Assembly: GCF_015351235.1 (NCBI RefSeq)
Contig: NZ_JADKSJ010000001.1
Coordinates: 310,001-374,000, forward strand
DNA from: Plantibacter sp. VKM Ac-2880
GTDB taxonomy: Bacteria > Actinomycetota > Actinomycetes > Actinomycetales > Microbacteriaceae
Direction of reading: 5' to 3'
Length of the DNA: 64,000 bases
Part shown: piece after piece, positions 1-64,000 of the stretch
Layout: each line of letters starts with the position of its first letter
Numbering within the stretch: the first letter of the stretch is position 1
Made by a program: the position numbers and the translations under genes
The notes under the pieces: generated by a model
What the model was told of the DNA's origin: nothing
Database searches by the model: none
Seen by the model: only the letters and a program-made list of their open reading frames with translations

Positions 1-1056
1 CATGATGAGCGTGGTCGCGAGGTCGGTGATGACCGGGACGTCGGTGCCCCCGAGGTGCGCGAAGAGGGTCTGCACGGCGTAGGAGCCGGAGGCGATGTGC
101 GGGCTGCGGATCGAGGTGAGCGCCGGGGTCGTGAAGTCCGAACCGAAGATGTCGTCGAAGCCGATGAGGCTCAGCTGGGCGGGCATCTCGACGCCGCGCG
201 AGCGCAGCTCCAGCATGATGCCGATGGCCAGGAGGTCGTTGTACGCCAGGACCGCCGTGGCACCCGTCTCGAGCACGGACGTGGCCGCCGCCCTGCCCGC
301 GGCCATGTCGGGCTGCGTCGACGGCACCCGCACCGTCTCGATCCCGCGCTCGGCGCACAGCTCCCGGGTCCGGCTCCACCGATGCCGGGACATCCAGGAC
401 CGGCCGGGGCCGGAGACGAACGCGAGACGGCGGTGCCCGAGCCCGACGAGATGGTCGATCGCCGCGGTGAGGCCGGGGTCGATGTCGGCGACGATGCTGT
501 CGACGTCGTCGACCTGGCGGTTGATCACGACGACGGGTTTCACCTGGCCGAGCGCACGGACGTCGTCGGGCAGGAGTCTCGAGGTCGCGAGGATGAGCCC
601 GTCGACCGACGGCATGAGCCGTCTGGCGGTCAGCAGTTCCATCTCCGCCGACTCCTTGAACTCCGCGAGCACGAGCGTGTAGTTGCGCTCCGCCGCCTCC
701 CGCTCAGCGCCGCGGACGACGTCGAAGAACATCGGGTTGGTGATGTCGGCGACGATGAGGCCGAGGGTGCCGGTGCGTCCGGTGGGGAGCGCGCGGGCGG
801 CCGGGTTGGCGACGTAGTTGAGCTGCCTCGCGGCGTCGTGGATCTTCTGCGCCGTCTTCTCGTTGATCCGGCCAGGGCGGCTCAGTGCTCGTGACACCGT
901 CGACGGGTTGACGCCCGCGAGCTGCGCGATGTCGTAGATGGTCGCGGCTCGCTTCGTCTTCGCGGGCGCGGCGGCGGCTTCGGGCACCTCGACGTCGGGC
1001 GCTTCGGTGTCGGGTACCGGCAGGACGACTTCGGCTGACGCGTCAGAGGTGCTCAT
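1..1056 (-). CDS. LacI-family transcriptional regulator, 3' end cut by window edge
   Basis: DNA-binding regulator with an N-terminal helix-turn-helix and a sugar-binding periplasmic-protein-like domain. All 352 visible codons are open; the stop lies outside the window. The start is ATG at 1056, with GAGGAG 9 bases upstream. The HTH lies at about residues 38-60 (TIYDIAQLAGVNPSTVSRAL), followed by the usual hinge. It is preceded by about 35 residues rich in Ala, Pro, Glu and Asp, which is unusual because LacI proteins normally start the HTH within a few residues of Met1. It sits 85 bases downstream of the last gene of the sugar transport operon on the same strand, so it is the likely regulator of that operon. 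A LacI-like palindrome upstream of the operon (7239-7250) is its candidate operator. The sugar ligand is unknown. Confidence 0.93.
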   Translation of the reverse strand, partial: MSTSDASAEVVLPVPDTEAPDVEVPEAAAAPAKTKRAATIYDIAQLAGVNPSTVSRALSRPGRINEKTAQKIHDAARQLNYVANPAARALPTGRTGTLGLIVADITNPMFFDVVRGAEREAAERNYTLVLAEFKESAEMELLTARRLMPSVDGLILATSRLLPDDVRALGQVKPVVVINRQVDDVDSIVADIDPGLTAAIDHLVGLGHRRLAFVSGPGRSWMSRHRWSRTRELCAERGIETVRVPSTQPDMAAGRAAATSVLETGATAVLAYNDLLAIGIMLELRSRGVEMPAQLSLIGFDDIFGSDFTTPALTSIRSPHIASGSYAVQTLFAHLGGTDVPVITDLATTLIM

Positions 1057-1141
1057 GGGGCTCGCTCCTCTCCAGCGCCGCCGTCGGCGACCTGAGCCAT
1101 CGTACTGCCGTGTTCGTGGCTCGCGGGGTCACCCCGGGCCC

Positions 1142-2023
1142 TCAGCGGCGCCCGTCCTCGAGCGCGTGGCTCGCCCATTCGTAGGACAGTCGGTGCGACT
1201 CGAAGACGCTCTCGACGCTCGGGAAGTCGACCTCGATCATGTAGTCGCCGTCGTAGTCTTCCGGCATCGCCGCGACGATGGCGTCGAAGTCCAGCACGCC
1301 GAGCCCGGGCTCCGCCCACAGGCGCTTCGTCTGGGAGGTCTCGTGGTACGACAGCGTGCCGTCACCGGCGCCGTCGAGGTGGTCGGCGTAGACGTCCTTG
1401 ATGTGGATGCCCCCGACCCGGTCGCGGTAGTCGGTGATCATGGCGACGGGGTCGGCACCCGCCCAGCGCAGGTGACCGGTGTCGGGACCGAAGCCGATGA
1501 GGTCCGGCCCCAGGGTGTCGAGCAGGCTGCGGATCTCGTGCTCGGTCTCGAACACCCCGCCGACGTGGGAGTGGTGCAGCGGACGGATCCCCTCGGCGAG
1601 GAGGACCTCGCAGGTGCGGCCGGCGTAGTCGATGGCGCGGTCGAGGCGCTCCTGGGAGAAGTCCGCTCCCACGGCCGGGGTGGCCATGCGGGCCGGGACC
1701 GACATGGAGGAGATCATCGTCCGGTCGAGTCCGAGTGATGCCTGTGCGGCACCGAACGCCTTGGCGGCCTCCAGGACCTCGGCCAGGTCGACGGTCTCGT
1801 CGAACGAGTTGCTGAACAGGCTGAGCGACGGCGCCAGTCCGTAGCCGTCGATCCAGGACCGGTACTCGTCGGCGGTCATGTCCTCGGGGATGTCGGCCTT
1901 CACCGCGGTGAAGCCGATGCGCTGGAAGTCGGCGAAGGCCTCCTCGAACACCTCGCGTGTCTTGCCGCGTGCGCTCCAGTAGGGGATGGGGTTCGCCGCC
2001 ACCCGGGGCTGCCGGGCGTTCAT
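1142..2023 (-). CDS. Sugar phosphate isomerase/epimerase-like TIM-barrel protein (IolE/IolI type)
   Basis: 293-residue AP-endonuclease-2-like TIM barrel, the fold of xylose isomerase-like enzymes, inosose dehydratase IolE and IolI. Metal-ligand-like segments are visible: HHSHVGG around residue 150, GPDTGHLRWAG around 180, GIHIKD around 205 and the C-terminal MIEVDFP. The start is ATG at 2023, overlapping the stop of the preceding oxidoreductase gene by four bases (ATGA), so translation is probably coupled. Pairing of this fold with Gfo/Idh dehydrogenases is typical of catabolism of inositols, 3-keto-sugars and rare sugars. The substrate cannot be told from sequence. It is the second such protein in this operon (see 3169-3987). 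Confidence 0.85.
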   Translation of the reverse strand: MNARQPRVAANPIPYWSARGKTREVFEEAFADFQRIGFTAVKADIPEDMTADEYRSWIDGYGLAPSLSLFSNSFDETVDLAEVLEAAKAFGAAQASLGLDRTMISSMSVPARMATPAVGADFSQERLDRAIDYAGRTCEVLLAEGIRPLHHSHVGGVFETEHEIRSLLDTLGPDLIGFGPDTGHLRWAGADPVAMITDYRDRVGGIHIKDVYADHLDGAGDGTLSYHETSQTKRLWAEPGLGVLDFDAIVAAMPEDYDGDYMIEVDFPSVESVFESHRLSYEWASHALEDGRR

Positions 2024-3117
2024 CGGGCCACCGCCGGAACGGTGTCGAGGCGGACGGGCGCTCCGGTGCGGGCCGATTCGTAGAGGCCGGTGATGATCGA
2101 GATCGCCTGGCGGTTCTCCGCGAGGGTCACCCGCAACGGCTCCTCGCCGCGGATCGCGGCGAGCACGTTCCGGTACTGCCGCAGATGCGCGTCCGACATC
2201 TGGCCGGCGACGCTGGAACCGGCCTGGGTCTGCTCGGTGAACTGCTCGGCCTGGTTGGTGCCGGCGCCCTGCGAACCGAAGAACGCCTCGGCGCGCTCCG
2301 TGCCGGCTGGGGTGGCGTGGAAGTAGGTGAGCTGGTCGTTCTCGATGACCGCCGACCCGCGATCGCCGTGCACCTGCAGCCTGGCCATGAGGCCCGGGTA
2401 GACGGCGGTGGAGCCGTGGAGGACGCCGAGCGCGCCCGAGGCGAACCGCACGACACCGACCGCGACGTCCTCGGTCTCGATCCGTTCGTGGGCGAGCAGC
2501 GCGGTGTAGCCGAAGACCTCGACCGGACGCCCGAGCACCGCGACGAGGAGGTCGACCGTGTGCACGCCCTGGTTCATGAGTGCACCGCCGCCGTCGAGCG
2601 CCCACGTGCCGCGCCAGTCCCCGGAGTCGTAGTAGCTCTGACCGCGCCACCAGTCGACGGACGCGATGCCCGAGGTGAGCCGACCGAAGTCGCCGCGCTC
2701 GACCGCGTCGAGGATGATCTCGGTCGAGGGGTCGAACCGGTGCTGCGAGATGACGGTGACGAGCGTCCCGGCTCGCTCCTGGGCGGCGATGATGTCGTCG
2801 GTCCGCGAGACGGTGACGTCGGCCGGTTTCTCGATGATGACGTGCTTCCCGGCCTCGAGCGCCTCGATGGCGAGATCGGCGTGCAGTCCGGTGGGCGTGC
2901 AGACGACGACGATGTCCGGGTCGGTCTGCGCCAGCGCCTCGGTGAGGCTCACGAACGCCCGTCCGCCGCGCTCGGTGACGAGGGCCTCCGCCTTCGCGAG
3001 TTCGGGGTCTGCGACGGCGACGAGCTCCAACTCGTCGCGCAGCTGGTCGATGACGATGCCGTGCTGCTTCGAGATGATGCCGGCGCCGGCGATGGCGATG
3101 CGGTGCGGTCGGGTCAT
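2020..3117 (-). CDS. Gfo/Idh/MocA-family NAD(P)-dependent oxidoreductase
   Basis: 365 residues with an N-terminal Rossmann fold (IAIAGAGIISKQHG, residues 5-18) and the family's EKP motif (HVIIEKPADVT) around residue 95, whose Lys is the usual catalytic residue. Members oxidise or reduce sugars, inositols and sugar acids with NAD(P). The start is ATG at 3117. The stop overlaps the start of the downstream isomerase (ATGA). Its place in an ABC-sugar operon between two TIM-barrel isomerases suggests oxidation of an imported sugar or polyol; the exact reaction is not deducible. Confidence 0.9.
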   Translation of the reverse strand: MTRPHRIAIAGAGIISKQHGIVIDQLRDELELVAVADPELAKAEALVTERGGRAFVSLTEALAQTDPDIVVVCTPTGLHADLAIEALEAGKHVIIEKPADVTVSRTDDIIAAQERAGTLVTVISQHRFDPSTEIILDAVERGDFGRLTSGIASVDWWRGQSYYDSGDWRGTWALDGGGALMNQGVHTVDLLVAVLGRPVEVFGYTALLAHERIETEDVAVGVVRFASGALGVLHGSTAVYPGLMARLQVHGDRGSAVIENDQLTYFHATPAGTERAEAFFGSQGAGTNQAEQFTEQTQAGSSVAGQMSDAHLRQYRNVLAAIRGEEPLRVTLAENRQAISIITGLYESARTGAPVRLDTVPAVAR

Positions 3118-3168
3118 GCGGGGGTTCGCTCCAGTTCGGTGGGTGATGCGGGGTGCGGTCGTGCCGGC

Positions 3169-3987
3169 TCAGGCAAGTCGGCGGAGGTGCGCGAGGGCGG
3201 CTTCGAGTTCCGGTTGGAAGTCCTCGAAGAGGCACTCGACGGTGACGGGGCCGTCGTAGCCGCCCTCCCGGAGGGCCTCGACGAAGGGTGCGAGCGGCCA
3301 GTCACCCTGCCCAGGGGGTCGTCGCTCGGCATCGGCGATGTGCGCGTGACCGATGCGCGGCCCGAGGTCCCGGACGACCGACAGCGACTCGGCCTCGAGC
3401 ATGATGTGGAAGAGGTCGGCGACGACGGGGACGCGCTCGATGCCGAACTCGTCGAGGAACGCGACCGTCTCCTCGAGGGAGTTCAGGAGGTTCGTCTCGC
3501 GTCGGTTCAGCGGTTCCAGGACGATCTGCAGCTCGTTCCGCTCGGCGGCGTCGCGGGTCTCGACGACGACCTCCGCGAACCGCGCCCGTGCGGCCGCGAG
3601 GTCGACCCCGTCGGGGATGGTGCGCGCGGTCCCGCTTCCGAAGACGATCTTCGCGCCCGGCTCCGCGACCGAGCCGATGATGGGCATGGCGGCGTCGAGG
3701 TAGGCGGTGACGCGGTCCGCCGGGACGCCAGGGTCCGCCAGGGACAGCTCGGCGGGGAACAGGATCGCGAAGGAACCGCGGCGGACCGTCGCGTCGTACG
3801 CGGGGTTGCGCACCCAGCCCTCGCCCTCGGCCATGACGAGGTTGCCGACGATGGTCGACTCGGCGTAATCGGCGCCGGCGGCGAACGCTCCGGCGATGCG
3901 CTCGCTCGGCACGATCACGCCGTAGCCGCTGAGCGGGTACCGCTGAGTCGTCGGGTTCGTGGCGGATCGCGTGTCCGTGTCGGACAT
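3169..3987 (-). CDS. Sugar phosphate isomerase/epimerase-like TIM-barrel protein
   Basis: 272-residue xylose isomerase-like TIM barrel. Candidate metal ligands are in IVLEPLNRRETN (about residue 150), PVVADLFHIMLE (about 185), IGHAHIADAERR (about 215) and the C-terminal VTVECLF. The start is ATG at 3987, preceded by GGAAGGA at proper spacing; an in-frame ATG at 4020 lacks a good ribosome site. It follows the permease gene by 35 bases in the same operon. It is only distantly similar to the other isomerase at 1142-2023, so the two probably catalyse different steps. Function assigned by fold only. Confidence 0.85.
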   Translation of the reverse strand: MSDTDTRSATNPTTQRYPLSGYGVIVPSERIAGAFAAGADYAESTIVGNLVMAEGEGWVRNPAYDATVRRGSFAILFPAELSLADPGVPADRVTAYLDAAMPIIGSVAEPGAKIVFGSGTARTIPDGVDLAAARARFAEVVVETRDAAERNELQIVLEPLNRRETNLLNSLEETVAFLDEFGIERVPVVADLFHIMLEAESLSVVRDLGPRIGHAHIADAERRPPGQGDWPLAPFVEALREGGYDGPVTVECLFEDFQPELEAALAHLRRLA

Positions 3988-4022
3988 GGGGGTCCTTCCG
4001 TTCGTGGAGTGGAGGGTCATGG

Positions 4023-4967
4023 CTACTTCAGGCTTCCCGAGATGAGGTCCAGGCGCCAGAAGCGCTGCAACACCAGGACGAAGATCACGACGGGGATGAC
4101 GGCGACGAGCGCGCCCGCGATGGCCACCGAGTAGAGCACCGGTTCGCTGCCGCCGCGGTTGAGCATGAGGAACATGGCGACGGTGATCGGGGACAGCTCC
4201 GACTTCGACTGCATGATGTACGGCAGCAGGAAGTTGTTCCAGGCGCCGATGAACTGCAGCAGGAACACGGTGACGAGGCCGGGGAACAGCAGCGGGAGGC
4301 CGATCGAGACGAAGGTGCGCCCCTCGTTCGACCCGTCCACGCGTGCGGCTTCGAGGAGCTCCTGCGGGACGGACCCCCGCGCGAACACGTAGGAGAGGTA
4401 GATCCCGAACGGCGTGATCGAGATCGGGATGAGCACCGCCCAGTAGGTGTTGGTGAGATTGAGCTGCGCGAACAGCATGTACTGCGGGATCGCGAGCGTG
4501 ATCGTCGGCAGGAGGACACCGGCGAGCAGCCCCACCATCACGGCCTTCTTGCCGGGGAACCGGTAGAGCGCGAGCGCGTACCCGGCGGCCGCCGAGATCA
4601 CCGTCGACAGCAGCGCTCCGCCGATCGAGTAGATGAAGCTGTTGCCCAACCAGCGGGTGAACGAGCCGTTCTCGTACTCGAAGAGGTCGACCAGGTTGTC
4701 GACGAGGCTCGACCCGACGGAGAAGGCGCCCGTCGAGAACAGCTCGCCGGTGCTCTTCGTCGCGGCGAACACGACCCAGACCATGGGGAGCAGGAAGTAG
4801 ACGACGGCGATGAGCAGGACGATCGTGGGCAGGAGGCCGCCGAGCTTCCGGACGAGGCTCGGACCACCCTGCGGCTTGCGGTCGTGCTCGCGGTGGCTCC
4901 GGCGCGAGGTCTCCCTGGCACGTCGGTCCTCCTCGACCCGTTCCGGGGTGCGTGCGGTGGTGGTCAT
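4023..4967 (-). CDS. Carbohydrate ABC transporter permease, MalG type
   Basis: 314-residue inner-membrane permease. After a charged cytosolic tail of about 40 residues come six hydrophobic segments, beginning with LLPTIVLLIAVVYFLLPMVW. The EAA loop that contacts the ATPase is visible at about 206-225 (EAARVDGSNEGRTF, followed by GLPLLFPG). The start ATG at 4967 overlaps the stop of the MalF-type partner by four bases. With the binding protein and partner permease it forms a CUT1-type importer. No ATPase is encoded in this operon, so a shared MsiK-like ATPase elsewhere is likely, as is common in actinobacteria. Confidence 0.93.
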   Translation of the reverse strand: MTTTARTPERVEEDRRARETSRRSHREHDRKPQGGPSLVRKLGGLLPTIVLLIAVVYFLLPMVWVVFAATKSTGELFSTGAFSVGSSLVDNLVDLFEYENGSFTRWLGNSFIYSIGGALLSTVISAAAGYALALYRFPGKKAVMVGLLAGVLLPTITLAIPQYMLFAQLNLTNTYWAVLIPISITPFGIYLSYVFARGSVPQELLEAARVDGSNEGRTFVSIGLPLLFPGLVTVFLLQFIGAWNNFLLPYIMQSKSELSPITVAMFLMLNRGGSEPVLYSVAIAGALVAVIPVVIFVLVLQRFWRLDLISGSLK

Positions 4968-5935
4968 GCGTTCCTCCGAGCGGCGAGGCGTTGCCCACCG
5001 AGCACCAGGAGCGACAGCAGCACGGTGGCGAGGGCGAGGATGATGGAAGCCGCCGACGCCGAGTTGAGGTCGTCGTGGGCGAAGGCGTCCCGGTACACCC
5101 GCATGAGCGGGAAGTAGGTCGAGTTGATGGCCGGCGTGAGACTCGAGAGCATCTGCGGTTCGCTGTACACCTGCAGCGCGCCGATGATCGAGAACAGGCC
5201 CGTCAGGATCGTCGCGGGCACGATGTGCGGCAGCTTGATGTACCAGGCGATCCGGGGCTCGTCGCAGCCGTCGATGCGGGCGGCGTCGATCTGCTCCTTC
5301 GGCAGCGACTGCAGCGAGGTGTACAGGATGATCGTGTTGAACCCGATCCCACCCCACAGCACCACGTTGATGATCGCCGTCATGACGAGGTCGCCGCGCA
5401 ACAGCGTCGGGAACTGCAGGCCGAAGGTCTCCGCGAGCTGGTAGATCGGGCTGATCTCCGGCACGTACAGGAAGCCCCACATGAGTGCCGCGATGACGCT
5501 CGGGACGCCGTACGGCAGGAAGATCGCCATGCGGCTGAACGCCCGGAGGTGGGCGCGGGGCAGGTCGAGGAGGAGCGCCAGCAGCATGGCCGTCAGCATC
5601 ATGATCGGGACGAGGAACAGCGCGTACACGGCGAGGTTGCCGAGGCTGGTCCAGAACGTCGGGTCCTCGAGGACCTTCACGTAGTTGCCGAGCCCGACGA
5701 AGACCTCCTCACGCACGCCGTAGGCGCTCGCTCCGGCCGCCGTCCCCATGAGGCTGAGGCCGCCGGAATAGACGATCGGGATGATGAAGACGAACACGAA
5801 GAGCACGACCGCGGGTGCGATGAGTCCCCAGGCGAACAGGTGGTGCGGGCGCGTCAGCGAGACGCGCCGTCCGGTGGGGGCCGTGCCCGCGGCGGTGCCG
5901 CGGGCACGGGGCTGCTCGATGGTCGGCACGGTCAC
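4964..5935 (-). CDS. Carbohydrate ABC transporter permease, MalF/UgpA type
   Basis: 323-residue membrane protein with about six transmembrane helices and the EAA-loop signature DAARIDGCDEPRIAWYIKLP around residue 215. The chosen start is GTG at 5935, which shares one base with the TAG stop of the binding-protein gene; a second GTG two codons later is possible. The 3' end overlaps the MalG-type gene by four bases. It partners the MalG-type permease in a CUT1 importer for a sugar or sugar-acid oligomer. The ligand is unknown, but the adjacent divergent glucuronate genes point to a uronate-containing compound. Confidence 0.92.
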   Translation of the reverse strand: MTVPTIEQPRARGTAAGTAPTGRRVSLTRPHHLFAWGLIAPAVVLFVFVFIIPIVYSGGLSLMGTAAGASAYGVREEVFVGLGNYVKVLEDPTFWTSLGNLAVYALFLVPIMMLTAMLLALLLDLPRAHLRAFSRMAIFLPYGVPSVIAALMWGFLYVPEISPIYQLAETFGLQFPTLLRGDLVMTAIINVVLWGGIGFNTIILYTSLQSLPKEQIDAARIDGCDEPRIAWYIKLPHIVPATILTGLFSIIGALQVYSEPQMLSSLTPAINSTYFPLMRVYRDAFAHDDLNSASAASIILALATVLLSLLVLGGQRLAARRNA

Positions 5936-7197
5936 TACCCGGCCAGGTCCTTCTGGACGATGTCCTGCACCTTCGGGAGGACGTCGGCCCATGGGCTCGT
6001 CCCCTCGATCGCGTTGCCGAGCTCGTCGGTGATCGCGGTGAAGGCGACCTGCGTGTTCGGTCCCCACTGCACGGACACGAGCTTCGAGGCGGCCTCGGTG
6101 GCGCTCGGCCAGTACGTGGTGTCCTCCGGCATGAGGTCCGGCGGCGTGCGGTCGATCTCCTGGCCGTGGAGTGCCCCGGTGAACTTGTTGACCTCGACGA
6201 GCCCCTCGGCTCCCTCTTCGGAGGCGTTCAACCAGGTGATGAATTCGAGGGCCTGCTCGTAGTGCGGGCTCTCCTTGAGGATGACGTTGGCGGAGCCGCC
6301 GCGGGCGAAGACCCTCGGGTCGGCGGTGTCCCACTGCGGGATCTGCGCGGCCGACCACAGGCCGACCGTGTCGGGGTACTGGTTGAGCAGCGGACCAGGC
6401 GCCCACGCCCCGGCGATCGTGCCGAGCACGCGGCCGCTCGCGGTCGCCTCGATCTGCTCCGGGCTGCCGGTCTGGTAGGTGCTCACGAGGTCGTCCTCGA
6501 CCATGCCCTGCCAGAAGTCGAGGACCTCCTGCGTCTGCGCGCTGGCGATGTCGACGCTCCACTCCTCGTCGGAGTAGTCCCACCACTCGGCCCCGTTCTG
6601 CAGGGCGAGACCCATGAACTGGTCGGCGTCGATGGAGCTGAAGTTGAAGAGGTACCGGTCGCCGTCGAGCGTGCGGACCTGCTCGGCGAGGGCGCGGAAG
6701 TCGTCCCAGCTGGCCGCCGGTGTGAGGCCGTACTGGGCGAAGAGGTCGTTGCGGTAGACGAACAGCGCCGGCCCGAGGTCCTGGGGGACGCCGTAGATCG
6801 TGTCGTCGAAGGAGACGGTGTCGAGCACCGTGGGGGAGTAGGCCTCCTCGAGCTCCGCCTTCGCACTGTCGAGCGGGGCGAGTACCCCGGCGGAGACGTA
6901 GGTGGGCATCTGCGTGTACTCGGCCTGGGCGATGTCGGGTCCGTCGCCGGCGCGGACGGCGCTCAGCACGCGGACGGGCATGTCGGCGCCGCTCGCAGGG
7001 GCCGAGATGTTCACCTGGATGTCGGGGTTGGCCTCGTTCCACACCTCGACGCGTTTGTCGATGTTGGAGCCCCAGGCCCAGAACTCGAGCGTCACCGGGC
7101 CGTCGGCCGAGTCGTCGCCGCCCGGCCCTGAGCAGGCGGTCAGTGCGAGGGCGAGGATTCCCGCGGTCGCGATTCCGAAACGAATGCTGCTTGCCAC
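5935..7197 (-). CDS. Extracellular sugar-binding lipoprotein of ABC importer
   Basis: 420-residue family-1 solute-binding protein. The signal peptide ends in the lipobox LTAC (Cys22), predicting a lipid-anchored protein on the outer face of the membrane. The body matches the family's layout, with LEFWAWGSNIDKRVEVWNE near the mature N-terminus. The start is GTG at 7197 with AAAGGAG upstream. It is the first gene of the operon running to at least 1142, and diverges from uxaC. The LacI-like site 7239-7250 and the TTGCCAC/GTGGCAA half-sites (7312-7344) lie in its upstream region. Confidence 0.92.
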   Translation of the reverse strand: MASSIRFGIATAGILALALTACSGPGGDDSADGPVTLEFWAWGSNIDKRVEVWNEANPDIQVNISAPASGADMPVRVLSAVRAGDGPDIAQAEYTQMPTYVSAGVLAPLDSAKAELEEAYSPTVLDTVSFDDTIYGVPQDLGPALFVYRNDLFAQYGLTPAASWDDFRALAEQVRTLDGDRYLFNFSSIDADQFMGLALQNGAEWWDYSDEEWSVDIASAQTQEVLDFWQGMVEDDLVSTYQTGSPEQIEATASGRVLGTIAGAWAPGPLLNQYPDTVGLWSAAQIPQWDTADPRVFARGGSANVILKESPHYEQALEFITWLNASEEGAEGLVEVNKFTGALHGQEIDRTPPDLMPEDTTYWPSATEAASKLVSVQWGPNTQVAFTAITDELGNAIEGTSPWADVLPKVQDIVQKDLAG

Positions 7198-7238
7198 TGC
7201 AATCTCCTTTGATAGCGGGGGTGCGCTCCTCGCGGCAG

Positions 7239-7250
7239 TGAAGCGTTTCA
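7239..7250. promoter_or_regulatory. LacI-type operator upstream of the sugar ABC operon
   Basis: TGAAGCGTTTCA is a near-perfect palindrome with a central CG, the usual shape of LacI-family operators. It lies about 42 bases upstream of the binding-protein start at 7197. The LacI gene at the downstream end of the same operon is the natural candidate to bind it. Assignment is by motif shape and position only. Confidence 0.6.
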
Positions 7251-7311
7251 GCGGTGGTTGACCGTGACGTCCTGGGCGGAAGCGGGATCAGTCTCGCAGA
7301 AGGTCCGCGAC

Positions 7312-7344
7312 GTGGCAAGCGATTGCCACCAAGTGGTGGCAATC
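7312..7344. promoter_or_regulatory. Triple half-site palindromic operator in the uxaC divergent region
   Basis: Three copies of one half-site alternate in orientation: GTGGCAA (7312-7318), TTGCCAC (7323-7329) and GTGGCAA (7336-7342). The first pair is a perfect 7-bp inverted repeat with a GCGA spacer. The second pair extends to perfect 10-bp arms (GATTGCCACC / GGTGGCAATC) around AAGT. It lies between divergent operons, 44 bases upstream of the uxaC start. A further TTGCCAC lies at 7191-7197, at the start codon of the binding-protein gene. It is probably bound by a GntR/FadR-like or LacI-type regulator; none is adjacent, so the regulator is unassigned. Confidence 0.65.
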
Positions 7345-7387
7345 GGTTGACAGGGTGTCGGTCGCTGGCTTCAATGGAGGCGTGCCA

Positions 7388-8800
7388 ATGACGCTGCAGA
7401 ACGATCCAGACCGCCTGCTCCCCGCCGATCCGGGGACGCGCGACGTCGCCCGCGAGCTCTACCGCTCCGTCGCCGAGCTGCCGATCATCTCCCCCCACGG
7501 CCACGTCGACCCGGCGATCCTCGTCGACGACACCCCGTTCACGGACGCCACCCAGCTCTTCCTCCGTCACGACCACTACGTGACCCGCCTGCTGCACGCC
7601 TCCGGTCACTCGCTCGCCGAGGTGGGCGTGCCCGACGCCACGGACGGTGGGGCCGTCGCCGCCCCGCGCGACGCCTGGCGTCGGTTCTGCGAGGAGTGGC
7701 CCCGCTTCGCCGGCACCGCCTCCGGGTATTGGCTGAGCACGATCCTCGGTGAGCAGTTCGGTGTCACGGAACAGCCCGACGCGGCGAACGCGGACCGACT
7801 CTTCACCACGATCGAGGAGGCCCTCCAGCAGCCGGCGTTCCGCCCGCGTGCGCTCTTCGACCGCTTCCGCATCGAGGTGCTCGCGACCACCGACGACCCG
7901 ATGGACGACCTCGCAGCCCATGCCGCGCTCGCGGCCGATCCCGGGTTCCGGGGGCGCGTGCTCCCGACGTTCCGCCCCGACGCGTACCTCGACCCGTCGA
8001 AGCCCGGCTGGCCGGAACGTGTCGCCGCGCTCGCCGCCTGGAACGGGACGCCGGAGGGGAGCCACCGCGGGTATCTCGAGGCCCTCGCCGGCCGTCGTCG
8101 GCACTTCATCGAGCACGGCGCGGTGTCCGCCGACCACGGGGTCCTGGAACCGCGCACCGTGGAGCTCGACGCCGCCGAGGCGCAGACCCTCTTCGACCGG
8201 GCGCTGTCGGGGACCGCCGACGCCGCCGAGCTCGAGCGCTTCGCCGCCCACATGCTGTTCGAGAGCGCTCGGATGAGCGTCGAGGACGGTCTCGTCATGA
8301 CCGTCCATCCGGGCGTCTTCCGTGACCACCACTCGGCCACGCGCGGACGCTTCGGGCCGGACACCGGCCACGACCTGCCGGTGCGCACCGACTACGTGCA
8401 GCCCCTCCGCCCACTGCTCGAACGCTTCGGGACGGCTCCCGGATTCCACCTTGTCCTCTTCAGCGTGGACGAGACGAGCTACTCGCGGGAGATCGCCCCG
8501 CTCGCCGGGTTCTACCCGAGCGTCTTCATCGGCGCACCGTGGTGGTTCCTCGACGCACCCGACGCCGTGCTCCGCTTCCGAGCGGCCGTGACGGAGACCG
8601 CGGGCTTCTCGCGAGGGTCCGGGTTCATCGACGACACCCGGGCGTACCTCTCGATCCCGGCGCGCCACGACATGTCGCGACGCCTCGACGCGGCGTTCCT
8701 CGCGAGGCTCGTCCGGGAGGGGCGTGTCGACCGGGTGACGGCCGAGCGGACCATCCACGACCTCGTGGTCGACCAGCCGCGACGGGTGTTCAAGCTGTGA
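7388..8800 (+). CDS. uxaC: Glucuronate (uronate) isomerase
   Basis: 470 residues, the normal length for UxaC, which interconverts D-glucuronate and D-fructuronate (also galacturonate and tagaturonate) in the cytoplasm. The metal-binding ISPHGHVDP motif is at about residues 34-42, and the C-terminal GAPWWFLD and GFIDDTRAY blocks are conserved in the family. The start is ATG at 7388 with GGAGG 7 bases upstream; an upstream in-frame GTG at 7355 lacks a ribosome site. It is the first gene of a uxaC-uxuB-mannonate dehydratase operon and overlaps the next gene by four bases (GTGA). Expression is probably governed by the palindrome at 7312-7344. Confidence 0.95.
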   Translation: MTLQNDPDRLLPADPGTRDVARELYRSVAELPIISPHGHVDPAILVDDTPFTDATQLFLRHDHYVTRLLHASGHSLAEVGVPDATDGGAVAAPRDAWRRFCEEWPRFAGTASGYWLSTILGEQFGVTEQPDAANADRLFTTIEEALQQPAFRPRALFDRFRIEVLATTDDPMDDLAAHAALAADPGFRGRVLPTFRPDAYLDPSKPGWPERVAALAAWNGTPEGSHRGYLEALAGRRRHFIEHGAVSADHGVLEPRTVELDAAEAQTLFDRALSGTADAAELERFAAHMLFESARMSVEDGLVMTVHPGVFRDHHSATRGRFGPDTGHDLPVRTDYVQPLRPLLERFGTAPGFHLVLFSVDETSYSREIAPLAGFYPSVFIGAPWWFLDAPDAVLRFRAAVTETAGFSRGSGFIDDTRAYLSIPARHDMSRRLDAAFLARLVREGRVDRVTAERTIHDLVVDQPRRVFKL

Positions 8801-10266
8801 GGGCGCCATCGGCTGAGCGTCCCGTCGACGCGGACCACGGAGCGGAGACGGCCCCCCGGCTGTCGCGTGCGCTGCTGCCCGGCTTCCCGACGGCGCCGGT
8901 CAGGATCGTCCACCTCGGACTCGGCGCCTTCCACCGCGCGCACCAGGCCTGGTACACGCAGCTCGCCGACCCCGAGCACGAGTGGGGTATCGCCGCGTTC
9001 ACCGGCCGAAGCCCACAGGCCGCGACCGAGCTGAGCGCTCAGGACTGCCTGTACACCGTCGTCGAGCGGTCGGCCGCAGGCGATACGGCGACCGTCGTCG
9101 GCTCCATCGTCGAGGCCAGGGACGGAGCCGACCTCCCGCGCCTGCTCGACCTCCTCGCCCTGGAGTCGACCGCGATCGTCACGCTCACCGTGACCGAGTC
9201 CGGGTACCGCCTCGACACCGACGGCCGACCGGACGCGTCGGATCCGGCGGTCGAGCAGGACGTCGCCATCCTGTCCGCCGCCTGCCGCGCCGAGGAGGCG
9301 CTCGCGGAGGCCCGACCGACGACGGCCCTCGGTCGGCTGGTGCTCGGTCTCGAGGCGCGCCGTCGCTCTGGAGCCGGCCCGATCGCGATCGTCCCGTGCG
9401 ACAACATCGCCGACGGCGGCGCGCTCGTCCGGGGCGCGGTGCTCGCGCTCGCCGAGCGGGTCGACCCGGCGACCGCGGCGTGGATCGCCGAACAGGTGTC
9501 GTTCGTCTCGGCCTCGGTCGACCGCATCACGCCGCGGCCGACCCCCGCGGACGAGGTGGCGGCCGCCGCCCTCACCGGCTGCTCCGATGCGGTGCCCGTC
9601 GTCACCGAGCCCTTCACCGACTGGGTGCTGAGCGGCGACTTCCCCGCTGGACGACCGGCGTGGGAGCGGGCCGGGGTCCGCTTCGTCGACGACCTCGAGC
9701 CCTTCGAGCAACGCAAACTCCGCCTGCTCAACGGTGCGCACAGCCTGCTCGCCTACGCCGGACCGCTCCGCGGGCACGCCACGGTCGCCGAAGCCGTCGG
9801 CGACTCCGCGTGCCGAGCCTGGGTCGAGGAGTACTGGGACGAGACGGAGCGCCACCTCCCGGAGGACCTCGACCTGGCGGCCTACCGACGTGCGCTGCTG
9901 GAGCGCTTCGACAACGCCCGCATCGAACACCGGCTGCAGCAGATCGCGCTCGAAGGCGTGACGAAGCTGCGCGTCCGGATCGTCTCGACCCTCCTCGGTG
10001 AGCTGGCAGCCGGTCGCCCCGGGACCGGTTCGCTCCGCGTCGTCGCCGCCTGGGTGCGCGCCGTGCAGACGGACGACCGCCCGGGGGACGCGGCCGCGGA
10101 CGCCATCACCGAGGCCCTGCGCCTGCCGGGCACCGAGCGCACGACCGCACTCGTCCGCCTGATCGACCCACGCCTGCTCGATCCGTCGAGGGGTGGGGGC
10201 CCGGCGCTCGTCGCCGAGGTCGAACGCCTCGGTGCCGACCTGGTCCGAATCCGCCCGCGGCCCTGA
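8797..10266 (+). CDS. uxuB: Mannitol dehydrogenase-family oxidoreductase, probable D-fructuronate reductase
   Basis: 489-residue polyol-specific long-chain dehydrogenase. The N-terminal nucleotide-binding motif is [18 protein letters not shown]. The family's catalytic K-x4-N-x2-H signature is seen as [12 protein letters not shown] in the C-terminal half. Members include mannitol dehydrogenase, tagaturonate reductase and fructuronate reductase. Position directly between glucuronate isomerase and mannonate dehydratase makes fructuronate reductase (fructuronate to mannonate, NADH) the best call. The GTG start at 8797 overlaps the uxaC stop, implying coupled translation. Confidence 0.88.
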
Positions 10267-10328
10267 CACCACATCCGCTCGACCCCCGCGCGGCCACCTC
10301 GGTCGCACCGTACGAAGGAGTAGCACCG

Positions 10329-11567
10329 ATGAACATCGACAAGGCCGAGGTCATCGTCACGAGTCCCGACCGGAACTTCGTGACCCTGAAGCTCACGACG
10401 GACGACGGGCTCACCGGGCTCGGTGACGCCACCCTGAACGGGCGCGAGCAGGCCGTGGTCGCGTACCTCGCGGAGCACGTCGTGCCGCTGCTGCTCGGGC
10501 GCGATGCGGCTCGGATCGAGGACACCTGGCAGTTCCTGTACCGCTCGGCGTACTGGCGTCGCGGTCCGGTGACGATGGCGGCGATCGCTGCGGTCGACAT
10601 GGCGCTGTGGGACATCAAGGGCAAGGCGGCGGGCATGCCCGTGTACCAGCTGCTCGGTGGGGCGTCGCGGACGGGGCTGCTCGCGTACGGGCACGCGTCG
10701 GGCAAGACGAACGAGGAGCTGTTCGACAGCGTCCGCGAGCATCAGGCGCAGGGCTATAAGGCGATCCGCATCCAGACCGCGGTGCCCGGGCTGAAGTCGA
10801 TCTACGGGATCGCCTCCAACGCCACCTTCGAGGGCAACACGGGCGTGCGCTACGACCACGAGCCGGCTCAGCGGGGCGGCCTGCCGAACGAGGAGGATTG
10901 GGACACCCGGTCGTACCTGCGTCACCTGCCGACGGTGTTCGAGGCGGTGCGGAACGAGTTCGGGCCGGAGTTGCCGTTGCTGCACGACGGGCACCACCGG
11001 ATGACGCCGATCCAGGCGGCGAAGCTCGGGAAGTCGCTGGAGCCGTACGACCTGTTCTGGCTGGAGGACTGCACGCCCGCGGAGAACCCGGAGGCCCTGC
11101 GCCTCGTGCGGCAGCACACGACGACCCCGCTCGCGATCGGCGAGATCTTCAACACGGTGTGGGACTACCAGCAGATCATCCGCGAGCAGCTCATCGACTA
11201 CGTCCGCAGCGCGGTGACGCACACGGGCGGGATCACGCATCTGAAGAAGGTGCTCGACTACGCCTCGCAGTACCAGATCAAGTCGGGCATGCACGGGCCG
11301 ACGGACATCTCCCCGGTGGGCATGGCGGCCGCGATGCATCTCGGGCTCGCGATCCACAACTTCGGGATCCAGGAGTACATGAAGCACGGCGAGAAGACCG
11401 ATGCCGTGTTCCAGCAGTCCTACACGTGGGCCGACGGCATGCTGCACCCGGGCGAGGCTCCCGGTCTCGGTGTCGAGCTCGACGTCGACGAGGCCGGCAA
11501 GTACCCGTACCAGCGCGCCTACCTGCCCTACAACCGCCTGGCCGACGGCACCGTCCACGACTGGTGA
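10329..11567 (+). CDS. manD: D-mannonate dehydratase, enolase superfamily (ManD)
   Basis: 412-residue enolase-superfamily enzyme that dehydrates D-mannonate to 2-keto-3-deoxygluconate. Metal-ligand acids are visible in LLHDGHHR (about residue 220), [10 protein letters not shown] (about 245) and AIGEIFN (about 270). The ManD-type segment [21 protein letters not shown] region is present, as is the C-terminal [10 protein letters not shown] loop. The start is ATG at 10329 after GAAGGAG. It ends the three-step glucuronate-to-KDG operon. It is not the unrelated UxuA family of E. coli. D-gluconate dehydratase activity is an alternative known for close relatives. Confidence 0.9.
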
Positions 11568-11828
11568 TCGTGGGCCGGGCGTAGCGCGCGGCTCGCTAAC
11601 CCGATGCGGCGTGAGTGCGCCCCTCCGCAGGCCCGCGTTCACGTTGACTTGGAGCTGTTGACGAATATTCGACGAGTTTTCCCAGCTGCACCAACTGGCA
11701 AATGGGGAAGAGCCTAGGGCTTGCCGTCAGTACACGAGCTGACTCAAGAGCTGGACCGAGACTCTGAAAATGGCCGCGGCGTCGCTCTGGCTTGCTCCCT
11801 TCGCAGGACCTCGCGCGGTAGGACGGGG
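11568..11828. other. Gene-free convergent interval with an A+T-richer core
   Basis: About 260 bases separate the convergent mannonate dehydratase and RidA genes. No supported gene was found. The stretch around 11640-11720 is visibly less GC-rich than its surroundings and includes the perfect palindrome CGAATATTCG (11662-11671). It contains neither of the two dispersed repeat families found elsewhere in the window. It may be a decayed remnant; I see no frame worth calling. Confidence 0.5.
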
Positions 11829-12233
11829 TCAGTCGACGATGGCGATCGCGTCGATCTCGACGAGCATCTCCTCGCGGGGGAGGCCGGTGAAGACCGTGGT
11901 GCGCGACGGCAGGACGCCGCCCGTGACGCGCGAGCCGACGAACTCGCCGTAGGCGTCGTTCATGATCGCGAAGTCCTCGCGCTTCGTGAGGTAGACGCGC
12001 AGCATCATGACGTCGTCGAAGGTCGCACCGCCGGCTGCGAGGATCGCCTCGACGTTCTGCAGGGTGCGGGTGGTCTGCGCGGCGACGTCACCCGGGAACA
12101 GGTACTCGTTCGTCGCTGGGTCGACGGGGCCCTGGCCGGAGACCTGGACGAAGTTGCCCTTGCGGACCCCCTGCGAGAAGGTGTGCGCGGGAGCCGGAGC
12201 GTCGGTCGTGGAGATGGCGGTGCGTGCGGTCAT
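11829..12233 (-). CDS. ridA: RidA-family enamine/imine deaminase
   Basis: 134-residue YjgF/YER057c/UK114-family protein. RidA hydrolyses the reactive enamine/imine released by PLP-dependent dehydratases to the keto acid and ammonia. The conserved Arg is in LPSRTTVFTGLP and the conserved Glu in EMLVEIDAIA near the C-terminus. The start is ATG at 12233. It lies beside IclR and KDG kinase genes and across from a PLP-dependent lyase (14311-15615). This strongly suggests it processes that enzyme's imine product rather than being a housekeeping RidA. Confidence 0.92.
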   Translation of the reverse strand: MTARTAISTTDAPAPAHTFSQGVRKGNFVQVSGQGPVDPATNEYLFPGDVAAQTTRTLQNVEAILAAGGATFDDVMMLRVYLTKREDFAIMNDAYGEFVGSRVTGGVLPSRTTVFTGLPREEMLVEIDAIAIVD

Positions 12234-12258
12234 GGGGGTGTCCTTCGTGTGGGTGGCC

Positions 12259-12353
12259 CTTCGACAAGCTCAGGGACCGGGGTGGGGGTCAGCGACCGGG
12301 GAGTGGTCAGGGGGCGGGGTGGATGGTCAGGGACCGGGGAGTGGTCAGGGAGT
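12259..12353 (-). repeat. Family-2 dispersed repeat plus degenerate GGTCAGGGACCGGGG repeats
   Basis: On the plus strand this begins with one full copy of CTTCGACAAGCTCAGGGACC (12259-12278). It is followed by imperfect reiterations of GTCAGGGACCGGGGAGTG up to the IclR stop. It lies downstream of the IclR stop and upstream of ridA, both on the minus strand. Read in the direction of transcription the unit is GGTCCCTGAGCTTGTCGAAG, the orientation seen at the other three loci of this family. Confidence 0.85.
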
Positions 12354-13109
12354 GGGGGTCGGCGGCGGAGGCGCGTAGCCGAGCTCGGCGGAGATCGACT
12401 CCGTGGTGGCGAGCAGCTGTGGCAGCAGGGCGCGGACGCCGCTGTGGGGGAGCACCATCGTCGGGACCGAGATCGACACGGCGGCGGCGACGCGGCCGTC
12501 CGGCCCGAACACCGGCGCGGCGACGCAGTTCATGAAGCTCTCGTGCTCCTCGTGGTCCTCGGCCCACCCGCGTCCGTTGGAGCGCTCGATCTCTGCGAGG
12601 AGGGCGTCGGCGTCGGTGATGGTCTTGTCCGTGTACCGCTCGAAGACGATGCCGGTGACGACGCGCCGACGCTCGGCCTCGTCGAGTCCACCGAGGAGCA
12701 CCTTGGCCACGCCGGTCGCATACAGCGAGGCTGGCAGGCCGACGCGCGAGTACATCCGGAGCGGTTGGCGCGACTCGACCTTGTCGATGTAGAACACTGA
12801 ACCGTTCTCGTACGCGGCGAGATGGACCGTCTGGCCGGTCGCCGCGCCGAGCGCGCGGAGGTGCGGGGCCGCGACTCCGCGCACGTCCTGCTCGTCGAGG
12901 GCGGTCTGCGTCAGTTCGAACATCGCCCGCCCGAGGTGGTAGCGGTACGAGGCGTCGCGGGTGACGAAGCCGTGCTCCTCGAGCGTGTTCAGGAGGCGCA
13001 GCACCGTGGTCTTGTGCACACCGGCCGTCGCCGCGAGTGCGTCGAGGGAGTTCGTGCCGGAGACGATCTCGCGGAGGAGGTCGAGCGCGCGGGAGAGTGA
13101 CTGGCTCAT
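12345..13109 (-). CDS. IclR-family transcriptional regulator
   Basis: 254 residues. A winged HTH is at about 1-60 (LDALAATAGVHKTTVLRLLNTLEEHGFV), followed by an IclR effector-binding domain (VHLAAYENGSVFYIDKVES...; SAELGYAPP at the end). The start is ATG at 13109, overlapping the kinase stop by four bases (ATGA), so kinase and regulator are co-translated. IclR proteins often sense keto-acids and aromatic or sugar acids. It probably controls the divergent pair of operons here through the TTGCA/TGCAA half-sites at 14232-14257. Confidence 0.93.
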   Translation of the reverse strand: MSQSLSRALDLLREIVSGTNSLDALAATAGVHKTTVLRLLNTLEEHGFVTRDASYRYHLGRAMFELTQTALDEQDVRGVAAPHLRALGAATGQTVHLAAYENGSVFYIDKVESRQPLRMYSRVGLPASLYATGVAKVLLGGLDEAERRRVVTGIVFERYTDKTITDADALLAEIERSNGRGWAEDHEEHESFMNCVAAPVFGPDGRVAAAVSISVPTMVLPHSGVRALLPQLLATTESISAELGYAPPPPTPTP

Positions 13110-14158
13110 GCGCCCACCGTCCCCGGTGATCCGGCGGTCGACCAGGGCAAGGGTCGATCGGCGGCGATCCGCCATGAGGCCCATGCCTCGTCGTCCGCCT
13201 CGACGATGGTCCGGACGCCGGGTGCGTCGGGGACGGACTCCGGGCGGTCACCGTGGCAGATGAGCGTCGATGCCGCGACCGCGTGGCCGAGCCGCGTGCA
13301 GGCGGCGTCGTCGAGTCCGTGGGCCAGGCCGGCGAGGTAGCCGGCGGCGAACGCATCGCCCGCGCCGACCGTCTCGACGACGTCGACCGAGAGGGACCGC
13401 ACCACGCAGTGCTCCGCGACGCCCCGGTGGACCGTCGTCGCGGCGTTCTCTTCGTCCTTCAGGACGATGCGCTGCAGGGTGGGCAGATCCGCGAAGAGCC
13501 GCTCGGCGTCCGCATGCCCGAAGAACAGCTCCGCCTCGTCGGTGCCGAGGAAGAGGACCGAGGCCTGGTCGAGCAGACGGTGGAGTGCGGCCGTGGACCG
13601 GCGCTCCCACAGGCGCGGCCGGAAGTTGAGGTCGACGCTCAGGACGGCGCCGTCGGGGAGGGCTCCACCCAGCTCGCCGACGAGTTCCGCGGTCGAGTCG
13701 GACAGCGCGGGCGTGATCCCCGAGGTGTGCACGATGGCCGACGCGGTGACGGCCGCACGCGTCGCGTCATGCAGGAGGGTGTCGGCACCGAGCGCCGACG
13801 CGGCCGAGCCGCTGCGGTAGTAGTGCATCCGCGGTCGTCGATCGCCGTCGGCACCGACGACCGTCTCCTTCACGTAGAGCCCGGTGGGTCGGTGGTCGTC
13901 GCGCTCGACGGCGTCGGTGAGCACGCCGTCGTTGCGGGCCGTCTCGAGGATGTAATCGCCGAAGCCGTCGTCGCCGACGCGCGAGATCCAGTGGGTGGGG
14001 ACGCCCAGGCGAGCGAGGCTGGACGCGACGTTGAACTCCGCACCCCCGACGCCCGTGCGGTACTCGCGCGCCTCGGCGACGGGGAGCTGCCCCTCGGGGA
14101 GGAGGACCACCATCGCCTCGCCGATCGTGCTCACGGTGGACGGTGACGTCGTCATCAC
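13106..14158 (-). CDS. kdgK: PfkB-family sugar kinase, probable 2-keto-3-deoxygluconate kinase
   Basis: 350-residue ribokinase-family enzyme. The N-terminal GEAMVVLLPEG and GGAEFNVASSLARLG blocks bind substrate. The C-terminal signature VETVGAGDAFAAGYLAG holds the anion hole and the catalytic Asp. A KdgK assignment (KDG to KDPG) follows from its place beside KDPG aldolase and a KDG-producing operon. The start is GTG at 14158 or ATG at 14155; GAGGGG lies just upstream and suits either. It is divergent from the lyase operon. Confidence 0.85.
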   Translation of the reverse strand: MMTTSPSTVSTIGEAMVVLLPEGQLPVAEAREYRTGVGGAEFNVASSLARLGVPTHWISRVGDDGFGDYILETARNDGVLTDAVERDDHRPTGLYVKETVVGADGDRRPRMHYYRSGSAASALGADTLLHDATRAAVTASAIVHTSGITPALSDSTAELVGELGGALPDGAVLSVDLNFRPRLWERRSTAALHRLLDQASVLFLGTDEAELFFGHADAERLFADLPTLQRIVLKDEENAATTVHRGVAEHCVVRSLSVDVVETVGAGDAFAAGYLAGLAHGLDDAACTRLGHAVAASTLICHGDRPESVPDAPGVRTIVEADDEAWASWRIAADRPLPWSTAGSPGTVGA

Positions 14159-14231
14159 GGTTCCCCTCGTGTCGCGGCCCTGTCCGGTTGACGGCCTGTG
14201 GTCGCAATGCTAGAACAGACGTAGCAATCCG

Positions 14232-14257
14232 TGCAATAGACGTTGCACATGTTGCAA
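14232..14257. promoter_or_regulatory. Candidate IclR operator with overlapping TGCAA/TTGCA half-sites
   Basis: The divergent kinase/lyase region carries TGCAA (14232-14236), TTGCA (14243-14247) and TGCAA (14253-14257). These form two overlapping inverted repeats: TGCAA-6-TTGCA and TTGCA-5-TGCAA. A related GCAAT lies just upstream at about 14224. Short spaced arms of this kind suit IclR-type binding, and an IclR gene is in the adjacent operon. The last half-site is about 54 bases from the lyase start. Confidence 0.6.
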
Positions 14258-14310
14258 CCTGCCTCGCCGGTTCGCGGTGGTGCAACGCTCGGACCCGAAA
14301 CGAGGAGACC

Positions 14311-15615
14311 ATGACGGACGACTTCGACGCCGCCGACCTCGGGGTGCTCGACGGCAGCCTCAAGGGCTTCCCGCCGGCCTCCGTCGGAACGGATGCGGCC
14401 ACGTTCCTCGGAGCTCGCCCGGCGCTCGCCGACTTCACGACGCCCCTCGTCACCCTCGACCGCTCGGCGGTCGCCGACAACGTCGAGACCATGCGGCAGT
14501 GGTGCGAGCGCGCCGGCGTCGGGCTCGCCCCGCACGGCAAGACGACGATGAACCGTGCTCTCTGGCAACGCCAGCTCGACGCCGGTAGCTGGGGTGTCAC
14601 CGTCGCGACGCCGTGGCAGCTCTCGATCGCCCTCGACTGGTCGATCCCCCGCGTCATGCTCGCCAACGCGCTGGTGCAGCCTGAGCACCTCCGCGCCGTC
14701 GGGCGCGCGTTGGACGAGGGCGACACCGAGATCGTCGTGTGGGCCGACTCGGTCCGCGCGGTCGAGATCATGGCCCGCGTGCTCGCCGAGCAGCCGCCAC
14801 ATCGTCCACTGCACGTGCTCGTCGAACTGGGAGCACCGGGCGGCCGGACGGGGGCCCGCGACCACGCCACCGCTCGGGAGATCGTCGACGCCGTCGTCGC
14901 CTCGCCAGAGCTCGCGCTCGCCGGTGTCAGCGGGTACGAGGGCGCGCTCGCGCACCACGGCGACGAGGGTTCGCTCCGGATCGTCCGCGACTACCTCGAG
15001 TCCCTCGCGGCGCTGCACACCGAGTTGCTCGCCAGCGGCCGCTACGACGAGCGCGTCGACACCGTCATCGTGACCGCCGGCGGCAGCGCCTACTTCGACG
15101 TCGTCGCCGAGGTCCTCGCCGGCCTGCGCGACCTCGACGGTGCACGCGGTCGGCGCGTCGACGTCCTGCTGCGCTCCGGCGCCTACATCACCCACGACGA
15201 CGGCTTCTACCGCGGCATCACGCCCCTCGGACGGCACGAAGGCGTCGGTGCGTTCCGCTCGGCGATCCACGGCTGGGCCACGGTCGTCTCCCGCCCCGAG
15301 CCCGGTCTCGCGCTCATCGACGGCGGCAAGCGCGACTTCCCCTTCGACGAGGGGCTGCCTGAGGTGCAGGGTGTCCGTCGTGCCGGGTCCAGCATCGTCG
15401 AACCGCTGGCGGGTGCGACGACCACGGCCATGAACGACCAGCACACCTTCGTCTCCCTGCCGCCCGGCAGCGACGTCGAGGTCGGCGACGTGATCCGCCT
15501 CGGCCTCTCCCACCCCTGCACCACCTTCGACAAGTGGCGTGCGCTCATCGTCGTCGACGACGTCCGTCTCGCCGAACCGCACGCCGTCGACGCCGTCACC
15601 ACGACCTTCGGCTGA
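14311..15615 (+). CDS. PLP-dependent D-serine dehydratase/D-threonine aldolase-like lyase
   Basis: 434-residue fold-III (alanine racemase N-terminal) enzyme with a DSD1-type C-terminal domain. The likely PLP lysine is Lys77 in APHGKTTM. The zinc/substrate motif SHPCTTFDKW is near residue 400, as in eukaryotic-type D-serine dehydratase and D-threonine aldolase. The start is ATG at 14311 after GAGGAG. RidA and a KDG kinase/KDPG aldolase pair are its neighbours. I therefore infer it acts as an ammonia-lyase on a 2-amino-2-deoxy aldonate (D-glucosaminate to KDG) rather than on free D-serine. Activity on D-serine or D-threonine remains the alternative. Confidence 0.85.
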   Translation: MTDDFDAADLGVLDGSLKGFPPASVGTDAATFLGARPALADFTTPLVTLDRSAVADNVETMRQWCERAGVGLAPHGKTTMNRALWQRQLDAGSWGVTVATPWQLSIALDWSIPRVMLANALVQPEHLRAVGRALDEGDTEIVVWADSVRAVEIMARVLAEQPPHRPLHVLVELGAPGGRTGARDHATAREIVDAVVASPELALAGVSGYEGALAHHGDEGSLRIVRDYLESLAALHTELLASGRYDERVDTVIVTAGGSAYFDVVAEVLAGLRDLDGARGRRVDVLLRSGAYITHDDGFYRGITPLGRHEGVGAFRSAIHGWATVVSRPEPGLALIDGGKRDFPFDEGLPEVQGVRRAGSSIVEPLAGATTTAMNDQHTFVSLPPGSDVEVGDVIRLGLSHPCTTFDKWRALIVVDDVRLAEPHAVDAVTTTFG

Positions 15616-15638
15616 GCCGACCCGAACAGGAGACCCGC

Positions 15639-16298
15639 ATGACGCTCGAGACCCCTCCGTCCACCCCGCACGCCCTCGACGCGCTCTACGCCGACCGCGC
15701 CATCGCCGTCGTGCGCGTGCCCGTCATCCCCGACCCGGTCGAACTCTGCCGGGCGCTCGCCGCGGGCGGCATCCGCAGCGTCGAGTTCACCTTCACCACC
15801 CCCGGTGTCGAGGCGCTGATCCGGGCCGCCGCCGATGCGGCCGCTGACCACGGGGCGATGATCGGTGCCGGGACGGTCGTGGACCGCGACACCGCGCAGC
15901 GCGCCATCGACGCCGGCGCGCAGTTCCTCGTCACCCCCGGCCTGAGCGAGGAGGTCGCCGAGGTCGCGACCGCCGCCGGCGTCCCGTTCCTGCTCGGGGC
16001 GATGACGCCCAGCGAGGTCATGCGTGCCGCGGCACTCGGCTCCCACGCGGTGAAGATCTTCCCGGCCGCCGCCATGGGGCCCGGGTTCCTCAAAGACCTG
16101 TCCGGCCCGTTCCCCGGTCTCCGGCTGGTGCCCTCCGGCGGCCTGCACGCCGGCAACGCCCGCGACTACATCCAGGCCGGTGCCGCCGCCGTGACCGCGG
16201 GCTCCAGCGTGGTCGGAGCGGCCGACGTCGCCGCCGCGGACTGGGCCGGCGTCACCGAGCGCGCGGCCGCGTTCACCGCGGCGGCCCTGCTTCCGTGA
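15639..16298 (+). CDS. eda: KDPG/KHG aldolase (2-dehydro-3-deoxyphosphogluconate aldolase)
   Basis: 219-residue class-I aldolase that cleaves KDPG to pyruvate and glyceraldehyde 3-phosphate. The Schiff-base lysine is Lys139 in HAVKIFPAA, and the conserved acid is in SVEFTFTTPG near residue 49. The GAGTV and VPSGGL phosphate-binding loops are visible. The start is ATG at 15639 after AGGAGA. The stop overlaps the GTG start of the deacylase. It provides the final step for KDG made by both neighbouring sugar-acid loci. Confidence 0.95.
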   Translation: MTLETPPSTPHALDALYADRAIAVVRVPVIPDPVELCRALAAGGIRSVEFTFTTPGVEALIRAAADAAADHGAMIGAGTVVDRDTAQRAIDAGAQFLVTPGLSEEVAEVATAAGVPFLLGAMTPSEVMRAAALGSHAVKIFPAAAMGPGFLKDLSGPFPGLRLVPSGGLHAGNARDYIQAGAAAVTAGSSVVGAADVAAADWAGVTERAAAFTAAALLP

Positions 16299-17935
16299 GT
16301 TCACGGCCGACGGGCGATGCGCGCGCGGTGCTCCTCCGCGATGCGCGCATCGTCGACGGCACCGGTGGTCCGAGCGCGCTCGGCTCGGTGCTCATCGACG
16401 GCGGCCGCATCGTCGCGATCGGCGCTGACGCCGCCGCCAGCGCGCCGGCCGATGCGCTCGTCGTCGACGCGGCTGGGCTCGTCGCCGCACCGGGGTTCAT
16501 CGACATGCACGCGCACTCCGACCTCGCCGTGCTCCGCGACCACGACCACCTCGCGAAGGTCTCGCAGGGCGTCACCACCGAAGTGCTCGGGCAGGACGGC
16601 CTCTCCTACGCGCCGACCGACGACCGCACCATGGCGATCGTCCGGCAGCAGATCGCCGGCTGGAACGGGCAACCCGACGACGTGGACTTCGCCTGGCGGA
16701 GCGTCGGCGAGTACCTCGACCGCGTCGACCGCGGAGCCGCGCTGAACGTCGCCTACCTCGTCCCGCAGGGCTCCGTGCGCATGCTCGTGGTCGGCACCGA
16801 GAACCGGGCTGCGACCCCGGACGAGATCATGCGCATGCGGGAGCTCGTCGCTGCAGGGCTTCGGGAGGGTGCCGTCGGCATGTCCTCCGGCCTCACCTAC
16901 GTGCCCGGGATGTTCGCCGACACCGACGAACTTGTCGCGCTCTGCCGCACGGTCGCGGAGCACGGCGGCTTCTACGCACCGCACCAGCGCTCCTACGGGA
17001 AGGGTGCTCTCGAGGCCTATGCGGAGATGATCGACGTCAGTCGTCGCTCCGGCTGTGCGCTGCACCTCACGCACGCGACGATGAACTTCGGCGTCAACGC
17101 AGGTCGTGCGGCCGAGCTCGTGGCGCTCATCGACGACGCCATCGCCGACGGTGTCGACCTCACGCTCGACACCTACCCCTACCTTCCGGGGTCGACCACA
17201 CTCTCGGCACTCCTCCCGAGCTGGGCGGCCGTCGGCGGGCCGGAAGCGACGCTCGAGCGACTCGGCGACGACGACGTCCGCGCGCGGGTGCGGTACGAGC
17301 TCGAAGTGCTCGGCACGGACGGCTGCCACGGCGTCGTCACCGACTGGGCGACGATCGAGATCTCCGGTGTCGCGAACCCCGAGCTCGCCGGTTTCGTCGG
17401 CCGGACCGTCTCCGCCATCGCCGCCGAGGACACCGGCCACGCCTGGTCGGGCGACCCCACCGCCCTGTTCTTCGAGCTCCTCGAGGCCGACCGCCTCGCG
17501 ACCGGCATCCTCCAGCACGTCGGCGACGAGGCCAACGTGCGCACGATGATGGTGCACCCGGCCCACACGGGCGGCAGCGACGGCATCCTCGTCGGCGCGA
17601 AACCCCACCCTCGCGCCTGGGGCACCTTCCCGCGCTACCTCGGGCACTACGTCCGTGAAGCCGACGTGCTCGGGCTCGAGGACGCCGTCGCCCACCTCAC
17701 CTCCCGTCCAGCCGCCCGACTCGGGCTCACCGAACGCGGCGTCCTCCGCGTCGGTGCCGTCGCCGACGTCGTGCTCTTCGATCCCGAGACGATCGCCGAC
17801 CGCGCGACCTTCGCCGAACCGCGGCAACAGGCCGCCGGCATCCCGTGGGTCTTCGTGAACGGCGTCGCCGTCATGGCCGACGGTCGTCGCACCGACGCCG
17901 TCCCCGGCCGCTCGCTCCGTCGTCGCCCGTCCTGA
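16295..17935 (+). CDS. N-acyl-D-amino-acid deacylase (D-aminoacylase family)
   Basis: 546-residue amidohydrolase-superfamily enzyme. The metal motif FIDMHAHSDL holds His72 and His74. Family blocks VSQGVTTEVLGQDG, SSGLTYVPGMFADTDEL, LHLTHATMNFG and DTYPYLPGSTTLSALLP follow in order. D-aminoacylases remove acyl groups from N-acyl-D-amino acids. In this operon it could deacetylate an N-acetyl amino-sugar acid before deamination. The GTG start at 16295 overlaps the aldolase stop (GTGA). No signal peptide, so cytoplasmic. Confidence 0.9.
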   Translation: MSSRPTGDARAVLLRDARIVDGTGGPSALGSVLIDGGRIVAIGADAAASAPADALVVDAAGLVAAPGFIDMHAHSDLAVLRDHDHLAKVSQGVTTEVLGQDGLSYAPTDDRTMAIVRQQIAGWNGQPDDVDFAWRSVGEYLDRVDRGAALNVAYLVPQGSVRMLVVGTENRAATPDEIMRMRELVAAGLREGAVGMSSGLTYVPGMFADTDELVALCRTVAEHGGFYAPHQRSYGKGALEAYAEMIDVSRRSGCALHLTHATMNFGVNAGRAAELVALIDDAIADGVDLTLDTYPYLPGSTTLSALLPSWAAVGGPEATLERLGDDDVRARVRYELEVLGTDGCHGVVTDWATIEISGVANPELAGFVGRTVSAIAAEDTGHAWSGDPTALFFELLEADRLATGILQHVGDEANVRTMMVHPAHTGGSDGILVGAKPHPRAWGTFPRYLGHYVREADVLGLEDAVAHLTSRPAARLGLTERGVLRVGAVADVVLFDPETIADRATFAEPRQQAAGIPWVFVNGVAVMADGRRTDAVPGRSLRRRPS

Positions 17936-17972
17936 CCCGTTCCCCCTCCCCGTCGACACAGAAGGTCCTCCC

Positions 17973-19445
17973 ATGCCCATCCACGCCCTCGCGAGCCGCG
18001 TCGTCGCCGCTGCCGCACCAGCCCCGAGCGACCCCATCGGCTGGTTGCAGCAGACCACGCCCGGCCTGCTCATCCTGTGCGCCGTCGCCATCGCGGTGCT
18101 GCTGTTCCTCATCATCCGGGTGAAGCTCGAGCCCTTCATCTCCCTGTTCATCGTCGGCATCGGCCTGGCGCTGGCGACGGGTACGAGCATCTACCAGATC
18201 GTCGGCGTCGCCGTCCCCGACCCGTTCGACGACGAGCAGATCAAGCCGGGCGCGTCACTCCTCGAGACCGGTTTCGGCGGCATCCTCGGGCACATCACCA
18301 TCATCATCGGCCTCGGCACCGTGCTCGGCGCGATCCTGGAACGCTCCGGCGGCGCCGACGTCCTCATCCGCAAGCTCCTCGGCCGCTTCGGTGAGCGTGG
18401 CGCACCGATCGCGATGGGGCTCACCGGGCTCATCTTCGGCATCCCCGTGTTCTTCGACGTCGGCATCTTCGTCCTCGCGCCCCTCGTCTACATCACCGCG
18501 CGCCGTGGCGGGAAGTCGCTCGTGCTCTACGCCCTGCCGATGCTCGCCGGCCTCTCGATGACGCACGCGTTCCTGCCCCCGCACCCGGGACCGACGGCGC
18601 TCGCCGGCACCTTCGAGGTCGGGCTCGGCTGGCTCATCCTGATGGGCTTCCTCTGCGGTATCCCCGCGTTCATCGCGTCCGGTATCGCCTGGCCGCTGTG
18701 GATCGGCAAGCGCGTCATGGTGTCCGTGCCCGAGGAGTACGTGCTCGAGCCCGAGGACGACGCCCCGGACCGCAAGGACGTCTCGCTGTGGGCGGTCGGG
18801 CTCATCATCATCACGCCGATCCTGCTCATCCTCGCCGCTACCTTCGGAGCTCTCGCCCTGCCGAGCGGCCCGCTGCTCGAGGCGTTGACGCTCATCGGGA
18901 ACCCCGCGGTCGCGCTGACGATCGCCGTCTGCCTCGCGTACTACGTCCTGGGCGTGCGGCGCGGCATGACGCTCGCCGAGCTGGGTGAGCTCTCCGGGCA
19001 GTCGCTGCGTCCCATCGGTATGATCCTGCTCGTGGTCGGCGCCGGTGCGTTCTTCGGTGCCGTCATCTCGGCGACGGGTGTCGGGGCGGCACTGGCCGAG
19101 GTGCTCGGTTCGCTCGGCCTGCCGATCATCGTGTCGGCGTACCTCATCAGCTCCGGACTCCGCATCGCGCAAGGGTCGGCGACGGCGGCGATCGTCATCA
19201 CCGCCGGCATCCTGCAGCCGGTCGTCCTCGCCGGTGACTACTCGCAGCCGCAGTTGGCGCTCATCGGCATCGCGATCGCGGCCGGATCGATCACGCTCTC
19301 GCACGTCAACGACGGCGGGTTCTGGATCATCGCGAAGTACTTCAACATGTCGGTCAAGCAGACGCTCGCGACCTGGACCGTCCTCGAGACGATCCTCTCG
19401 GTCGTCGGCTTCGGGATGGTCGCCCTCATCTGGCTCTTCGTCTGA
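17973..19445 (+). CDS. GntP-family sugar-acid:proton symporter
   Basis: 490-residue integral membrane protein with about 12-14 hydrophobic helices. The GntP-family blocks GFGGILGHITIIIGLGTVLG, FGIPVFFDVGIFVLAPL, THAFLPPHPGPTA and the C-terminal SHVNDGGFWIIAKYFNM are clear. GntP proteins import gluconate, D-serine or related 2-substituted acids. It is the last gene of the lyase-aldolase-deacylase operon, 37 bases after the deacylase, and is the likely importer of that pathway's substrate. It is followed at once by family-1 inverted repeats. Confidence 0.95.
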   Translation: MPIHALASRVVAAAAPAPSDPIGWLQQTTPGLLILCAVAIAVLLFLIIRVKLEPFISLFIVGIGLALATGTSIYQIVGVAVPDPFDDEQIKPGASLLETGFGGILGHITIIIGLGTVLGAILERSGGADVLIRKLLGRFGERGAPIAMGLTGLIFGIPVFFDVGIFVLAPLVYITARRGGKSLVLYALPMLAGLSMTHAFLPPHPGPTALAGTFEVGLGWLILMGFLCGIPAFIASGIAWPLWIGKRVMVSVPEEYVLEPEDDAPDRKDVSLWAVGLIIITPILLILAATFGALALPSGPLLEALTLIGNPAVALTIAVCLAYYVLGVRRGMTLAELGELSGQSLRPIGMILLVVGAGAFFGAVISATGVGAALAEVLGSLGLPIIVSAYLISSGLRIAQGSATAAIVITAGILQPVVLAGDYSQPQLALIGIAIAAGSITLSHVNDGGFWIIAKYFNMSVKQTLATWTVLETILSVVGFGMVALIWLFV

Positions 19446-19454
19446 CCGCCCCGA

Positions 19455-19527
19455 ACTCAGGACGGCCCTGGTGTGTCCGGGTGGGGTCTCGGTGTGTCGC
19501 GTCCGACGCGCCGGGCCCGTCCTGAGT
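19455..19527. repeat. Family-1 convergent inverted-repeat element, copy A
   Basis: A 73-bp element with perfect 11-bp ends ACTCAGGACGG / CCGTCCTGAGT. It is extended by CCC/GGGC with one bulged base. Inside are two GGTGTGTC words and a small stem CGCGTC/GACGCG. It begins 9 bases after the GntP stop. Confidence 0.85.
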
Positions 19528-19561
19528 GAGGGACGGAGCCGACGCGAGATGGTGCCGTTCG

Positions 19562-19638
19562 CAATTCAGGACGGCTGCGGCGTGTCCGCGAGCGGCCTCG
19601 GTGTGTCGTGTCCGACGCGCCGAGGCCGTCCTGAATTG
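19562..19638. repeat. Family-1 convergent inverted-repeat element, copy B
   Basis: A 77-bp element with perfect 14-bp ends CAATTCAGGACGGC / GCCGTCCTGAATTG. The interior matches copy A (CGTGTCC, GGTGTGTCG, TCCGACGCGCCG). Its ends differ from the other copies by a compensated change (AATTCAGG instead of AACTCAGG, with the partner arm changed to match). This indicates that base pairing is maintained. It ends 7 bases before the nucS stop. Confidence 0.88.
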
Positions 19639-19645
19639 TGGACGC

Positions 19646-20341
19646 TCAGAAGAGGCGGGAGTCGCTGTCGTCGAGGCCGCGCATCGCGTCGTAGTCGAGG
19701 ACGACGCAACGGATCCCGCGGTCCTGCGCGAGGGTGCGCGCCTGCGGCTTGATCTCCTGTGCGGCGAACACACCCTGCACGGGAGCGAGGAGGGGGTCGC
19801 GGTTCATGAGTTCGAGGTACCGCGTGAGCTGCTCGACACCGTCGATGTCGCCACGGCGCTTCAGCTCGACCGCGACCGAGGCGCCGCTCGCGTCGGTGGC
19901 GAGGATGTCGACCGGGCCGATGGCGGTCATGTACTCGCGGCGGATGAGCCGGTAGCCGTCGCCGAGGAGTTCGATCTGTTCGGCGAGGAGCTTCTGCAGG
20001 TGCGCCTCGACGCCGTCCTTCTGGAGGCCGGGGTCGACGCCCAGCTCGTGCGCGCTGTCGTGCTGGACCTCGTGGATCGAGACGATGAGCGCGTCACCCG
20101 TCTTCTTGTGGGTGACCTTCCACAGTTCGGTGATCCCGGCGGCCGCCTGCGTCTCGTCGGGCTCGACGGTGGTGAGGGTGCAGGGCGGACTCATCCAGTT
20201 GAGCGGCTTGTAGGAACCACCGTCGGAGTGGACGAGAAGGCTGCCGTCGTTCTTCACCATGAGGAGTCGGGTGGCGAGGGGCAGATGGGCACTGAGGCGT
20301 CCGGCGTAATCGACGGAACAGCGGGCTATGACGAGACGCAC
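19646..20341 (-). CDS. nucS: Endonuclease NucS, non-canonical mismatch repair
   Basis: 231 residues, the usual actinobacterial length. NucS cuts both strands at G/T, T/T and G/G mismatches and replaces MutS/MutL in these bacteria. The N-terminal DNA-binding domain contains [13 protein letters not shown] (44-56). The RecB-like nuclease domain shows Asp145 (GPVDILATD) and Glu159-x-Lys161 (VAVELKRRG). The C-terminus ends DSRLF, resembling the sliding-clamp-binding tail. The start is GTG at 20341 with no ribosome site; a TAGACT -10 box ends 6 bases upstream, so the message is probably leaderless. Confidence 0.97.
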
Positions 20342-20347
20342 CAGACG

Positions 20348-20353
20348 AGTCTA
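20348..20353 (-). promoter_or_regulatory. -10 box of leaderless nucS promoter
   Basis: TAGACT on the minus strand ends 6 bases before the nucS GTG, placing the transcription start at or next to the start codon. No Shine-Dalgarno sequence is present between them. Confidence 0.6.
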
Positions 20354-20443
20354 GGAGGCGAGCCTCGCCAGCGGGTGACTCGATGGCGACGAACGGGGTC
20401 CGAGTCGCGGGTGCAGCTGGTCGGGCGGCCTCCGGCTCGCCCG

Positions 20444-20449
20444 TAGAGT
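20444..20449 (+). promoter_or_regulatory. -10 box of leaderless promoter for the gene at 20457
   Basis: TAGAGT followed by 7 bases and ATG, with no Shine-Dalgarno. It diverges from the nucS promoter about 90 bases away, so the two leaderless promoters share one 115-bp intergenic region. Confidence 0.6.
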
Positions 20450-20456
20450 GAGCCGG

Positions 20457-20906
20457 ATGAAGCCCCTCCTCACGCATGACGTCACGATGTTCCGCGGCGT
20501 CACCCAGATGAGCGGGGTGCCGGCCAGGATCGAGCTGTTCGAGGACCGGTTCGTCCTCAGCGTCCTCGATCGAACCGGCCAGCCGTCCGAGACCGTGATG
20601 GACACGCCCCTCAGCGGGCTGCAGGTCGGTGGTTCGATGGCGCTCCTGACCTTCCGGGTCGGCGACCTCAAGCGCCGGGTCGACTTCTCGTTCGCCGCCC
20701 GCGCAGCGATGGCGCGTCCGGGCGGCGTGTTGGCGGTCGGGCCGATCCTCAAGGAGAGCGGCATCTACCCGTGGCTGGCGGCGTTCCGTGCCCGCGGCGT
20801 GCGGGTGCGGTACTTCTCCCTCGGGCACATCTGGTTGGTGTCCCTGGGCGCGGTCGCGATCATCGTCGCCGTCGTGGCCGCCGTCGGCGTCGCCAGCGTC
20901 ACCTGA
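20457..20906 (+). CDS. Small membrane-anchored protein of unknown function
   Basis: 149 residues not recognised as a named family. The first about 120 residues look soluble and beta-rich (short alternating hydrophobic strands such as ARIELFEDRFVLSVLDR), perhaps PH-like. One strong C-terminal transmembrane helix follows (HIWLVSLGAVAIIVAVVAAVGVASV). The N-terminal part is probably cytosolic. The ATG at 20457 is chosen because TAGAGT-N7-ATG gives a leaderless start; an in-frame GTG at 20448 would overlap the -10 box. It diverges from nucS and converges with the MFS gene. Confidence 0.75.
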   Translation: MKPLLTHDVTMFRGVTQMSGVPARIELFEDRFVLSVLDRTGQPSETVMDTPLSGLQVGGSMALLTFRVGDLKRRVDFSFAARAAMARPGGVLAVGPILKESGIYPWLAAFRARGVRVRYFSLGHIWLVSLGAVAIIVAVVAAVGVASVT

Positions 20907-20928
20907 GCCGCCCGCCGGAACGGCCTGC

Positions 20929-22170
20929 TCAGCGCTTCCGGCGGTTGCTCTCGCGCGCAGCGGGGGAGGCCAGCCCGGCGAGCACGATGAGGACGAGGAC
21001 GACGAACAGGGCGTTGAGGAGTCCGATGCCGTCGCCGAGGATGCCGATGAGCGGCGGCCCGACGAGGAACGCGCAGTACCCGATCATCGCGACGGCGCTC
21101 ACCCGTGCCGCCGCGTGCTTGGAGTCATCGGCCGCGGCGGACATGCCGACCGGGAAGCCGAGCGAGGCGCCGAGCCCCCACAGCACGGTGCCGAGGACCA
21201 TGAGGCCGGTCACCGGCGTCAGGATGAACAGCACGAGCCCTGCGATCGCGGCACCCGCCGACACCTGCAGCACCGGCACGCGGCCGAAGCGGTCGATGAG
21301 CGGCCCGCCGACGATGCGGCCGACGGTCATCGCGGTGACGAACACGCCGTAGACGAGCGCGCCCGTCGTGTTGCTCTGCTCGTGGCCGTCGACCACGGCG
21401 AGGGCTAGCCAGTCGTTGGCGCTGCCCTCGGCGAACGCCATGCCGAGCATGATGACGCCGATGAGGATGAGTCGGCCGTCCGCCCAGACGGACAGGCTTT
21501 CGCGCAGCCGTTCGCGCCAGGGGGCCTTCGGGGTGTCGTCGAGGTCGACGACCGCCTGCTCCGCCGGGACGAAGCGGACGGCGATGACGGCGGCGACGGC
21601 GATGACGGCAGCCAGGATCAGTGCGTGCCAGAACACCTCGACACCGGCGGCCGATGCGAGGGCACCGAGTCCGGCGCCTGCCACGGTCCCGAAGCTGAAG
21701 CACGCGTGCATGAGCGGCATGACCGTCTTGCCGAGTTCCTGTTCCGCCGCGGCGCCCTCGACGTTCATCATGACGTCAAGCGCACCGTTGCCGAAGCCGA
21801 AGATGATGAGCCCGACGAGGACGATCCCCTCGAGCGGCACGAGGCTCGCCCCGACGCCGATGAGCAGCAGGCCGGCCGCGACGAGGCCGAGCGTCAGTCG
21901 CATCCCGTTCCGCGGGCCGAGCCGGGCGAGCAGGTGCTGGGAGGCGACGAGGCCGATGATCGACCCGATCGACATGCCGAGGATGAGGAGGCCGACCGTT
22001 CCGGTGGTGAGGTCGAGGTTGTCGCGAATCGCGGGCAAGCGCGCGACCCAGGTGGCGATGCTGAGGCCGCTGAGGGCGAAGATCACGAAGATCGCGTTCC
22101 GCCAGGCGAGGAGTTCGCGGCGGGGACGCAGGGCGACGGGGGCGGTGCGCGGGGTGGTCGGCTCTGACAC
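20929..22170 (-). CDS. MFS transporter
   Basis: 413-residue major facilitator with about 12 membrane helices. After the first helix (NAIFVIFALSGLSIATWVARLPAIRDNL) comes a typical loop with LLARLGPRNG between helices 2 and 3. The midpoint loop is charged (DLDDTPKAPWRERLRES). The overall look resembles YbjJ/FucP-like sugar or drug efflux MFS proteins. The start is GTG at 22170. It diverges from a LacI gene, with a perfect palindrome between, so a sugar-like substrate controlled by that repressor is likely. Confidence 0.88.
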   Translation of the reverse strand: MSEPTTPRTAPVALRPRRELLAWRNAIFVIFALSGLSIATWVARLPAIRDNLDLTTGTVGLLILGMSIGSIIGLVASQHLLARLGPRNGMRLTLGLVAAGLLLIGVGASLVPLEGIVLVGLIIFGFGNGALDVMMNVEGAAAEQELGKTVMPLMHACFSFGTVAGAGLGALASAAGVEVFWHALILAAVIAVAAVIAVRFVPAEQAVVDLDDTPKAPWRERLRESLSVWADGRLILIGVIMLGMAFAEGSANDWLALAVVDGHEQSNTTGALVYGVFVTAMTVGRIVGGPLIDRFGRVPVLQVSAGAAIAGLVLFILTPVTGLMVLGTVLWGLGASLGFPVGMSAAADDSKHAAARVSAVAMIGYCAFLVGPPLIGILGDGIGLLNALFVVLVLIVLAGLASPAARESNRRKR

Positions 22171-22256
22171 GAGGTCCTCAGGGTCGGTGCTGCGGGCGCC
22201 GGAGCGCTGCGTGGAAGGGGTGGGTCGTCGGCGGATCGGTGTGGATCCGCGCGGAG

Positions 22257-22270
22257 TCGAATCGATTCGA
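22257..22270. promoter_or_regulatory. LacI-type operator between MFS and LacI genes
   Basis: TCGAATCGATTCGA is a perfect 14-bp palindrome with a central CG, as expected for a LacI repressor. It lies about 90 bases from the MFS start and 25 bases from the LacI start. One dimer could therefore regulate both divergent genes. Confidence 0.75.
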
Positions 22271-22280
22271 TTCCGTCGAC

Positions 22281-22286
22281 TAAGCT
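22281..22286 (+). promoter_or_regulatory. Possible -10 box for a leaderless LacI gene
   Basis: TAAGCT ends 8 bases before the GTG at 22295, and no ribosome site precedes the start codon. It sits just downstream of the palindrome, where repressor binding would block it. Confidence 0.4.
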
Positions 22287-22294
22287 AGCAGATC

Positions 22295-23362
22295 GTGGAC
22301 CAGGAATCACGCCCCTCACGACCGACGCTCGCCGATGTCGCCGAGCGCGCCGGGGTGTCCCCGTCGACCGCCTCCCTCGCGTTCAGCGGCGCCGGGCCGG
22401 TCTCCGAGGCGACCAAGCGACGCGTGCTGCAGGCCGCGGCCGACCTCGACTACGGCGGCCCGGACCCCCGTGCCCGCTCGCTCCGTCAGGGCAGGAGCGG
22501 CATCGTGGGTGCGGTCGTCGCCGGTCGGATCGGGCACTCGTTCCGCGACCCGGTCATGGTGCAGACGCTCGACGGGCTCGCGGACGAACTGGGGGCGGTC
22601 GGCGCGGGTCTCCTCCTCCTGAACGACGCCCAGGAGGGCACCCTCCAGCTGAGCAACGCGCCGATGGACGGGGTCGTGCTCATCGGCTGCAGCCCGAACC
22701 TCGACAGCTCGGTCGCGGTGCTCAGTCGCCGCGGGATGCCCATCGTCTCGATCGAGGGGCTCGCGGCACTCGGGGTCCCGGACATCGCGGTCGACAACCG
22801 CGGCGGCGTTCGTCAGGAGGCGCAGCACCTCGCAGACCTCGGGCACGAGCGCGTCGCCGTCGTCACCCTCAACCTGGATCCGACCGAACGCCGTGGCCCG
22901 CTGACGCCCGAGTGGGAGGGCGGTGCGACGACCGTCCCCGCGATCGAACGTCTGCAGGGCCTGCGCGACGTCTTCCCCGGTGCCAGCGGGTTCGTCTCCA
23001 CGGGATCGTCGCTGGAGGAGGGTCGCATCGCCGGCCACGCCATCCTCGACGTCCCGGCGGGTGAGCGCCCAACGGCCGTTGCCGCTCAGAGCGACCTGCT
23101 CGCGGCCGGGGTCATCCGCGCGGCAGAGGAGCTCGGCATCGCCGTGCCGGGCGAACTCAGCGTCGTCGGGTTCGACGGCATCCGGGTCGAGGGGCTCGAC
23201 TACGACCTGACGACCGTCTGGCAGCCCTCTCGGGAGAAGGGCTCGGCGGCCGGCCGGGCGATCGTCGCGATGCTGGACGGCCGTGAGGCGGACTCCGAGC
23301 AGTTCGCGGTGCGCTTCCACCGTGGCGCGACGACGGCGCCGGTCCCCGCTCCACAGGGCTGA
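22295..23362 (+). CDS. LacI-family transcriptional regulator
   Basis: 355 residues. An HTH (TLADVAERAGVSPSTASLAFSG, residues 10-31) and hinge are followed by a substrate-binding-like effector domain (GIVGAVVAGRIGHSFRDPVMVQTL; LSVVGFDGIRVEGLDYDLTTVWQP). The GTG start at 22295 lacks a Shine-Dalgarno and is probably leaderless. Divergence from the MFS gene with a shared palindrome makes it that transporter's likely repressor. Ligand unknown. Confidence 0.93.
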   Translation: MDQESRPSRPTLADVAERAGVSPSTASLAFSGAGPVSEATKRRVLQAAADLDYGGPDPRARSLRQGRSGIVGAVVAGRIGHSFRDPVMVQTLDGLADELGAVGAGLLLLNDAQEGTLQLSNAPMDGVVLIGCSPNLDSSVAVLSRRGMPIVSIEGLAALGVPDIAVDNRGGVRQEAQHLADLGHERVAVVTLNLDPTERRGPLTPEWEGGATTVPAIERLQGLRDVFPGASGFVSTGSSLEEGRIAGHAILDVPAGERPTAVAAQSDLLAAGVIRAAEELGIAVPGELSVVGFDGIRVEGLDYDLTTVWQPSREKGSAAGRAIVAMLDGREADSEQFAVRFHRGATTAPVPAPQG

Positions 23363-23442
23363 GGTCGACACGGGGTCTCCCGGGCCCCTGCCGCGCGACG
23401 GACCAGGCCCGTAGGGTTGAGGACGACGCTCGAAGGAGACCC

Positions 23443-24729
23443 ATGACCGACCAGCCCATCGCCACCGCAGCACTCGTCCAGCAGGAGGCGGCGTCGCTGG
23501 CCGTCTCCCTCGCCCCCGTCTACCAGGACCTCCACGCCCACCCGGAGCTCTCCTTCGCTGAGCATCGCACCGCGGCGCTCGTGGCCGATCGGATCACGGG
23601 CCTCGGGTACGCCGTCGCGACGGGGATCGGCGGCACGGGTGTCGTCGGCGTCCTGGAGAACGGTGCGGGGCCGACGGTGCTCCTCCGAGCCGACATGGAC
23701 GGCCTGCCCGTGCTGGAGGAGACCGGCCTCGACTACGCGAGCGTCGTGCGCGGGGTCGACCCCGAGGGCAACGACGTCCCTGTCATGCACGCCTGTGGTC
23801 ACGACGTCCACGTCACCTGCCTCCTGGGCGCCGCCGAACTACTCGCCGCCCGGCGCGCAACCTGGTCGGGCACGCTCGTGGTGCTCTTCCAGCCGGCCGA
23901 GGAGGCCGGGGGAGGCGCGCAGGCGATGATCGACGACGAGCTGTACACCCGGGTGCCGAAGCCCGACATCGTGTTCGGTCAGCACGTCGGCCCGCTGCCC
24001 GCCGGTGTGGTCGGCACACACGCCGGCCCCTCGTTCGCCGCGACGGACGCCTACCGCGTCACCTTCCACGGCCGAGGCGGGCACGGCTCCCGGCCCCAGT
24101 CCACCATCGACCCGATCGTGATGGCGGCGTCGGCGGTCGTCCGGCTCCAGTCGATCGTCTCGCGCGAGGTCGCCGGCACCGACACCGCGGTGCTCACGGT
24201 CGGCACCATGCACGCCGGGACGAAGAACAACATCATCCCCGACACGGCGCAGATCGGCGTCAACATCCGCAGTTACGAACCGCACGTGCGCAACCGCGTC
24301 GTGGGGTCCATGGAGCGCATCATCCGCGCCGAAGCGGCGGCGTCCGGCGCCGAGCGCGAACCGGTGATCGAGCACACGGAGGCGTTCCCGGTGCTCGTGA
24401 ACGACCCGGCCGCCACCGCGGAGGTGACGGCGGTCTTCAGTGAGGCGTTCGGTGCCAACCGTGTCGTCGACCCGGGGCTCGTCACGGGCAGCGAAGACGT
24501 CGGGATGCTGGCGACGGCCGCCGACGCACCGATCGTCTATTGGATCCTCGGCGGTGCCGACCCACAGGCCTTCGCCGCGGCCTACGCGTCAGGGCGCATG
24601 GAGCAGGACCTCCCCGGCAACCACTCCGCGAAGTTCGCGCCGCTCATCCACCCCACCCTCGACACCGGCATCGCGGCGCTCTCGCTCGCCGCGTTGTCCC
24701 GCCTGACCGGAACGGAGGCCGGCGCATGA
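23443..24729 (+). CDS. M20-family amidohydrolase/peptidase
   Basis: 428-residue metal-dependent amidohydrolase of the M20D group (N-acyl-amino-acid or hippurate hydrolases, IAA-amino acid hydrolases). Visible blocks are LHAHPELSF (residues 27-35), LLRADMDGLPV with the first metal Asp, VMHACGHDVHV with Cys and His ligands, FQPAEEAGGGA with the catalytic Glu, and GRGGHGSRPQ in the lid domain. The start is ATG at 23443 after GAAGGAG. The stop overlaps the start of the YbjQ gene (ATGA). Cytoplasmic; acyl-amino acid substrate unknown. Confidence 0.93.
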   Translation: MTDQPIATAALVQQEAASLAVSLAPVYQDLHAHPELSFAEHRTAALVADRITGLGYAVATGIGGTGVVGVLENGAGPTVLLRADMDGLPVLEETGLDYASVVRGVDPEGNDVPVMHACGHDVHVTCLLGAAELLAARRATWSGTLVVLFQPAEEAGGGAQAMIDDELYTRVPKPDIVFGQHVGPLPAGVVGTHAGPSFAATDAYRVTFHGRGGHGSRPQSTIDPIVMAASAVVRLQSIVSREVAGTDTAVLTVGTMHAGTKNNIIPDTAQIGVNIRSYEPHVRNRVVGSMERIIRAEAAASGAEREPVIEHTEAFPVLVNDPAATAEVTAVFSEAFGANRVVDPGLVTGSEDVGMLATAADAPIVYWILGGADPQAFAAAYASGRMEQDLPGNHSAKFAPLIHPTLDTGIAALSLAALSRLTGTEAGA

Positions 24730-25127
24730 TCGTCGTCACGACCGACACGGTGGCCGGACACCGCATCGACGCCGTCCTCGGCGAGGTCGTCGGCCTCACG
24801 GTGCGGGCCCGCGACTGGGGCTCCTCGATGTCCATCGGGTTCTCGGCACTCGGCGGCGGCGAGGTCCCCGGCATGACGCAGCTGCTGTTCGAGTCCCGCC
24901 AGGAGGTCATGCGGCGCCTGGTCGCGGACGCGGAGCAGCGCGGCGCCAACGCGGTGCTGGCCATGCGCCTCGAGACGACCGACATCGGTGGTGCCTGGAC
25001 GCAGCTGACCGCCTACGGCACCGCCGCGTACCTCGTCCCGATCCCCGAGGGGGAGCCCGGCGCGACGGGGCAGTCGGCCTACGCGGCGGCGCAGCCCGAC
25101 GCCCCCAAGCCCCGCGGCGGCGTCTGA
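24726..25127 (+). CDS. YbjQ/UPF0145-family protein
   Basis: 133 residues. The YbjQ pattern is clear: VVTTDTVAGHRIDAVLGEVVG at the N-terminus, then REVMRRLVADAEQRGANAVLAMR-like and YGTAAYLVP. The family forms a small oligomeric fold of unknown function, sometimes heavy-metal-binding-like. The last about 25 residues are Pro/Ala/Gly-rich and probably disordered. The start overlaps the M20 gene stop, so it is co-translated with it. Confidence 0.85.
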   Translation: MIVVTTDTVAGHRIDAVLGEVVGLTVRARDWGSSMSIGFSALGGGEVPGMTQLLFESRQEVMRRLVADAEQRGANAVLAMRLETTDIGGAWTQLTAYGTAAYLVPIPEGEPGATGQSAYAAAQPDAPKPRGGV

Positions 25128-25164
25128 TCATCGGCAGGTCGGCCGCCACCGAGGAGGGATCACC

Positions 25165-26469
25165 ATGACCGCGTGGATCGACGAGCTGATCGCCGAGGCG
25201 ACCGCAGCCGTGCGCGAGCGCAGCGATCAGCGGGTGGCGGAGCGGTTCGAACGCTGCTTCGCCGACACCCTGCACAGCACCATGACCCCCATGCCGGACG
25301 GCACCGTGTTCATGCTCACCGGCGACATCCCCGCGATGTGGTTGCGCGACTCGAGCGCCCAGCTCGCGCCGTACCTCCACTTCGCGGCCGACCGGCCCGA
25401 GCTGGCCGACCTCCTCGTCGCGGTCAACCGCCGGCAGCTCGACGCGATCGCCCTCGACCCCTACGCGAACGCGTTCAACGCCGAACCGAACGGACACGGC
25501 CACCACGACGACCGCACCGACGCGTCAGCCTGGGTGTGGGAACGCAAGTACGAGATCGACTCACTCTGCTACCCGCTCCAGCTCGCACACGACCTCTGGC
25601 TGGCGACGGGCCGTTCCGACCACCTCGACGACCGGTATCACGCCGCCGTCACCGCAGCGATGGGTGTCTGGCGCACCGAGCAGCACCACGAGGAGCGCTC
25701 GCCCTACCGGTTCCAACGGTTCGACGCGCCGCTCTCCGACACCCTCGTCCGCAACGGACTCGGCCCCGAGACCGCGTTCACGGGGCTCTCGTGGTCGGGG
25801 TTCCGGCCGAGTGACGACGCGGCGCGGTACGGGTACAACGTGCCGGGCAACCTCTTCGCCGCGGTGACGCTCGCCGGGGTCGAGACGATCGCGGTGGACG
25901 TGCTCGACGACGAGGTGCTCGCCGCGGACGCCCGCTCGCTCCGCCTCGAGATCGAGGCGGCGATCGACGCCCACGGGGTCGTGTCGACCGACCGGTACGG
26001 CGATGTCTACGCCTACGAGGTCGACGGGTTCGGCAACGCCCTGCTCATGGACGACGCGAACGTGCCGAGCCTGCTCTCGCTGCCGTTCCTCGGCTGGTGT
26101 GCACCGGACGACGCCCGGTACCTCGCCACCCGGCGGTTCCTCCTGAGCGACGACGACCCGAGCTTCTTCATCGGATCCGCCGCTCGCGGGATCGGCAGCC
26201 CGCACACGCCACCCGACCACATCTGGCCGATCGCGCTCGCCATGGAGGGGCTCACCTCGACGGACGACGCGGAGCGCGCCCGCCTCCTCGACACCCTCCT
26301 GCGCACCGACGCCGGCACCGGGGTCATGCACGAGTCCTTCCACAAGGACGACCCCGCCACCTTCACCCGCCCGTGGTTCTCCTGGGCCAACGCGATGTTC
26401 TGCGAGTTCGTCCTCGACGTCGTGGGTCTGCGCACCCACGTGCGGCGTCCCGTCCCGCGCGGAGCCTGA
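25165..26469 (+). CDS. Glycoside hydrolase family 125, exo-alpha-1,6-mannosidase
   Basis: 434 residues with the GH125 layout. The N-terminal signature FMLTGDIPAMWLRDSSAQ is at about residues 49-66. ANAFNAEPNG and WERKYEIDSLCYPLQL follow in the middle, and ARGIGSPHTPPDHIWPIAL and MHESFHKDDP in the C-terminal half. GH125 enzymes release mannose from alpha-1,6-linked mannosides such as N-glycan cores and fungal or plant mannan. No signal peptide, so it acts on imported oligosaccharides. The start is ATG at 25165 after GAGGGAT. It lies alone between YbjQ and a convergent two-component system. Confidence 0.92.
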   Translation: MTAWIDELIAEATAAVRERSDQRVAERFERCFADTLHSTMTPMPDGTVFMLTGDIPAMWLRDSSAQLAPYLHFAADRPELADLLVAVNRRQLDAIALDPYANAFNAEPNGHGHHDDRTDASAWVWERKYEIDSLCYPLQLAHDLWLATGRSDHLDDRYHAAVTAAMGVWRTEQHHEERSPYRFQRFDAPLSDTLVRNGLGPETAFTGLSWSGFRPSDDAARYGYNVPGNLFAAVTLAGVETIAVDVLDDEVLAADARSLRLEIEAAIDAHGVVSTDRYGDVYAYEVDGFGNALLMDDANVPSLLSLPFLGWCAPDDARYLATRRFLLSDDDPSFFIGSAARGIGSPHTPPDHIWPIALAMEGLTSTDDAERARLLDTLLRTDAGTGVMHESFHKDDPATFTRPWFSWANAMFCEFVLDVVGLRTHVRRPVPRGA

Positions 26470-26518
26470 ACCGGCCACCGAGGCCCGCGCACCGTGTTCG
26501 GAGCTCAGCGCACCGAGC

Positions 26519-27148
26519 TCAGAGCAGCCGGAGCTCCTGCGCCCGGGTGACGGCTCGGGTGCGGTCGGCGACCTCGAGCTTCTCGAACACATGGAGCAGG
26601 TGGGTCTTCACCGTCGACTCCGAGATGAAGAGTCCGGCGGCGATCGCCCGGTTGCTGTTGCCGGCGGCGACGAGCGCGAGGACCTCCAACTCGCGGGCGC
26701 TCAACTGCGGGCGCGGTGACGAACCGCCCTGGACACGGCCGACGAGGGTCGCCGCGATCGTGGGCGCGAGGACCGTCTGGCCGGACACGACCGAACGGAT
26801 GCCGGCAAGGATCTCCTGTTCCGGCGCCGCCTTCAACAGGTACCCGCTGGCACCGGCCTCGATGGCGCCGAGGATGTCGTCGTCGGTCTCGTAGGTGGTG
26901 AGCACGAGCACCCGCACCCCGGGCAGGCGCTGCACGATGCGGGCGGTCGCCTCCACGCCACCGAGGACCGGCATGCGGAGGTCCATGAGGACGAGGTCGG
27001 GGTGGTGCGCCTCGGCCGCTTCGACCGCGGCGGCGCCGTCGGCGACCTCGGCCACGACCTCGAGGTCGTCGGCGCGACCCAGCAGAGCGACGATCCCGGA
27101 CCGGACGATGGGGTGGTCGTCGGCGACGATGATCCTGATCCGCGTCAC
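26519..27148 (-). CDS. NarL/FixJ-type response regulator
   Basis: 209 residues. The receiver domain has phospho-acceptor Asp56 (LVLMDLRMP) and acidic Asp10/Asp11. The C-terminal LuxR-type HTH is at about 145-190 (LSARELEVLALVAAGNSNRAI and SESTVKTHL). The GTG start at 27148 overlaps the histidine kinase stop (GTGA). It is the last gene of the ATPase-permease-kinase-regulator operon and likely autoregulates it, possibly through the dyad at 30295-30318. Confidence 0.95.
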   Translation of the reverse strand: MTRIRIIVADDHPIVRSGIVALLGRADDLEVVAEVADGAAAVEAAEAHHPDLVLMDLRMPVLGGVEATARIVQRLPGVRVLVLTTYETDDDILGAIEAGASGYLLKAAPEQEILAGIRSVVSGQTVLAPTIAATLVGRVQGGSSPRPQLSARELEVLALVAAGNSNRAIAAGLFISESTVKTHLLHVFEKLEVADRTRAVTRAQELRLL

Positions 27149-28404
27149 CCGCCGACCTCGTCCCCGACGCCGGCAGACGGACCGACACCGACCGGTTCGG
27201 CCACCGCGACCGGCACGCGCACCACCAGCATCGTCCCAGCCCCGTGTTCGCTCACGATCTCGACCGTACCGCCCAGCAGGGCGACGCGGTCGTGCAGGCC
27301 GTGGAGGCCGAAGCCCGCGCCGGGTGCCGTGCCGAGGAGGGCGCCGGCGGCGTCGGGGATCCCGACACCGTCGTCCGAGAGTCGCAGTAGCGCCGAGCCG
27401 TCCGCGACCGACAGCTCGATGGCCGCATGCGACGCGCCAGCGTGCTTCCGGATGTTCGCCAACCCCTCCTGCGCGCACCGTAGCAGCACCACTTCCGCCA
27501 CCCGGGGCAGGTGCTCCGCCGCCACGGCCACGCGCACCTGGACGCCCGTCTCCCGTTCGAAGCGGGTGCCGAGGCGACGGAGACTGTCGCCGAGGGTGGT
27601 GTCCGCCGTCGGCATGGCCGCCATCGTCGCCACGAGCGCCCGCGCCTCGCCGAGCGCGTCGCGCGCGGTGGACTCGATGAGGTCGATGCTCTCGAGGGCG
27701 GCGACCGGGCGACCGTCCAGCGGAGCGGCGTCCGGTGTGCCTGCGACGGCCAAGCCGACCTCGGATCGGGCTCGTTGCGCGAGCAGCACCACGCTCGTGA
27801 GGCTCTGGGCGATCGTGTCGTGGATGTCGCGGGCCAGGCGTTCGCGTTCGGCAGCTGCACCGGCCTCCCGGCTCGCCCGTTCCGACTCGGCCTGGGCGGC
27901 CTGCAGGCTCACCAGGAGCCGTGCCTTCTCGTCGCCGAGCTCGGCGATCCGGGTGATCCACAGGCCGAGCGACAGGGCGAAGACGAGCGAGACGCTCTGG
28001 ATCGCGAGCCCCTGCACGATCGCGTCCGGTGTGGCGCCTTGACCGATGATGAAGCCGCTGGCGAGCGTCGCCGCGCTCGCGACGTTGAGGATGATCGCGT
28101 TCCGCGTCTCCGGGGTCAGCACCCACAGCAGCGGGAACACGAGGCACTGCAGGGTCAGGACGTTCGGTGAGAACGCCGTTCCGACGGCGGTGAGCGCGAT
28201 GAGGGTGATCGCGAACCAGAGCCCGCCCTGTGGACGCTCGAGGGTCCGTCGCCCGGCCGTGTAGTAGACGAGGCAGAGCACCGCCAGCACCACCCAGACA
28301 CCGATCACCCGCTCCGGCGCTCCGGCCGCGCTGACGCTCACGAGCGCGCCCACGATCACGCATCCCGCGCCGAACGCGACATCCCACCACCGTCGTCCGT
28401 CCAT
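27145..28404 (-). CDS. Sensor histidine kinase, HisKA_3 family
   Basis: 419 residues. Four to five membrane helices lie in the first about 150 residues with very short loops, the layout of membrane-stress sensors. A coiled coil (about 155-188) leads to the H-box ERERLARDIHDTIAQSL with His195. The HATPase_c domain has the N-box (CAQEGLANIRKHAGA) and G-boxes (DDGVGIPDA, GAGFGLHGL). The start is ATG at 28404 after GGGTGAGG. It pairs with the response regulator it overlaps. Neighbouring exporter genes suggest it senses a membrane-active compound or exporter state. Confidence 0.95.
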   Translation of the reverse strand: MDGRRWWDVAFGAGCVIVGALVSVSAAGAPERVIGVWVVLAVLCLVYYTAGRRTLERPQGGLWFAITLIALTAVGTAFSPNVLTLQCLVFPLLWVLTPETRNAIILNVASAATLASGFIIGQGATPDAIVQGLAIQSVSLVFALSLGLWITRIAELGDEKARLLVSLQAAQAESERASREAGAAAERERLARDIHDTIAQSLTSVVLLAQRARSEVGLAVAGTPDAAPLDGRPVAALESIDLIESTARDALGEARALVATMAAMPTADTTLGDSLRRLGTRFERETGVQVRVAVAAEHLPRVAEVVLLRCAQEGLANIRKHAGASHAAIELSVADGSALLRLSDDGVGIPDAAGALLGTAPGAGFGLHGLHDRVALLGGTVEIVSEHGAGTMLVVRVPVAVAEPVGVGPSAGVGDEVGG

Positions 28405-28439
28405 GTCCTCACCCTCCCACTTCCGCTCGCGAACCGCCG

Positions 28440-29324
28440 TCAGGAGCGACGGACCCAGCGGAAGGAGAGGCGCGTCAAGACGAGTCCGACGACCGCCCAG
28501 ACGACGAGGACGAGCGCGACGGTCGTCAGGTCCCAGCCGCCCGACTGCTCCTGCGCGGCGAAGGAGTCCGGGAGGAACACGGACCGCATGCCCTGCGCGA
28601 TCCACTTCACCGGGAACACGCTCGCGACGTTCTGCAGCCAGTCCGGGAGCATCGCGAACGACAAGTACACGCCGGAGATGAACTGCAGCACGAGCACGAT
28701 GGGGATGATGACGGCCGTTGCGCTCTTCCCGCTCCGCGGCACCGCCGACAGCGCGATCCCGAGGACGGCCGACGTCGCGATCCCGAGGAGGTAGATCCAG
28801 GCGAAGGTGACCCACCGCTCGGGTTCCGTCGGCAGGGCGACGCTGAAGACCAGGTGCGCGACGAGGAGGAGCAATGCGAGCTGGAGCATCGAGGTCACGA
28901 GCACCTGCCCCATCTTTCCGAGGAAGTAGCTGACCACGGGAAGTGGACTACCGCCGAGCCGCTTCAGCGTGCCGTCGCTCTTCTCCGTCGCGATGTCCGT
29001 GGCCAGGTTCTGGACACCGGAGAGGAGGATGCCGGCGGCGATCATGCCGGGCAGGGTGTACGCGGCCTGGGTGACCCCACCCGTCCCGTCCGGCGCCTCG
29101 CCGACGTTCCCCATCGCGCTGAACGCCGCGGAGAAGATCGCCAACATCACGACCGGGAACAGGAAGGTGAAGAACACCTGGTCGCCGGAACGGAAGTAGA
29201 TGCGCGTCTCGTAGCCGATCCGGCTCAGCCCCAGGCGGAGCGTCCGGCCACGGGGCAGGGGCGGGACGAACGGGGAGGCGGCTCGGTCGGTGGACGTCGT
29301 GGTCGTGTCGGTGGTCAGGCTCAT
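28440..29324 (-). CDS. ABC-2 type transporter permease
   Basis: 294 residues with about six membrane helices. The ABC-2 signature region (GTLKRLGGSPLPVVSYFLGK, then the helical core with LQFISGVYLSFAMLPDWLQ and FPVKWIAQGMRSVFLPD) is typical of drug- or lipid-export permeases of the DrrB/YadH kind. The ATG start at 29324 overlaps the ATPase stop (ATGA). It partners the upstream ATPase, with two of each forming one exporter. Confidence 0.93.
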   Translation of the reverse strand: MSLTTDTTTTSTDRAASPFVPPLPRGRTLRLGLSRIGYETRIYFRSGDQVFFTFLFPVVMLAIFSAAFSAMGNVGEAPDGTGGVTQAAYTLPGMIAAGILLSGVQNLATDIATEKSDGTLKRLGGSPLPVVSYFLGKMGQVLVTSMLQLALLLLVAHLVFSVALPTEPERWVTFAWIYLLGIATSAVLGIALSAVPRSGKSATAVIIPIVLVLQFISGVYLSFAMLPDWLQNVASVFPVKWIAQGMRSVFLPDSFAAQEQSGGWDLTTVALVLVVWAVVGLVLTRLSFRWVRRS

Positions 29325-30238
29325 GCTCCTGCTCCCGTCTGGAGGATGACGCGTGGATCGGCGACGTCGGTGGTCGTCGCGGGGTGTCCGGCGCTCGCCG
29401 CGTGGACGAGGCCGAGGTAGATGTCCTCGAGGCTCGGGCGGATGACCTCGAGGTCGCGTGGTTCCCCGCCGGTCGAGGCGGTGAGCTCGGCGACCCTTGC
29501 TGCCGGTGTCTGGGTGCGCTCTTCATGGAGCCCGTCGCCGTCCCGCCACCGGACCACCGGGATCCGTGCCGCCGCACCGCCGATTTCGTCGACCGCGCCG
29601 ATCTCGACGAGTCGTCCGCCGGCGATGACGGCGACCCGGTCGGCGAGCTGCGCGGCCTCGTCGAGGTAGTGCGTCGTGAGGAGGATGGTGGTGCCGTCCC
29701 GCTTGAGGGAGCGGATGAGGTCCCAGAATTGCCGCCGGGCCTCGGGGTCGAAGCCCGTGGTCGGCTCGTCCAAGAAGAGGAGCGCGGGGCGGCCGATCAC
29801 GCCGAGCGCCACGTCGACCCGTCGGCGTTGACCGCCCGAGAGCTTGCCGATGCGCGTGCCGGCCGCGGCGGTGAGGCCGACGGCGTCGATGACCTCGTCG
29901 ACGTCGCGTGGCGCGGGGTAGTACCGGGAGAACTGGGTGAGCTGTTCCCGGACGGTCACGTTCGAGGCTTCGGCGCTCGACTGCAGGACGATCCCGAGAC
30001 GGGCCTTCCAGTCCAGGCCGCCGCGTGCAGGGTCGACGCCGAGGACGCTCGCCGACCCGCCCGTGCGATGCCGGTAGCCCTCGAGGATCTCGATGGTGGT
30101 GCTCTTCCCGGCGCCGTTCGGGCCGAGGAGCGCGAACGTCTCGCCCTCGTGGATGTCGAAGCTGATGCCGTCGACGGCGGTGAAGTCGCCGTACTGCTTG
30201 CGCAGGTCGCGGACCTCGATGATCGGTCGTGTGCTCAT
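29321..30238 (-). CDS. ABC transporter ATP-binding protein (export type)
   Basis: 305 residues. Walker A is GPNGAGKST (residues 39-47), signature KLSGGQRRR, Walker B LLFLDEPTTGFD and H-loop LLTTHYLD. A C-terminal domain of about 80 residues is typical of DrrA/NatA-like exporters. ATG 30238 is preferred by ribosome-site spacing; an in-frame ATG at 30247 is possible. It is the first gene of the exporter/two-component operon. The substrate is unknown; antimicrobial or lipid export is common for this arrangement. Confidence 0.93.
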   Translation of the reverse strand: MSTRPIIEVRDLRKQYGDFTAVDGISFDIHEGETFALLGPNGAGKSTTIEILEGYRHRTGGSASVLGVDPARGGLDWKARLGIVLQSSAEASNVTVREQLTQFSRYYPAPRDVDEVIDAVGLTAAAGTRIGKLSGGQRRRVDVALGVIGRPALLFLDEPTTGFDPEARRQFWDLIRSLKRDGTTILLTTHYLDEAAQLADRVAVIAGGRLVEIGAVDEIGGAAARIPVVRWRDGDGLHEERTQTPAARVAELTASTGGEPRDLEVIRPSLEDIYLGLVHAASAGHPATTTDVADPRVILQTGAGA

Positions 30239-30294
30239 GGTGTCCATGCTCGCCCGGGCCGTCGTCGGCCGGTAGCGGTGGAGCGGTTGATCCT

Positions 30295-30318
30295 GGCATC
30301 CACCGATCGGTTGATGCC
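30295..30318. promoter_or_regulatory. 24-bp dyad upstream of the exporter/two-component operon
   Basis: Arms GGCATCCACC and GGTTGATGCC flank GATC, giving a palindrome with one mismatched pair. The word CGGTTGAT recurs at about 30284, just upstream. It lies about 57 bases before the ATPase start. It is a candidate site for the operon's own LuxR-type response regulator or for an unlinked TetR-type repressor. Confidence 0.55.
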
Positions 30319-30362
30319 GTCGACGCTGGTACCGGTCAAACGCTGACGCCTGCGACGCACGA

Positions 30363-30395
30363 GCGCCCACCCGCCCGAGCAGGGCGGATGGGCGC
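30363..30395 (-). terminator. Hairpin downstream of the lipoprotein gene
   Basis: A 14-bp stem with one mismatch (GCGCCCACCCGCCC / GGGCGGATGGGCGC) and a 5-base loop, starting about 30 bases past the lipoprotein stop. There is no T-run, as is usual for terminators in this window. Confidence 0.6.
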
Positions 30396-30425
30396 GGGCG
30401 GGACGAGCCGGTGCGGAACCCGGTG

Positions 30426-31001
30426 CTAGCCGAGTGCGGCCGTCGAGGCGATGACCACGAGGTCCTCGACGTTCTCGAACCCGGCGGTCTCCTTCGTGAG
30501 CTGGGTGAACGGGACGCCGACGATCGTCAGGTCCTCGAGGGATCCGGTGAACGTGCCAGCGGCCTCGGTGATCTGGCCACCCGCGTTGGTGGCGTTCGCG
30601 GCGGCGGCGGTGAGGCTCGCCGCGCCACCGGAGACGACGGCGTAGCTGCCGGACACCGCGCCGGCTTCGAAGCTCAGCACGCACACGGTCGTCAGCCCGT
30701 CGATGACGGCGGCGGGCGCGAACGAGGCCTTCGCGGCGGCGACACCGGCGGCCGGGACCGCGACACCGCTGGCCGCGCTGAGCGTGTTGACCTGCTCCTC
30801 GGTGCACTTGGTCGCGCCGGACGCCGGTGCCTCCTCGGTGGTGTCCTCGGTGGCCTCCGCCTCCGACGTGGCGCTCGCCTTCGGCTCGGAGTCGGCGGGC
30901 GCTTCTCCGCTGCTGCAGGCGGCGAGCCCGAACAGGCCCAGGACGGCGACGGCGGTCACGGTGGACACGCGGAGACGGTGGCTGGCGGTGGCGATGGACA
31001 T
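30426..31001 (-). CDS. Secreted lipoprotein of unknown function
   Basis: 191 residues. The signal peptide ends in the lipobox LAAC (Cys29), followed by an acidic Ser/Ala/Glu/Thr linker (about 30-62) and a small domain with two Cys (ATKCTEEQ and TTVCVLSF) that could form a disulfide. The domain is hydrophobic and Ala/Val/Gly-rich with no motif I can name. The start is ATG at 31001 after GGGGGAA. It is flanked on both sides by hairpins, so it is probably a single-gene transcript. Confidence 0.82.
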   Translation of the reverse strand: MSIATASHRLRVSTVTAVAVLGLFGLAACSSGEAPADSEPKASATSEAEATEDTTEEAPASGATKCTEEQVNTLSAASGVAVPAAGVAAAKASFAPAAVIDGLTTVCVLSFEAGAVSGSYAVVSGGAASLTAAAANATNAGGQITEAAGTFTGSLEDLTIVGVPFTQLTKETAGFENVEDLVVIASTAALG

Positions 31002-31075
31002 GTGGTTCCCCCTGGAATCGTGAGCGCGGATGGATGCTCTCAGGCCAGGATCGTGCACGGAGGCCGCCGTTTCAA

Positions 31076-31091
31076 TGGGGAGGACTCCCCA
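31076..31091 (-). terminator. Short hairpin between the MATE and lipoprotein genes
   Basis: TGGGGAG / CTCCCCA form a perfect 7-bp stem with a 2-base gap, a few bases past the MATE stop. Possible terminator for the MATE/DedA-fusion transcript; no T-run. Confidence 0.4.
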
Positions 31092-31099
31092 AGGGTCGG

Positions 31100-32440
31100 T
31101 CAGATCCCGGTGCGCATCCAGCCGCTCGTGCGTGCGCGGAGTCCGAGCGTGGTCGCTCGTGCGCCGAGGTATCCGACGAAGAAGGCGAGGGCCAACCAGG
31201 TGAGGCCGGCGGATCCGCCGGGGCCCCAGGCGAGGACGGCGAGGGCGAACGGGAGGAACACGACCGTGTTGAGCAGGCCGGTGATCGCGAGGTACTTCGC
31301 GTCGCCGGCGCCGATGAGGACGCCGTCGAGGACGAACACGATGCCGCCGAGCGGCGTGGTGACGGCGAGCACGATGAGCGCGGGCACGATCAGGGCTGCG
31401 AGCTCGGGGTCGCTCGTGAACACGAGCCCGATGATCGGGCTCGCGAGCGCGACGGCGAGGCCGAGGATGATCCCCGACCCGACCCCCCACTGCAGGCATC
31501 GGACGAGGACGGCGCGGACCCCGCCCACGTCGCCCGCACCGAGACCTTTGCCGACGAGTGCCTGGGCGGCGATCGCGAGGGCGTCGAGTGCGAAGGCGAG
31601 GGTGGCGAAGAGCGTCATGACGAGCTGGAAGCCGGCGAGTTCGTCGGTGCCGAGGTCGGTCGCGACGAACACGGCGATCAGCATCGCCGCGCGAAGGCTG
31701 ACGGTGCGGAGGAACAGCCAGCCACCGGAACGGGCCGCTCCGCCGAGCCCGGCGCGGTGCGGGCGCAGGCTGGCCCCGGTCCGTCGTGCGTGGCGCAGGA
31801 CGACGACGAGGTAGGCGACGACCATGCCCCACTGGGCGATGACGGTGCCGATGGCCGAGCCGGCGATCCCGAGGCCGAGACCGTAGATGAAGAGGAAGTT
31901 GAGGCCGATGTTCGCGGCGAACCCGGCGCCGGCCACGACGAGGGGTGTGGTGGTGTCCTGGAGGCCGCGCAGGAGACCGGTCGCGCCGAACACGAGCAGC
32001 ATCGCGGGGATGCCGAGCATCGAGATGCCGAGGTAGGTGTCGGCCTGCTGGGCGACGGCGTCGGTCGCGCCGAACAATCCGACGAGGGTGGGGGAGAGGA
32101 ACCAGCCGGCCGCTCCGATCACGACACCGAGGCCGAGTGACAGCCAGAGTCCGTCGACGCCGAGCGAGACCGCGCCGCGTTCGTCGCCGTGGCCGAGTCG
32201 GCGGGCGACCGCCGGGGTCGTCGCGTAGGCGAGGAACACCATGAGCCCGATGATCGTCTGCAGGACCGCGCTCGCGACGCCGAGGCCGGCCAGCGGCACG
32301 ACCCCGAGGTGCCCGATCATCGCCGAATCGGCGAGGAGGAACAGCGGCTCCGCCATGAGCGCTCCGAGCGCCGGGACCGCGAGCCGGAGGATGTCGCGAT
32401 CGACCGGCCGGAGTCGTCGTTTGTCCTGTCCCGTGGTCAC
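31100..32440 (-). CDS. MATE-family efflux transporter (DinF-like)
   Basis: 446-residue membrane protein with about 12 helices. Both MATE half-domains are visible: PALGALMAEPLFLLADSAMIGHLG at the N-terminus and ALDALAIAAQALVGKGLGAGD at the start of the second half. It exports cationic or other drugs in exchange for H+ or Na+. The GTG start at 32440 lies 9 bases after the stop of the DedA-fusion gene. No Shine-Dalgarno is present, but TAGGCT ends 6 bases upstream, so a leaderless internal transcript is possible as well as read-through. Confidence 0.93.
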   Translation of the reverse strand: MTTGQDKRRLRPVDRDILRLAVPALGALMAEPLFLLADSAMIGHLGVVPLAGLGVASAVLQTIIGLMVFLAYATTPAVARRLGHGDERGAVSLGVDGLWLSLGLGVVIGAAGWFLSPTLVGLFGATDAVAQQADTYLGISMLGIPAMLLVFGATGLLRGLQDTTTPLVVAGAGFAANIGLNFLFIYGLGLGIAGSAIGTVIAQWGMVVAYLVVVLRHARRTGASLRPHRAGLGGAARSGGWLFLRTVSLRAAMLIAVFVATDLGTDELAGFQLVMTLFATLAFALDALAIAAQALVGKGLGAGDVGGVRAVLVRCLQWGVGSGIILGLAVALASPIIGLVFTSDPELAALIVPALIVLAVTTPLGGIVFVLDGVLIGAGDAKYLAITGLLNTVVFLPFALAVLAWGPGGSAGLTWLALAFFVGYLGARATTLGLRARTSGWMRTGI

Positions 32441-32446
32441 CCGCCG

Positions 32447-32452
32447 AGCCTA
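32447..32452 (-). promoter_or_regulatory. Possible -10 box for leaderless MATE gene
   Basis: TAGGCT on the minus strand overlaps the TAG stop of the upstream fusion gene and ends 6 bases before the MATE GTG start. Confidence 0.35.
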
Positions 32453-35398
32453 GTCGCGGCCACCGACGCGCCCACCCGGGTCGTCGGACAGCGCTCCGGA
32501 CCGCCCGTCCGGCTCCCGCACGAGGAGCGAGCCGCTCAGCGCGGGGAGGTCGCGGAGGCGGATGCCGGTGAGGAACCCGGCGGCTGCGGCGTAGGCGACC
32601 CGCGGCTGGTCGGCGTCCTCACGGCAGGCGAGGAACAGCGGGACGTGCGTGGCACCGAGGCGTCTGGCGACGGCGGCGATCTCGGCGAAACCGTGGAGCG
32701 GATCGACGCGGTGGGCGATGCCCGCCACCGTGCGCACGGCGACACCGTCGGGCTCCGAACCGTCCCGCGCCAGGCCCGACGCCGCGAAGGAGACCGTCGA
32801 CGCCCCCTCCGCGGCGAACCGACGGCAGGCGTCGGTCAGCGCCCGTTCGACGGCGCGACTGAGCTGAGAGGAGGACGGCGTGTCGGGACCGTCTGCGGTG
32901 TCGGGCGTCACCGCGCGCAGGACCGTGTCGAGGGCCCAGCCGCCGACCGTGCCGCCGGGTCCGGGCATCGGCAGCCACGTCAGTGCCGCCAGCACCGCAC
33001 CGCGGGCGTCGGTCACGACGGAGCTGCGAGCCACCGCCTGACCCTGCCCTGCGCCACGGGCGGTCTCGACACTCGCGCCCACGGTGAGACCCAGTTCGGG
33101 CACCCGCCGGTCCGAGACCCACACCGAGGTCAGCGCGCGGATCTGGCTGCGCAGCTCCCAGGGCAGCTCGTCCGACGGCAGCAGGATCGATGACCACGCG
33201 GGCTCCGCGGCAGGACCGTCGCCGGCCGGATCGCTGGCGTCGGCGCCCGAGTCGTCCACCGCAGACAGCTCGAGCACGAGGTCCCGCCCGAGCGGCGACA
33301 CACGCCACCCATCGGGAACGACACTCGGCTCCCGCACGGCGAACGCGGCCGGGGTCAGCCCCGCCTGCTCGGCCGCCGCCGCGAACGCCAGCACCGCGTC
33401 TGAGGCGCCATCGCCTGCGCCGATCGGTTCACCGAGTGCCAGGGCGACGCCCGCGTGCTGTTGGTAGACCACTGCGTGGCCGCCGTCGGCCGTGATGAAG
33501 ATCCGGTTCTCCGGTCGGAGCGCCGATGCCGACAACGGTCCGCCGCCGTCCTCGCGGAGCAGTTCCGCGGCCCGCGCCCTCGCTCGCCGTGCCCCCGGCC
33601 CGACCGCGCCGGGGAGTCGCCGCCTGGTCTGGTTCGCCGCCACCCGGAACGCGTGCCGCGAGAGCACCAGCGCCACCGCCTGCCCCACCCAGAGCACGCT
33701 CGCCGAGATCCAGATCGTCGACGCCACGAGCGGCACCATCGCCAGCCACGTGAACGCGACGAGTGCGAGGGTCGTGAGCAGGTTGCCGACGGTCAGGACC
33801 ATCGCCGCCCACCACGCCCAGCGATGTCCGCGCCGGAGCCAGTTCGCGATCAGCAGGATCGCCACCGTGTCGAGCCCGACGTCGAGGATGGACTCCTGCG
33901 TCAGCGTGGTGGAGCCGAGCGGTCCGTCGAGCGGCAGGAGGGTGACGAGCAGTTGCACCGCGCCGATGACGAGCAGCCCGGCGACCGCGAAGAGCCGCCA
34001 ATCCCGCATCGTCGGTCGCGGCGTCGAACGGTGCTCCCCGATGAGGAGTCGGGCGACGACGACGAACACGACCGTCGCGATCCAGTGCTCGAGGTCGTCG
34101 ATCTTCCCGACGTAGAGGAGGGCGATCGACACCCACGACAGCAGGAGAAGTCGCCAGCGCAGCCGGTACGGGGACCGCATGAAGGCGGTGGCTGTGGCCA
34201 CACAGGCGAGGATGCCGCAACTCGGGCCGACGTCGAGGGCCGTCGCGAGCGATTGCGCCCACGGCCAGTCGAGCTGCGCCAGCGCGGTGGCGGCCCCGAG
34301 CGCGCCGAGGATGCCGACGAGGTGCCCGGACAGGAAGATCGCCGACGCCCGCAGGGTGCCGAAGCGCGCCTCGACCCAACCGCCGAACACCGCGGCGCCG
34401 AGGATCGCGATGAGGTAGGTGAGCGGGTCGGCGGTGATGAACATGCCCGTGAGGACCGTCCACCAACGACCAGCCTCGAGACTCGGGACCCCGTAGGCGA
34501 ACGAGGGGTACCAGGCGGCCTGGTCGATCGGGCGCCACAGCCCGCCGGTGACGACCCCGAGCACGACGAAGACGGTGACGAAGGCGGCGGTCGCCGGTGT
34601 CGTCCTGAGTGCCCAGCGCAACGGGGTGAAGACCGCGGCGATCGCTGCGCGCAGGTCGGTCCGGACGGGAGCGGCGCTGGACGGCGGCGCGGTCGGAGGG
34701 TTCCGCGGGGCCGCCGGCGCGAGGGCCGCCGAGCCGGACGGCGACAGCAGCTCGTCGAGCTCGGCTTCGGTCAGCGAGACCGGGGTGCGCTCCTCGACCG
34801 GCCGGGCGGCGCGCCGACGTGCGCGGAAGACGAGGACGACGGCGATCACGACCGCAGCCGCACCCGCGAGGGCGAGTGCCGCCCAGGAGAAGCGGTGGAG
34901 GAACTCGGTCGCCGCACTCCCGAGCAGCGTCACCACGGTGACGACGAGCGATGCCCAGGCGATGCCGCCGGCGGCGTTCGCGAGCAGGAAGTGCGGGTAG
35001 GTCATGCGGAACATGCCCGCCAGCGGCCCGGAGAAGATGCGGAGGACGGCGATGAACCGTCCGACGAACACCGCCCACGGCCCCCAACGACGCATGAGGT
35101 GCACCGCGGCACCGAGCCGTTTCGGCCCCACCTGCTTCGGGAACCGACGGTTGAGAACCGAGAGGAGTCGTCGCCCGTAGCGCTTACCGATCCAGTACCC
35201 GACCGAGTCGCCGAGGATCGCCCCTGCCGCGGCGGCCGCTGCGACGAACACGGGGTTCAAGCCGCTCGTCGCCGCGAGGAGCGTCGCGCCGATCAGGACC
35301 GTCTCGCCCGGCAGGGGGACGCCGAGGCTCTCGACCGCGACGACCAGGAAGACGACCAGCAGGAGGACTCCGGGCGGGAACTCGGACAACCAGTCCAC
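32450..35398 (-). CDS. Three-domain DedA - rhomboid-like - DUF2156 (LPG synthase C-like) fusion membrane protein
   Basis: 982 residues in three parts. (1) Residues 1-195 form a DedA/VTT domain: ESLGVPLPGETVLIGA (23-38) and GRFIAVLRIFSGPLAG (113-128) match the conserved DedA motifs; DedA proteins translocate membrane lipids such as undecaprenyl phosphate. (2) After a Pro/Ala linker, about 265-460 looks like rhomboid: RWWTVLTGMF, WVEARFGTL, then GPSCG with Ser393 and His438 in a later helix, matching a Ser-His dyad. More helices follow to about 580. (3) About 615-960 is a soluble GNAT-like DUF2156 domain, as in MprF lysyl-phosphatidylglycerol synthases. The GTG start at 35398 follows GGAAGGAG. 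Lipid aminoacylation plus flipping is my inference; see findings. Confidence 0.85.
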   Translation of the reverse strand: MDWLSEFPPGVLLLVVFLVVAVESLGVPLPGETVLIGATLLAATSGLNPVFVAAAAAAGAILGDSVGYWIGKRYGRRLLSVLNRRFPKQVGPKRLGAAVHLMRRWGPWAVFVGRFIAVLRIFSGPLAGMFRMTYPHFLLANAAGGIAWASLVVTVVTLLGSAATEFLHRFSWAALALAGAAAVVIAVVLVFRARRRAARPVEERTPVSLTEAELDELLSPSGSAALAPAAPRNPPTAPPSSAAPVRTDLRAAIAAVFTPLRWALRTTPATAAFVTVFVVLGVVTGGLWRPIDQAAWYPSFAYGVPSLEAGRWWTVLTGMFITADPLTYLIAILGAAVFGGWVEARFGTLRASAIFLSGHLVGILGALGAATALAQLDWPWAQSLATALDVGPSCGILACVATATAFMRSPYRLRWRLLLLSWVSIALLYVGKIDDLEHWIATVVFVVVARLLIGEHRSTPRPTMRDWRLFAVAGLLVIGAVQLLVTLLPLDGPLGSTTLTQESILDVGLDTVAILLIANWLRRGHRWAWWAAMVLTVGNLLTTLALVAFTWLAMVPLVASTIWISASVLWVGQAVALVLSRHAFRVAANQTRRRLPGAVGPGARRARARAAELLREDGGGPLSASALRPENRIFITADGGHAVVYQQHAGVALALGEPIGAGDGASDAVLAFAAAAEQAGLTPAAFAVREPSVVPDGWRVSPLGRDLVLELSAVDDSGADASDPAGDGPAAEPAWSSILLPSDELPWELRSQIRALTSVWVSDRRVPELGLTVGASVETARGAGQGQAVARSSVVTDARGAVLAALTWLPMPGPGGTVGGWALDTVLRAVTPDTADGPDTPSSSQLSRAVERALTDACRRFAAEGASTVSFAASGLARDGSEPDGVAVRTVAGIAHRVDPLHGFAEIAAVARRLGATHVPLFLACREDADQPRVAYAAAAGFLTGIRLRDLPALSGSLLVREPDGRSGALSDDPGGRVGGRD

Positions 35399-35534
35399 GC
35401 GGGCTCCTTCCGACCGGTGCGTCAACGGTAGTCCCTCACCTGTCGACCCACGTCCGACACCGCTCCACCGGTGGTGGACCCGAGCCGTCGTCCAGCTCTG
35501 AGAGAACTCCCGTCCCGTCGTCAGGAGCCGTCGC

Positions 35535-35540
35535 TAGGCT
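35535..35540 (+). promoter_or_regulatory. -10 box of leaderless M13 peptidase promoter
   Basis: TAGGCT, then 7 bases, then ATG at 35548. The nearest AGGAG is over 20 bases from the start codon, too far to serve it. Confidence 0.5.
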
Positions 35541-35547
35541 GAACCGC

Positions 35548-37527
35548 ATGATTGACGCGCAGCTCGCCTCCGGCATCGACCGCTCCGAACTCGACCCGGC
35601 CGTCCGGCCGCAGGACGACCTCTTCCGGCACGTGAACGGCAAGTGGATCGACCGGACCGAGATCCCCGACGACAAGGCCCGGTGGGGCTCGTTCCACCAG
35701 CTCGCGGAGGATGCGGAGAACGCGGTCCGCGCCATCATCGAGGAGTCGCAGACGAACCCCGACGGCCCGGAGGGCGTGAAGATCGGCGCCCTGTACGCCA
35801 GCTTCATGGACGTCGACCGTGCCAACGCACTCGGTGCCGCCCCGCTCGCCGACCAGCTCGCCCGCGTCGCGGCCGTCGACTCCATCGAGGCCTTCCTGCG
35901 GCTGTCCGGTGAGTTCGAGGCCGAGGGCGTCGGCGGCTTCCTGCAGCTCTTCGTCGACAACGACCCGGGCAACCCCGAGCGCTACCTCGTCTTCGCTGAG
36001 CAGGGTGGCATCACACTCCCCGACGAGTCCTACTTCCGTGAGGACACCTTCGCCGAGATCCGCGACGCCTACCGGGCCCACCTCCAGACGATGTTCGAAC
36101 TCGCCGGCCTCGACGACGCCGCAGGGCGCGCCGACCGCGTCTTCGCGCTCGAGACCGCGATCGCGTCCAAGCACTGGGACAACGTCGCCACCCGCGACAG
36201 CGAGAAGACCTACAACCTCTACAGCTGGGATGAAGCGGCGGCCCTGGCGGCCGGTGCCGACCTCGACGGCCCGAACCTCGCTGTCTGGCGCGACGCGATC
36301 GGTGCCGCCGACGAAGTGTTCGCCGAGCTCGTCGTCCGCGAGCCGAGCTTCCTCGAGGGCCTCGGCGAGCTCCTCGTCGGCGAGCAGCTCGAGTCGTGGA
36401 AGGACTGGCTGGCCTGGAAGGTCGTCCACGGTGCCGCTCCCTATCTCTCCGAGGAGTTCGGCCGGGCCAACTTCGACTTCTACGGCAAGACGCTCACCGG
36501 CACGCCGCAGCAGCGCGAGCGGTGGAAGCGCGGCGTCTCGCTCGTCGAGGGCATGCTCGGTGAGGCCGTCGGACGCATCTACGTCGACCGCCACTTCGGC
36601 ACCTCCGCGAAGGATGAGATGGACGTCCTCGTCGGGTTCCTCGTCGAGGCGTACCGCGACAGCATCGAGCACCTCGAGTGGATGAGCCCCGAGACCCGCA
36701 CCCGTGCGCTCGAGAAGCTCGACAAGTTCACGCCGAAGATCGGCTTCCCCGTGAAGTGGCGCGACTACTCGGCGCTCGAGCTCGAGGCCGACGACCTGCT
36801 CGGCAACGTCCGTCGCGCCAGCCGCTTCGAGATGGACCGGGAGCTCGGGAAGATCGGTAAGCCGCTCGACCGCGACGAGTGGTTCATGACGCCGCAGACG
36901 ATCAACGCCTACTACAACCCCGGCTTCAACGAGATCGTCTTCCCCGCCGCCATCCTCCAGTACCCGTTCTTCGACGCCGGCCGCGATGCCGCCGCCAACT
37001 ACGGGGCCATCGGAGCCGTCATCGGTCACGAGATCGGCCACGGCTTCGACGACCAGGGTTCCAAGTTCGACGGCGACGGCCGACTCACCGACTGGTGGAC
37101 CGAGGCCGACCGCGCCGCCTTCGAGGAGCGCACCGCGTCGCTCATCGAGCAGTACAACGCCCTTGCGCCCGCACAGGTGCCCGACCACCACGTCAACGGT
37201 GCGCTCACGATCGGCGAGAACATCGGCGACCTCGGCGGGCTCGGCATCGCCTGGAAGGCGTACCTCCTCTCGCTCGAGGGTGCGGAGCCGCCGGTCGTCG
37301 ACGGCCTCACGGGTGCGGAGCGGTTCTTCCTCTCCTGGGCCCAGGCTTGGCAGCAGAAGGGCCGCGACGCCGAGGTCATCCGCCTCCTGTCGATCGACCC
37401 GCACTCGCCGAACGAATTCCGCTGCAACCAGATCGTGCGCAACATCGACGCGTTCTACGAGACGTTCGGTGTGACGGAGTCCGACGCGGCCTGGCTCGCC
37501 CCTGAGGAGCGCGTCACCATCTGGTAG
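35548..37527 (+). CDS. M13-family zinc metallopeptidase (neprilysin-like, PepO type)
   Basis: 659 residues, typical of bacterial PepO-type M13 enzymes, which cut oligopeptides. The zinc site is VIGHEIGHGFDDQGS with His494, Glu495 and His498. The third ligand is in the GENIGD motif (about 556-561). The substrate-binding block NAYYNPGFNEIVFPAAILQ is also present. The N-terminus lacks a signal peptide or membrane anchor, so it is cytoplasmic. The ATG at 35548 is probably leaderless. It diverges from the DedA-fusion gene. Confidence 0.95.
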   Translation: MIDAQLASGIDRSELDPAVRPQDDLFRHVNGKWIDRTEIPDDKARWGSFHQLAEDAENAVRAIIEESQTNPDGPEGVKIGALYASFMDVDRANALGAAPLADQLARVAAVDSIEAFLRLSGEFEAEGVGGFLQLFVDNDPGNPERYLVFAEQGGITLPDESYFREDTFAEIRDAYRAHLQTMFELAGLDDAAGRADRVFALETAIASKHWDNVATRDSEKTYNLYSWDEAAALAAGADLDGPNLAVWRDAIGAADEVFAELVVREPSFLEGLGELLVGEQLESWKDWLAWKVVHGAAPYLSEEFGRANFDFYGKTLTGTPQQRERWKRGVSLVEGMLGEAVGRIYVDRHFGTSAKDEMDVLVGFLVEAYRDSIEHLEWMSPETRTRALEKLDKFTPKIGFPVKWRDYSALELEADDLLGNVRRASRFEMDRELGKIGKPLDRDEWFMTPQTINAYYNPGFNEIVFPAAILQYPFFDAGRDAAANYGAIGAVIGHEIGHGFDDQGSKFDGDGRLTDWWTEADRAAFEERTASLIEQYNALAPAQVPDHHVNGALTIGENIGDLGGLGIAWKAYLLSLEGAEPPVVDGLTGAERFFLSWAQAWQQKGRDAEVIRLLSIDPHSPNEFRCNQIVRNIDAFYETFGVTESDAAWLAPEERVTIW

Positions 37528-37551
37528 CACCCGTTCCCCGGTCCCGTTGCT

Positions 37552-37571
37552 GGTCCCTGAGCTTGTCGAAG
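37552..37571 (+). repeat. Family-2 dispersed repeat, reverse copy
   Basis: GGTCCCTGAGCTTGTCGAAG, the exact reverse complement of the plus-strand copies at 12259 and 62123. It lies 24 bases after the M13 stop. Because these genes are on the plus strand, its orientation relative to transcription is the same as at the other loci. Confidence 0.9.
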
Positions 37572-37796
37572 GGCAGGATCCGCTTGTCGACGGGCCACCC
37601 ACGCTTGTCGCCCCTCCTCGATGTCCCCTCTATTGGGACCTGTGGAGGGGCGTCGGTCACTGTCAGAATCGCTCTGGAGTCGACGAATCGTCATCCCGAT
37701 GCACCCGTGAAGCCCACGGCGCGAGACCCGAACAGCGCCTGGGTGGACCTGGTCCGATCCGTCCGGTTCACAGCAGCGTCACCGTCGATGCCGCCT

Positions 37797-39319
<1,523 letters not shown>

Positions 39320-39336
39320 TCGCACCCCGTAACGCC

Positions 39337-39373
39337 GAACGCCCGCCGCACTCCAGGAGTGCGGCGGGCGTTC
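39337..39373 (+). terminator. Terminator hairpin after argG
   Basis: A perfect 18-bp inverted repeat, GAACGCCCGCCGCACTCC and its complement, separated by one base. It begins 18 bases after the argG stop. There is no T-run. It is the strongest simple hairpin in the window. Confidence 0.8.
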
Positions 39374-39395
39374 TGTCGTGGTCCCTCCCGTCCCC

Positions 39396-39490
39396 AACTC
39401 AGGACCGGTGCGGTGTGTCATGACTTTTCTCAGGAGTACTGCGGCATGTCGGGCTGCTGCTCCCGCGACACACCGGAGGTCTCCTGAGTT
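39396..39490. repeat. Family-1 convergent inverted-repeat element, copy C (composite)
   Basis: Ends AACTCAGGA (39396-39404) and TCCTGAGTT (39482-39490). A second left end (TCTCAGGAGTACTGCGGCATGTCGG, from about 39429) lies inside it. The copy is thus a truncated left end followed by a full element. It lies in the convergent argG/oxidase interval. Confidence 0.8.
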
Positions 39491-39520
39491 AGGGCGATCG
39501 GGCAGGGGGACGGCGCGGTG

Positions 39521-39605
39521 TTCACAACTCAGGACCGGTGCGGTGCGTCCCGCCGGACACGCCGGGCGGTTGACGTGACCCGCCGGGGCCGACCTGAGTT
39601 GTGAA
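39521..39605. repeat. Family-1 convergent inverted-repeat element, copy D
   Basis: An 85-bp element with perfect 13-bp ends TTCACAACTCAGG / CCTGAGTTGTGAA and interior CCGGTGCGGTGCGTC...GGACACGCCG. It ends 11 bases before the stop of the oxidase gene at 39616. Confidence 0.87.
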
Positions 39606-39615
39606 GCGACCCGGC

Positions 39616-40752
39616 CTACGCGGGGACGGGCGACTCGGCGTACCGCTCGGGGCGGAACGTCGCGAGGAGCGGCGAGGGCTCGCCGTCGACGATCTCGTCG
39701 GCGAGGAGTTCACCGGCGATGAGCCCGAGCGTCGCCCCGCTGTGGCTGAACGCCGTGAACAACCCCGGCAGCTGCGGGACCGCGCCGAAGACCGGCTCGC
39801 CATCACCCGGGATCGGCTTGTACCCGGCGCCGATGTGGTCGAGCTCGAGGCTCGGGTTGCCGGCGAGCACCCGCGAGCCCTCGGCCAGCAGCTGCTCCAC
39901 CGTCGAGTCGGCGATGTGCAGCGAGCCGTCGTCCCGGACCTCGATCTCCTCCTCCGACCACGCGGAGTCCAGCGCGAAGCCGCCGTCCCGAGTGCGGCGG
40001 ACGGCCACGTTCGGCGTGTTGAGCACGGCGACGAGCTCGGACGCGACCGGCTTCGTGAACGCGACGAACGCGGCCGGGCTCTGGTCGCCGATCGTGATGC
40101 CGAGCGCGGCGAGCTGCGCCGGGACGTCCGGGCCCGTGGCCAGCAGGACGGCGTCGGCGTCGATGCGGTCGCCGTTCGCGAGGACCGCGCCCACCGCACG
40201 ACCACCGGCGGTGGCGATCTCGGCTCCGGCGTCCGTCACGATCCGTCCGCCGCGGGCGACGAACTCACGGGACAGGATCTCGATGACCGACGGCAGCTCG
40301 ACCCACCCCTCGCCCGGGTTGAAGATGGCACCCTCGGCGGCAACGGCGGCCGGGTCGACACCGGGCGTGACCGAAGCGATGTCCTCGGGCGCCAGCCACC
40401 GGGCGTCGTAGCCGATGCCGCGCTCGTAGGCGAAGGTGTCGGCGTAGGACTCGCCCTCCGGTGCCCACATGAGCCCGCCGTCGAAGCGGAGGAAGTCCGC
40501 GCTCGGCACCTGCGCGGCGAAGGTCCGCCACCGGTCGATCCCGAGGACGCGGAGCGCGTGGTACTCGCTCGAACGCCGAGCCGCAGAGTTCAGCCAGGCG
40601 AGCGACCGCCCGGAGGCCCCGCTGGCGAGCGTTCGGTCGGTGACGAGGGTCACCTCGGCGCCGCGGCGGGCGAGGGCGACGGCGCTGGACGTTCCGAGGA
40701 TGCCTCCGCCGATCACGACGACGCGACGGCTGGTCTGGGTGCTGGTGCTCAT
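39616..40752 (-). CDS. FAD-dependent DAO-family oxidoreductase
   Basis: 378 residues. The N-terminal FAD-binding motif is VVVIGGGILGTSSAVALARRG (about 11-31), and the C-terminal GLFTAFSHSGATLGLIAGELLADE block is typical of DAO-type amine oxidases (glycine oxidase, sarcosine oxidase, fructosyl-amino acid oxidase, D-amino acid dehydrogenase). The start is ATG at 40752, overlapping the Gfo/Idh gene stop (ATGA). It is the last gene of an operon with an amino-acid-type ABC importer. An N-substituted or D-configured amino acid is therefore the likely substrate. Confidence 0.9.
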   Translation of the reverse strand: MSTSTQTSRRVVVIGGGILGTSSAVALARRGAEVTLVTDRTLASGASGRSLAWLNSAARRSSEYHALRVLGIDRWRTFAAQVPSADFLRFDGGLMWAPEGESYADTFAYERGIGYDARWLAPEDIASVTPGVDPAAVAAEGAIFNPGEGWVELPSVIEILSREFVARGGRIVTDAGAEIATAGGRAVGAVLANGDRIDADAVLLATGPDVPAQLAALGITIGDQSPAAFVAFTKPVASELVAVLNTPNVAVRRTRDGGFALDSAWSEEEIEVRDDGSLHIADSTVEQLLAEGSRVLAGNPSLELDHIGAGYKPIPGDGEPVFGAVPQLPGLFTAFSHSGATLGLIAGELLADEIVDGEPSPLLATFRPERYAESPVPA

Positions 40753-41834
40753 GCTGTCTGCTCTTTCTGTTCTGGAGTGCTGGGTGCTGAAGCTGCTGCT
40801 GCCGCGTGGATGGCTTCGATGATCTCGAGGACGACGATGGCGTCGGCCGGGTCGACCGGTGGTGGCCCGCCGTCGTGGAGCGCCGTCGCGAGGAGGCGCG
40901 TGAAGGCGGCGTAGTCGCCCTCGGCCATCGGGACGCGCTCGGTACTGCCGTCGACGCCGAGGGAGCCCCAGCCCGACGGGTCGCGCCGCCCGAACCCCTC
41001 GTCTCGGGGATCGGCGCCCGCCTTGAGCGCGGGCTCCTGGCCGTCGAGTCCCCACGAGGTGTAGGCACCGGAGGACCCGAGGAGGCGGAACCGCGGGCCG
41101 GCCTGCGCGACGAGCGATCCCATCCACAGGTGCGACCGCACCCCGGAGCGGTGGTGGAGGGCGACGAAGGCGTCGTCGTCGGCGACCGCGCCCGGCCGGA
41201 CGACCCCGAGCTCGGCGTGGACGTCCTCGACCTCCCCGAACAGCTGGATCGCCTGATCGATCACGTGCGTGCCGAGGTCGTAGAGGATGCCGCCGCCGTC
41301 CGCTGCGGTGGTGGCCGTCTTCCACGATGCGGGCGGGTCCGGCTTCCACCACTCGAAGCGCGACTCGAAACGATGCACGCGGCCGAGCGCGCCGTCGTCG
41401 AGCAGGCGTCGCACGGTCAGGAAGTCGCCGTCCCATCGGCGGTTCTGGAAGACGGTGACGAGTCGACCGGCCGCCGCCGCGCGGTCGACGACGGCCCGGC
41501 CCTCGGCAGCGGTGACGGCGAACGGCTTGTCGACCACGACGTGCAGCCCGGCGTCCAGGGCGGCTGTCGCAAGCGCGGCGTGCGTGCCGGACGGCGATCC
41601 GATGACGACGAGGTCGAGCTCGTCGGCCCGGGCGAAGAGCTCCTCGACCGTCGACACCACCTCGACACCCGGGTACCGGCGGAGCGCCTCAGCACGACGA
41701 TCCGGGTCGGAGGTCACGACGAGGTCGAGCGAGTAGTCGGGATCCGCCGCGAGGAACGGCGCATGGAACACCGCGCCGGAGGTGCCGAAGCCGATGACAC
41801 CCGTCCGGATCGCGCCGGTGACGCGCGCCGCCAT
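40749..41834 (-). CDS. Gfo/Idh/MocA-family oxidoreductase
   Basis: 361 residues with Rossmann motif GVIGFGTSGAVFHAPFLA (about 13-30) and catalytic-motif region HVVVDKPFAVT around residue 97, where the usual EKP is DKP. A C-terminal domain with YDLGTHVIDQAIQLFG follows. The start is ATG at 41834, sharing one base with the TGA of the ABC ATPase gene. The presence of a sugar-type dehydrogenase in an operon with an amino-acid importer and amine oxidase suggests the imported molecule has both a sugar or polyol part and an amino acid part. Confidence 0.9.
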   Translation of the reverse strand: MAARVTGAIRTGVIGFGTSGAVFHAPFLAADPDYSLDLVVTSDPDRRAEALRRYPGVEVVSTVEELFARADELDLVVIGSPSGTHAALATAALDAGLHVVVDKPFAVTAAEGRAVVDRAAAAGRLVTVFQNRRWDGDFLTVRRLLDDGALGRVHRFESRFEWWKPDPPASWKTATTAADGGGILYDLGTHVIDQAIQLFGEVEDVHAELGVVRPGAVADDDAFVALHHRSGVRSHLWMGSLVAQAGPRFRLLGSSGAYTSWGLDGQEPALKAGADPRDEGFGRRDPSGWGSLGVDGSTERVPMAEGDYAAFTRLLATALHDGGPPPVDPADAIVVLEIIEAIHAAAAASAPSTPEQKEQTA

Positions 41835-42604
41835 CAGAGGACCTCGGAGAGGAACCGCTGCAGGCGGGGACTCTCCGGTGCGTCGAACAGTTGCGAGGGC
41901 GTGCCCGCCTCGACGACGCGACCCTCGTCCATGAACACGACCTGGTCGGCGACCTTCCGCGCGAAGCCCATCTCGTGGGTGACCACGAGCATCGTCATGC
42001 CGCGCTGCGCGAGCCCGGCCATGAGGTTGAGGACGCCCTTCACGAGTTCGGGGTCGAGCGCACTCGTGGCCTCGTCGAACAGCATGACCTCGGGTTCCAT
42101 CGCGAGGGCCCTGGCGATCGCGACCCGCTGCTGCTGACCGCCCGAGAGGTCACGCGGCCGGTGGTCGGACCGTTCGCCGAGCCCGACGTCATCCAGTCGA
42201 GCAGCGGCGACTCGGAGCGACTCGCTCTTCGACATCCCCTTCACGTTCCGGAGCGCGAGGGCGACGTTCTCGAGTGCGGTGTGGTCGGGGAACAGGTTGA
42301 AGTGCTGGAACACGAGCCCGACCCGCGTCCGAAGCCGCTCGGGCTTCATCTTCAGGGCGCTCTCGCCGGCGAGCAGCACGTCTCCGGAGGTGGGCTCATG
42401 CAGCCGGTTCACCCCGCGGAGCAACGTGGACTTGCCGGAACCGGACGGCCCGATGATGCACGTCGTGGTGCCCGGCTCGACGTCGATGCTGACCTCGCGG
42501 ATGACCTCGATGTCGCCGTACGCCATCGAGACGTCGCGGAGCTCCAGGCTGGAGCCGCGGTAGAAGTGTCCGTCGGTGACGGGCAGGGGAGAGGTGTAGG
42601 TCAT
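41834..42604 (-). CDS. Polar amino acid ABC transporter ATP-binding protein
   Basis: 256 residues with Walker A GPSGSGKST (52-60), Q-loop VFQHFNLFPD, signature DLSGGQQQR, Walker B VMLFDEATSALDPE and H-loop THEMGFA. The signature and HFNLF segment are characteristic of GlnQ/HisP-type amino acid importers. The start ATG at 42604 overlaps the permease stop (ATGA). It energises the permease/binding protein pair upstream. Confidence 0.95.
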   Translation of the reverse strand: MTYTSPLPVTDGHFYRGSSLELRDVSMAYGDIEVIREVSIDVEPGTTTCIIGPSGSGKSTLLRGVNRLHEPTSGDVLLAGESALKMKPERLRTRVGLVFQHFNLFPDHTALENVALALRNVKGMSKSESLRVAAARLDDVGLGERSDHRPRDLSGGQQQRVAIARALAMEPEVMLFDEATSALDPELVKGVLNLMAGLAQRGMTMLVVTHEMGFARKVADQVVFMDEGRVVEAGTPSQLFDAPESPRLQRFLSEVL

Positions 42605-43389
42605 GTGTTGCTCCCGGTGGTGGCTGGCAGGGGTGGCTGCACCTCGTTGAGCTCGTCGAGGCCGCTCTTCGGCGGGGTGGCCTTGCGGCGCCCGGTGCGG
42701 AAACGGTTGTCGAAGAAGTTGACGAGGTGGGTGAGGGGCACGGTGATCACGAGGTAGAACAGACCCGCCATGACGAGCGGTGAGAGGTTGCCGGTGAGGA
42801 CGGCGGCGTCCTGACCGACCCGGAACAGCTCCCGCTCGCTGACGAGGAGCCCGAGGAAGTAGACGAGGCTCGAGTCCTTCACGATGGCGATGAACTGGTT
42901 GACGAGCGCCGGCAGCACCCGGCGGATGCCCTGCGGCACCACGACGAGCCGCATGGCCTTGCCGTAGCTCATGCCGAGTGCCCGGCAGGCCTCCAGCTGG
43001 CCGCGGTCGACGCTCTGGATGCCGGCGCGGAAGATCTCGCCGATGTATGCGGAGGCGATGAGGCTGAGGGCGAGGATGCCGAGGGGGTAGGGGGAGGGGC
43101 CGAACAGCTGCTGGCTGAAGCGGGCGAAGCCCTGGCCGATGAGGAGGATGGTGAGGATCGCCGGCAGGCCGCGGAACACGTCGGTGTAGATCCGCGCGGG
43201 CACCCGGAGCCAGCGCGAGGGCGAGATGCCCATGATCGCGATGATCATGCCGAGGACGACGCCGATCACCGTGGCGGCGATCGAGATGACGAGAGTGTTG
43301 ACGAGTCCCACGCCGAGCAGTTGCGGGAACACCTGCCACATCGCGTCGAAGTCGAAGAAGGTCTTGATGATGCTGTCGAGCCAGTCCAT
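42601..43389 (-). CDS. Polar amino acid ABC transporter permease
   Basis: 262 residues with about five membrane helices. The HisM/GlnP-type EAA loop is QLEACRALGMSYGKAMRLVVVPQGIRR (about 135-160). The C-terminal tail is charged. It is a single permease, so it probably acts as a homodimer. The start is ATG at 43389. It lies between the binding-protein and ATPase genes in the LacI-controlled operon. Confidence 0.94.
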   Translation of the reverse strand: MDWLDSIIKTFFDFDAMWQVFPQLLGVGLVNTLVISIAATVIGVVLGMIIAIMGISPSRWLRVPARIYTDVFRGLPAILTILLIGQGFARFSQQLFGPSPYPLGILALSLIASAYIGEIFRAGIQSVDRGQLEACRALGMSYGKAMRLVVVPQGIRRVLPALVNQFIAIVKDSSLVYFLGLLVSERELFRVGQDAAVLTGNLSPLVMAGLFYLVITVPLTHLVNFFDNRFRTGRRKATPPKSGLDELNEVQPPLPATTGSNT

Positions 43390-43464
43390 GCTGTCTGCTC
43401 CTGAGGGGTGGGATGGTGTGGTGCGGGCCGGCGTGCGACCCGCACCACGAGACGGGGCTGGGGG

Positions 43465-44349
43465 CTACTCGGACGCGCTCGGGCTGGGGCTGGACGTCTG
43501 TTCCGCCTTCGGGAGGTACTGCTCGGGCATCGGAGAGCCCGGGAACCACTTCTGGTAGAGCTTCTTCCAGGTGCCGTCCTCCATCGCCTCGGCGAGGGCC
43601 TTGTCCAGGGCCTTCTTGAACTCGGGCTTGTCCTTCGCGATCGCGAAGCCGGCCGGTGCGTCGAAGGACGGGATGTCGATGGCGTTCACGAGGCCGTACT
43701 GGGCCGCGTACTCCTTCGCCGCCTCGTAATCGAGGAAGTGGGCGTCGATACTGCCGCTGTTGACCGCGGAGATCGCCGAGTTGTTGTCGGGGAAGCGGAC
43801 GAGTTCGGTCTTGGTGAAGTTCTTGACCGCGTACGCCTCCTGGAGCGTCCCCTGGACGACGCCGAGACGCTTGCCGTCGAGGCTGCCCGCGTCGGTGATG
43901 CCGGAGTCCTTCGACGCCATGACCGTGAGGTACCCGGCGAGGTAGCCGTCGGAGAAGTCGACGGTCTGCTCGCGTTCCTTGGTGATGCCGATGGCGGCCA
44001 CGCCGACGTCGAACTGCCCGTTCGCGACGGCGGAGAGCAGGCCGGAGAAGTCCTGACCGGTGAAGGCGACGTCGTCGATCCCGATCCGCTTGGCGACGTC
44101 GGTGAAGAGTTCGACGTCGAATCCGGTGAACGTCCCGTCGGCGTCCGTGAAGGTGTACGGCTTCGAGTCGCCGAGGCTGGCGACGCGGATCTGTCCGGGG
44201 GTGATGAGTCCGTAGGGGTTGTCCTCGGTGCTGCTCGCGGCGCCGGCACCACCGGAGCACGCGGAGAGGATGAGGGCGGTCGCCGCAGCGACGGCCAGAA
44301 GGGCCGTCCTGCGGAGGGTGGAGCGATTCGTCACGGCGAGTCCAATCAT
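43465..44349 (-). CDS. Amino-acid-type ABC substrate-binding lipoprotein
   Basis: 294 residues of family-3 solute-binding type. Signal peptide and lipobox LSAC (Cys31) are followed by [29 protein letters not shown], the usual family-3 N-terminal block, then [21 protein letters not shown]. The start ATG at 44349 lacks a clear ribosome site, so the start is less certain; a GTG five codons later is an alternative. It is the first gene of the operon. Two perfect LacI operators lie about 85-125 bases upstream. Confidence 0.9.
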
Positions 44350-44432
44350 GGGGAGGAGTTCGTGGTGCGTGGAGGGAACCGTCGGCTCGTGTCTTGTGGA
44401 CGCCGTCAGCTCCGTTGCTGTCGTTCTGCTGG

Positions 44433-44471
44433 TGAGACCGGTCTCAATCGAGTAGCTTGAGACCGGTCTCA
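44433..44471. promoter_or_regulatory. Twin LacI operators between transporter operon and LacI gene
   Basis: TGAGACCGGTCTCA occurs twice, perfectly palindromic with a central CG, at 44433-44446 and 44458-44471. The centres are 25 bases apart. They lie between the divergent binding-protein gene and the LacI gene at 44544, the obvious candidate repressor. Two adjacent dimers could bind cooperatively. Confidence 0.9.
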
Positions 44472-44543
44472 ACAGGTTGTCCAGGACAGTACCCTGGTTC
44501 CGGAACGACGTCAACGACGAAGCAGAACCCCATCGGAGGGCAC

Positions 44544-45653
44544 ATGGCAACGGATCCGGCCACCGGACGACGCGAGACGACGGTGTCCGACGTCGCGAAA
44601 GCCGCCAAGGTCTCCAAGGCCACGGCGGCCCGAGCGCTCGGCGACTACGGGGCCGTGAGCGATGACGTCAGGGACCGCGTGCAGGCTGCGGCCGAACGCC
44701 TCGGCTACCGCCCGAACGCCCTTGCGAAGAGCATGAACACGGGGAAGTCGAACACCATCGGGGTGGTCATCGGCGACATCGAGAACCCCTTCTTCGCTCG
44801 CGCGACCCGAGGCATCTCCGACGTCGCGCGAGCCGCCGGATTCGACCTCATCCTCGCCAATTCCGACGAGGAGGTGGACGCCGAGACAGCCGCGATCGAG
44901 CTCCTCCTCGACAAGCGCGTGGACGGGTTCATCGTGACCCCGGCGTCCTCGATCGAAACGAGAAGTTTACAAACGGCGCTCGCCGAAGGGCGTCCCGTGG
45001 TGCTCCTCGACCGCCGCGCGGCAGGCATGGAGGCCGACACGGTCGTCGCCGACAACGCCTCGGGAGCGGCGATGGCGACCCGGCATCTCCTCGCCGCCGG
45101 TCATCGGCGCATCGCCTTCGTCTCGACGCTCGCCCACGAGCACCCCTACGTCTCCGGAGACGTCGTGGGGTCCTCCTCGGTTGGCGACCGCATCGACGGG
45201 TTCACGGCAGCGCTCGGCGAGGCCGGGGTCGAGGATCCCGCCTCCTTCGTCCACCTCAACGCCCGCGCGGAGGGGATCGACGTCATCACGCGGAAGGTGC
45301 TCGGTGGTCCCGACGCCGTCACCGCGATCGTCGCCTCCGACAGCCTCGTCGGCTCCGCCGTGTTCCGGACCGTCCGGGAACTCGGACTGTCGATCCCCGG
45401 CGACGTGTCGCTCATCGTCTTCGACGACGCCGACTGGACGAGCCTGACGACGCCGCCGATCACCGTCGTGTCCCAGCCGATCTACGAGCTCGGCGCGGAG
45501 TCCGCGCGTCGGCTCATCGCCCGGATCGGGGGGACGGGCTTCGCAGCGGAGGAGTTCGTGCTCGCGCAGACGCTCATCGAGCGCGGATCGGTGGGCGCGC
45601 CGCCGCGACGCGCCGGTCGCGCGTCGGGACACGCCGGAAGTCTCCTGAGTTAG
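44544..45653 (+). CDS. LacI-family transcriptional regulator with repeat-derived C-terminus
   Basis: 369 residues. HTH at about 14-35 ([23 protein letters not shown]), hinge and effector domain ([53 protein letters not shown]). The start is ATG at 44544 after GGAGG. It probably represses the divergent ABC/oxidase operon and itself through 44433-44471. The last about 15 residues ([14 protein letters not shown]) and the TAG stop are encoded by the right half of a family-1 repeat, so the original end of the gene may have been replaced. Confidence 0.93.
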
Positions 45654-45656
45654 GGA
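45604..45656. repeat. Family-1 repeat, orphan right half inside the LacI gene end
   Basis: GCGACGCGCCGGTCGCGCG...GGACACGCCGGAAGTC-TCCTGAGTTAGGG closely matches the right half of copy E 130 bases downstream. It is inside the LacI reading frame and supplies its stop codon. No left end AACTCAGGA is found upstream of it, so this is a half element or the far end of a compound one. Confidence 0.75.
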
Positions 45657-45706
45657 CGGTGGGAACGGGTGTCGGTCCGGTGCCCGGCAGGTGTGGTTCT
45701 GTTCCC

Positions 45707-45781
45707 AACTCAGGAGTGCAGCGGTGTGTCGGGTGCGACGCGCCGGTCGCGCGGCGCGACGCGCCGGAAGTCTCCTGAGTT
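45707..45781. repeat. Family-1 convergent inverted-repeat element, copy E
   Basis: A 75-bp element with 9-bp ends AACTCAGGA / TCCTGAGTT and interior GGTGTGTCGGGTGCGACGCGCCGG region. Its right end overlaps the TAA stop of the convergent methyltransferase gene (45780-45782). Confidence 0.87.
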
Positions 45782-46424
45782 AGGGGCGGCGGCGGAGGTG
45801 GAGGACGCTGTCGTCGAGTTCGGCGGGCTCGCCGTCGGGCCCGACCGCAGCGCGCGGGACGAGGGCTGCGATGACGACCTCCCAGTTGTTCGCCTCCAGC
45901 TCCAGGGAGGTGCGCACTTCATCGGGTGTCGGGAAGTGGGCGTGCGCGATGTGCTCGGTCGCCCAGGGCGGCGGGCCGGCGTGACCCACGACGAGCAGGG
46001 TGCCGCCGGGCGCGACCGCTGCTGCGGCCCGCCGGAGGACCTCCTCCCGCGGGAACGCGACCGGGGAGTGCAGGAACGTCGCGGTCACGAGGTCGAATCC
46101 GCCCGACGGTTCCCAGGCGGCGAGATCGGCCTCGACCCACGTGATGCGATCGGCGACCCCGGCGGCCTCCGCCGTGGAGCGGCCGAGGGCCAGCGCGGTC
46201 GGGGAGATGTCGACGGCCGTGACGGACCAGCCCTGCTGCGCGAGCCAGACCGCGTCGGCACCCTCGCCGCTCCCGAGCTCGAGCGCGGTACCGGGGTGGA
46301 GGTCGGCGACCTCGCGCTCGAGGGCGGCGTTCGGCCGACCGCTCCACACCTGGCCGCGGCTGCGGTAGCGGTCCTCCCAGAACTCGGCGGGATCGGTGAG
46401 GGTGGGTTCGTGCTCGGAGGTCAT
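45780..46424 (-). CDS. Class I SAM-dependent methyltransferase
   Basis: 214 residues with SAM-binding motif I ALELGSGEGADAVWLAQQG (about 47-65), motif II VTAVDISPTAL (about 68-78) and a post-motif ITWVEADLAAW. The N-terminal FWEDRYRSRGQVWSGRPN block is common in tellurite-resistance/TehB- and thiopurine-methyltransferase-like small methyltransferases. Substrate unknown. The start is ATG at 46424. The stop lies in the end of a family-1 repeat. It is downstream of pepA but separated from it by 450 bases of repeats. Confidence 0.88.
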   Translation of the reverse strand: MTSEHEPTLTDPAEFWEDRYRSRGQVWSGRPNAALEREVADLHPGTALELGSGEGADAVWLAQQGWSVTAVDISPTALALGRSTAEAAGVADRITWVEADLAAWEPSGGFDLVTATFLHSPVAFPREEVLRRAAAAVAPGGTLLVVGHAGPPPWATEHIAHAHFPTPDEVRTSLELEANNWEVVIAALVPRAAVGPDGEPAELDDSVLHLRRRP

Positions 46425-46488
46425 CCGCCCAGCCTGCCCTGCGACGAGCGTCAGGCGGTGGTTTCTTGCCGGAACGGCAACGCGGGCC

Positions 46489-46802
46489 CTTCGACAGGCT
46501 CAGGGACCGAGGTGCGGGCGGGCGGGTCGGTGGCTGCCCTTCGACAGGCTCAGGGACCGAGGTGCGGGTGGGCGGGTTTGGTCACTGAGCTTGTCGAAGT
46601 GGGAGCGGCGGGGCGGGTCGGTGGCTGCCCTTCGACAAGCTCAGGGACCAGCGCGCTCGGGGGAGGCGGGTCCGTCAGTGCCCTTCGACAGGCTCAGGGG
46701 CCGAGGCGCGACTGGGTGGGTCGGTGGCTGCCCTTCGACAAGCTCAGCGACCGAGGCGCGACTGGGCGGCTCGATCACTGCCCTTCGACAAGCTCAGGGA
46801 CC
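46489..46802. repeat. 50-bp minisatellite built on the family-2 repeat
   Basis: Six forward copies of CTTCGACARGCTCAGGGACC or close variants begin at 46489, 46539, 46630, 46683, 46733 and 46783, and one inverted copy lies at 46580-46599. Most starts are 50 bases apart, and the filler between copies (GAGGCGCGACTGGGYGGGTC then GGTGGCTGCC) is itself repeated. This is a tandem repeat of a composite unit, not a CRISPR array. Confidence 0.9.
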
Positions 46803-46863
46803 CGGGTGGAAGCTCAGGGACCCGGGTGGAAGCTCAGGGACCCGGGTGGAAGCTCAGGGACCG
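46790..46863. repeat. 20-bp perfect tandem repeat
   Basis: Three identical units of AAGCTCAGGGACCCGGGTGG (46790, 46810, 46830) and a partial fourth (46850-46863). They are an expansion of the tail of the last family-2 copy. Confidence 0.95.
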
Positions 46864-46874
46864 GCCGATCGAGG

Positions 46875-48419
46875 TCAGGCGCTGAAGTTCAGCGCCAGGT
46901 CGACGAGGAGACGCGTGCCGTACCCGGTCGCACCCTTCGAACGCCACGACTCGTCGGACTCCACGAGCATGGTCCCGGCGATGTCGAGGTGCGCCCACGG
47001 CACCTCGCCGACGAACTCGGCGAGGAACAGCGCGGCGAGCGTCGAACCGGCGTAGCGACCACCGATGTTGGCGAGGTCGGCGACGTCGGAGTCGAGCTGC
47101 TTCCGGTAGCTGCGTTCGAGGGGCAGTTGCCACAGCTGCTCGTCGGTGGCCTTTGCCGAGGCGAGCGTCCGGTCGACGATGCCCTGCTCGGTCCCGTGCA
47201 CCGCGGCGGTCTTCGTGCCGAGGGCCATGATCGCGGCACCCGTCAGCGTCGCGATGTCGACGATCGCGTCGGGGCCCTCCTCGACCGCCAGGCTCAGCCC
47301 GTCGGCGAGGACGAGGCGACCCTCGGCGTCCGTGTTCTTGATCTCGACGGTCGTGCCGTTGCGGAACGTCAGCACGTCGCCGAGCATCGTCGCCGAGCCG
47401 GACGGCATGTTGTCCGTGCACATGAGGAACGCCGTGACGCTGCTCGCGCAGTGCAGCTCGTCCAGCGCGGTCATGGCGGAGAGGATCGCGCCCGCACCAG
47501 CCATGTCCATCTTCATCGCGGCGTGCGACGGGTCGGACGGCTTGAGCGAGATGCCGCCCGAGTCGTACATGATGCCCTTGCCGACGAGCGCGAGGTGTCC
47601 GGCCGGTTCGACGGACGACCCGTCGGCGTCCTTCGGGGTGTACCGCAGCTTGATCATGCGGGGCTCTTCGACGCTGCCCGCGTTGACGCCGAGCAGGCCG
47701 CCGAGGCCGAGCTCGACGAGCGCGTCCTTGTCGAAGACCTCGACGTCGAAGCCGTTGGCGGCGCCGAGCAGCTGCGCGACCTCGGCGAGGTCGGTCGCCG
47801 TGAGGTGGCCGGGCGGGGTGTTCGCGAGGTCGCGGGCCAGGTTCGCCGAGCGGGCGAGGACCTCGCCGCGGTGGGCGCCGGTCGCGGTCTCCGGGAGGTC
47901 GTCGCCGGCTGCGACGAGGTGGAGCGCGACGAGCGGCGTGCGCTTCGCCTCGCGCTTGAGTTCCGTGTAGCGGTAGCGGGCGAGCAACGCGCCCTCCACG
48001 ACGAGCTGTCCGGCCGATGCGGCGTCGAGGTCGAACGCGTGCGCGACGTCGAGGCCGATGCTCGCGAAGGAGGAGGCGGCGCGCGCGAACGCTGCGGCGA
48101 CGTCGCGGAGTGCGGCGGCCGTGCGCTTCTCGGGGGCGCCGACACCGACGGCGATGAACGTGGGTGCGTCCTGGCTGGGGACCACGAGCGTCTGACCGAG
48201 CTCGCCGGTGAAGCCGGCGCGGGTCAGGGCCGCACGGTCGAGGCCGAGAGCCGCGGGGATCTCGTCGTCGACGCCGTCGAGCGCGGGGGCGACGGCGAGA
48301 CCGATGGCCTCGACACCCTCGGGGAAATCGATCGCCACCTCCAGCTCGACCGTCTCGGCGTCGAGCGACGGCGTGCGGGAGAAGGTCGGCGGGATCAACT
48401 TGGTGGGGCGGGATGGCAT
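46875..48419 (-). CDS. pepA: Leucyl aminopeptidase, M17 family
   Basis: 514 residues. The N-terminal alpha/beta domain is followed by the catalytic domain with GKGIMYDSGGISLKP (metal-binding Lys and Asp) and the M17 signature NTDAEGRLVLADGL. The later block is WAHLDIAGT. PepA removes N-terminal residues from peptides using two metal ions in a hexamer; some homologues also bind DNA. The start is ATG at 48419 after GAAGGACG. It diverges from the unknown gene at 48507. Confidence 0.95.
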   Translation of the reverse strand: MPSRPTKLIPPTFSRTPSLDAETVELEVAIDFPEGVEAIGLAVAPALDGVDDEIPAALGLDRAALTRAGFTGELGQTLVVPSQDAPTFIAVGVGAPEKRTAAALRDVAAAFARAASSFASIGLDVAHAFDLDAASAGQLVVEGALLARYRYTELKREAKRTPLVALHLVAAGDDLPETATGAHRGEVLARSANLARDLANTPPGHLTATDLAEVAQLLGAANGFDVEVFDKDALVELGLGGLLGVNAGSVEEPRMIKLRYTPKDADGSSVEPAGHLALVGKGIMYDSGGISLKPSDPSHAAMKMDMAGAGAILSAMTALDELHCASSVTAFLMCTDNMPSGSATMLGDVLTFRNGTTVEIKNTDAEGRLVLADGLSLAVEEGPDAIVDIATLTGAAIMALGTKTAAVHGTEQGIVDRTLASAKATDEQLWQLPLERSYRKQLDSDVADLANIGGRYAGSTLAALFLAEFVGEVPWAHLDIAGTMLVESDESWRSKGATGYGTRLLVDLALNFSA

Positions 48420-48506
48420 GCAGCGTCCTTCGTCTCGGAGTGGGGCTCCGTCCATCGTATGGGCCGGACCTGGCCGCGGATGGGCGTGGTCTGCGAGGAT
48501 GCCGGG

Positions 48507-49283
48507 ATGGGCGCATGGGGAACGGCGATCTTCTCGAACGACACGGCGTCGGACATCCGCACGGAGTACCGCGAGCTCGTCCAGGACCGGGTGCCCGACG
48601 ACGAGGCGACGCGACGGACCATCGCCTCCTTCGCCCACCTGGTGGACCGCGACGACGGCGAGCTGTGGATCCCGCTCGCGGCCGCGCAGAGCGAGGTGGG
48701 CCGGCTCGATCCCGACGTGCAAGCGCGGGCGATCGCGGCGATCGACGGGGGAGCCGACCTCAAGCTGTGGGCGGAGGCGGGCCGGACGGAACTCACCCGC
48801 CGCACCGCCGCCCTGCAGCGCCTGCGCGAGCAGCTCCTCGGCCCGCAGCCCGCGCCGAAACGCCTCCGTCGATCGTGGCGCCATGTGGAGGACGACCTGA
48901 CGCCAGGCGACGTCCTCGCGTTCACAGCACCGAACGGGCGGACGGCGCTGTTCCGGGTGGTCGGCATCCACCGGTCCCGGTCCGGCGACTCGCCAGAACT
49001 CGACGTGCTCGACTGGGTGGGCGAGCACGTCCCCGAGCCGGAGACCCTGTCCGGGCTCCGGGCGAAGCGTGCGACGGCCTCGTTCAACCTGCCGGAGCGA
49101 CCGGTCGTCTGGCAGCCGGACCGCTTCCGCAAGACCGACGAGCAATGGCACGAGGTCGGCTTCGTCCGCGTCGCGCGCTTCGCGGGGTGGCCGAGTAGGC
49201 CAGAGCGGACGCCGGGCCACTCCGGCCTCTGGCGGGCGTTCAGCCTGAGCGTGGCCCGCAACCTCCAGGACGGCACGTGGTGA
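48507..49283 (+). CDS. Conserved hypothetical protein, DUF4259-like N-terminus
   Basis: 258 residues. The N-terminal MGAWGTAIFSNDTASDIRTEY resembles proteins annotated as DUF4259 that begin MGAWG and contain a D/E-rich helical region (LVQDRVPDDEATRRTI; LWIPLAAAQSEVGRLDPDV). The second half (about 130-258) has a beta-rich GDVLAFTAPNGRTALFRVVGIH segment. No signal peptide or membrane helix; cytoplasmic. The start is ATG at 48507 without a clear ribosome site. Function unknown. The 3' end shares a bidirectional terminator with the convergent gene. Confidence 0.82.
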   Translation: MGAWGTAIFSNDTASDIRTEYRELVQDRVPDDEATRRTIASFAHLVDRDDGELWIPLAAAQSEVGRLDPDVQARAIAAIDGGADLKLWAEAGRTELTRRTAALQRLREQLLGPQPAPKRLRRSWRHVEDDLTPGDVLAFTAPNGRTALFRVVGIHRSRSGDSPELDVLDWVGEHVPEPETLSGLRAKRATASFNLPERPVVWQPDRFRKTDEQWHEVGFVRVARFAGWPSRPERTPGHSGLWRAFSLSVARNLQDGTW

Positions 49284-49340
49284 GCTGAGGCGGATCGTCG
49301 TCCGCAGCACGCGACGACGACGATCCGCCCCACCTCAGCT
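49283..49340. terminator. Bidirectional terminator hairpin
   Basis: Outer arms AGCTGAGG (49283-49290) and CCTCAGCT (49333-49340) enclose inner arms CGGATCGTCGTC (49291-49302) and GACGACGATCCG (49316-49327). It separates two convergent genes and overlaps the stop codon of the one at 49335. The near symmetry suits termination in both directions. Confidence 0.8.
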
Positions 49341-50474
49341 GGTGGGGACGAGCGCCGCTCGGACGTCGTCGCGCGGTTCGGCCTCGATCGCCTGCGCGTG
49401 CGCCTGGGCGAGCACGTCCGCGATGGACACCCGCTCGCCGGTCTCAGCGGACCGCACGGCGGCCTCGACCATCGCGAGACTCAGGACGTTCGCGTGGACC
49501 TCGCCCGAGGGCACCCGTCCCGTCCGGATCGCTCCGACGAACTCGACGAGCGAACCGGCGATCTCCTCCGGCACGTCGGCCTCGAGCGTCGCAGTCTCGA
49601 CCTCGGCGGCCACCCCGTCCGTCGGTGCGAGCTGTCTCCGGGGCGCGGAGTCGCCGTCCCAGACCGCGGTGCCGTGCTCGCCGTTGACGCGCCAGCTGCC
49701 GTTCCAGGACGTCTCCACGCCGTCGGCGCACCAGCTGCCGCTGTAGGTGTACCGGACGCCGTTCGCGAACTCGAAGACCGCGGTCGCGGCGGCATCGGCC
49801 GAGAACCAGCTCCAGGACGGATTGAACTCCTCGCAGTACACGGCGATCGGGTCGCTCCCGAGGACGTAGCGGGCGGCGTCGAAGGCGTGGATGGCCATGT
49901 CGACGAGCAGCACGTGCGGCATCTCCTCGCGGAACCCACCGAAGTGCGGCGCCTTGAAGAACTCGGTGGTCGCCGAGCCCAGGCGGCCCAGCGAAGCGAC
50001 CTGCTCCCGGAACGCGGCGATCGACGCGTAGTAGCGGCGCGACTGACTCGTCATCAGCAGCTGCCCGCTGGCCTCGGCCGTGGCGGCGAGGGAGAGCGCT
50101 TGCGCCACCGTGGGGGCGATCGGCTTCTCGCACAGCACGGGCAGCCCGGCGAAGAGCGCCTCGGTGTTCACCGGGTGGTGCGCTGCGGGCACGGTGACGT
50201 TCACGACCGCGTGCGCCCCGGTGGCCCGGGCGACGACCGAGACGCTGGTCCCGACGACGACACCGTCGGGGCCCACCTGCAGGCCGGCCTCGGCCACGGC
50301 CGACTCGGCGAGGGCCGTGTCGAGGTCGACGACCCCGACGAGTTCCGTGTCCGGGTTCGCGAGGATCGTCCGGAGCCAGGCCCGACCCATGCCGCCGGCT
50401 CCCACGAGGACGAGCCGCACCGGGGCCGCGGCGTCCGCGAGCACCGCGAAGCCGCCGTCGACAGGTGCACTCAT
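49335..50474 (-). CDS. Gfo/Idh/MocA-family oxidoreductase
   Basis: 379 residues. Rossmann motif [18 protein letters not shown] (about 20-38), EKP motif in [11 protein letters not shown] (about 110-120), and a C-terminal domain with [20 protein letters not shown]. The start is ATG at 50474, overlapping the ThuA gene stop (ATGA). It is the last gene of the six-gene LacI-controlled operon 55779-49335. ThuA/Gfo pairs are known in trehalose and other disaccharide catabolism via keto-sugars. Confidence 0.92.
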
Positions 50475-51250
50475 CGTTCGAGCGCTCCCTGGTAGCCGCG
50501 ACCGTTGTAGAAGTCCTCGGTCTCGTACCGGAGCAGGACCGGCACCGCGCGCTCCGGCCGCAGGGTGTGCGCCCAGCGGACACCGTTCGCGAGGACGCGT
50601 CGGACGTGCTCGTGGTGGTAGACGGGGTAGTCCTGGTCGCCTGGGGAGAAGAAGAAGATCTTGCCGAAGCCGCGCTTGTAGGTCATGCCGGAGCGGAACA
50701 CCTCGCCGCCCGTGAACGTCGAGAGGAAGATCAGCTCGTCGGGGGCCGGGACGTCGAAGAACTCGCCGTACATCTCCTGCGCGGGGATGATGAACGGGTG
50801 GGGGACGCCCTGGGCGATGGGGTGGGTCGGATCGACCGTCCACACGATCTCCCGGTCCTCCTCCGACCGCCACCGCAGCGTGCAGGTGGTGCCCATGAGC
50901 TTGCCGAAGATCTTCGACCAGTGGCCGGAGTGCAGCACGAGCAGCCCCATGCCGGCGAGGACGTGCTGGTGGACCCGTTCGACGACCTCGTCGGCGACCT
51001 CGTCGTGCGCGGCGTGACCCCACCACACGAGCACGTCGGTCGCGGCGAGGACCTCCTCGGTCAGGCCGTGCTCCGGCTCGTCGAGCGTCGTCGTCGTGAC
51101 GACCGCATCGGCGCCGAGGTGCTCCTCGATGCCCTCCTTGATGGTGGTGTGCATGCCGTCGGGATAGATCGCGCGGACCTTCTCCTCGATCTGCTCGTGA
51201 CGGTTCTCTCCCCAGACGAGGACGCGGACGGGGGTGGTGCTGTCGGACAT
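50471..51250 (-). CDS. ThuA domain protein (trehalose-utilisation type)
   Basis: 259 residues of the ThuA/class I glutamine amidotransferase-like fold. Visible blocks are [11 protein letters not shown] (9-19), [14 protein letters not shown] (about 72-85), [14 protein letters not shown] and GRGYQGAL at the end. ThuA proteins accompany Gfo/Idh enzymes in conversion of disaccharides to 3-keto forms. The start is ATG at 51250, preceded by a GAAGGAG-like site. Sixty bases separate it from the MalG-type gene; it is coupled to the next gene by ATGA. Confidence 0.92.
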
Positions 51251-51309
51251 GGTGGTGCTCCTTCGAGGATGCGTTGCGTGGTCGGAGAGGGTGTCTGGGT
51301 GCTGGTCGG

Positions 51310-52191
51310 TCATTTGACGGCGCCGCCCGTCGCCCCGGCGGCGATGAAGCGTTGGGCGATGACGAGCAGGATGATGGCAGGCAGGGACGAGAGGACCGCG
51401 GTCGCCATGACCGCGCTCCAGTTCGACACCTGCGAGCCGAGGTACTGGTAGATGCCGAGGGTGACCGGGCGCACGTCCTCGGTCGTCGTCAGGGTCAGGG
51501 CGAACAGGAAGTCGCTCCAGGAGAACAGGAACGCGAACAGTCCGGCGGTGATGAGCACGTTGCGGCTCACGGGCAGGACGATCGAGACGAACGCCCGCAC
51601 CAGCCCGGCGCCGTCGACCCGTGCCGCCTCGACGATCGAGGGTGGGATGGTCTGCATCGACGCCCGCAGGATGAGGATCGCGAACGGGATGGCGTGGGAC
51701 GCGTCGGCGAGGATCAGCCCGGGGATCGAGTTGAGCAGGCCGAGGTCGTTGTAGGCGGAGTAGAGGGCGTTGGCGATCACGATGCCGGGGATCATCTGCG
51801 CGATGAGGATCACGAGCAGGGCGATGCTGATCCAGCGGAACCGGAACTGGGCGAGCGCGTAGGCCGCGGGTGCGGCGATCGCCAGGGTCAGCACGACGGT
51901 CCCGAGCGAGATGACGAGGCTCGTCACGAGGTGCCCGCCCTGGTCGGCGATCGCCTTCTCGTACCCGGCGAAGCTCGGGTTCACGGGGAAGAAGTCGCCG
52001 GTGAGGGTGTTGCCCGACGGCTGCAGCGACGCGTTCACCATCCAGTAGACGGGGAAGAGCATGATCGCGAGGATGAGGACGCCGAGGACGGTGGAGCCGA
52101 GGCGTCGTCGGTCGCCACGGCGGCGCGACGGGCCGACCGGGGCGAAGCGGCGGGTCTGTCGGCCGCCGGTCACGATGCTGGTCGTGGTCAT
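51310..52191 (-). CDS. Carbohydrate ABC transporter permease, MalG type
   Basis: 293 residues with six hydrophobic segments starting [26 protein letters not shown], and EAA loop [20 protein letters not shown] around residue 190. The start is ATG at 52191, 15 bases after the partner permease stop. It forms the importer with the MalF-type permease (52207-53205) and the lipoprotein (53211-54470). As in the first operon, no ATPase gene is present. Confidence 0.94.
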
Positions 52192-52206
52192 GAGGGGTCG
52201 GTGTCC

Positions 52207-53205
52207 TTACTCGTCGACCGCGCGTCGGTTGACGCGGAGGTAGACGATCGCGAAGAGGAGCGAGATGACGATCAGGATGTTGCTGAACGCGGCGCCGACG
52301 CCGAACTCGAAGTTCACGAACGACTCCTGATACGACCGCACGGACAGCGTCTGGGTGGCGTTCGCCGGCCCGCCGTTCGTCAGGCCGAGGATGATGTCGA
52401 GCACCTTGATCGTGTAGACGACGCCGAGCACGAGCACGACGCTCACCACCGGGCGGAGGTTCGGCCACGTGATGTGGCGGAAGGCCTTCCACCCCGTCGC
52501 GCCGTCGAGCGCGCCCGCCTCGTACAGTTCGTCGGGGATGTCCTGCAGGCCTCCGTAGAGGATCGTGACGTTGAACGGGATGCCGATCCAGATGTTCACG
52601 AGCACGACCGCGAACAGGGCGACCGAGGGGCTCGTGAGCCACGGGACCCCGCCGAGCCCGATGGTGCCGAGGGCGGTGTTCAGGACACCGCTGTCCTGAT
52701 CGAGGATCGACCGCCAGGTGGCGCTCGACACGATCAGGGGGAGGAGCCAGGGGAGCAGCAGCATCGCCCGGAGGAACGAGCTCAGCGGGAAGCGTCGCTT
52801 GAAGAACACCGCGAGGGCGAGCCCGATCACGAACTGACCGGCGATGGAGCCGATCGTGAACAGCGCCGTGTTGAGGAGCGCCGGCGTGAACAGCTGGGAG
52901 CTGAACACGGTCACGTAGTTCGCGAACCCGACCCACGGTGCCTCGCCCGTGAAGAAGGTCTTCGTCGTGTACTCCTGGAAGCTCATCGTGACGTTCTTGA
53001 CGACCGGGTAGCCGAAGAACAGCACGATGTAGAGCGCTGCCGGGGCGACGAAGCCGAGCTTGACGAGGTCTTCCCGACGGACGCGTCGGCGCCGGCGGGC
53101 GGCCCCGGCGGGGGTGCGCTTCAGGGGCGCACCCCCGTCGGTGCCATCGGGACGTCGGTCGGTCTTCCGGTCCTGGAGCGAGGCTCCGGCGATGCCGCTG
53201 CTCAT
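52207..53205 (-). CDS. Carbohydrate ABC transporter permease, MalF type
   Basis: 332 residues. A basic cytosolic tail ([15 protein letters not shown]) precedes the first helix [19 protein letters not shown]. The EAA loop is [20 protein letters not shown] around residue 245, an EAG variant. The start is ATG at 53205, six bases after the binding-protein stop. Confidence 0.94.
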
Positions 53206-53210
53206 CGGGA

Positions 53211-54470
53211 TCAGCCCGCGGCCGCCTGCTTGAACGCCTCTTCAGGCGTCGCCTGCCCGGTCAGGGCGAGCTGGATGGCGGTGTAGATCTCGGTCGCGGC
53301 CTCGGGCCATTCCTCACCGAGTTCGCCGGTGCGCGAGCGGGCGTTGGCGACCTGCTCGGTGAACGCGGCCATCTCGGGCACCTTGGCGACGTACTGCTCG
53401 GCCAGGGCCGTCTTCGTCGGGACGGTGAAGCGTGCCTCGGCGAGAGCGAGCTGGTTCTCGTCGCTCGAGATGCACTCGACGAACTTCGCGGCCTTCGCCT
53501 GCTTGTCCTTGTTGCCGGTCACCGGGACGGTCCAGACCTCGCCACCGAGCGGGGCGACGGGCGTCTGACCGGCCTTGTTCACCGGAACCTGCACGCTGCC
53601 GTACTTGAGGTCCGTGTCGGCGCTGAGGGCCGGGATCTGCCACGGGCCGTTGATCATCATCGCGGCCTTGCCGGCCATGAACTGGTCGTTGACGTCGGCC
53701 TGCGACCAGTTGATGACGCTCTTCGACGCGGAGCCGGAGTTCACGAGGTCGACCTGCAGTTGCAGGGCCTCGGCGACCGCCGGCGTGGTGAGGTCGGTCT
53801 CGTCGCCCCCGTTGGTCCACATGAACGGCAGGAACTGCCAGCTGCCCTCATAGGTGGCGATGGAGCTGAACGCGAGCCCGTAGGTGTCGCCCTCGGTGAG
53901 TGCGGCCGCCGCCGTCTTCAGCTCGTCCCACGTGGTGGGCGGGGTGATGCCCTTCGCGGCGAGGAGGTCCTCGTTGTAGAACAGGCCGAGGGTGTTGACC
54001 GTCGGCGCGAGGCCGTACACCTCGCCCTCGTAGCTGGCGGCGTCGAGGATGCCCTTCGCGAAGCCGGAGGTGTCGACGTCGTAGTCGCTGAGCGGCGAGA
54101 GGCCGCCGGTGGCCGCGATCTCCTGCACGTCCGGGTTGTCGAGCATGAGCACGTCCGGCAGCGTCTTGGACGACGACTGCTGCAGGACCTTCTGGATGAG
54201 GTCCTTGCCGGGGACGTTCTCGCGCTTGATCTTGACGTCGAGCTCCGTGGCGCAGCGGTCGAGGGCTTCGCCGACGAGGGTCTTGTCGGGCTCGTTGTTG
54301 TAGTAGTCGAGGATCGTCAGGGTGTCGGCGTCGCCGCCGGCCGCAGCGCCACCGCCGCCGCTGCACGCGGTGAGGGCGAACGGGGTGATCGCGAGGATCG
54401 CGAGTGAACCGAGCACGTGCGGCCGCCGGATGAGGCGCTGCTTCGTGTCGCGGGTGGTCGTGGATCGCAT
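53211..54470 (-). CDS. Extracellular sugar-binding lipoprotein of ABC importer
   Basis: 419 residues of family-1 solute-binding type. The long signal peptide has a basic N-region and lipobox LTAC (Cys36). The mature part shows [12 protein letters not shown] and [24 protein letters not shown], the usual domain-hinge block, with [14 protein letters not shown] later. The start is ATG at 54470. It is the second gene of the operon, 100 bases after the Gfo/Idh gene; that gap holds two direct repeats of TGATCGTGGTGCG (54498 and 54515). Confidence 0.93.
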
Positions 54471-54570
54471 GTCATGGCTCCTTTGCCTGGTGAGTGGTGA
54501 TCGTGGTGCGGTGCTGATCGTGGTGCGCTGGATGGTGGTCGGATCGGTCGGTGGTGGTGGGGCGGGGAGG

Positions 54571-55779
54571 TCAGTGGTCGAGCGCGACCCAGCCGGCGTT
54601 CGTCGCGGCGCTCTCGGCGACGGCGGTGAGGATGCGCTGCACGCGGAGGCCGTCGGCGAAACCCGGTTCGGGTCGCCGGCCGGCCGCGAGGTCGCGGGCG
54701 AGGTCGGCGACCTCGTGGACGAAGGTGTGCTCGTAGCCGAGGCCGTGCCCGGCCGGCCACCAGGCGCCCGCGTAGGGGTGGCCGGGCTCGGTGACGAGGA
54801 TGCGTCGGAAGCCCGCCTCCTCCGCCGGGAGCGTGTGGTCGTGGAACTCGAGTTCGTTCATGCGCTCGAAGTCGAAGGTGATCGAGCCGTCGGAGCCGTC
54901 TACCTCGAGCCGCATCGCGTTCTTCCGGCCGGTGGCGAAGCGGGTGGCTTCGAAGGTCGCGAGCGCCCCGCCGTCCGTCCGGCCGATGAACACGACGGCG
55001 TCGTCGACGGTGACCGTGCCGGTGCGCCGGGTGGCGGCGGTCGCGGTGGCGCTGAGTCCGCTCGACGCTTCGGGGAGCGGACGTTCGGTGACGAAGGTCG
55101 AGCTGAGGGCGCTGACCCCGGTCAGCTCCTGCCCGGTCACGAAGCCGACCAGATCGATGATGTGGGCACCGAGGTCGCCGAGCGCTCCTGAGCCGGCCTG
55201 CTCGGCGTCCAACCGCCAGACGAGGGGGAAGTCGGGGTCGACGATCCAGTCCTGCAGGTACTGCGCCCGGATGTGACGGATGGTCCCGAGCCGGCCGTCG
55301 GCGACGAGGCGCTGCGCGTAGGCGAGTGCGGGGGTGCGGCGGTAGCTGAAGCCGACCATCGCCTGCACGCCGTGGGCGGCGGCACGCTCGGAGGCCGCGA
55401 CCATCCGCTCCGCCTCCTCGAGCGTGTTGGCGAGCGGCTTCTCGCAGAGGACGTGGATGCCGGCGTCGAGTGCGGCGATCGCGATCTCGGCGTGGAGGTG
55501 GCCCGGCGTGCAGATGTCGATGACGTCGACGTCGCCCCGGGTGAGGAGGGTGCGCCAGTCGGTCTCGACGTCGGCGATGCCGAAGCGGTCGGCGAAGGCA
55601 CGGGTGGCTTCGGCGTCCCGACCGCTGACGGCGACGAGTTCGACGCCGGGGCCGAGGTCGAAGAAGCGCGGAGCGGTTGTCCAGGCCTGGGCGTGGATCG
55701 ATCCCATGAAGCTGTATCCGACGATCGCGACGCGGAGCGGCTGCGCCGGACGGTCGTCGACGGTGGTGGCTGCAGGCAT
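54571..55779 (-). CDS. Gfo/Idh/MocA-family oxidoreductase
   Basis: 402 residues with Rossmann motif VAIVGYSFMGSIHAQAW (about 17-33), EKP motif HVLCEKPLANT (about 110) and GDLGAHIIDLVGFVTG in the C-terminal domain. The start is ATG at 55779 after GAAGGAG; a GTG two codons upstream is too close to that site. It is the first gene of the sugar transport operon and lies directly behind the two LacI operators. It is one of two such enzymes in the operon, probably acting on different intermediates. Confidence 0.93.
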   Translation of the reverse strand: MPAATTVDDRPAQPLRVAIVGYSFMGSIHAQAWTTAPRFFDLGPGVELVAVSGRDAEATRAFADRFGIADVETDWRTLLTRGDVDVIDICTPGHLHAEIAIAALDAGIHVLCEKPLANTLEEAERMVAASERAAAHGVQAMVGFSYRRTPALAYAQRLVADGRLGTIRHIRAQYLQDWIVDPDFPLVWRLDAEQAGSGALGDLGAHIIDLVGFVTGQELTGVSALSSTFVTERPLPEASSGLSATATAATRRTGTVTVDDAVVFIGRTDGGALATFEATRFATGRKNAMRLEVDGSDGSITFDFERMNELEFHDHTLPAEEAGFRRILVTEPGHPYAGAWWPAGHGLGYEHTFVHEVADLARDLAAGRRPEPGFADGLRVQRILTAVAESAATNAGWVALDH

Positions 55780-55826
55780 CTTCACGGCTCCTTCGCCGGT
55801 CGAGGTCGGATCGCGCATCGCCCAGA

Positions 55827-55907
55827 GTTAACCGGTTTACTGCGCGCTTCGGGAACCAGCATGCCTCCGTCTCCGCCCGCCGTCAAGGATGAATTTAACC
55901 GGTTTAC
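55827..55907. promoter_or_regulatory. Two LacI operators between the Gfo operon and its LacI gene
   Basis: TTAACCGGTTTA occurs twice in the divergent region (14-mers GTTAACCGGTTTAC at 55827-55840 and TTTAACCGGTTTAC at 55894-55907). Each is a near-perfect palindrome with central CG; the centres are 67 bases apart. One lies near the operon start at 55779 and the other near the LacI start at 55963. The spacing would permit looping or separate control of each gene. Confidence 0.88.
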
Positions 55908-55962
55908 CGAATCGTGATCCGTGAGAGACTTGCCGGACACCAGAGCACGTGAGCGGGGACCC

Positions 55963-57003
55963 ATGGCAACGATGCGTGACGTCGCGCGGCTCGCCGGAGT
56001 CTCCGTCGCCACCGTCTCGTTCGTCGTCAACGACTCGAAGCCCGTGTCCCCGGCCACCCGCCTCCGGGTCGAGTCGGCCATGGTCGAGCTGGACTTCCGA
56101 CGGAACGCGGTCGCCAGGGCGCTCGCGAGCCGACGCACCCGCATGATCGCGCTGCTCTTCCCCGTCCTGCAGCACCGACTGTCGGACACCGCGGCCCGCT
56201 TCTTCACCGGTGCCGCCGAGGCGGCCTCGGAGCTCGGGTATACCGTTGTCCTCTGGCCGGAGCCGAGCGACCCCGGAGCGCTCCGTGAACTCACCTCGGA
56301 CGGCCTCATCGACGGCGTGATCCTCATGGAGGTGCGGCTCGACGACCACCGGGTCGACAGGTTGCTGGCGGCGCGGACCCCGCTGACGCTCATCGGCCGC
56401 ACGCGCGACCCCTCCGGCCTCGACTACGTCGACGTCGACTTCGAAGGCATGGTGGAGCAGTCGATCGACCGGCTCCAGGAGCTCGGGCATCGGGAGTTCG
56501 TCCTCGTCGAAGAGGTGGAACGCGAGGGGCTCGACGGCTACGGCCCGGTCGTGCGCGTGCAGGAGACGTTCCACGCCGTCTGCGACGAGCGCGGCCTCCG
56601 CGGCCGGACCCTCCGGTGCGCCCCGGATCCCGCCGGCGGTCGCGCGCTCGCGGCGACCCTCGTGGCCGAGGCCCCCGAGGTCACGGCGATCCTCGTCCTC
56701 AACGACCGGGCGGCCCTCGGCCTCGTGAGCGAACTCGGCAAGCTCGGCGTCTCGATCCCGGATGAGCTGTCCGTCGTCCTCATCGGCTCGACGCGCGAGG
56801 TGTCGGAGGCGGCCGATCCGGCGCTCGCCGTCACACTGCTCCCCGCAACGGAACTCGGACGCATGGGCGTGGAGACGCTCGTCGGCCGCCTCGACGGCAC
56901 GCTCGGCGAACTCCGCCACGAGCTCGTGAAGGGTCCGTTCCTCGAAGGCGAGTCACTCGCTCCGCCGCCGGTGGCGAACGGGCGAGCCCGGCTCAGCGGC
57001 TGA
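55963..57003 (+). CDS. LacI-family transcriptional regulator
   Basis: 346 residues. The HTH starts almost at once (MRDVARLAGVSVATVSFVVND, residues 4-24), followed by hinge RNAVARALASRRTRMIALLFP and the effector domain with LSVVLIGSTREVSEAADPALAVT. The start is ATG at 55963 after GCGGGGAC. It is the likely repressor of the divergent operon. Its 3' end overlaps the convergent DUF2156 gene by 11 bases. Confidence 0.93.
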   Translation: MATMRDVARLAGVSVATVSFVVNDSKPVSPATRLRVESAMVELDFRRNAVARALASRRTRMIALLFPVLQHRLSDTAARFFTGAAEAASELGYTVVLWPEPSDPGALRELTSDGLIDGVILMEVRLDDHRVDRLLAARTPLTLIGRTRDPSGLDYVDVDFEGMVEQSIDRLQELGHREFVLVEEVEREGLDGYGPVVRVQETFHAVCDERGLRGRTLRCAPDPAGGRALAATLVAEAPEVTAILVLNDRAALGLVSELGKLGVSIPDELSVVLIGSTREVSEAADPALAVTLLPATELGRMGVETLVGRLDGTLGELRHELVKGPFLEGESLAPPPVANGRARLSG

Positions 57004-59575
57004 GGGTGCGGACGAGCGCGATGGCCTCCTTCGGGGAGACGTCGGGGAGGTAGGCCTTGCCGACGGCCGTGCCGATGAGCGGGAGCGCGAGCGGGTCCGA
57101 GTAGGTCATGTAGATGGTCTCGTACGTCGGGTTGAACTTCGCCTTGAACCGGAACAGCGAGGAGAACCCGTAGGCGGGCTCGAGGGTCTTCGCGAGGAAG
57201 TCCATCAGGCGCGTCATCGCGGTCGCCGGCGGCGGCGTCTCACCCGGCCGGAGCGGTTTCGTGGCCAGCGGAGCGCCGGAGAGCGACAGCACCTCGACCC
57301 CCGTCTCGCGCATGTGCAGCGCGGCCGAGGCGATGAGGAACTCCATGACCCCGTTCAGGCTGCCGTCGGCGCGGCGCATGAAGTCGATCGTCCACCCGAC
57401 GACGCGCCCGTCGCGGTAGGACGGCAACCAGCTCGTGATCGCCTGCAGTCGTCCGTCGGGCCCGATCGCGAGCATGAGGGCGACCTCCGGGTCCTTCAGC
57501 TCCTCCACGGCCCCGAGCGTGAAGCCCATCTCCGGGAGCTCCTTCTCCGCCACCCACTGCTCGGAGATCGACGTGATCTCGTTGACCATCGCCAACGGCA
57601 GCTCGTCCCAGGTGGTCCAGAGCGTCGTCAGCCCCTCCTTGATGCCACGGTTGAGGGCCTGCCGCACCTTCTGCCACGGCTTCCCGGTGAGCTCGAAGGT
57701 CGGCGGGTGCATGAGGGTCTCCTCGCCGACCGACATGACCTGCCAGTCGAGCTCCGCGAACACCGGCAGGTACTGCTCGTGGACGCTGTAGAACACCGGG
57801 ATCCAGCTGTTCGCGTCGCAGAACTCGGCGAACCCGCGGATCGTGGAGCGGCCGTCGGACCCTGGCGCGATCGGATCGGACATCGTGATCGCGATGCCGT
57901 TGATCACCCGGTACGCGACCGCGCTGCGGCCGTCGTCGGCGAACCAGTAGTCGTTGCCCGGCCAGGTCGCCATGAACCCCATGGTGCCGCCGCCGCCCTG
58001 CTTGAGGAGCTGCCGGATGCGGGCGCCGTCCCCCTGGTGCGTCGCCGGTCCGGTCGCGGCGAACAGCCGGAGCATCGCGAGCAGGAACACCGCCCAGAAG
58101 ATGGGGCCGACCCACTCGAACGCGAACACGGTGAGCCCGTCCGTGGGGAAGGTGGGGCTCCCGAGCGAGCCGAGGAACACCCCGGGCAGGAACCGGCGAG
58201 GCACGTCGGACAGGAGGGTGTCGACACCCGCCGGCTCCGGGAGGAACGTGGCGCGGTTGATCCACCCGATGAGCAGCTCGCCGACGAGCAGTACGACGAA
58301 CGCGAACACGACGGTGAACACGAACTCGCGACGGGCGTCACGGGGCGCACGCACTTGGAAGTGCCGGCGCTGCGCGATGAGCAGCAGGGCGAGCGCCAAC
58401 GGGACGACGAGCGCGGCGGCACCCCACAGCAGGATCTCCCACAGGTCCGTCCCGTTCTGGTCGAAGCGGAGCGCGTACACGAACGCGAACGCGCCGATGA
58501 CGGCGAGGGCGAACTTCACGACGATCGTGAGGATGAGCGCGAACCGCCGGCCGTTGCGCAGGCCGATCGCCGCGACGACGAGGAGCACGAGCGGCACGAA
58601 GGTCAGCACGAGGGACCCCGTCCCGGCCTGGCTCGCGATCGCGATCTCACGGTTGCACTCGTCGGTGAAGCTCGCTGCGCAGCGGCCCATGACCTCGTCG
58701 TAGTCCGGGACGGTGTCGCTGAACACGTTCCCGAGGTAGGAGAGCAGGCCGATCGCGTTGGGGGAGATGATCGAGATGAGCGGCCCGATCGCCGACACCG
58801 AGATCGTCGCCGCCAGCAGTGTCCTCGTCTCCTGGTGCGAGCTGCGGTTCCAGCGGGTGCGCTGCCGGCCCAGGGCCCGCGCGAGCACCCGCCCGAGCAC
58901 GAGCCCGAGCATGGCGGCGATGAGCCGGTACACGTCGGTCGTGTCGCCGTTGTAGAGCACGAACATGAGGATGAACCCGATCGTGATCACCCGGATGCGT
59001 CGTCGCCAGAGGGGGAGGGCGAAGGCGCTCGCCGCGAGCAGCGCACCCACGATGCCGACGAAGGGGTCGAGCGTCAGGTCGAGCTCCACGGTGATCGCCC
59101 AGAGTTCGCCGATGGCGGCCCCGATCGCCTGCAGGCCGATGCCCACGAGCGTGCCGGCCACCCCGAGGACGAGGAAGATCCAGAGGGTGCGCCGCGAACC
59201 CATGAGGCGTTCGGCGACCCCGAGCAGCCCGACGGCGCCGAGGACGGCGAAGACGAGTTGGAAGGGGTCCCAGGCGATGACCAGGGCGCTGAGCGGCGTC
59301 CACCAGTGCCCGGCCTGGACGGTCGTCGCGAACCCGGCGGCCCACTGCTCCTGGACCGCCGTCGAAGCGGGTCCGGTCGCCGTGCCGGTCAGGACCGCGA
59401 GGACGAGGATGATCGCTGCGAGCCCGAAGCTCACGGGCGTCCCTCGGACGAACCGGACGGCTGACGCCTGGAAGCCCGCGAGCCGTGCGGCGGTGCGTGA
59501 TCGCCGCGACTCCGTCGATGTCGTGCCCGTCGCTGTGGGAGGTGCGCCCGTCCCCGGTGTCTCGCTCGAGCTCAT
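56993..59575 (-). CDS. Rhomboid-like membrane protein with C-terminal DUF2156 domain (MprF-like)
   Basis: 860 residues. The N-terminal helices resemble rhomboid (GHWWTPLSALVI at 89-100, ERLMGSRRTLWIF), but the catalytic motif reads GIVG (174-177) in place of GxSG and the His position is occupied by YR (216-217), so it is a pseudo-rhomboid. More helices follow to about 510. A GNAT-like DUF2156 domain (about 525-850; GFMATWPGNDYWFADDGRSAVAYR, KPWQKVRQALNRG, DFMRRADGSLNGVMEFLI) resembles lysyl-phosphatidylglycerol synthase C-termini. The start is ATG at 59575 after GGAAGGG. It parallels the fusion at 32450-35398 but lacks DedA. Confidence 0.88.
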   Translation of the reverse strand: MSSSETPGTGAPPTATGTTSTESRRSRTAARLAGFQASAVRFVRGTPVSFGLAAIILVLAVLTGTATGPASTAVQEQWAAGFATTVQAGHWWTPLSALVIAWDPFQLVFAVLGAVGLLGVAERLMGSRRTLWIFLVLGVAGTLVGIGLQAIGAAIGELWAITVELDLTLDPFVGIVGALLAASAFALPLWRRRIRVITIGFILMFVLYNGDTTDVYRLIAAMLGLVLGRVLARALGRQRTRWNRSSHQETRTLLAATISVSAIGPLISIISPNAIGLLSYLGNVFSDTVPDYDEVMGRCAASFTDECNREIAIASQAGTGSLVLTFVPLVLLVVAAIGLRNGRRFALILTIVVKFALAVIGAFAFVYALRFDQNGTDLWEILLWGAAALVVPLALALLLIAQRRHFQVRAPRDARREFVFTVVFAFVVLLVGELLIGWINRATFLPEPAGVDTLLSDVPRRFLPGVFLGSLGSPTFPTDGLTVFAFEWVGPIFWAVFLLAMLRLFAATGPATHQGDGARIRQLLKQGGGGTMGFMATWPGNDYWFADDGRSAVAYRVINGIAITMSDPIAPGSDGRSTIRGFAEFCDANSWIPVFYSVHEQYLPVFAELDWQVMSVGEETLMHPPTFELTGKPWQKVRQALNRGIKEGLTTLWTTWDELPLAMVNEITSISEQWVAEKELPEMGFTLGAVEELKDPEVALMLAIGPDGRLQAITSWLPSYRDGRVVGWTIDFMRRADGSLNGVMEFLIASAALHMRETGVEVLSLSGAPLATKPLRPGETPPPATAMTRLMDFLAKTLEPAYGFSSLFRFKAKFNPTYETIYMTYSDPLALPLIGTAVGKAYLPDVSPKEAIALVRTLSR

Positions 59576-59824
59576 GATGTCCCTTCCGCCGTGCTGTCCG
59601 GCGTGCCACTCCTCACGATCATGGCCTGCGGGGAGCTGACTTGGCGAGTCCGCCGGGCGGCTTCACGGCGGAGGTGCGCGCCGTGGGGCCGCGGGTCCGC
59701 CGCTCGTGCCCGGTTTGGTGGTGCTCAGCGACGCGCCCGTAGGATTGGAGGGTTCCGGGAGCGGGCGCCAGCCAGGCGTCAGCACCGAAGACACCGCCGC
59801 GAGTAGCGGCATGGAGAGGTCCAC
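59576..59824 (+). other. glyS upstream region with probable promoter
   Basis: This 249-base divergent interval contains TAGGAT (59740-59745), a good -10, preceded at 19-base spacing by TTGGTG (59715-59720). The implied leader is about 70 bases and ends in GAGAGG before the ATG. I looked for a T-box specifier/antiterminator element and saw no T-box motif. No gene is seen here. Confidence 0.5.
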
Positions 59825-61216
59825 ATGGCAGAGCAGTCCCGACTCGATTCCGTCGTCACCCTGGCGCAGCACCGAGGGTTCGTCTTCCCCTCCGGCGACA
59901 TCTACGGCGGAACCCGGTCGGCGTGGGACTACGGGCCCCTCGGCGTGGAGCTCAAGGAGAACATCAAGAAGCAGTGGTGGAACGCCTTCGTGCGCGGCCG
60001 CGGCGACATGGTGGGTCTCGACTCCGCCGTCATCCTCCCCACCGCCGTCTGGGAGGCGTCCGGTCACGTCAAGGTCTTCAGCGACCCGCTGACCGAATCG
60101 CTCATCACCCACAAGCGCTACCGGGCCGACCACCTCTTCGAGGCGTACGAGGCCGAGCACGGCCACCCGCCGGAGAACGGCCTCGCCGACATCCCCGACC
60201 CTGAGCACCCGTCGAAGATCGGCCAGTGGACCGAGATCCGCCAGATGTCCGGTCTGTTGAAGACGTTCCTCGGTGTCGTCGACGACGAGTCGGGCCTGCA
60301 CTACCTGCGCCCGGAGACCGCGCAGGGCATCTTCACCAACTTCTCGAACGTCCTGCAGACGGCACGCAAGAAGCCGCCGTTCGGCATCGGCCAGATCGGC
60401 AAGGCGTTCCGCAACGAGATCACCCCCGGCAACTTCATCTTCCGGACCCGCGAGTTCGAGCAGATGGAGATCGAGTTCTTCGTCGAGCCCGGCACGGACG
60501 ACGAGTGGCAGCAGACGTGGATGGACCTCTGCTGGGCGTGGTTCATCGACCTCGGCATGACGCCCGACAACATCCGTTGGTTCGAGCACCCGCAGGAGAA
60601 GCTCGCACACTACTCGAAGCGCACCGTCGACATCGAGTACAAGTTCGGCTTCGCCGGCAGCGAGTGGGGCGAGCTCATGGGCGTCGCGAACCGCACCGAC
60701 TACGACCTCAAGGTGCACGCTGAGAGCTCGGGCAAGGACCTCAGCTACTTCGACCAGGCCAAGAACGAGCGGTACATCCCGTACGTCATCGAGCCGTCCT
60801 TCGGCCTGACGCGTGCGCTCATGGCCTTCCTCGTCGACGCCTACGAGGAGCAGGAGCTGCCGCCGAACGCCAAGGGCAAGATCGAGAAGCGCACCGTGCT
60901 GCACCTCGACCCGCGCCTCGCACCGGTGAAGGTCGCCGTGCTGCCGTTGTCTCGCAACGAGGCGCTCTCGCCGCTCGCCCGCCAGATCGGCGACGAGCTG
61001 CGTGGCTCCTGGAACATCGACTTCGACGACTCGGGCGCGATCGGGCGCCGCTATCGCCGTCAGGACGAGATCGGCACCCCGTTCTGCGTCACGGTGGACT
61101 TCGACTCCCTCGAGGACAACGCGGTGACGGTCCGTGACCGCGACAGCATGCAGCAGGAGCGCGTCGCGATCGACGAGCTGTACGCCTACCTCGCCACGCG
61201 CCTCAAGGGCGCGTAG
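59825..61216 (+). CDS. glyS: Glycyl-tRNA synthetase, single-chain dimeric type
   Basis: 463 residues, the usual size for the alpha2-type enzyme of actinobacteria. Class II motifs are visible: [17 protein letters not shown] in the N-terminal part, motif 2 [34 protein letters not shown] region, motif 3 [14 protein letters not shown], and the C-terminal anticodon-binding domain beginning [13 protein letters not shown]. It charges tRNA-Gly for translation and is essential. The start is ATG at 59825. Confidence 0.97.
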
Positions 61217-61232
61217 GACTCCACCGCTCCAC

Positions 61233-61293
61233 ACGAACGCCCGCTCGCCCATTCCTGGGCGAGCGGGCGTTCGTTCGCCCAGGAATGGGCGAA
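61233..61293. terminator. Two alternative terminator hairpins after glyS
   Basis: A perfect 19-bp stem (ACGAACGCCCGCTCGCCCA with its complement, loop TTCC) spans 61233-61274. A second hairpin, TTCGCCCA / TGGGCGAA with loop GGAA, spans 61274-61293. The 16-base core of the first is the exact reverse complement of the core of the second. The genes on both sides converge here, so it can terminate both. Confidence 0.82.
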
Positions 61294-61313
61294 CGGGGGC
61301 CGATTGCTCGGGG

Positions 61314-62057
61314 CTAGGCGTTGCCGAGCGAGGTGTCGAGGAACGCGAGCGTCTTGACCCAGGCGTCGGCGGCCGCGTCCTCGCGGTAGGTGATCGTGTT
61401 GGTGTCGTTGAAGAACGCGTGTCCGGCCTCGGGGTAGACGGTGGCCGTGAACTCGACGCGCGCGTCCTCCATCGTGGTCGTGAGGTCGGGGAGGCTCTTC
61501 ATGAGGTCCTCGTCCTGGTCGCCGTAGAACGCGAGCACCGGGCAGGCGATCGACGTGACGGCCTCGGGCTCCGGCGGGTACCCGTAGAACGGGACGGCGG
61601 CGCGGATGCGACGGTCGGCGGCCGCGAGCGCGAAGCTGTACCCGCCACCGAAGCAGAACCCGACCACGGCGACGCGTCCGTCGACACCGTCCTCGTCGAA
61701 CAGGACGTCGACGGCCTTGCCGAGGTACCCGAGCGCCTCCTCGGCGTACTCCGGCGACTTCGCCACCGACAGTGCCTCGCGGAACCGCGGCTGGGCGGCC
61801 GTGCGGGTCGCCTCGTCGCCACTGAACACCAGCTCCTGCAGCTCCGTACCGATCTCGGGAGTGACCCCGGCGCCGCTCAGGATGTCGGGCGCGACGACGA
61901 TGTAGCCCTCCGCGGCGAAGCGGTCGGCGACGTCGATGATGTGCGGGACGAGCCCCCAGATCTCGTGGATGAGGACGAGCCCGCCGCGGAGTTCGACGCC
62001 CTTCGGAGGGTCGGCGCGGTAGGCGGTGACGCCCTTGGTCAGCGTGATGGTGGTCAT
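61314..62057 (-). CDS. Dienelactone hydrolase-family protein
   Basis: 247-residue alpha/beta hydrolase. The nucleophile elbow is GFCFGG with Cys135; the acid is in FYGDQDE (about 180-182) and the His in PEAGHAFF (His213), the complete Cys-Asp-His triad of dienelactone hydrolase. The LIHEIWGL block near residue 30 is typical. The enzyme opens lactones; the natural substrate of such single-gene homologues is often unknown. The start is ATG at 62057. Cytoplasmic. Confidence 0.93.
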   Translation of the reverse strand: MTTITLTKGVTAYRADPPKGVELRGGLVLIHEIWGLVPHIIDVADRFAAEGYIVVAPDILSGAGVTPEIGTELQELVFSGDEATRTAAQPRFREALSVAKSPEYAEEALGYLGKAVDVLFDEDGVDGRVAVVGFCFGGGYSFALAAADRRIRAAVPFYGYPPEPEAVTSIACPVLAFYGDQDEDLMKSLPDLTTTMEDARVEFTATVYPEAGHAFFNDTNTITYREDAAADAWVKTLAFLDTSLGNA

Positions 62058-62122
62058 GTCGCCAGTGTTCCAGCCGACCCTCCGCGACACCTGGGGGTTG
62101 CGCTGGGTGGACAGTGGGCGCC

Positions 62123-62192
62123 CTTCGACAAGCTCAGGGACCGGGCCCTTCGACAAGCTCAGGGACCGGGCCCTTCGACAAGCTCAGGGACC
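62123..62192. repeat. Tandem family-2 repeat, three copies
   Basis: CTTCGACAAGCTCAGGGACC occurs at 62123, 62148 and 62173, an exact 25-bp period with GGGCC filler. It begins 11 bases past the hexosaminidase stop (reading the minus strand) and lies upstream of the hydrolase gene. Confidence 0.95.
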
Positions 62193-62203
62193 GAGGTGCT
62201 GGC

Positions 62204-63850
62204 TCAGGGGTCGGCGCGCTCGGCGCGGATGTCCTTCGTGAGTTCCTCGACGAGGGCGGCACGCTGCTCGCGCGTGGAAGGACGGCCCTCGGCGTCGGGA
62301 CGTTCCTGCCACGGCAGCGGACCCGACGCCCGCCGGTACTCGACCCCGAGCGCGTCGAGCCGGGCCAGGTGCTGCCCGAGACGTTCCTCGAACCCCGCGA
62401 GGTCGCGTTCCCGACCGACCCACGCCACCTCCGCGAGCGCGCACAGTCGCGGGTACGCGTGGTAGTCGATCACCCGCGCCGAGTCCATGTGCTCGGTCCA
62501 GATGTTCGCCTGCACGCCGATGACGTGCGCGCCCTCCGCCTCCGTGAGCTCAGCGGGCACGGGCTCGAAGGTGTAGACCTCGGCGACGGTGAGCGGCGGG
62601 CCGACCGGGATGGGCTCGCGCGGGTCGTCGGACTCCCGGTAGTCGAGGTACACGCGGTCGTCCGGGCAGGCGATGACGTCGTAGCCCTGGCGCGCGGCCA
62701 CGACCGCACCGAACTCACCGCGCCACGAGGCGACGGTCGCGTCCTTCGGCAGCCCGCCGCCCTCGAGGATCTCGTCCCAACCGTAGAGCCGCCGGCCGGC
62801 CGCGGACAGGTGCGTCTCGAGCTGGCGGATGAACCAGGCCTGCAGCTCTTCCACGGAGGCGAGCCCGCGCTCGGCCATGAGGGCCTGCGTGCTCGGGCTC
62901 GCCGCCCAGCGGGTCTTCTTCGCCTCGTCGCCGCCGACACCGATGAAGGTGGAGGGGAACAGCTCCATCACCTCGTCGAACACCGTGCGGAAGAAGTCGA
63001 CGGTCGCCTCGCCCATGTCGAGGATCGCCTCGTTGATGCCCCAGCGCGTCCACACCGACGGCTCGTCGGGGTCCTGGGCGACGTCGGGGACCGCGAGTTC
63101 CGGATAGGCGGCGATGATGGCTCGCGCGTGGCCGGGCAGATCGACCTCGGGGACGACGGTGATCGAGCGGGCTGCGGCGTAGGCGACGATCTCGCGGAGG
63201 TCGTCCTTCGTGTAGAAGCCGCCGTGGGGCCGGCCATCGCCCGGTGCGTGCCGTGCGGCGCCGTGCTGGCTCTCCGTTCGCCAACCGCCCACCTCGGTGA
63301 GCTTCGGGAAGGCGTCGATCTGGATACGCCACCCCTGGTCGTCGGTCAGGTGGAAGTGGAGGACGTTCAGCTTGTGTCGCGCGGCGAGGTCGATGAAGCG
63401 GAGGACGTCGGCCTTCGGGAGGAAGTGCCGGGCGACGTCGAGCATGACGCCGCGCCAGCCGAAGCGGGGTGCGTCCTCGATCGTCGTGGCCGGCACGGTC
63501 CAGTCGACGCCCTGCACGAGCGCCCGGCGGTTGACGGCGGGCGGCAGGAGCTGGGTGAGGGTCACCGCTCCGGAGAAGGCCCCCGACGCGTCGGATGCGA
63601 CGATCCGCACACCCGCCTCGCTCACCGTCAGACGGTAGCCGCCGGCGGCCAGGCCGTCCTCGTGGATGAACGCGATGCTGTCGGTCCGCAGGTCGATGCG
63701 GGCGTCGAGGTCGTAGCCCGTCGATGCCTGCAGGACCTCGCGCAACCAGCGGCTCGCCGCCGTGAAGCGGCGGTCCCCGCCGAGGCCGGTCGTGTCGCGG
63801 AGCGTGAACGCGCCGTCGTGCTGGTGGACGGTCGTCGGCAGGGGAAGCAT
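62204..63850 (-). CDS. Beta-N-acetylhexosaminidase, glycoside hydrolase family 20
   Basis: 548 residues. An N-terminal GH20b-like domain (about 1-125) precedes the catalytic barrel starting FGWRGVMLDVARHFLP. LNVLHFHLTDDQGWRI and the catalytic pair Asp308-Glu309 in FIGVGGDEAKK are clear. The enzyme releases terminal GlcNAc or GalNAc with substrate assistance. No signal peptide is seen, so it acts inside the cell on imported chito-oligosaccharides or glycans. The start is ATG at 63850 after GGAGACC. It lies 25 bases after the partial gene at the window edge, probably in one operon. Confidence 0.95.
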   Translation of the reverse strand: MLPLPTTVHQHDGAFTLRDTTGLGGDRRFTAASRWLREVLQASTGYDLDARIDLRTDSIAFIHEDGLAAGGYRLTVSEAGVRIVASDASGAFSGAVTLTQLLPPAVNRRALVQGVDWTVPATTIEDAPRFGWRGVMLDVARHFLPKADVLRFIDLAARHKLNVLHFHLTDDQGWRIQIDAFPKLTEVGGWRTESQHGAARHAPGDGRPHGGFYTKDDLREIVAYAAARSITVVPEVDLPGHARAIIAAYPELAVPDVAQDPDEPSVWTRWGINEAILDMGEATVDFFRTVFDEVMELFPSTFIGVGGDEAKKTRWAASPSTQALMAERGLASVEELQAWFIRQLETHLSAAGRRLYGWDEILEGGGLPKDATVASWRGEFGAVVAARQGYDVIACPDDRVYLDYRESDDPREPIPVGPPLTVAEVYTFEPVPAELTEAEGAHVIGVQANIWTEHMDSARVIDYHAYPRLCALAEVAWVGRERDLAGFEERLGQHLARLDALGVEYRRASGPLPWQERPDAEGRPSTREQRAALVEELTKDIRAERADP

Positions 63851-63875
63851 CGGTGGTCTCCTCGGGTGGACGTGC

Positions 63876-64000
63876 TCAGGCGCGGGTGTCGACGAGCGTG
63901 GTGAGGCGGTCGGCGATCAGCGTATCCGAGACGACCGTGAGCGGCGTCTGACCCGCTTCGACGGCGAGGTCGGCGATGCTGCGGCCGACGAGCTCCTGCA
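63876..64000 (-). CDS. C-terminal fragment of an unidentified protein, 5' end beyond the window
   Basis: The minus strand is open from the window edge to a TGA at 63876-63878. It encodes the last about 40 residues, ending LIADRLTTLVDTRA. The fragment is too short to assign. Codon use fits a real gene, and the 25-base gap to the hexosaminidase start suggests an operon, so a role in amino-sugar or glycan uptake or regulation is plausible. Confidence 0.6.
   Translation of the reverse strand, partial: QELVGRSIADLAVEAGQTPLTVVSDTLIADRLTTLVDTRA

Follow-up and report, generated by a model that had tools for sequence, protein, structure and literature searches.

Lysyl/alanyl-phosphatidylglycerol synthase/flippases of the MprF type comprise a C-terminal double-GNAT synthase fold behind a polytopic membrane part, which is a flippase domain. 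In Staphylococcus aureus MprF (SaMprF), K547, K621, E624, D731, R734, and K806 are required, and K806 and E624 are indispensable (PMC2774229). Fusions of a DedA domain with the soluble domain of MprF are stated in a 2025 MprF paper citing Roney and Rudner (2023), and it was argued from these fusions that the DedA and MprF transport domains are perhaps interchangeable (PMC11980842). Actinobacterial MprF-like synthases with non-MprF membrane parts are represented by mycobacterial LysX, with a lysyl-tRNA synthetase, and LysX2, with four transmembrane (TM) helices, and DedA or rhomboid modules have been described in neither (PMC8974105). Furthermore, the DedA/UptA undecaprenyl-phosphate flippases of COG0586, whose acidic and Arg residues are essential in the Escherichia coli and Bacillus subtilis proteins, are mostly single-domain proteins, and the reported fusions are with rhodanese and PAP2 (PMC10127716).

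The gene described here lies in a window of 64,000 nucleotides (the whole stretch of DNA analysed) from Plantibacter sp. VKM Ac-2880. Its product shares the double-GNAT fold with MprF, although DedA and rhomboid modules stand where MprF has its flippase domain and the catalytic residues are lost; like LysX and LysX2, it is an actinobacterial MprF-like protein with a non-MprF membrane part. As in COG0586 proteins, its VTT domain retains all essential acidic and Arg residues. The DedA and MprF-type synthase domains are shared with the DedA–MprF soluble-domain fusions as the citing paper presents them, from which the Plantibacter protein differs by its degenerate synthase. The idea of the fusion is already known because such fusions are stated, at least in the citing paper (PMC11980842), whereas no description of the rhomboid module or of the dead synthase came up in the open-access papers covered, an incomplete body of text in which DedA with DUF2156, DedA with MprF and rhomboid, and rhomboid with phosphatidylglycerol lysyltransferase gave no match. 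Among open-access texts mentioning both rhomboid and MprF, none concerns such a fusion in the portions examined.

The fusion gene is one uninterrupted ORF running from 35398 to 32450 on the minus strand, within an open frame spanning 32450–35425. GTG 35398 is the likely translation start since the first in-frame start codon falls exactly there in five of the seven Plantibacter orthologues; a TTG nine codons 5′ of it is a possible alternative. The features of the locus are as follows.

32450..35398, minus strand: DedA–rhomboid–LPG-synthase fusion gene (synthase probably a pseudoenzyme), 982 aa, GTG start; from the ORF, Pfam, and orthologue starts.
34811..35398, minus strand: DedA/VTT domain, residues 1–196; VTT_dom E=1e-17, motifs, pN/pS 0.059.
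34616..34810, minus strand: variable linker, residues 197–261; pN/pS 0.45, low pLDDT.
34016..34615, minus strand: rhomboid domain, residues 262–461; PF01694 at 24.8 bits (isolated region), GlpG fold.
34220..34222, minus strand: Ser393 of DVGPSCG, at the N-terminus of helix 393–405; conservation and model helix limits.
34085..34087, minus strand: His438 of DDLEH, within helix 433–453; distributed as Ser393, both lost in one genus.
33626..34015, minus strand: four extra TM helices, residues 462–591; model helices 464–487, 503–522, 526–553, and 557–579.
33266..33598, minus strand: first GNAT half of the LPG-synthase fold, residues 601–711; E624 equivalent is Arg705.
33191..33265, minus strand: hypervariable segment in place of the GKxWxxVRxxxNR block, residues 712–736; pN/pS 0.90 (0.65–1.27).
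32546..33190, minus strand: second GNAT half, residues 737–951; K806 equivalent is Ala911 and R734 equivalent is Leu827.
56993..59575, minus strand: type C LPG-synthase paralogue with intact synthase motifs; PF09924 E=2e-80.
31100..32440, minus strand: MATE gene directly downstream of the fusion; PF01554, linkage unconserved, outside the system.

The proposal of the preliminary description, that a single chain of 982 residues combines DedA, rhomboid-like, and MprF-type parts, is borne out by the ORF, Pfam, and an AlphaFold2 model. With the whole protein, Pfam supports VTT_dom at 65.1 bits (curated cut-off 33.9) and LPG_synthase_C at E=2e-9, the latter as a partial match over 198 of 298 profile positions; Rhomboid scores 21.9 bits, just below its cut-off of 22.6, which the isolated region passes. 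Homologues of the same architecture from genus g94 and Subtercola pass all three Pfam cut-offs. The model, built from 59 sequences (pLDDT 82.9, pTM 0.75), recovers the GlpG fold at residues 264–457 (5f5k, Z 17.0, rmsd 3.2 over 170 residues) and the fold of the MprF soluble domain at residues 601–960 (Z about 27). Despite the strong fold match, the rhomboid alignment had no hit in a PDB sequence search, and the DedA part retrieved only low-complexity noise there; DedA is thus assigned from Pfam and motifs. The NCBIfam model bifunc_MprF matches residues 610–699 only (991-aa numbering), at 23.2 bits against a cut-off of 600, and an MprF flippase domain was not found in this search.

The catalytic residues of the synthase domain were compared between seven Plantibacter fusions (type A) and 44 proteins comprising the other fusions (type F) and two forms without DedA that occur in many more genera, i.e., rhomboid–LPG-synthase proteins of about 700 aa (type B) and a divergent type C of about 830–860 aa; the S. 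aureus residues were mapped via B. licheniformis LPGS, residue spacing, and a 51-sequence alignment. Neither K547 nor K621 is kept in any of the actinobacterial types, and both are uninformative. The E624 position is Arg in all seven Plantibacter proteins and Glu or Asp in 43 of the 44 others, and the K806 position, Lys in 44/44, is Ala or Thr in 7/7. Furthermore, Gly, Lys, and the first Arg of the GKxWxxVRxxxNR block are present throughout types F, B, and C (44/44), and a hypervariable linker takes the place of this block in every Plantibacter protein (7/7). Over the second GNAT half, proteins of types F and B share identities of 0.60–0.71 with one another, whether of the same or of different type, and Plantibacter proteins share 0.27–0.28 with either. 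The MprF-type transferase-like domain that had been recognized is present as a double-GNAT LPG_synthase_C fold (Pfam and model), although its degradation had been missed: as judged from these residues, the Plantibacter domain is probably a pseudoenzyme without lipid modification activity. An altered chemistry is conceivable, D731 being retained in 7/7 and R734 in 5/7. The type C gene of the window, 22 kb away, is the only other PF09924 gene of this genome and its only intact one.

In the DedA domain, E23, E32, D64, and both Arg residues of the re-entrant-loop motif GRFxxxxR (GRFIAVLR here) are intact. The acidic pair of the first re-entrant loop and the Arg pair of the second are kept in all seven Plantibacter proteins and, according to the motif table, in nearly all fusions. 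One fusion, in G009 (L158 3747–6401), represents a reciprocal decay, in which both essential DedA Arg residues are gone (to His and Ser) and the synthase motifs are intact. Six other VTT proteins are encoded in the genome studied here, and the DedA role of the fusion may be redundant with them.

Constraint was estimated as pN/pS across seven Plantibacter species, with 95% bootstrap ranges. The DedA domain has the lowest value (0.059), followed by the rhomboid domain (0.121), the extra TM helices (0.155), the first GNAT half (0.219), and the second GNAT half (0.353, range 0.278–0.438), which is significantly below 1. In the five species that possess an intact type B paralogue, the fusion scores 0.412 over the second GNAT half and the paralogue 0.026. 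These values suggest that the transferase half is relaxed and still retained as a folded domain, whereas DedA is held as strictly as an active enzyme. Relaxation of the second GNAT half stops short of neutrality (0.28–0.44), so the domain still does something.

On balance, the Plantibacter protein is considered, with moderate confidence, to be a DedA lipid transporter on a rhomboid scaffold, in which a pseudo-synthase has been retained as a regulator or structural partner; transport, lipid, and regulation are all inferred, whereas the architecture, the pattern of conservation, the missing synthase residues, and the constraint on each domain were observed directly. The ancestor would have been MprF-like, combining a membrane module of rhomboid origin with a cytosolic lipid aminoacyltransferase that depended on aminoacyl-tRNA. 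In some Microbacteriaceae, an N-terminal DedA lipid transporter would have been added to it, and in Plantibacter the aminoacyltransferase would have become a folded, retained pseudoenzyme. DedA would be the working part, most likely moving an anionic lipid (undecaprenyl phosphate or phospholipid) across the membrane via its conserved acidic and Arg re-entrant loops, and the rhomboid and pseudo-synthase modules would serve as membrane platform and regulator, respectively; the Ser393–His438 dyad of the rhomboid may still be active. As the rhomboid domain is likewise under constraint, the main function may lie elsewhere than in DedA.

In a different reading, the protein is an intramembrane serine protease whose Ser393 and His438 cut a membrane protein under regulation by the DedA and pseudo-synthase modules. 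The Ser393–His438 pair noted in the preliminary description is indeed present in the rhomboid-like domain: the GxSx serine opens its helix in the model and the TM6 histidine lies inside its own, at the sites expected of a rhomboid dyad. Both residues are invariant across all A and F fusions, occur in 23 of 27 type B proteins, and are also found in G427, a member from another family, and the fold itself matches a rhomboid at Z about 17. In the four type B proteins of genus g18 (L180–L183), the two dyad residues and D389 of the DVGPS motif have all disappeared, with the synthase intact; this joint loss, in the one genus that loses either dyad residue, is consistent with a working dyad. GlpG-type rhomboid proteases share the six-TM fold, the GxSx serine, and the His with the fusion, but they have an oxyanion His/Asn that the fusion lacks, and the module of the fusion lies between two lipid-related domains. 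The oxyanion-hole residues His150 and Asn154 of GlpG correspond in an ungapped motif alignment to Thr and Ala in the fusion protein and are variable in the family. Moreover, the type C branch has dropped the dyad (the paralogue at 56993–59575 has a rhomboid-derived TM region without Ser or His) and retained the synthase, and the dyad is therefore dispensable for the common function; there is no substrate candidate either. A proteolytic role is hence rather unlikely for the Plantibacter protein. Distinctly less likely still is a single-chain lipid-responsive device, in which an intramembrane serine protease would sit between a DedA transporter and a pseudo-aminoacyltransferase that makes no product any more but would act as a sensor of lipid (or tRNA) controlling cleavage or flipping.

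The relaxed constraint on the second GNAT half is also what would be seen if the C-terminal domain, or the whole gene, were being lost. In one Subtercola strain, Subtercola sp. Z020 (L049 2460–5320), the reading frame shifts inside an ACAGC-type repeat tract of the linker, so that the DedA part and the rhomboid-synthase part lie on two overlapping ORFs; the shift is either real slippage or an assembly error. However, the ORF is intact in seven species at a pS of about 0.28, the DedA domain is held at low pN/pS, the second GNAT half remains significantly below 1, and the C-terminal fold is still predicted with good confidence; decay of the gene is accordingly improbable.

The suggestion that DedA supplies translocation for a modified lipid would make the protein an MprF analogue against peptide antibiotics, in which an active synthase makes an aminoacylated lipid that the DedA domain of the chain then flips. 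The architecture fits, the idea is sound for the family, since DedA–MprF-synthase fusions have been read likewise (PMC11980842), and Subtercola and g94 homologues retain both synthase and DedA residues, to which such a role plausibly applies better than to the Plantibacter protein. In the latter, flipping of a lipid that it makes itself is very improbable because the synthase lacks its catalytic residues in 7/7 proteins, the substrate-site block has become a hypervariable linker, and constraint is relaxed more than tenfold relative to the intact paralogue of the same species.

The fusion gene is present in all seven sampled Plantibacter genomes, and the order DedA–rhomboid–LPG-synthase in one ORF also occurs in Subtercola and three other Microbacteriaceae genera (G009; G101 and G215; G115). 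A contig scan with DedA peptides as patterns gave 80 loci, for the most part DedA genes standing alone, and contained the fusion in Plantibacter and Subtercola only. A profile of the A/F/B rhomboid module has strong matches in Microbacteriaceae and just one outside the family in a phylum-wide sample of 198 genomes. In the core tree, Plantibacter proteins form a single clade on a long branch and the remaining fusions fall mostly together (84/87 support), with G115 separate, a topology compatible with both one and two origins of the DedA fusion. The unusual architecture is the sole point in favour of an assembly or sequencing error joining separate genes, a concern raised in the preliminary description, and this origin is rejected as practically negligible, since single-ORF fusions recur in 7/7 Plantibacter and in independent genomes of four other genera.

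The neighbours of the fusion in Plantibacter are MATE on one side and a divergently oriented M13 peptidase gene on the other, and neither was found beside the fusion in the other genera. The MATE pump had been taken as a hint of envelope defence; this link is not supported, and the gene was rejected as a functional partner because the two genes adjoin only in Plantibacter, where the linkage is interrupted in two or more of the seven genomes. In P. flavus, a cassette of 3.6 kb lies between them, and in another species they are several hundred bp apart. The P. flavus cassette (L190 10941–14239) comprises four tandem, similar lipoprotein-like genes, encoding proteins of about 225 aa with CVxGPTEMPTPEIVWDRG, and an upstream 191-aa gene, and it resembles an array of immunity genes. 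On the other side, the fusion and the divergent M13 peptidase gene face away from each other in all seven Plantibacter genomes, and the short intergenic stretch between them (35399–35547) may contain a promoter region common to both.

Taken in the context of the family, the membrane half of MprF-like enzymes is modular and is provided by an MprF flippase, a DedA domain, or a rhomboid domain. In natural variants, one module is dead and another is retained: Plantibacter has a dead synthase, G009 lacks the DedA Arg pair, and both type C and genus g18 lack the dyad of the rhomboid. Such variants allow testing of which part transports lipid and of whether the rhomboid domain serves lipid rather than protein chemistry.
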